A stretch of DNA of 20,566 nt from a virus: positions 1-20,566 of IMG/VR virus record IMGVR_UViG_3300001097_000097; one strand, given 5' to 3'. Positions within the stretch are counted from its first letter, which is position 1. Every line of letters begins with the position of its first letter. Position numbers and translations under genes: made by a program. Positions 1 to 20,566 of the stretch are shown here, one piece after another. The notes beneath the pieces are model-generated. The model worked only from the letters and a program-made list of their open reading frames with translations. It searched no databases and was not told the DNA's origin.

Positions 1-14
1 ATATTATCTATCAT
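1..14 (-). CDS. 5' end of a further leftward gene (truncated by window edge)
   Basis: On the minus strand the TGA stop of the preceding gene overlaps an ATG at 12-14 in an ATGA junction, the same coupling used at other junctions of this operon. Only about four codons (M-I-D-N) are visible, so neither the gene nor its function can be confirmed; it is inferred from the overlap pattern alone. Confidence 0.3.
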
Positions 15-199
15 GATTTCACCATATATAAAGTACCAGCATCTTTAGTGGTAACAGCATCATACTCGGCTTGTGTGCCTGTCCATACCTTTAAAACACC
101 TCCGCTGTTTTGGTCTATAATAGCAGTATTATCTTTGATAGCTTTCCCTATAGAGGTACCCATCGTATCTATTTGAGTTTTAGTATAAACAACAGTCAT
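11..199 (-). CDS. Small fibre/adaptor-like structural protein
   Basis: This 62-residue protein probably belongs to the tail tip or fibre apparatus. Its first ~23 residues are clearly related to the start of the neighbouring gene at 201-680: both read M-x-x-x-YTK-x-Q-x-D-x-MGT-x-IG-x-x-IKD. The C-terminal part has WTGTQAEYDAV and ends in LYMVKS, a type of ending I associate with short phage fibre proteins. The start at 199 is chosen because it aligns the two paralogous N-termini; an ATG at 217 would add six residues and overlap the upstream gene. A GGAG lies 12 bases upstream, a rather long spacing, so coupling with the previous gene may matter. The exact role is unknown. Confidence 0.6.
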   Translation of the reverse strand: MTVVYTKTQIDTMGTSIGKAIKDNTAIIDQNSGGVLKVWTGTQAEYDAVTTKDAGTLYMVKS

Positions 200-200
200 A

Positions 201-680
201 TTACGCGAGCGCTCCATATAATGCAGCAGTAAAATCAGTTACCCCAGTAGCCTCAATAAGACCATTAAGTTTAGTTTGTTGACTGTCAGTAAAAACGTTT
301 GTATTAGCATTACTTTCATACTTAGTCTTAATGCTCGCTGCCGTATCGCCTGCAATTTCAGAGTTAGATTTTATAAACACGTTATCATTAACATCATAAA
401 TCCATAATTCAACATCACTACCAACACCAGCATCAACGTGAGCGTATGAACCAGTAGATGCTGATACTACGGGAATAGCAGTAGATGTTGTGTACGTGCC
501 CATAAACTTTGATGATTCTAGGCCAGACAGTTTAGTGCGTTCAGCGTCTGTTAGTATGTTTCTATCAAATAACGCATCAATAGCAGTAGCTATTGATGCT
601 GGATTTGTAGCGTCTTTAATACGACCGCCAATGACCGTACCCATCGCATCTTGTTGGCTTTTGGTGTAAAACAGCGACAT
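201..680 (-). CDS. Tail fibre or baseplate-associated structural protein
   Basis: A 159-residue protein with the same N-terminal module as the following gene (YTKSQQDAMGTVIGGRIKD, about residues 5-23). It contains two copies of a short fibre-type repeat, LTDAERTKLSGLE (~43-55) and FTDSQQTKLNGLI (~130-142), which flank a Thr/Ser/Val-rich stretch likely to form beta structure. Such repeats are common in trimeric phage fibres. The protein is short for a complete receptor-binding fibre, so it may be an adaptor or short spike. It has a good ribosome site (AGAGGA a few bases before the ATG) and sits at the distal end of the leftward structural operon. The role is inferred from repeats and context. 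Confidence 0.6.
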   Translation of the reverse strand: MSLFYTKSQQDAMGTVIGGRIKDATNPASIATAIDALFDRNILTDAERTKLSGLESSKFMGTYTTSTAIPVVSASTGSYAHVDAGVGSDVELWIYDVNDNVFIKSNSEIAGDTAASIKTKYESNANTNVFTDSQQTKLNGLIEATGVTDFTAALYGALA

Positions 681-693
681 ATATCCTCTCTTA

Positions 694-987
694 TTATAGT
701 TTATTAATAGCTGAATCTAATGCTGATGTGAAACTCAATATATCATCAGGTTTTTCTATTTCTGCATATAATCCGTCTATTTGTTGTTTTATTACATTGT
801 TAATATCACTTGATATTAATATGTCAGAATTTGAAAATGTTTTTTGGTGTATTTCATTTATAGCTGATACCAAATCTATTTTCTCATTAGTATTTAGTAT
901 CGACACGTCACCTACATTTGATACAATATCACCAATGTCGGCACCTATCAGGTTTGCTAACTCAATTACCCGCTCGTTGAATGTCAT
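694..987 (-). CDS. Small fibre-like structural protein, unknown function
   Basis: A 97-residue protein starting MTFNERVIELANLIGADIGDI, followed by VGDVSILNTNEKIDLVSAINEI. Heptad-like spacing and the pattern 'IGADI...GD...L.T..K..LV.AINE' resemble coiled-coil segments of phage tail fibres. Its C-terminus (FTSALDSAINKL) loosely resembles that of the next gene (FTAALYGALA). The ATG follows the stop codon of the upstream gene with no gap, so it is probably translationally coupled. There is no enzymatic motif. A structural role in the tail is inferred from sequence style and operon position only. Confidence 0.55.
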   Translation of the reverse strand: MTFNERVIELANLIGADIGDIVSNVGDVSILNTNEKIDLVSAINEIHQKTFSNSDILISSDINNVIKQQIDGLYAEIEKPDDILSFTSALDSAINKL

Positions 988-1581
988 TTACGTTACACCT
1001 TTTGCTATTTTATAGTATGATGTATAATCAACATCTTCTACTGTTTCTACTGTCGTTGTATTTACAAAGTCTGCCGATAAATCATAACTGTCGTCTAATA
1101 TCATTTCGATAACAGGGAATGATAACTCAATAGAGTGTGCAAGTGTTTTTTGTGACGATAATACACCGTTTGTCAAGTACACATTCTTACCACTCAATAA
1201 CAAAATGTCAATAATTTTTTCGTATAATGACACGATTGTTTTATCATGTACCCCGAATAATTCTGTTAGTGTAATATCACGTGATAACTTGTGTTTTGCA
1301 ATGTTTGGTGTTAATGTTTGTATATCCTTGTTATTGGTTAATGCAAGATATAAGTGTTCCGCACTAAAATAATCATACATTGTAATATTGTAGCTATCAT
1401 TACGTTTTAACAGTTGTGGTTTAAGCCATGATATTTTATATAAATCACCATCCTTATAAACATGAAATCCTTTGCGCTTATAATATGTTTTACTTGCGTT
1501 TGATATGGACAAAACATTTATTGAGAACTTGTATTGCTCAAATGCCGTATATATTAATTCATCGAATTCATTAACTTTCAT
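988..1581 (-). CDS. Unknown structural-operon protein
   Basis: A 197-residue protein that I do not recognise. It is rich in Tyr, Leu, Ile and Asn, with a predicted mixed alpha/beta composition, no signal peptide, no clear membrane segment and no metal-binding motif. It overlaps the end of the gp15-like gene by four bases (ATGA), so the two are probably coupled. In T4 the genes around gp14 and gp15 encode neck and tail-completion proteins, so a head-tail joining or tail-completion role is possible, but I see no residue-level match to T4 gp13, gp16, gp25 or gp53. Confidence 0.6.
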   Translation of the reverse strand: MKVNEFDELIYTAFEQYKFSINVLSISNASKTYYKRKGFHVYKDGDLYKISWLKPQLLKRNDSYNITMYDYFSAEHLYLALTNNKDIQTLTPNIAKHKLSRDITLTELFGVHDKTIVSLYEKIIDILLLSGKNVYLTNGVLSSQKTLAHSIELSFPVIEMILDDSYDLSADFVNTTTVETVEDVDYTSYYKIAKGVT

Positions 1582-2291
1582 GAACCTGCTCCATTGTCAA
1601 TTGTTAACGAACCGTCTGTTAATGCGGTATATCTATTAAACAGTTCTCGTTCGTCATCGCTGTCACCATTAAGGACATCAACAACGGATTTACGTATAAC
1701 CTCAGAGCGGTCAACATGTCTATACAAGTAGGTTTTAACTGTAAAGCTTAGCTGCCACATGATATGTCTAACGTCATCAAATTCACCATCATATTCGACA
1801 GAAAAACTCGCACTTGTTAAATCAACAATTAAATTATTTTCAATGTTAAGACCTGGTATGTCTTGCACTTTGATAGTTAATCCTGGTGCGAAGTTCGGAA
1901 GTATTTGTTCTGCTATTTTAAAACTATCGTCTAGTTGCTTAGTTGCAAAATAAACCTCAAACATAACATCATACGGCACCCTGTTATACATATACTGACC
2001 CGACTCTAAATTGGTATCGTCACGTATTTTATGCATTTGGTTTTTGTTTCTTTCTGGTGCGTAGTTGAGCGCTATTATCTCATATCCCAATACAGGATAT
2101 GAAATACCTTTAAGCGGTGCGGTTTTATCAGGATGACTTGCTAACACTTCAACAAACTTTTCTTTCTGTGCATAGTGGACTGGTACACGCACTGTTTTCC
2201 CACTGTCAAGTGTGATATTAATACCATCAAACATAGTACCAAACGCTACAATCAACCTCCTAAATGTCCCGTGGTAATAATTGTTAAACAT
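1578..2291 (-). CDS. T4 gp15-like tail terminator / sheath-stabilising protein
   Basis: This 237-residue protein resembles T4 gp15, the ring protein that caps the tail tube and sheath and connects them to the neck. Features recalled from gp15 and visible here: the start MFNNYYHGTFRR (T4: MFGYFYNSSFRR), the segment VPVHYAQKEKFVE (T4: VPITYASKEHFMM), the central YDVMFEVYFATKQLDDSFKI, EQILPNFAPG (T4: EQILPYFQPH) and a late ...IMWQLSFTVKTYLY segment matching T4 'RIEWSLTFEVNGWMY'. Length is close to the family (T4 ~272). It starts inside the stop of the gp14-like gene (TAATG overlap), the same 14-15 order as in T4. Assignment is by remembered similarity, not a search. Confidence 0.85.
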   Translation of the reverse strand: MFNNYYHGTFRRLIVAFGTMFDGINITLDSGKTVRVPVHYAQKEKFVEVLASHPDKTAPLKGISYPVLGYEIIALNYAPERNKNQMHKIRDDTNLESGQYMYNRVPYDVMFEVYFATKQLDDSFKIAEQILPNFAPGLTIKVQDIPGLNIENNLIVDLTSASFSVEYDGEFDDVRHIMWQLSFTVKTYLYRHVDRSEVIRKSVVDVLNGDSDDERELFNRYTALTDGSLTIDNGAGS

Positions 2292-2932
2292 TAAATTTCT
2301 CCAAATGGGTTATTACTAGGTATAACAATGTCGTCCATTTCTGTTCCAATTACGTCATTAATTTCTGTCTTATGCGCATTATCATTTAAAAAGTCGTTCA
2401 TATTATCGTTATCAGTATCAAAGTCATCATGACTAGGGCTGTAAATTTGACAGCCTACTGTGTACACGTAATTCTTACCAAACTCAAAACGGTTCTCATT
2501 GCCAACCTTAACGCTTGTTATCTCATAAATGGTATTGATATAACTATTATTTAATACGCGAGAATCACCAATATAAACCAAGTCACCCTCACGTGGTCTT
2601 AACAGCGTATCATCATATATAGAAACGGTAGAGTCCCATGATTCCATTGATACAACTAATTCTAATGCACTGTCAACTAACCACCCGAACTTACTCATAC
2701 TGAAATTATTGTTTGTGCCAATACCACCATCAGGCGCATACATTTCTATTGTATGCGTATTCTTAAACGTGCTAAATTTTGGTTCACGTAAAATTTCATC
2801 AAGCTCTGGTATATCACGTTTAATGTACAAAACATCTGTACCATGTATTTTTATTGATTCTGTCATTAGCGATTGAAATAAATCCTGTTCAACTATATTA
2901 GACGTAGTATTGAAGTATTTGTTAGTAGCCAT
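2291..2932 (-). CDS. T4 gp14-like neck protein
   Basis: A 213-residue protein resembling T4 gp14, which with gp13 forms the neck between head and tail. Matching features: an early LFQSLMTESIKIHGTDVLYIKRD (T4: [23 protein letters not shown]), SKFGWLVD, the PREGDLVYIGD segment (T4: PKEGDLIYFPMD) followed by INTIYEITSV, and a C-terminus containing NPFGEI (T4: NPFDNDFMD). The acidic Asp/Asn-rich stretch near residues 170-195 is also gp14-like. Its ATG follows a 22-base gap after the tape-measure-like gene, with an AGAGA ribosome site. It is followed directly by the gp15 homologue, which supports the call. Confidence 0.82.
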   Translation of the reverse strand: MATNKYFNTTSNIVEQDLFQSLMTESIKIHGTDVLYIKRDIPELDEILREPKFSTFKNTHTIEMYAPDGGIGTNNNFSMSKFGWLVDSALELVVSMESWDSTVSIYDDTLLRPREGDLVYIGDSRVLNNSYINTIYEITSVKVGNENRFEFGKNYVYTVGCQIYSPSHDDFDTDNDNMNDFLNDNAHKTEINDVIGTEMDDIVIPSNNPFGEI

Positions 2933-2954
2933 ATTATATTCTCTTTTTATTATA

Positions 2955-5900
2955 TTACATACTGCTCTTTAAATAATCCTTTGCAATTTCTCTAATAATA
3001 CTATCATTGTTTCTAACTGATATTGGGAGTACTGCGCCTTCACTGCTACCCGATGAAACTGTATGCGATTGTGCTGGTGGTGTGACAATAGATTGTTCCG
3101 CTTGTCTACTTGATTGCATTCTAACTCTATTATCAAAATTATTTTCTGTAATTTTACCTAAGCCTTCTTGCATGAACTTATCAGACGGTAATACGTCTTT
3201 TAATAACTCGTCATAGTTTTTATTTTTCAAATTTTTATAAATGCTACTGATACTACTATGATTATTAATGCCTGTTATGTCATTTACGCTTATGTCATTT
3301 GAACTTTGTTGTCTATTTGTACCAGTACGGCTAAACCCACCTGGACCATAACCTGCATATTCCTTGTCTATAACACCTTTAACGATTTTACCCATTTTCT
3401 TATTACCAGTTACTTCTCCTAAAACTCCACCATAGTCCTCGTCTTGTGCACCTTTAGCGATTTTACCTAGTTGCTCATTACCAGTAACAGCACCAAGTAT
3501 ACCAGCATAGTCTTTGTTTTCTATCATGCCAGATATATTACCAAATCCAGGTAAAACATCTTCTAATATAGTACCAAAATTACCGCCAAACAAGCGCTCC
3601 CACCATTTTTGTTTGCCGCTACCGCCAAACCCAGTAGTACCTGAAATACCACTCGTGTCGCCAAGCTGCCTATCAGGATTCTTAGTAAAGCCAGGTGTTT
3701 TGTTAATACCACTAGAATCGGCTTGCTGTCTATCCTTATTGCCTCCTAGTATACGCTTTAAATTATCAGACATTGTACCGTTTTTATTTGGACCATTACC
3801 AAAATCTGTTAGTACATATTCATCCTTGCCTGTGTATTCACCTAATGATGGTATGGGAGCGCTTTCTTTTTTGGGTGGTATGTAATCTTCTCCACCTTTG
3901 ATAAATTCACGCAAACCATCAAGTTTATCACTAGTAAAAACACTAGACATCATATGACCGATTTTCTCAGACATTGACATTTCTGGAGCCGGCTCCGGCA
4001 TTGTTGGGGTGCTGTTATCACCTGTTAATGCACTTGTACCTGTACTTCCGCCACTTCCGTACCTAAACGTTTTAACCCATTCGTACTTGTCAAGTGTATA
4101 ACGTCTACCTTGTTTGTGGTCTGAATACCATGTACCGTTCGCGAAAATTTGTATATGTCCCGCATGACTACTACCTTGGCTTTTACGTGGACCTAGTACA
4201 TCAACGTCACCATTTTGTGAAGTTTCTTTTGGGCTTATTTCTTTAAAACCACGTTGCATTAAAGCAGGCACTGCTTGTTTGGCTTTTGCAATACCAGATG
4301 CACCCCATGTCCTAGCATCATTTGAAGTTGATTTTGTAGTTGGAAATCCTGCTATACCAGCGCGTCCTAAAATAAACCAAACCGCACGTGCACACAATCC
4401 AAAATCAGACTCTTTTTGATTGCCAATCATACCTTCAGCAGATGCCGCGATTTTATCACCGTCTAATACAGGAGTTGCATAGTCAGGCATACCCATATCA
4501 TTTTTATAAGACGAATCACCTTGCGTTTTTTTGAGCAATACACCCTGCCCACTCATATTAGTGGTTTGACGAGTTTGACCGGCACGCATGACACCACCAG
4601 CTTCTAAGTTTCTTTGTTTCTTATTAGGTACTGATGTTGGTTTGTTGTTCTTGCCTGTAATTTTATTGTACGCATCTTTGGCTAGTGCATATGGTGCTTG
4701 AGATGCAATTTTTACAATGCCACTAGTTGAACCAAAGTTATTAGATAAACCACTAGATGACGTTTCATAATCCTCGATTGGTATGTTATAAGCGTCTGCT
4801 ATTGACGTGTTCCTAGTATTAGGTGAAAACCAGTTACCCATTCTACCCATAGTAGGTTTACTACTAGTGGGCATTTTAATTTTAAAACCACCACTGTTTC
4901 CGCCACTTCTCATAACACCAGAACCGGTATCCATGGTAGGATTCTTTGGCATCATAACACCAGAACTATCTATGCTGGTGTTAGATGACACTTTTGGTTT
5001 TGAACTTTTTTCTTTACCATTCACTACTGTTTTAAGCATAGCCATAGGCGATACCATTTTAGCAATAGAACCTGCTTTCTGTAATGTTGTGCCACCATTT
5101 ATTTCTGTTGCAAACGACTCACCATCTGCAATATGACCGCGCATTTTATTATACGCTTGCTTAACAGTAACATTACCACCTTCATATAATGCTGGATTAT
5201 TACTAATTTCTTTGGGTGTTAAAACAGTGGATACTTTAGCATTGGGATTGTTTTTTAATTTTTCCAAAAACTCAGGGCCACGACCGGCACCTAAATTGTG
5301 CATAGCATAAACGTCTGCACCTCTATCACCGCCACTTATTTTTGCTGATGCTGTCATGTTGTCTTTTGTTAGTGCTGCCAGTGCCATTGATTGTACACTT
5401 TGACTTCTTCTAAGCGCATCCATTTCACGCTCTGATAAATTAGACCCGATGCCCATTTCTTTACCGTGTTTTCTGAGCGTACCGTACCATGTTTTATCAA
5501 CAAATTGCCCTAAGCCGTGCGCAGATGATAAAGCATTTTTGCCAGCGCCTTTGTTATAAACAGTGTTACGTGAAGCATTAGAACTTACAGGGGCTGCCGA
5601 CGTACTAAATGACCTACCAGACTCAAAATATGCAATCTTAGCCAATAGACCTGCATCAACGCCAAATTTAGTAGCAGCAGATTTTAAGTCGCCTTTTACT
5701 TTGCCAAAGTTTTCTTTAGCTGACGCGCTTGGTTTTGTATTTGAACTAGGTATATCATTATTGTCATTTCCGCCGCCAATCCAAGCTGGTAACATACTCT
5801 TTATTTTATTAATAACAGCAGTTAATGGACTTGACGCAAATGCAACCATTGACGCGACACTGCCTTTGATTGTGTTTAATATTTTAGGTCCATAATCGCC

Positions 5901-6890
5901 TAACATATCCATCATTGATTTTATACCACCACCAATGTCTTTAAACATTTTTGGCATAAAGCCTTTGATACTATCAAGCATTTCATCGGTGCCTTCTAGC
6001 AACTTTTCCTTTGTCTTTGTGGTCATGTCTGATAAATTATCAGTGAACTTATTAAATGATAACCTTTGTTTTTGCGTGGTTTTAACAGCGTTATCATTAA
6101 CAGCATCTATACCCTTGCGGGTTGACCTAATAGTTTTTTCGCTTTCCGCATTGGCCTTCTTGCTCGTATCACGTGCAACTAAACCCGCTTGTATTGCTAA
6201 TGCCGCGGCTGTACCGAGTCCTGGTACTGTACTAGCTATGCCACTAACCGCTTCAGCTAGTGCACCAACATAATCTCCCTGTGAAGCGCGCTTAGCAGCG
6301 AATGCTCCACCAACAGCCAAACCAATACCAGGTATCAGCTTACTACCCATTTTAGCAGCACCTTTACCAACAGCTTTCAAACCAGTAACGGATGCGACTT
6401 TTTTAGCAATTGCTGTAACACCAGTAGCACCAGCGACTTTGGCAACACCAGCAACCATAGCTTTAGTCCCAGCACTCGCCAACGCTTTAGTCGCGCCTGC
6501 TACAGCACCTGTCGCACCGGTCATTTTTCCCATCATGGGTGCAAGTAATAATCCCAATCCAGCTAGTAGTCCACTTAATATACCACCAGACTTTTCCTCA
6601 TTGCCAAGTTTATGTATAAGTTCTTCTGTGTTACCGTTAATTGAGCTTAGTAATGAAAGCGCTTTCTGTTCAAAGTTATTTTCATTATTTTTAGCTACTG
6701 CCGCAGCTTGCGCACTAGCATTACCCTTTTTTAATTTAGTGTATAATCCTTTAGCGCGTTCAGCATTACTGGCACGTTCAGAATCTTTAGATTCAAAACT
6801 ATCCTTAACTTTTTGCTTCGTTATGTCTTTAGCTTTATTTTTTGCGGCACCTGTTGCTTTTGATGCAACTGCTCTTATTATTGGTAACAT
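2955..6890 (-). CDS. Giant tape-measure-like tail protein with two muralytic domains
   Basis: A 1311-residue protein, probably the tail tape measure and/or tail lysin. In order: a charged coiled-coil N-terminus (1-100), an Ala/Gly-rich hydrophobic stretch (~101-240) as found in tape measures, a lytic-transglycosylase-like domain (~400-600) with candidate catalytic Glu423 in AYFESGRSF followed by SSAHGLGQFVDKTWYG, a low-complexity Gly/Ser/Asn linker, and a CHAP/NlpC-like cysteine peptidase or amidase domain (~815-945) with Cys833 in FGLCARAV and His909/His912 in SSHAGHIQIF. Further low-complexity sequence with short repeats (~1054-1181) precedes the C-terminus. It sits after the gp26-like protein and its frameshift partner, where a tape measure is expected, and would help the tube cross the periplasm. 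T4 gp29 is only 590 residues and has no such domains. Confidence 0.8.
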   Translation of the reverse strand: MLPIIRAVASKATGAAKNKAKDITKQKVKDSFESKDSERASNAERAKGLYTKLKKGNASAQAAAVAKNNENNFEQKALSLLSSINGNTEELIHKLGNEEKSGGILSGLLAGLGLLLAPMMGKMTGATGAVAGATKALASAGTKAMVAGVAKVAGATGVTAIAKKVASVTGLKAVGKGAAKMGSKLIPGIGLAVGGAFAAKRASQGDYVGALAEAVSGIASTVPGLGTAAALAIQAGLVARDTSKKANAESEKTIRSTRKGIDAVNDNAVKTTQKQRLSFNKFTDNLSDMTTKTKEKLLEGTDEMLDSIKGFMPKMFKDIGGGIKSMMDMLGDYGPKILNTIKGSVASMVAFASSPLTAVINKIKSMLPAWIGGGNDNNDIPSSNTKPSASAKENFGKVKGDLKSAATKFGVDAGLLAKIAYFESGRSFSTSAAPVSSNASRNTVYNKGAGKNALSSAHGLGQFVDKTWYGTLRKHGKEMGIGSNLSEREMDALRRSQSVQSMALAALTKDNMTASAKISGGDRGADVYAMHNLGAGRGPEFLEKLKNNPNAKVSTVLTPKEISNNPALYEGGNVTVKQAYNKMRGHIADGESFATEINGGTTLQKAGSIAKMVSPMAMLKTVVNGKEKSSKPKVSSNTSIDSSGVMMPKNPTMDTGSGVMRSGGNSGGFKIKMPTSSKPTMGRMGNWFSPNTRNTSIADAYNIPIEDYETSSSGLSNNFGSTSGIVKIASQAPYALAKDAYNKITGKNNKPTSVPNKKQRNLEAGGVMRAGQTRQTTNMSGQGVLLKKTQGDSSYKNDMGMPDYATPVLDGDKIAASAEGMIGNQKESDFGLCARAVWFILGRAGIAGFPTTKSTSNDARTWGASGIAKAKQAVPALMQRGFKEISPKETSQNGDVDVLGPRKSQGSSHAGHIQIFANGTWYSDHKQGRRYTLDKYEWVKTFRYGSGGSTGTSALTGDNSTPTMPEPAPEMSMSEKIGHMMSSVFTSDKLDGLREFIKGGEDYIPPKKESAPIPSLGEYTGKDEYVLTDFGNGPNKNGTMSDNLKRILGGNKDRQQADSSGINKTPGFTKNPDRQLGDTSGISGTTGFGGSGKQKWWERLFGGNFGTILEDVLPGFGNISGMIENKDYAGILGAVTGNEQLGKIAKGAQDEDYGGVLGEVTGNKKMGKIVKGVIDKEYAGYGPGGFSRTGTNRQQSSNDISVNDITGINNHSSISSIYKNLKNKNYDELLKDVLPSDKFMQEGLGKITENNFDNRVRMQSSRQAEQSIVTPPAQSHTVSSGSSEGAVLPISVRNNDSIIREIAKDYLKSSM
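3350..3530 (-). repeat. Imperfect tandem repeat inside the tape-measure-like gene
   Basis: Around residues 1121-1181 the protein has about two and a half copies of a ~24-residue unit: KDYAGILGAVTGNEQLGKIA, then EDYGGVLGEVTGNKKMGKIV, then KEYAGYGPGG. The DNA copies are diverged, so this is an old repeat. A second, shorter repeat lies just before it (3640-3730): DRQQADSSGINKTPGF and DRQLGDTSGISGTTGF. Such units are often flexible or structural spacers. Confidence 0.7.
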
Positions 6891-6897
6891 AGTATCA

Positions 6898-7449
6898 TCA
6901 TTTCTTTAAGGCCTCTATGCTAGTATTTAGCTGCAATATTTTCTTTTCTAATGTCTCAATATACTTATGCTCCTTAATAGCGTCTCTTTCAGCTGTTTTA
7001 ATGCGCATGATAATGCTTGTATATTCTTTCTTAATTGTGTCAAACCCTTCAATGTCTTTATTAAGCCCTTTGAATACTTTCTTAAAAGACCCAAAAACAT
7101 TAGTCATTTCATGGTCTGTTCTAAAAACAACTGACGTAGTAAAGGCACTAAAATCATTTTCAATAGAAACCTTTACATTTAATTCGTCAGCAACCATGAT
7201 TAATTCCTCATAAAGATTAACGTATTCGCGCATTTTAGTACGCGCGTCACGTTTATCAGTACGCGCTCGTCGTATACCACCTGATAATCGAGTGTAGTCG
7301 GTTACTTTCTTTTTCTTATCACGAGACACATCCTTCATTTTAGACAAGTCTAGTGATGCTACTGAATCTGCCAACTTATCAATGGCACCCATGTTTCCGT
7401 TGTTAGCCGCCTTGATAAGCGCGGATGCTGATTTACCTAATATACTCAT
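6898..7449 (-). CDS. Coiled-coil tail protein, unknown function
   Basis: A 183-residue, strongly charged protein. Residues ~40-80 are Lys/Arg/Asp-rich (DVSRDKKKKV, RARTDKRDARTK) and the C-terminal third (~135-183) is a likely coiled coil ending IETLEKKILQLNTSIEALKK. No enzymatic motif or signal peptide is visible. It starts in an ATGA overlap with the small frameshift-partner gene and ends eight bases before the tape-measure start, so it lies between a tail chaperone and a tape measure. In T4 the corresponding place (between 51 and 29) holds hub genes 27 and 28; I see no residue match to either. Confidence 0.65.
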   Translation of the reverse strand: MSILGKSASALIKAANNGNMGAIDKLADSVASLDLSKMKDVSRDKKKKVTDYTRLSGGIRRARTDKRDARTKMREYVNLYEELIMVADELNVKVSIENDFSAFTTSVVFRTDHEMTNVFGSFKKVFKGLNKDIEGFDTIKKEYTSIIMRIKTAERDAIKEHKYIETLEKKILQLNTSIEALKK

Positions 7450-7610
7450 ATTTTTTCACTCTCTTCTTGTACGTCACGTGCTAAAAGCAGTTTTATTAAA
7501 TTAAATTCAAATGGTGCTAGTTGCAACATGTCAGCCATCGGTAAATTAAAGTCCTTGCTGGCATCTTTTAAGTCTGTTATAAACTGTATAAACATGCCAG
7601 GCACGTACAT
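7446..7610 (-). CDS. Second tail assembly chaperone frame (54 aa; likely also made as -1 frameshift extension)
   Basis: A short ORF: MYVPGMFIQFITDLKDAS..., 54 residues, ending in ARDVQEESEKI. Its ATG overlaps the stop of the gp26-like gene (TAATG) and its stop overlaps the next start (ATGA), so all three genes are coupled. The -1 frame is open through the end of the gp26-like gene, and a T_TTT_TTC heptamer lies just before that stop, so a ribosomal slip would give a ~342-residue fusion. The mix of hydrophobic residues with an acidic C-terminus (LAPFEFNLIKLLLARDVQEE) resembles the frameshifted extension of tail assembly chaperones such as lambda GT. T4 also has a small gene, 51, after gene 26. 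Function is inferred from arrangement. Confidence 0.75.
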   Translation of the reverse strand: MYVPGMFIQFITDLKDASKDFNLPMADMLQLAPFEFNLIKLLLARDVQEESEKI

Positions 7611-8473
7611 TACGCGAAAAAAGATTGCATACCTCTAAAACGTATAACGTCTTCGTTTAAACATTTCGGGCATTGAATTTTAAAGTCATATCCAAGTTGA
7701 GGTTCATTATCAATAAATAGGATAATATGCTCAACTGATTCTGGTGACAATGTTCCGAACCAATCATTAAATTGCTCGAATGTAATGTCATCTTGTTTGG
7801 TAGTAACGTTCTCAGCTAAAGAAATAGTGTAATCAAAGTAGCTAAAAATGACACGTATATCAACATCTTCGTCTTCTTCCATCTCAGAAAGTTCATGTTT
7901 TTCACTAGCAGACGGTAAGCGTAAATGTAGTTCAGCATCGTCACTAACCTTAACTACTTTACTTTCGTTGAAATTTTCTGTATAATCAACAGTGGCAGCG
8001 TCAATTGGGATAATGATTTTAAAATCGTTACCACACTCAACTAATGGTAATTCGTAATCTTCGCTTTCAGAGTCCAATTCATCAGTAACTTCGTCGTTTG
8101 CTTCTGTTTGTTTGGGAAACTCCACTTCATCAGAAACGTCCAAATCTTCAGCTTCTTCTACAAATTCTGGTGTCTGCTCAACTAAGTTATGACACTTGTA
8201 TTGACCTTCAACTTTATTTTGCACACTACGAATATAGATTTTTAGGAATAGAAATTCAAGTTCTGCTTCTGTTAGTTTGCTTGCGTCTACATTATTATCG
8301 GTGCATGCGTCAACAATGTCTAATGTTGTGTTGAATACGCTTGAACTATCTCCAAGTTCAATAGCAGTTAATAGGCTTTTATGTTCAGCGTTAATAAAGT
8401 TTCTAAATTTAATTTTACCAACACTAGTTAACTCCGTCGTAAACGTTGGGTGTTTAATTACCGGTAAACTCAT
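7610..8473 (-). CDS. T4 gp26-like baseplate hub / tail assembly protein
   Basis: A 287-residue protein matching the T4 gp26 family (Pfam T4_baseplate): N-terminal LTSVGKIKFRNFINAEHKSLLTA (family pattern LPSTGKxVKFRPFxxxEEKxLL), TEAELEFLFLKIYIRSVQNKVE, then a C-terminus with WFGTLSPESVEHIILFIDNEPQL, YDFKIQCPKCLNEDVIRFRG and a final FF. The CPKC pair may bind zinc with a second, incomplete site near YKCHN. Residues ~100-145 are a highly acidic insert rich in Glu and Asp. It is coupled to both neighbours by TAATG overlaps. By position directly upstream of the frameshift partner and the tape measure, it probably acts as a tape-measure chaperone or hub assembly factor. Confidence 0.82.
   Translation of the reverse strand: MSLPVIKHPTFTTELTSVGKIKFRNFINAEHKSLLTAIELGDSSSVFNTTLDIVDACTDNNVDASKLTEAELEFLFLKIYIRSVQNKVEGQYKCHNLVEQTPEFVEEAEDLDVSDEVEFPKQTEANDEVTDELDSESEDYELPLVECGNDFKIIIPIDAATVDYTENFNESKVVKVSDDAELHLRLPSASEKHELSEMEEDEDVDIRVIFSYFDYTISLAENVTTKQDDITFEQFNDWFGTLSPESVEHIILFIDNEPQLGYDFKIQCPKCLNEDVIRFRGMQSFFA
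7616..7622 (-). promoter_or_regulatory. Candidate -1 ribosomal frameshift heptamer T_TTT_TTC
   Basis: On the minus strand the last codons of the gp26-like gene read TCT TTT TTC GCG TAA. The heptamer T_TTT_TTC has the X_XXY_YYZ form in the zero frame. Slipping back one base gives TTT TTT CGC GTA ATG, directly in frame with the 54-residue ORF. The site is four codons from the zero-frame stop, as in many tail chaperone genes. No strong downstream RNA structure was identified by eye. Confidence 0.6.
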
Positions 8474-8910
8474 TATTGTATATCCTCATTTATTTTTTTG
8501 TTAGCTACATATATTTTGTCTTTCAAAAAATCAATAATATCCGTGTAGTCCATATCAATCTTTTTTACTGTTATATTTATACCACTGTCTTTAGCAGCTT
8601 TCCACCTATGATGACCGTCAACAATAAAGTCATCATTAGAAACTAAAATGGGATTGTCAAAAGCATTATCTCTAATGATTGATTTTACTTTACCATCATT
8701 AAATTCACTTTGAGTTGGTGTAAAAATGCCAGTGGTATCGGCATATTCTTTTACATTAATACCATCACTGACCACATCCTCTATGAATGCTTTATCGTCA
8801 GTGATATTAGGTAACCGGTGTCGCTTAACTGTGCCTATAGGCTTTACATGTCCAGCCATTCCGCTTGTAAAGTTTTCTTCTATGAATTGCTCAAATGTCT
8901 TTATTGACAT
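8473..8910 (-). CDS. ParB-like domain protein
   Basis: A 145-residue protein with the core of a ParB/sulfiredoxin-type N-terminal domain: NPILVSNDDFIVDGHHRWKA at about residues 86-105, with the signature DGHHRW at 98-103. In ParB proteins this motif takes part in nucleotide (CTP/ATP) binding; in relatives it supports nuclease or kinase activity. No helix-turn-helix or partner ParA is visible. The N-terminus (KTFEQFIEENFTSGMAGHVKP) resembles the leading segments of phage proteins packed into proheads, but that is only an impression. It overlaps the upstream gene by 20 bases and the downstream one by a single base. Its role in the phage is unknown; DNA modification or regulation is possible. 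Confidence 0.7.
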   Translation of the reverse strand: MSIKTFEQFIEENFTSGMAGHVKPIGTVKRHRLPNITDDKAFIEDVVSDGINVKEYADTTGIFTPTQSEFNDGKVKSIIRDNAFDNPILVSNDDFIVDGHHRWKAAKDSGINITVKKIDMDYTDIIDFLKDKIYVANKKINEDIQ

Positions 8911-9847
8911 TGTAGACTTCCTTTAATCTGTTAATATTATTGATATTTACAGCATTTTTGGCGCGGGATTTTGTGCAAATTTTAGTGGATAAGCTTTTAA
9001 GAATAGGATTGGTACTATTTCTATTTTTGCATTTGCCGATAATGGCAACTGGAGAAAAAACAGTATCAAGCATAACTTCGCGACCGGTGAAAACTTTGGT
9101 ACAATAAATGTATAATGAACCATTAATAAATTTATAGTCATCGAAGTTAGTTACAGCAACGCAACCGTTAGGTAATATATCACTGCCATAGACACAACTA
9201 TATAAATCGAATCCTGTAGTATCAATTATTAATTCCTTAGAAAGGTTTCTACTATCAAAGTTTTTAATTTTAAAACGCTTGATTAATTTATTGATAACTT
9301 CTTCTGCGCTATCATTTAATAAACCGTCAGCACTTTCCCAAAACGTGTTACCACCATTCATTTTAATACTGATTGGCGCGGACTTTGTTTTGGTTTTTAT
9401 GCACACGTCTTCTTTGTTGACAACTTGCGTTATTTTATCTCGTGCACTCAAAACGTTTCTATTTAAAACGTCTGTAACATCGGTAACCACATATTGAGTA
9501 ACACTATCAGAAAATACAATAGTAAGCGGTTGATATTCACTGTATAGTTCAACCAGCCTGTTCTCGTTTTGTTTATGCGTGTTTTTAATAATAGGTTTAA
9601 TCAATACATCAAAGTCCATAGTGGATATAACACCTATGGAGCTTTTACTAGTATTAGGTAAAAACTCCGCATCTATGTCTAATATTTCCGTCATTAACTT
9701 CATTACTTTTTTAACTACGCTGTCACGCTTTGAATGTGAACATTTAATGTTATACGTGGCTTTGTTTTTTGAGGATGTCATATCAGTATAAACAACCTCA
9801 GGTATCATCATTAGCGAACTATACATCAACATATTGTTCATATTCAT
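8891..9847 (-). CDS. Unknown protein, possible PD-(D/E)XK-like nuclease
   Basis: A 318-residue protein located between the helicase and the ParB-like gene. The ATG at 9845-9847 is preferred because AAGGA lies eight bases upstream; a TTG three bases earlier is also possible. It overlaps the end of the helicase gene by 29 bases. A segment around residues 146-174 reads EDVCIKTKTKSAPISIKM then WESAD, similar to the beta hairpin of restriction-endonuclease-fold proteins (Asp147 ... Ser-Ile-Lys162), but the usual Glu is replaced by Ser, so the call is weak. The C-terminus is basic (TKICTKSRAKNAVN), suiting nucleic acid binding. I do not recognise the family with confidence. Confidence 0.6.
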   Translation of the reverse strand: MNMNNMLMYSSLMMIPEVVYTDMTSSKNKATYNIKCSHSKRDSVVKKVMKLMTEILDIDAEFLPNTSKSSIGVISTMDFDVLIKPIIKNTHKQNENRLVELYSEYQPLTIVFSDSVTQYVVTDVTDVLNRNVLSARDKITQVVNKEDVCIKTKTKSAPISIKMNGGNTFWESADGLLNDSAEEVINKLIKRFKIKNFDSRNLSKELIIDTTGFDLYSCVYGSDILPNGCVAVTNFDDYKFINGSLYIYCTKVFTGREVMLDTVFSPVAIIGKCKNRNSTNPILKSLSTKICTKSRAKNAVNINNINRLKEVYNVNKDI

Positions 9848-11267
9848 CAATGCTATCCTTATCGGTATTACTTGAGAAGTTAATCTTACTTTTAGGTTTT
9901 TTCTTTGTACCTACTTTCAACTTATCAGCTTTTGGGTCAGCACTTTTAAAGTTTGGTGCACTGTATATATCAGTGATACCTTCAATTTCAGGTTTAGTAT
10001 CATTTAATCTGTGTTTTGATACATCAATACCCATATTCCAAGTAACGTAGCGTTGTTTGTGAAAGCGCGTTTTAAGTTGAATAAATTTAATTTCGCGTAG
10101 CCTATCAAGTTCTTCGGTACGTATGACAGCCCAAACCAAATCAGCTGTTCTTGCAATACCTTGACTATCTGATAGTTGACTTAACGAAACGTCAGTGGCT
10201 TCCATCGCTTCTGTTTTAAGTTGTGCTGCTGACCAGTAGACACAATTATATTTAACAGCGGTCGCACGCATCTCTTCCGCGATACTATTATAATATTGAT
10301 ACATGTTAGCGTTTTTACTGATAGATGAACTAGCATTAATAGTGACGTAATCATTAATAATAATAGTAGGCTTGAAACCTTTCTTAAGTTCAAGTTCTTG
10401 TAATTCAGCTTCAACACGTAAACTTGTACACGTACCAGTAGGGAATTCTTTTATGATAAGTTTACCAGTATTGCGTTCCTTCATTTTTGCAATCTTTGCT
10501 AGGTACTTAGTCTTCTCAATTTTGACTAGTTTGTCAGTATCAATGCCCATCATACTAGCATCGGCACGTTTACCAACTTCCATTTCACTAACCTCGTTCG
10601 TAATATAAAGAACGTCATAACCTTGTTCTTTATACATCGAAGCTAGAATAATGAGCAACAACGTCTTGCCGACGTTTACGCCTGCGGCGATAAGGTTGAA
10701 TGTTTTAAGCGTAACACCACCATTTGTAATAGCATTAAGCGTATCAAGTGCGAACGGTATTTTATTTTCGGGACTGTTATAATATTCCCAACGGTCTTCG
10801 GCATCTTCATCATAATCATGTCCAACAGAATTGTTGAATGTAATACAAATAGCATCCTTAACTAGTTCTGGAAGTGCACCAACCTTTAAAGTTTTATCGT
10901 CGCCAGTAAGCACTTCATATGCGGTGTATATTGCGTTGTGTAATGCTCTGTTTTGACAGAATTTCTCGGTTTTATCAACTACATATTCCGTATCCTTTGG
11001 TATTGTTATATTTTTGATGATACCAACCGTATCAAGCATGTTAGTTATTTGACGCTCGTCTATTTCGGCTGACGTAATAATATTACACATAATAGTATAA
11101 TCAGGTACTTTACTATACTCGGTGCTATATTTTTTGATTATATTAAACACTCGCCTGTCATCGTCACTATGAAAATATTCGCTTTTAATAAACGGTATTA
11201 CTTTATTAAAATATTCTTTGTTACCCATTAAACCAGATAATATTAAATGTTCGTCTGTTATGTTCAT
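9819..11267 (-). CDS. T4 gp41-like replicative DNA helicase (DnaB/RecA fold)
   Basis: A 482-residue helicase that would unwind DNA ahead of the phage polymerase as a hexamer. The Walker A motif is AAGVNVGKT (Lys201), as in T4 gp41 (MAGVNVGKS); Walker B is IIINDYV with Asp306. Other gp41-like segments are YDVLYITNEVSEMEVGKRAD, LIIKEFPTGTC, SIAEEMRATAVKYNCVYWSAAQ and the TADLVWAVIRTEEL/RFHKQR region, where basic residues may form the arginine finger. Length is close to T4 gp41 (475). The Lys/Ser-rich C-terminal tail (KLKVGTKKKPKSK) may contact primase or DNA. It is the second gene of the leftward operon, ahead of tail genes, which is unusual since T4 places 41 with replication genes. Confidence 0.9.
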   Translation of the reverse strand: MNITDEHLILSGLMGNKEYFNKVIPFIKSEYFHSDDDRRVFNIIKKYSTEYSKVPDYTIMCNIITSAEIDERQITNMLDTVGIIKNITIPKDTEYVVDKTEKFCQNRALHNAIYTAYEVLTGDDKTLKVGALPELVKDAICITFNNSVGHDYDEDAEDRWEYYNSPENKIPFALDTLNAITNGGVTLKTFNLIAAGVNVGKTLLLIILASMYKEQGYDVLYITNEVSEMEVGKRADASMMGIDTDKLVKIEKTKYLAKIAKMKERNTGKLIIKEFPTGTCTSLRVEAELQELELKKGFKPTIIINDYVTINASSSISKNANMYQYYNSIAEEMRATAVKYNCVYWSAAQLKTEAMEATDVSLSQLSDSQGIARTADLVWAVIRTEELDRLREIKFIQLKTRFHKQRYVTWNMGIDVSKHRLNDTKPEIEGITDIYSAPNFKSADPKADKLKVGTKKKPKSKINFSSNTDKDSIDEYEQYVDV

Positions 11268-11276
11268 ATAAATCTC

Positions 11277-11540
11277 TTATACTGTATATGGGTTGGTGTT
11301 AAATGTTTTTAACGTATCAGTTTCATCGGCCTCTGGTGCTTCTTCAAGTGCGGTAACTATAATAGCAGTAACTAATTTTCTAATATTATCAGCTTCACTT
11401 TCTAGTTCAATCGAATATGCCAATTCTATATCAAGTTGTTTGTCAGCTATACCATGTATAATGCACGTTATGGTATAACCATCATATTCAGCTAATTCTA
11501 AGTTAAATTCAGTTACTTCATTAATTACATCTTTGGTCAT
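11277..11540 (-). CDS. Small acidic protein, first gene of leftward operon
   Basis: An 87-residue acidic protein (MTKDVINEVTEFNLELAEYD...) without a recognised domain. The strong ribosome site AAGGAG lies six bases before the ATG, and only nine bases separate its stop from the helicase gene. It has an alternating beta-like N-terminal half (YTITCIIHGIA) and a helical, Glu-rich second half. Being next to the helicase it might be a replication accessory or regulator, but nothing in the sequence proves this. Confidence 0.65.
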   Translation of the reverse strand: MTKDVINEVTEFNLELAEYDGYTITCIIHGIADKQLDIELAYSIELESEADNIRKLVTAIIVTALEEAPEADETDTLKTFNTNPYTV

Positions 11541-11567
11541 GTAGTACTCCTTAATTTATTTCATACT

Positions 11568-11596
11568 ATAGTAACAGTTTATCCCTTAAAACACAA
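11568..11596 (-). promoter_or_regulatory. Weak leftward promoter candidate for the helicase/tail operon
   Basis: On the minus strand TTGTGT and TACTAT are 17 bp apart, with the start expected shortly before the AAGGAG site of the first leftward gene. An alternative further upstream is TTGTCA (11647-11652) and TATTTT (11625-11630) with 16 bp spacing. Both deviate from consensus; a phage-specific factor could be used instead. Confidence 0.3.
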
Positions 11597-11645
11597 CTAC
11601 TACGGCACTCTAATTGTTATTGACAAAATAGTTACAAATCTTTAC

Positions 11646-11684
11646 TTGACAATACTTGACATGGGTGTTATTCTATCATTTATA
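11646..11684 (+). promoter_or_regulatory. Two overlapping rightward sigma-70 promoter candidates
   Basis: Two direct copies of ACTTGACA lie ten bases apart. TTGACA at 11646-11651 is 17 bp from TATTCT (11669-11674), and TTGACA at 11656-11661 is 17 bp from TTTATA (11679-11684). A third TTGACA at 11620-11625 has no fitting -10. They point toward queC. Confidence 0.5.
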
Positions 11685-11864
11685 CAATATGCTTAAGAAA
11701 TTCTCTATACCCTATGCGCCTGGGATATATATATGTGTTATGTGTGTTTGATATATATGACCGTTGCGTATAATCGAATTAGTATTATGTTTTACGTTAT
11801 AAAAGTATAGTATGCTCTTCATTGTTCACTCAATTTTTATTTGCGATTACTTTTTATAAATCAC

Positions 11865-11893
11865 TTGATTAACCATGCTAGTCTTGCTATAGT
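11865..11893 (+). promoter_or_regulatory. Diverged member of the repeated promoter family (P0)
   Basis: TTGATT and TATAGT are 17 bp apart, and the segment ATGCTAGTCTTGCTATA is identical to the promoters at 18400 and 19711. The conserved leader seen downstream of those promoters is only partly recognisable here (TTGGGATTTAG, from 11901). It would start transcription near 11900, upstream of the terminator at 12141. Confidence 0.6.
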
Positions 11894-12064
11894 TAGTATA
11901 TTGGGATTTAGTCAAGTTACTAGTGTACTATATAGTATTGTCATTTTAAAACACTCGTTTATTAATTTTTGTTATAGTAGTTATATCATGACAGTAATAA
12001 AGAAGTTATATATTTTAACGATGTACTAGATGCAAATGCTGTCAGTGATTGGTGGTAACAACAA

Positions 12065-12092
12065 TTGACATGAAATATTTCGTACTGATTAT
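12065..12092 (+). promoter_or_regulatory. Weak rightward promoter candidate just upstream of the terminator
   Basis: TTGACA at 12065-12070 is 16 bp from GATTAT (12087-12092, four of six consensus bases). A transcript starting near 12099 would end at the terminator after roughly 70 bases. The candidate -10 overlaps the DnaA box. Confidence 0.25.
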
Positions 12093-12097
12093 CCACA
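12089..12097 (+). other. Exact DnaA-box 9-mer (TTATCCACA)
   Basis: TTATCCACA equals the consensus box bound by bacterial DnaA. Only this single exact copy was noticed. In an AT-rich 20-kb window one copy could occur by chance, but its place in the only long intergenic region is suggestive of an origin or host-factor site. Confidence 0.4.
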
Positions 12098-12140
12098 CTG
12101 AGTCAAGAAATTTATTACTAAATAAGATGTAATGCGTAGC

Positions 12141-12170
12141 AAAATAGTGGGCTTGTCTCACTATTTTTTT
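12141..12170 (+). terminator. Strong rho-independent terminator upstream of queC
   Basis: A perfect nine-base-pair stem, AAAATAGTG pairing with CACTATTTT, has a nine-base loop and runs into seven T residues ending at 12170. It would stop transcripts entering from the intergenic promoters before they reach queC, so it may end a short RNA or act as an attenuator. Confidence 0.75.
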
Positions 12171-12181
12171 GGTTAAAAGTA

Positions 12182-12190
12182 TGCTAAAAT
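12182..12190 (+). promoter_or_regulatory. Extended -10 promoter candidate for queC
   Basis: TGCTAAAAT fits an extended -10 element (TGnTATAAT) and lies between the terminator and queC, with a start near 12197. There is no good -35, since the upstream DNA is the T-run of the terminator. Confidence 0.35.
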
Positions 12191-12221
12191 AGAATTTCAA
12201 ATTATCAACAAGGTTAATATC

Positions 12222-12908
12222 ATGAATAGTAAAAGTCTAGTAGTTTTAAGTGGTGGACTTGATAGTACCACTAGTTTGCGCTTAGCAATTGAGGATTATG
12301 ATGAAGTAAGTGCTATTAGTTTCTTTTATAATCAAAAACAAAGTGTTGAACTTAAACTTGCAGGCGAAACTTGCAAGCGTTTAGGTGTACCGCATAAAAT
12401 TATTGATATCTCATTTTTAGGTGATATTGCTAAAAGTACATCTACTAATATTAGCGGCAGCGATATTGATATGCCAACAATCAACCACGTATTAGGTGAC
12501 CCGCAACCTGTTACCTACGTACCTAACAGAAATATGATTATGCTGTCAATAGCAGCCAGCTACGCAGAGACAAAGGGCATTAAAGATGTTATATGTGGAT
12601 TTCAAAGTAATGACACATATGGTTATCATGACACAACAACTTCCTTTTTAAGCAAAATTAATAGTGTATTGAGTGAGAATAGAACGCATACAATAACAGT
12701 ATCAGCACCATTTATCAGCTTGTCAAAGTTTGATGAAATAAAAGCGGTATATGAACTCGATGGTAATATAGACTTGTATAATACTACTATTACGTGCTAT
12801 AATCCAAATGACATTGGTGAAAGTTGTGGTGTGTGTCCATCGTGTGCTGAAAGACTAAGAGCATTTGCTGATATGGGAATGACAGACCCGATTGCATATG
12901 TAAAATAA
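12222..12908 (+). CDS. queC: 7-cyano-7-deazaguanine (preQ0) synthase QueC
   Basis: A 228-residue enzyme that makes preQ0 from 7-carboxy-7-deazaguanine, ATP and ammonia. The PP-loop SGGLDST is at residues 10-16, YNQKQ (36-40) stands where many bacterial QueC have YGQRH, VPNRN is at 100-104, and zinc is probably bound by Cys192, Cys202, Cys205 and Cys208 (SCGVCPSCAER). Length equals free-standing bacterial QueC (~230). AAGG lies eight bases before the ATG. It opens the modification cluster with gat, dpdA, queF and queE, so its product most likely enters phage DNA rather than tRNA. Unlike phages such as 9g it is not fused to a Gat domain. Confidence 0.95.
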   Translation: MNSKSLVVLSGGLDSTTSLRLAIEDYDEVSAISFFYNQKQSVELKLAGETCKRLGVPHKIIDISFLGDIAKSTSTNISGSDIDMPTINHVLGDPQPVTYVPNRNMIMLSIAASYAETKGIKDVICGFQSNDTYGYHDTTTSFLSKINSVLSENRTHTITVSAPFISLSKFDEIKAVYELDGNIDLYNTTITCYNPNDIGESCGVCPSCAERLRAFADMGMTDPIAYVK

Positions 12909-12933
12909 ATCTTAAATTATGTGGAGTATTATC

Positions 12934-13102
12934 ATGGGTATTGCAATACGTGATTATTACAGTGTTACAGAAATTCACTATTTCGTGGATGATGAAGATG
13001 GTATACAGTGACTTATGCCAAGCAGATACTAACAAGTACATTTTACAATTAATACAAACATTTGAACATGGCGCATGTAACGGTTTTGTTGAATTCTCAT
13101 AA
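12934..13102 (+). pseudogene. Small gene apparently split by a frameshift
   Basis: A GGAG site eight bases before the ATG at 12934 leads into a 25-residue frame, MGIAIRDYYSVTEIHYFVDD..., ending with TGA at 13009-13011. A different frame, open from ATG 12989 to TAA 13102, continues with protein-like sequence (VYSDLCQADTNKYILQL... to NGFVEFS). Joining them near 12998-13002 would give a ~56-residue protein. Either the gene is inactivated, the sequence has a one-base error, or two small overlapping genes exist. It sits between queC and gat with no long gaps, so the insert may be transcribed with them. Function unknown. Confidence 0.5.
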
Positions 13103-13113
13103 AGGGATATAAT

Positions 13114-13665
13114 ATGTGTGGTATATATGCAAGTTTTAACGATGAAAAATTCGAAGCATTACGATTGGTAAATAAGGTACGAGGTGTAAAAAATATTACT
13201 AAAAAAACTATCTTTATGAATGGTGTTGGATATATGATTGGACACATTCAAAGCCCAACATCTAATTCAGCACACTCGCACCCAGCAACCCTTAACCATT
13301 GCGATTCGCTGTTATGGCATAATGGTATTGTAAAAGAAAAGCAATTAGAAGAGCATTCATATATGGATTTTGGTGGATGGGATACACACTTTATTCTACA
13401 AATCATTGATACTTATGGTTTTGGTGCTCTATCTAATATTGACGGGTCTTTTGCGTGTGTGTATTATAGTAACAATGAATTATTTATTTTTAGAAATGAG
13501 ATAGCACCATTGTACATTGATATTGATTTAAATTTATCAAGTCTAAAATCGAGTGATATGGAGCTTTTACCCCCAAACAAAGTTTTTTATATTAATGATG
13601 ATAATGAACTAATTGTTGTTGCTGAGTTTACCACAAAAAATAATCCGTATAAACTAGAGGGATAA
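13114..13665 (+). CDS. Free-standing class II glutamine amidotransferase (Gat) of the modification cluster
   Basis: A 183-residue Ntn-type amidotransferase that releases ammonia from glutamine. It begins MCGI, so removal of Met exposes the catalytic Cys2; other class II features are GHIQSPTS (43-50), LWHNGIV with Asn70-Gly71, GGWD (Asp90) and IDGSFACVYY, as in the N-terminal domain of asparagine synthetase B. No synthetase domain follows. Some archaea and phages carry Gat fused to QueC, where Gat-QueC amidates preQ0 to archaeosine; here the two are separate genes. It might supply ammonia to QueC, or to a later step. AAGGGA precedes the ATG, and one base separates its stop from dpdA. The acceptor of the ammonia is unknown. 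Confidence 0.85.
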   Translation: MCGIYASFNDEKFEALRLVNKVRGVKNITKKTIFMNGVGYMIGHIQSPTSNSAHSHPATLNHCDSLLWHNGIVKEKQLEEHSYMDFGGWDTHFILQIIDTYGFGALSNIDGSFACVYYSNNELFIFRNEIAPLYIDIDLNLSSLKSSDMELLPPNKVFYINDDNELIVVAEFTTKNNPYKLEG

Positions 13666-13666
13666 C

Positions 13667-14944
13667 ATGACAGAGAAAGTAAAAATTGATTATGTATTCA
13701 GTGGCACAGGTATGCTTAAACTGATACCACCTAAGCGTCATTGTTCTGCTAAATATCGAGCTATGCGACTTAGTACAATTAAAGAAGGTGTTACACTCAT
13801 TAACAAGAACTTAAATGAGCGCCTAACAGTAATGGATGTTGGTATGAGTATTTTGTTTAATGCTTATACAGAAAGCCGTTGGGGTAACTTCTATCGAACT
13901 AGTGATAAAATTAGCTTTGATAAGCTATATGCGGATAGTGGAGGATTGCAAGTCGTAACGCGCGGTAAGCAACTTACAGACTTAATGAAAGATGAAATTT
14001 ACAAAGCACAAGATGAAGGTGATGTTGCGTTTTGTTTTGATGAAATTCCTCTTGAGAAAATGTGTGAACATACAGACCTTGCAGGTAGTAACCGAGCTGT
14101 TATATCATCAAAAATATTCAACACAAAACGTTTCGATGAATGCGCACGTAAAACCGCCGAGAACGTAAAGTATCAATTGTCACAACTTTCGCGTGCACGT
14201 ATTTCTTATATCATACAAGGTAACACGTATGAGGATATGATACGTTGGTTTGATATCGCATATGAAGTATTAGGTGATGATATTGAGAAATTACACGGTA
14301 TTGCACTTGCTGATACGTGCATGGGTAACGGGGAATTAGAAACATGTGACATGTTATATGCAGGTGCTCATATTTTTAAGACGTATACCAATCTCCCTAA
14401 AAACTTGCATTTATTGGGTGTTGGCTCAGGTAGACGTATGTTGCCTGCTATCATTTTATGCCGCAACGGTTTTATGGGTGATGTTATTTTAAGTTCTGAT
14501 AGCAGTACGCAGAGCATGCATTACATGATGGGTAAGTCGATATCATTTGATAAAAAACTAACTGATTATGAATCATTTAAAATGTTTGTTGACGAAATGG
14601 AACCTATATATTCAAAACTAATTGACAATTATGATGCAGATGAATTAGTTCGTTTTATTCTTGCAAACAACAGACAATCAGCGGCCGTTGAAGAAGTATG
14701 TTATAATCCAGAACATAGATTTCATACTATTGGTTTTTCCATATGTCCACTATATGGTATTTGGACATCGAATAAATTGTTCTTAGACATTGAGCGTATG
14801 TTAGGTGAAACGTCTTATATTACGTTATTAAACCAAGTTACTAAACTTGAGGATTATGTTGATTGGCGTAATAAAAATTATAGTAACTTACAATCAAAGC
14901 GCATTAAAAGAAAGCGCGTAACTATTTTAGACTTAATGGGATAA
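13667..14944 (+). CDS. dpdA: DpdA-type DNA guanine transglycosylase
   Basis: A 425-residue relative of tRNA-guanine transglycosylase. Phage DpdA proteins exchange guanine in DNA for a 7-deazaguanine base. Recognisable TGT-like segments are ADSGGLQVV (Asp90, base-binding/general acid position), FCFDEIPL (Asp125), SYIIQGNTYEDMI, HGIALADTCMG, LLGVGSGRRMLP and SSDSST with Asp278 where the nucleophilic Asp is expected. The CXCXXC...H zinc site of canonical TGT is absent, which is usual for phage DpdA but not diagnostic. The Lys/Arg-rich C-terminus (NLQSKRIKRKRV) may bind DNA. Neighbouring queC, gat, queF and queE strongly support DNA rather than tRNA as substrate. I cannot assign the DpdA subfamily. 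Confidence 0.9.
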   Translation: MTEKVKIDYVFSGTGMLKLIPPKRHCSAKYRAMRLSTIKEGVTLINKNLNERLTVMDVGMSILFNAYTESRWGNFYRTSDKISFDKLYADSGGLQVVTRGKQLTDLMKDEIYKAQDEGDVAFCFDEIPLEKMCEHTDLAGSNRAVISSKIFNTKRFDECARKTAENVKYQLSQLSRARISYIIQGNTYEDMIRWFDIAYEVLGDDIEKLHGIALADTCMGNGELETCDMLYAGAHIFKTYTNLPKNLHLLGVGSGRRMLPAIILCRNGFMGDVILSSDSSTQSMHYMMGKSISFDKKLTDYESFKMFVDEMEPIYSKLIDNYDADELVRFILANNRQSAAVEEVCYNPEHRFHTIGFSICPLYGIWTSNKLFLDIERMLGETSYITLLNQVTKLEDYVDWRNKNYSNLQSKRIKRKRVTILDLMG

Positions 14945-14948
14945 TTAT

Positions 14949-15830
14949 ATGAATAATTTAAATGATATTGCAAGCAAGTCACTTGGTGACAGTACCAGTT
15001 ATGCCGTGTACACTGACAAGGTTGATGCTACACTGTTAAACCCTATGCCACGCGAGCTTGCACGTGGCGACCACGATATTATTACTAGTGGTAATGGTTG
15101 TGATGTTTGGCACTGCTACGAAGCAACATTTTTAGGCGCGACAGGTATTCCGCAAGCGGGTGTTTTAAAAATCATTGTACCGCACGATAGTGAATTTATC
15201 GTTGAAAGTAAAAGTTTAAAGTTATATCTAAACACATATGATATGGTCAAGTTTGACAAGTCCACGGACTATGCCACTAGTGTTGAACGTGATATATCAT
15301 CATTATTAAATTGTCAGGTTACGGCTACATTCTTTGAGTATAGTGAATTTGAGAATGATACTATCGTAAGTCGTTATGATATACATGAGACAGTAACTAA
15401 CAGCATGTCTGTTGATTCTTATGATGGCGAATTTAGTATACCACCAGCAACTGCGGTAATTAAAGGTATTCCAATTACGCATAATATCTATATGCCAACT
15501 CTTAGAAGTCGATGCAGACATACCAAACAAAAAGACAGTGGTGCAGTCAGTATTATTATTAGAACTGGCGTAGCAGTAGATGTTACTAGTATCATGAAAT
15601 ATGTTTATTCCTTGCGGGAAGTTAATGAGTTCCACGAATTTTGTGCTGAGAAGATTTATACAGAAGTTAAAAAAGCATACGGCGGAGATGTTGCAGTGCA
15701 TTGCTTTTATGTTAGGCGTGGTGGTATTGATATTAGCCCTTGTCGCTATGATGATTTTGGTTATGATACACCTGTATTTTCGGGTTTTGGCAATAGTAAT
15801 GTATTGATTAAAGGGTTCCAAGGGCAGTAG
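14949..15830 (+). CDS. queF: preQ0 reductase QueF (long, E. coli-type)
   Basis: A 293-residue enzyme expected to reduce preQ0 to preQ1 (7-aminomethyl-7-deazaguanine) with NADPH. It is of the long two-domain form: an N-terminal half with SLGDSTSYAVYTD, VESKSLKLYLNTYD (Glu86-Ser-Lys-Ser) and a C-terminal half with TLRSRCRHTKQKDSG, where Cys189 and Asp196 occupy the positions of E. coli Cys190 and Asp197, NEFHEFCAEKIY (His229, Glu230) and RRGGIDISPCR. All catalytic residues known from E. coli QueF are therefore kept, which argues for reductase rather than amidinotransferase (QueF-L) activity. It follows dpdA by four bases. Its presence suggests that phage DNA carries preQ1 or a derivative. Confidence 0.92.
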   Translation: MNNLNDIASKSLGDSTSYAVYTDKVDATLLNPMPRELARGDHDIITSGNGCDVWHCYEATFLGATGIPQAGVLKIIVPHDSEFIVESKSLKLYLNTYDMVKFDKSTDYATSVERDISSLLNCQVTATFFEYSEFENDTIVSRYDIHETVTNSMSVDSYDGEFSIPPATAVIKGIPITHNIYMPTLRSRCRHTKQKDSGAVSIIIRTGVAVDVTSIMKYVYSLREVNEFHEFCAEKIYTEVKKAYGGDVAVHCFYVRRGGIDISPCRYDDFGYDTPVFSGFGNSNVLIKGFQGQ

Positions 15831-15837
15831 TATAACA

Positions 15838-15866
15838 GCGCTGGATATGTTATTATAGTTCAGCGC
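15838..15866 (+). other. Hairpin between queF and queE
   Basis: GCGCTG (15838-15843) and CAGCGC (15861-15866) form a GC stem with a 17-base AT-rich loop. No T-run follows, so it is not a normal terminator; it could stabilise the queF mRNA end or modulate expression of queE. Confidence 0.45.
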
Positions 15867-15895
15867 CACTACAATTAATTTAAAAGGTCGCTATT

Positions 15896-16771
15896 ATGAG
15901 TAAGAAGTTTTATATTACAGAGGTATTTTATAGTGTACAGGGCGAGGGTACGCATGTAGGCGCACCGTCAGTATTTGTACGGCTGTTTGGTTGCAACTTG
16001 CAATGTCAGGGGTTTGGTATGCCTAAGGGTGAACTAAGCAATGAGCGCGAAGACGCGTACAATATGATAACCACAAAGGACATTACTACAATTGAAGAGC
16101 TACCACTTGTGAAAACAGGTTGTGACAGCTATGTGGCGTGGGATAAACGGTTTAGACATTTGAGTGAAAAACTGACCGTTGAAGAAATCGTAGAACGTAT
16201 TGTTGATATTACACCAAACAAGTCACTTAATGGTATTCATGTTGTGTTTACTGGTGGCGAGCCAATGTTAAATCAACGATTGATTAATGATGTTTCTAGT
16301 TCACTATATCATTGGCATTCTCTTACAGACATTACAATCGAAACTAATGGTACAAAGTTACCTGATACTAATTTATGGTTAGGTTTATCGGATAAAGTCG
16401 ACGTTACATTTTCTGTCAGTCAAAAACTCGCATGTAGTGGTGAAAAAGCAGATGCGCGTATCAACTTAACAGCGCTAGATGTTTTGTTCAATCAGTTAAG
16501 GTATAAAGATGCGGTTGATTGTGTATATAAATTCGTTGTGGCTGATGAAGTTGATGCGGAAGAAGCGTTTGATATTGTTGACCAAGTGATTGACTTGGAT
16601 ACTTCATGGATATACGGTACAAGACCAACAGTATTCTTAATGCCTGTAGGTGGCACGAAAGATGATTACATCGCCAACAGCAAAGGTGTAGCTGATTTAG
16701 CGCTTGCTTATGGTGTGCACTACTCACCACGTTTGCATATTGATATCTATGGTAATGCGTGGGGTACGTAA
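15896..16771 (+). CDS. queE: 7-carboxy-7-deazaguanine synthase QueE (radical SAM) with unusual Cys spacing
   Basis: A 291-residue radical-SAM enzyme that converts 6-carboxytetrahydropterin to 7-carboxy-7-deazaguanine. YSVQGEGTHVGAPSVFVRL (12-30) is a QueE signature and FTGGEP (118-123) binds S-adenosylmethionine. The cluster loop reads FGCNLQCQGFGMP: Cys33 and Cys37 are present, but the third Cys expected two residues on is Phe40 or Gly39. The next Cys is Cys76 in KTGCDSY. A long CX3C...C arrangement, with an insert of about 38 residues, may therefore hold the [4Fe-4S] cluster. Such a variant is known to me from other phage-like QueE, but I cannot cite a structure. It ends the modification cluster. 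Confidence 0.9.
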   Translation: MSKKFYITEVFYSVQGEGTHVGAPSVFVRLFGCNLQCQGFGMPKGELSNEREDAYNMITTKDITTIEELPLVKTGCDSYVAWDKRFRHLSEKLTVEEIVERIVDITPNKSLNGIHVVFTGGEPMLNQRLINDVSSSLYHWHSLTDITIETNGTKLPDTNLWLGLSDKVDVTFSVSQKLACSGEKADARINLTALDVLFNQLRYKDAVDCVYKFVVADEVDAEEAFDIVDQVIDLDTSWIYGTRPTVFLMPVGGTKDDYIANSKGVADLALAYGVHYSPRLHIDIYGNAWGT

Positions 16772-16777
16772 TACTTC

Positions 16778-16806
16778 TTTACAAACGCTTTTATTTATAA
16801 TATACT
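16778..16806 (+). promoter_or_regulatory. Rightward sigma-70 promoter candidate
   Basis: TTTACA (16778-16783) and TATACT (16801-16806) are 17 bp apart, immediately after queE. It would start near 16813, upstream of a hairpin and the small gene at 16863, and separate the accessory genes from the modification operon. Confidence 0.5.
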
Positions 16807-16820
16807 GCCCATTGAAATAA

Positions 16821-16852
16821 CTTTTATTTTTAGTAGTAAATAAAAATAAAAG
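16821..16852 (+). promoter_or_regulatory. 12-bp hairpin overlapping a ribosome-binding site
   Basis: CTTTTATTTTTA (16821-16832) is perfectly complementary to TAAAAATAAAAG (16841-16852) with an eight-base loop. The 3' arm ends in the first bases of the AAGGAG ribosome site (16850-16855) of the next gene, so folding could reduce translation, perhaps in a temperature-dependent way because the stem is almost all A-U. Confidence 0.55.
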
Positions 16853-16862
16853 GAGTAACACA

Positions 16863-17033
16863 ATGGACAACTTGATTTACGCATTACTTGAACGTTACAA
16901 TGAAGAGCTTATTTTTGACAATCCTGAACTTGAGGGTTTGTTAAGAGATACTGATAAGGAGCACACAATGGAGCGTGTGGTCACTGAAATGTCAATAATC
17001 GTGGATGAATACGTTAACAGCTTAGGTGACTAA
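16863..17033 (+). CDS. Small acidic protein (56 aa), unknown function
   Basis: A short protein, MDNLIYALLERYNEELIFDN..., ending VDEYVNSLGD, preceded by a strong AGGAG site eight bases before the ATG. It is acidic and mostly helical, with no recognised motif. It is followed within seven bases by the deaminase gene, so the two are probably co-translated. The RBS lies next to the hairpin described at 16821. Function unknown. Confidence 0.65.
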   Translation: MDNLIYALLERYNEELIFDNPELEGLLRDTDKEHTMERVVTEMSIIVDEYVNSLGD

Positions 17034-17040
17034 TATATAT

Positions 17041-17490
17041 ATGATGGACTTTGTTTTACAAGCACACGAACACTCCAAACAAAGCATCGACCCTACACGA
17101 GGGGTTGGTGCTTTACTTTTAAAAAACACAAATGATGCTATAGTTAGTCGCGGACATAACACCTTTCCTTTTTGGCTTGATATTTCTAAACTAAGTACAA
17201 TGACAAAGCTTGAGAAAGGGGTATTAGCCACGCATGCAGAGATTGAATGTTTAGAAAATACTCATAATAGTTTTGTACCTGATGATAATAATTACACTAT
17301 GGTTATATCGTGTGCGCCATGCCTGAATTGCTCGATGGCTATTGTTAATAGTAATATTAATATTACAAAAGTAGTGTACTTAAAACTGTGGCATTCACCA
17401 GCTTTTATGCTTAGGTTTAGTATACAAGAATCAATGCAATACCTACATGATAATAATATTGAGGTCAGCGAAATATGTCCTACTCACTAA
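17041..17490 (+). CDS. dCMP deaminase-like enzyme
   Basis: A 149-residue zinc-dependent deaminase of the cytidine/deoxycytidylate family. The active site is THAEIECLE (His65, Glu67 as proton shuttle) and CAPCLNC (Cys94, Cys97, zinc ligands); GVGALLL near residue 21 is also typical. T4 uses dCMP deaminase to make dUMP for dTTP, and this enzyme may do the same, matching the AT-rich genome. A GTG start at 17026 would add five residues and overlap the preceding stop; the ATG at 17041 fits the family better, although the ribosome site is poor. dCMP as substrate is inferred from phage context; other nucleotides are not excluded. Confidence 0.8.
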   Translation: MMDFVLQAHEHSKQSIDPTRGVGALLLKNTNDAIVSRGHNTFPFWLDISKLSTMTKLEKGVLATHAEIECLENTHNSFVPDDNNYTMVISCAPCLNCSMAIVNSNINITKVVYLKLWHSPAFMLRFSIQESMQYLHDNNIEVSEICPTH

Positions 17491-17678
17491 AAGATATCGC
17501 AAAAGACTATGTCGCAAATCGTATAGAAATGAGTGAAGATACACTTGCAAATGACAGACTTGAAATTTGCAATACATGTGAACATAAAAGCAAGTTAGGT
17601 GTATGTAATAAGTGCGGTTGCTTATTACGAGCCAAAGTAAAGTACAAGAAATCCTCTTGTCCTATTGGTAAATGGTAA
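17475..17678 (+). CDS. Small zinc-ribbon phage protein
   Basis: A 67-residue protein with six cysteines: RLEICNTCEHKSK (Cys32, Cys35), GVCNKCGC (Cys44, Cys47, Cys49) and SSCPIGKW (Cys62). The pattern 'RLxICxxC...CxxCGC...K...CPxGKW' recurs in many phage genomes as a short uncharacterised protein; four of the cysteines likely bind one zinc. It overlaps the deaminase gene by 16 bases with GAGG about ten bases before the ATG, so the two are probably coupled. A nucleic-acid or protein-binding function is plausible but unproven. Confidence 0.8.
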   Translation: MSYSLKDIAKDYVANRIEMSEDTLANDRLEICNTCEHKSKLGVCNKCGCLLRAKVKYKKSSCPIGKW

Positions 17679-17698
17679 ATGGTAAAAGGAGTAAAAGC

Positions 17699-17812
17699 AT
17701 GAATAAACTAACACTGCCAAACGGTGATGTAAAACTGGCTAGAGAAGGCTGGGAGCTTAAAAGTTTAGAAGGCTGGGACGGGATAACATTTAAAGAATGT
17801 ATTGGCATTTAA
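17699..17812 (+). CDS. Very small protein (37 aa), unknown function
   Basis: MNKLTLPNGDVKLAREGWEL then KSLEGWDGITFKECIGI, preceded by an excellent AAAAGGAG ribosome site seven bases from the ATG. Two similar EGW[ED] segments lie ten residues apart. It has no known domain. Its position in a run of coupled small genes, and the ribosome site, are the only reasons to call it. Confidence 0.5.
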   Translation: MNKLTLPNGDVKLAREGWELKSLEGWDGITFKECIGI

Positions 17813-17837
17813 CTTAATAAATAATTGGAGATATTGT

Positions 17838-18314
17838 ATGTTCATTGGGAAACAACATTGCGTTATTTGTGACATAGACGGCACACTTGCACACGAAAAA
17901 CTTAATGCTGATGGTACGCCAGTACGTGGTTGGTATGATTATGAATTAGTACATACGGACGTATTTGATACAACTATCGGTTCAATGATATATGGGTTAC
18001 ATTGTGATTTTAACGCCACTATTGTTTTCTTAACAGCGAGAGTCTTCGAATCGTTTGACGTTACTAAAAAATGGCTTGAATCATATATGTATACATATGG
18101 TTTAGAATATGGTCATGATTATGTACTGTATACACGCTCAGAAGATGATGATAGCTGCGACAGCGTATATAAGGTAAATATGATTAAGAACACAATCATA
18201 CCAACACATGGTGAGGTTATAGTTGCTTTTGAGGATAGACCTTTAGTGGTTGATAGTCTACATGATATAGGTGTTAAAGTATTTGCTGTTTCTGACCAAC
18301 GGGTAAAATTTTAA
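17838..18314 (+). CDS. HAD phosphatase related to the T4 Pnk 3'-phosphatase domain
   Basis: A 158-residue HAD-family phosphatase. Motif I is CDIDGT (Asp12 nucleophile, Asp14), motif II FLTAR (Thr66), a likely motif III Lys112, and motif IV FEDRP (Asp133). Order and spacing match the C-terminal domain of T4 polynucleotide kinase/phosphatase: DVDGTLA, then SGRE, TRKWVE (here VTKKWLE), a DDVVKEEI-like helix and IDDRTQVVEMWRRIGVE (here FEDRPLVVDSLHDIGVK). The kinase half is absent, so removal of 3'-phosphates from nucleic acid ends is the best guess. Start at 17838 has TTGGAG seven bases upstream; an upstream TTG overlaps the previous gene and is unlikely. Confidence 0.8.
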   Translation: MFIGKQHCVICDIDGTLAHEKLNADGTPVRGWYDYELVHTDVFDTTIGSMIYGLHCDFNATIVFLTARVFESFDVTKKWLESYMYTYGLEYGHDYVLYTRSEDDDSCDSVYKVNMIKNTIIPTHGEVIVAFEDRPLVVDSLHDIGVKVFAVSDQRVKF

Positions 18315-18399
18315 TGTATATATATATAATAGTAACATATTGTTGATTGGGTTATTCGCTGTTTTGTTAGTTTAATGTGTATAAGACGTTAAATATCTA

Positions 18400-18428
18400 T
18401 TGACAGGCTATGCTAGTCTTGCTATAAT
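18400..18428 (+). promoter_or_regulatory. Consensus early promoter P1
   Basis: TTGACA and TATAAT are separated by 17 bp, both perfect. All 29 bases are identical to the promoter at 19711. Transcription is expected from about 18435, exactly where the conserved leader GTAGGTTGGGAAAAG begins. Confidence 0.9.
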
Positions 18429-18434
18429 TATTGC

Positions 18435-18494
18435 GTAGGTTGGGAAAAGAGGTGTTTAACCAGTCCACAAGAAATAAATTTATATTATTGGAGT
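18435..18494 (+). promoter_or_regulatory. Conserved 5' leader (copy 1)
   Basis: The leader begins with GTAGGTTGGGAAAAG, continues AGGTGTTTA and, after a variable middle, ends with AATTTATATTATTGGAGT, which contains the ribosome site. GGT-GTTTA-ACC can form a small hairpin. The same layout follows the promoter at 19711 and begins after the one at 20480. Confidence 0.8.
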
Positions 18495-18499
18495 TTAAA

Positions 18500-18817
18500 A
18501 TGAAACAGTTTTTTAACAAGAAGTTTTACAGTGACGTAGTGCCATATGAAATCGTTGAAGTAATTAGTCCTAAGAAAATACATGTCCGGGAAATGGACGC
18601 CAAACAACTCGACAAACCAGTTTACGATGATGTACATGGATTTATTAATAACAAAGACATTCGCTATGATTATTCAAGTAATGATGATAATCGTGTTGTA
18701 ACAATAACAAAACGTAAAGACGGTGAGTGGTATCAAATAGGCCAAAAGTCTGGTAAGTACGAAGTTCGTTTTACTAACAATGATAATCCTAAAAAATACT
18801 ATGATTATTCATTCTAA
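18500..18817 (+). CDS. Unknown early protein (105 aa)
   Basis: A 105-residue protein (MKQFFNKKFYSDVVPYEIVEV...). The start at 18500 follows the conserved TTGGAG leader; a longer frame from 18431 would begin inside the promoter region. VREMDAK, GEWYQIGQKSGKYEVRF and a Tyr-rich C-terminus (YYDYSF) suggest a small beta-rich domain. It is expressed from P1 and ends at a terminator, forming a one-gene transcription unit. I associate the 'PYEIVEVISPKKIHVREMDA' style with widespread phage proteins of unknown function. No enzymatic motif is seen. Confidence 0.75.
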   Translation: MKQFFNKKFYSDVVPYEIVEVISPKKIHVREMDAKQLDKPVYDDVHGFINNKDIRYDYSSNDDNRVVTITKRKDGEWYQIGQKSGKYEVRFTNNDNPKKYYDYSF

Positions 18818-18835
18818 TTTAACACGTTACGAAAG

Positions 18836-18861
18836 ACAGGTACTTAGGTGCCTGTTTTTTT
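18836..18861 (+). terminator. Rho-independent terminator
   Basis: ACAGGTAC pairs with GTGCCTGT (one G-U pair) around a TTAG loop, followed by eight T residues. It ends the P1 unit. Confidence 0.85.
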
Positions 18862-18906
18862 ATACCTTCTAATGACAAATAAATAATAGTATCAAACGGA
18901 GTATAT

Positions 18907-19323
18907 GTGTATAAATTAATTTTAGCTATAATGCTAACCATGCCAATGACGGCATACGCTGGTGGTATTGATTGTATGGCAAAAGCTATCTATTTTGAGA
19001 GTAGGGGTGGGACAGACAACGACCAGTTAGCAGTAGCGCATACAGTGCAGAATAGAGTTAAAAGTAAACAGTTTCCAAACAGTGTTTGCAGTGTAGTTCG
19101 ACAGAAATCACAGTTTGCCCCTCATATTAGAAGTGGTGCAGCAATACGTGAAAAAAGCGCTTGGAGCAAGGCTAAAACATTGGCACGTAAAGTTATAAGC
19201 GGTAGTTCACGCGATTTTACTGGAAACAGTTTATATTTTCACACACCAGCCGTCAATCCACAGTGGTCGAATATGTTTAAAGTTACATATCGAAATAATC
19301 AACATATTTTTTATAAACCATAG
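18907..19323 (+). CDS. SleB-type cell wall hydrolase (endolysin) with signal peptide
   Basis: A 138-residue protein of the Hydrolase_2/SleB family, expected to cut peptidoglycan glycan strands and release progeny. Residues 1-18 (MYKLILAIMLTMPMTAYA) form a Sec signal with an AYA cleavage site, so it would be exported without needing a pore-type holin. The mature part has CMAKAIYFESRGG with candidate catalytic Glu31, LAVAHTVQNRVKSKQFPNSV, SVVRQKSQFA and YFHTP. The start codon is GTG with GGAG six bases upstream; no ATG gives a better match. No holin or spanin is seen next to it. Lysis late in infection is inferred, although its neighbours look early. Confidence 0.88.
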   Translation: MYKLILAIMLTMPMTAYAGGIDCMAKAIYFESRGGTDNDQLAVAHTVQNRVKSKQFPNSVCSVVRQKSQFAPHIRSGAAIREKSAWSKAKTLARKVISGSSRDFTGNSLYFHTPAVNPQWSNMFKVTYRNNQHIFYKP

Positions 19324-19330
19324 GTAAGTT

Positions 19331-19654
19331 ATGCATACAAACGATTTCGACAAGGTTAAAATCGTGTTTGGTCTTACTACTAATGAGCTTGAACATGCTT
19401 TAAGTGGTAAGGATAAGAGTGATAAGTTTGCATTGTATATGACAGCAATTGACCACGAATATAATAGCATACACATATTCAAACGTCATGATTTTAACAT
19501 GCATACACAGTTTATGGATATACGTGGATATACCACTTTGTATCAACTGCTATGTAAGAGCCCATATACAATGCGTGATGATAAGGAACTTTTTCATTTT
19601 ATTAGTAATCGTGTATGCGCAAGTAGAACACTACTTAAAGATGAACATTTATAA
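19331..19654 (+). CDS. Unknown protein (107 aa)
   Basis: A 107-residue protein, MHTNDFDKVKIVFGLTTNEL..., rich in His, Asp and Tyr, with no recognised motif. It starts seven bases after the endolysin stop, with a modest AGGTAAGT site, and ends before a terminator, so it probably shares the endolysin transcript. It has no signal peptide or membrane segment, which makes a holin function unlikely. Confidence 0.6.
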   Translation: MHTNDFDKVKIVFGLTTNELEHALSGKDKSDKFALYMTAIDHEYNSIHIFKRHDFNMHTQFMDIRGYTTLYQLLCKSPYTMRDDKELFHFISNRVCASRTLLKDEHL

Positions 19655-19673
19655 TTCACAATAAGTTACATTT

Positions 19674-19698
19674 ATGTCCTTAAATAAGGGCATTTTTT
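19674..19698 (+). terminator. Rho-independent terminator
   Basis: ATGTCCTT pairs with AAGGGCAT (one G-U pair) around AAAT, followed by six T residues. It separates the endolysin unit from promoter P2. Confidence 0.85.
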
Positions 19699-19710
19699 GT
19701 GGCTGTATGG

Positions 19711-19739
19711 TTGACAGGCTATGCTAGTCTTGCTATAAT
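19711..19739 (+). promoter_or_regulatory. Consensus early promoter P2
   Basis: TTGACA, 17 bp, TATAAT; identical over 29 bases to P1 at 18400. The conserved leader begins at 19746, seven bases after the -10. Confidence 0.9.
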
Positions 19740-19745
19740 GTATTT

Positions 19746-19807
19746 GTAGGTTGGGAAAAGAGGTGTTTACCGCCACTCAACAAACAATTAATTTATATTA
19801 TTGGAGT
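19746..19807 (+). promoter_or_regulatory. Conserved 5' leader (copy 2)
   Basis: Same as copy 1: GTAGGTTGGGAAAAG then AGGTGTTTA, a variable middle and AATTTATATTATTGGAGT at 19790-19807. Outside the shared blocks the copies differ, showing selection for the blocks. Confidence 0.8.
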
Positions 19808-19812
19808 TACAT

Positions 19813-20078
19813 ATGTTTGATAAAAATCTAGCTAAACTAAACGAAGGTCGTGTTGGACTTAATGGACTTAATGGACTTAATGGTGTTAACGGAAAAGGTG
19901 AAATTCACGATGACGTTAAAATCATAGAATCAAATAATTTTAGATTTACGTATGCGTATGAATTAGGTGAAAAAGTTGAAATAATTTCTAAGTCCGCTTG
20001 GGTGATGATTTTTCATTAAGCTTTAATAAAGGCAAAGAATTAGATAGTATTATAGATATTCTACAGTCAATGAAATAA
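19813..20078 (+). pseudogene. Small early gene apparently frameshifted near its middle
   Basis: The zero frame starts at ATG 19813 behind TTGGAG and gives 68 residues ending at 20019 (…KSAWVMIFH). In the -1 frame, from about 19990, good coding sequence continues: VRLGDDFSLSFNKGKELDSI then IDILQSMK, ending at TAA 20076-20078 just where the next conserved leader begins. A single-base change near 19988-19994 would join them into a protein of ~87 residues. No standard slippery heptamer is seen. The N-terminal part carries an LNG tripeptide repeat. Function unknown; the intact zero-frame product may still be made. Confidence 0.5.
19855..19890 (+). repeat. 9-bp tandem repeat encoding (L/V)NG
   Basis: GGACTTAAT occurs three times in a row and is followed by the variant GGTGTTAAC, giving GLN-GLN-GLN-GVN. 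Exact copies suggest recent slippage; changes in copy number keep the reading frame. Confidence 0.85.
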
Positions 20079-20094
20079 TTTATATTATTGGAGT
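20077..20094 (+). promoter_or_regulatory. Conserved ribosome-site leader (copy 3, no promoter)
   Basis: AATTTATATTATTGGAGT, 18 bases identical to the ends of leader copies 1 and 2, lies between the frameshifted gene and the gene at 20100. No promoter precedes it directly, so this block alone may serve translation. Confidence 0.75.
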
Positions 20095-20099
20095 ATATT

Positions 20100-20456
20100 A
20101 TGAGTAACAAATATTCAGTTGAAGAATTACAGTTTATGTTTAATGAGGGTTTCCGTAAAGCAGAAAATGCTTGTTTAGCCTATCTTGCTCAACATGGTAG
20201 CAATGGCAGTTGTGGTTTTGCGTGGGTTGTTATTGATAAGTTTAATGATAAGAACATTGATGGTCGTCAGAAGATTGCGAAGGACCTTAAGAAGTTAGAT
20301 TGTATCCCTGACAGTAGCGTAGGTGAAATAACTGTATGGAATCCTTCTAAATCCTCAACACAGTGCATATCAGCGTTAGAGGCAGGTGCGAGAGCATTTG
20401 CTAAACACTTAGAACCATTTGGTTTTTATGCTTTTATGGATTCACGTGTTGATTAA
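20100..20456 (+). CDS. Unknown phage protein with CGFAWV motif (118 aa)
   Basis: A 118-residue protein whose start at 20100 follows the TTGGAG leader; an earlier start at 20088 would lie inside the ribosome site. The blocks GSCGFAWVVI (~37-46), a middle ITVWNPS, then ALEAGARAFAKHLEPFGF and a final DSRVD match a pattern that I recall from many unrelated phages (CGFAWV ... WNPS ... EAGA ... SR.D), whose function is unknown. It shares the P2 transcript. Confidence 0.75.
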   Translation: MSNKYSVEELQFMFNEGFRKAENACLAYLAQHGSNGSCGFAWVVIDKFNDKNIDGRQKIAKDLKKLDCIPDSSVGEITVWNPSKSSTQCISALEAGARAFAKHLEPFGFYAFMDSRVD

Positions 20457-20479
20457 TTACACACTGTTACAATTACAAC

Positions 20480-20508
20480 TTGACCTTACCTACAGATATT
20501 GCTATAAT
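20480..20508 (+). promoter_or_regulatory. Early promoter P3
   Basis: TTGACC, 17 bp, TATAAT. The spacer differs from P1 and P2 except for its last bases (TTGC), but GTAGGTTGGGAAAAG again begins seven bases after the -10 (20515). Confidence 0.85.
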
Positions 20509-20514
20509 GTATTT

Positions 20515-20566
20515 GTAGGTTGGGAAAAGGGCAGTTTATGCCAACATACAAATCACTTATTTATAT
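20515..20566 (+). promoter_or_regulatory. Conserved 5' leader (copy 4), cut by window edge
   Basis: GTAGGTTGGGAAAAG is followed by GGCAGTTTATGCC, a perfect four-base-pair hairpin with the same GTTTA loop as copy 1 but a different stem. The window ends in TTATTTATAT, probably the start of the AATTTATATTATTGGAGT block for a gene further right. Confidence 0.7.

Follow-up and report, generated by a model that had tools for sequence, protein, structure and literature searches.

A promoter cassette family with a leader sequence locked to the predicted transcript start in a T4-like phage lineage

T4-like phages are believed to acquire and exchange small genes for host takeover by means of early-promoter cassettes. 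PeSLs (promoter-early stem-loops) of the T4-like phages RB49/phi1 and KVP40/nt-1 are said to have been described by Arbiol in 2010 and by Comeau in 2014. In Cluster K mycobacteriophages, start-associated sequences are short repeats that stand close to the translation start of many small genes. According to PMC4503421, in which the PeSL work is cited, a PeSL is a composite cassette of an early promoter and a terminator that is implicated in gene shuffling and recombination of T4-like phages. Early promoters of T4-like phages are documented for RB69, RB43, RB49, 44RR, Aeh1 and T4 (Nolan 2006, PMC1524935), and the predictions made for RB49 match mapped 5' ends (PMC1524935). At the N25 promoter of phage T5, the initial transcribed sequence modulates productive initiation (PMC12464699).

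The DNA analyzed here, termed the window, is a stretch of 20,566 bases that constitutes an entire virus record. The phage is T4-like as the window encodes a gp41-type helicase (phrog_19, E 6.9e-92); a baseplate-hub protein is also encoded. The window contains genes for 7-deazaguanine synthesis at 12222-16771 (QueC 12222-12908, a glutamine-amidotransferase-like gene 13114-13665, QueF 14949-15830 and a QueE-like gene 15896-16771), which suggests that DNA or tRNA contains a modified guanine; amid these genes, 13667-14944 encodes a protein of 425 aa that belongs to phrog_10773 (function unknown). A protein with a PNKP-type phosphatase domain and no kinase part is encoded at 17838-18314 (PF25109, polynucleotide kinase PHROGs).

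Promoters P1, P2 and P3 at the right end of the window

Three rightward promoters precede small genes at the right end of the window, at positions 18400 (P1), 19711 (P2) and 20480 (P3). They match the sigma-70 consensus at 12/12, 12/12 and 11/12 positions, respectively, rank as the top 3 among the 16 promoter-like sites of the region, and each of them has a 17-nt spacer and a TG before the -10 box. The +1 position of these and of all other cassettes was predicted from promoter spacing. An earlier note on this DNA had claimed that P1 and P2 are identical over 29 bases, that P3 shares the -10 box and the start, and that a leader sequence begins at the expected transcript start of all three promoters. 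These claims were borne out. The 29 bases common to P1 and P2 are TTGACAGGCTATGCTAGTCTTGCTATAAT, to which 24 bases from +1 (GTAGGTTGGGAAAAGAGGTGTTTA) can be added, and the -10 region and the +1 block of P3 are in common with those of P2. In P1, P2 and P3, GTAGGTTGGGAAAAG begins exactly at the predicted +1, 6 nt past TATAAT; the leader 15-mer has exactly 3 occurrences in the window, each located 6 nt after TATAAT. The features are the following, all on the plus strand:

11865-11893: leaderless related promoter; TTGATT, 17-nt spacer with ATGCTAGTCTTGC as in P1/P2, TATAGT; before a rightward gene block
18400-18428: P1 promoter; TTGACA 18400-18405, 17 nt, TATAAT 18423-18428; 12/12 consensus
18435-18458: P1 leader block GTAGGTTGGGAAAAGAGGTGTTTA, from the predicted +1; identical in P2 and in the cassettes at 18213 (plus strand) and 32236 (minus strand) of the related contig G001
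18477-18494: P1 ribosome-site block AATTTATATTATTGGAGT
18500-18817: P1 gene, 105 aa; weak match to phrog_33370 (function unknown)
19674-19693: terminator-like hairpin with TTTTT behind it; lies 17 nt upstream of the -35 box of P2; 1 found against 1.0 expected by shuffling
19711-19739: P2 promoter; TTGACA, 17 nt, TATAAT 19734-19739; 12/12 consensus
19746-19769: P2 leader block, from the predicted +1
19790-19807: P2 ribosome-site block
19813-20019: P2 first gene, 68 aa; no family match
20077-20094: third copy of the ribosome-site block; serves the second P2 gene, not P3
20100-20456: P2 second gene, 118 aa; weak match to phrog_22149 (function unknown)
20480-20508: P3 promoter; TTGACC, 17 nt, TATAAT 20503-20508; 11/12 consensus
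20515-20538: P3 leader block GTAGGTTGGGAAAAGGGCAGTTTA; the window ends before its ribosome site and gene

The leaderless promoter at 11865-11893 has 17 bases (ATGCTAGTCTTGCTATA) in common with P1/P2 across the spacer and the -10 box. Two further observations concern the genes of this region: a 9-bp tandem repeat, TGGACTTAA, is present in the first gene of P2 (19854-19889) and encodes Gly-Leu-Asn repeats, and a cell wall hydrolase of 138 aa (PF07486, 18907-19323) with a signal-peptide-like start is encoded between P1 and P2 among small early-type genes.

The claim that a second block carries the ribosome site in all three cassettes was confirmed for two of them. AATTTATATTATTGGAGT is located directly before the ATG in P1 and P2. 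P3 ends with the window at ...ATTTATAT, before any ribosome-site block, and the copy at 20077-20094 serves the internal gene 20100-20456 as ribosome site and has no cassette promoter immediately before it. Ribosome sites of the TATTGGAG type precede about 20 of the 171 ORFs, many of them without a leader; the window phage uses the block as a general ribosome site.

A ten-copy cassette family and its conservation

Scanning IMG/VR for the leader 15-mer returned 48 stretches, which in context came down to 2 related contigs, G001 and G002; the other matches had unrelated contexts and were discarded as chance. G001 is 96,886 bases long and G002 is near-identical to it. The ORFs of G001 are those of a partial T4-like genome, with capsid, portal, terminase, tail sheath, recombination and replication genes, and its gp23 is about 52% identical to the gp23 of Xanthomonas phage X1 and Stenotrophomonas phage Moby. 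No proteins are common to the window and G001, and the reading of the window as an overlapping fragment of G001 was rejected; the two may represent the same phage or sister phages. With regard to other genes of G001, the ORF of the terminase large subunit (L108 6656-7873) opens with an intein-like sequence ending in ...SNGILSHNC, a putative intein, and the DNA polymerase is seemingly split over several ORFs with other genes between them (L106 3690-12709, minus strand).

The motif search beyond the window, proposed in the earlier note as a check, yielded 7 further copies of the cassette, all in G001: 18213, 18958, 22070, 51887 and 52246 on the plus strand and 32236 and 33728 on the minus strand. 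When scored with a PWM made from the ten copies of the window and G001, these copies reach 46-73 bits and the next site in either sequence, the leaderless promoter at 11865-11893, reaches 11 bits; as the PWM was built from the same ten copies, this gap reflects the absence of intermediate copies and is no independent discovery. All ten copies consist of TTGAC, a 17-nt spacer, TATA(A/G/C)T, a 6-nt gap and the leader, in constant order and spacing. Two subtypes could be distinguished. The long-leader copies (P1, P2, P3, 18213 and 32236) have the same 15-mer and, where a ribosome site is visible, a leader-to-site distance of 57-78 nt, and the five short-leader copies have a distance of 36-40 nt and diverge past +11. 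Across the cassettes, 2-8 nt separate the ribosome site from the ATG. The proteins encoded downstream of the cassettes have 31-118 aa and are mutually non-homologous, and simple gene duplication was thus rejected as the origin of the cassette repeats.

Conservation was then considered along the cassette. Measured over the ten copies, which come from the window and one related genome (G001/G002 being near-identical) and are thus mostly paralogous and partly the result of recent copying, information per position amounts to 1.65-1.70 bits from +1 to +11, about 0.6 bits in the spacer, 0.8-0.9 bits in the gap from -6 to -1 and 0.4 bits upstream. The highest value among 144 upstream windows of 11 columns is 0.60 bits, compared to 1.65 bits for +1 to +11. 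Mean pairwise identity is 0.75 over +1 to +15; the spacer reaches 0.39 and the gap 0.46. Because the spacer and the gap diverged while +1 to +11 remained conserved, the leader was not merely copied together with the promoter. The distance from the leader to the ribosome site varies from 36 to 78 nt, yet the phase of the leader relative to the promoter is exact; this variable distance speaks against one rigid RNA structure. From this pattern of conservation, the transcript start appears to be under selection beyond mere copying. The proposal of the earlier note that the 5' RNA end itself is selected is upheld in so far as conservation passes the promoter and is locked to the predicted +1, and it is not supported with respect to a conserved RNA fold.

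Repeated leaders at +1 in other phages

Generality was assessed with a test that is not tuned to the leader: promoters with a downstream ribosome site and ATG were collected, and pairs sharing a 10-mer (one mismatch) at equal offset were counted. G001 and the window together gave 7 pairs at +1, 0 at -60 to -90 and 0 at +40 to +95. For RB49, the corresponding numbers were 70, 0-1 and 0, and for Pseudoalteromonas phage XG4 444 pairs were counted at +1 compared to about 20. T4 gave 1 of 78 pairs at +1, KVP40 gave 1 and Moby 0. With a looser promoter definition, the early promoters of KVP40 and RB49, which are distant T4-like phages, both carry ATCGAAACGA from +1. No copies of a leader of the window/G001 type were found in X1, Moby, ACP17, XG4, KVP40, RB49 or T4, and the closest cultured relatives (X1, Moby and ACP17) are without such a cassette family.

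A relaxed pattern search identified two more uncultured phage groups with repeated +1 leaders of their own. In the group G003/G005/G006, a repeated early-type promoter (CTTGACACTCCACCCC...TATAATATAAGT) is followed by the hairpin leader GAAGGTTGGGAATTC, the stems of which vary on both sides and are still paired (e.g. UUGGGA/UCCCGA and UUAGGA/UCCUGA). The leaders of G004 (AGAGGTTAGGAAA...) form hairpins with differing stems. On its minus strand, the segment 13977-17049 (L293) contains five promoters whose leaders are of the AGAGGTTAGGA type and all have a hairpin of 4-6 bp near the 5' end; the hairpin is followed by a ACAACACA-like sequence and an AGGAGG-type ribosome site. An AGGTT(A/G)GGA core common to window/G001, G003/G005/G006 and G004 was considered and rejected; the latter two were found with a pattern holding most of the core. 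Convergence on this core is not supported beyond search bias, a G being present at the free fifth position in only 3 of about 8 independent noncoding matches. Combined, these results indicate that repeated +1-locked leaders are present in several phages, sometimes structured and often not.

Possible roles of the leader and relation to known systems

The reading that we favor, with a probability of roughly 0.6, is that of a duplicated early-expression cassette in which the leader is kept by selection for promoter escape and early mRNA performance. The cassette is made of a near-consensus host sigma-70 promoter, the leader block at +1, a variable spacer and an A+U-rich ribosome site, TATTATTGGAGT. 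Duplication and recombination would have placed copies before small genes that are unrelated and have no known function, in the variable part of the genome, and host RNA polymerase would read them at once upon infection, an early timing that is suggested by the match to the consensus. Selection on the transcript start itself would preserve the block from +1 to about +24, the initial transcribed sequence and the 5' UTR most likely providing fast promoter escape and a stable, well-translated early mRNA. The effects of initial transcribed sequence established at T5 N25 speak for this reading, which is the mildest explanation of the leader. Effects of the leader on promoter escape and effects through the 5' UTR are inseparable by sequence. 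A shuffled cassette would fit both the unrelated contexts of the copies and the known PeSL system; no exchange event was seen in the window, G001 and the near-identical G002.

It is possible but unlikely that an RNA-binding factor of phage or host recognizes the leader, which would then act in early mRNA protection, decay or translation control like a general operator of the RegA or CsrA type. This reading is consistent with the conservation of primary sequence rather than of a fold, with the GGA that most leaders contain and that recurs in the ribosome site, and with the RegA homologue encoded by G001 (PF01818, E 6.9e-30). RegA sites are A+U-rich, unstructured and near the AUG (PMC3014915), a character closer to that of the ribosome-site block than to that of the +1 block, and known sites are at the AUG, not at +1. 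Moreover, RegB and CsrA genes were not found in the incomplete record of G001, and the leader is without an Rfam match.

We consider it quite improbable that the cassettes are conserved mainly because they were copied recently and serve as homology patches for PeSL-like cassette exchange, the leader RNA being without function. P1 and P2 are 92% identical over 59 nt, P3 and the G001 cassette at 18213 are alike also upstream of the -35 box, unrelated genes are flanked by cassettes, and PeSL recombination is described in T4-like phages (work cited in PMC4503421). Pure copying would preserve all parts equally, and the spacer and the gap have diverged while the -10 box and the +1 block have not; with such uneven divergence along the cassette, pure copying without function is a poor fit.

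RNA structure bears on the proposal, to which we give little credence, that the leader is a 5'-terminal stem-loop shielding the mRNA from 5'-end-dependent decay. In the five long leaders, pairing close to the 5' end is possible between GUUGGG and either CUCAAC or CCAAC (P paired about 0.75; Fisher p 0.03, with copies that are non-independent), and the hairpins in the repeated +1 leaders of G003/G005/G006 and G004 agree with such a role. The 5'-proximal stem of the long leaders is weak. The folding analysis that the earlier note had suggested gave no excess folding over all ten leaders (Fisher p 0.22). The hairpin is confined to the long leaders, the short leaders are mostly unpaired, and the leaders of RB49, KVP40 and XG4 are unstructured. 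A covariance-model search of Rfam at the leaders gave no match, even at E 5. A conserved RNA fold is not supported, and membership in a known RNA family was rejected. The odds are also poor for a private 5'-end tag at +1 in each phage lineage, read by a dedicated phage or host factor favoring phage early mRNA, in which case the leaders GUAGGUUGGGAAAAG (window/G001) and AUCGAAACGA (RB49/KVP40), that of XG4 and those of the two other groups would be versions of one strategy.

The family provides a clean case in which conservation covers the first RNA bases and spares those immediately preceding +1, and several phage lineages show this pattern with other sequences. It makes testable, in a laboratory phage such as RB49, the question of whether promoter escape, the stability of the mRNA, its translation or recombination is the reason for which multi-copy early promoters keep a +1 leader.

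Among the known systems, PeSLs have in common with the window/G001 family many strong sigma-70 early promoter modules (TTGAC, 17 nt and a TATA-type -10 box in all ten copies here) located before unrelated small genes in variable regions. The RB49 and KVP40 copies also have a common leader from +1, ATCGAAACGA..., and they differ in that the leader sequence of the window/G001 family is its own. Strong terminators were detected at -100 to -1 in 2 of the 10 copies (0.5 expected), compared to 12 of 30 tested copies in the RB49 positive control (0.9 expected), with a mean fold z of -1.94 in RB49 and -0.60 in window/G001. Because the stem-loop is absent in 8 of the 10 copies, the family was not filed as PeSL, though it is PeSL-like in its working. 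As with the early promoters of T4-like phages, near which it stands by its T4-like genomes (gp41-type helicase in the window, gp23 in G001), it comprises predicted host-polymerase promoters before putative early and novel ORFs with a lineage-specific consensus; T4 itself differs by having little +1 sequence in common in the same pair test. The likeness to T5 N25 is that sequence from +1 on contributes to promoter output there; N25 is a measured promoter, whereas a function of the window/G001 leader is suggested by conservation alone. The start-associated repeats of Cluster K are tied to the start codon, whereas the window/G001 leader is tied to the transcript start. In conclusion, early-promoter cassettes are already known in T4-like phages and the RNA-start sequence of the window/G001 lineage is its own; the family is a lineage-specific version of a known kind, to which PeSL cassettes are the closest.
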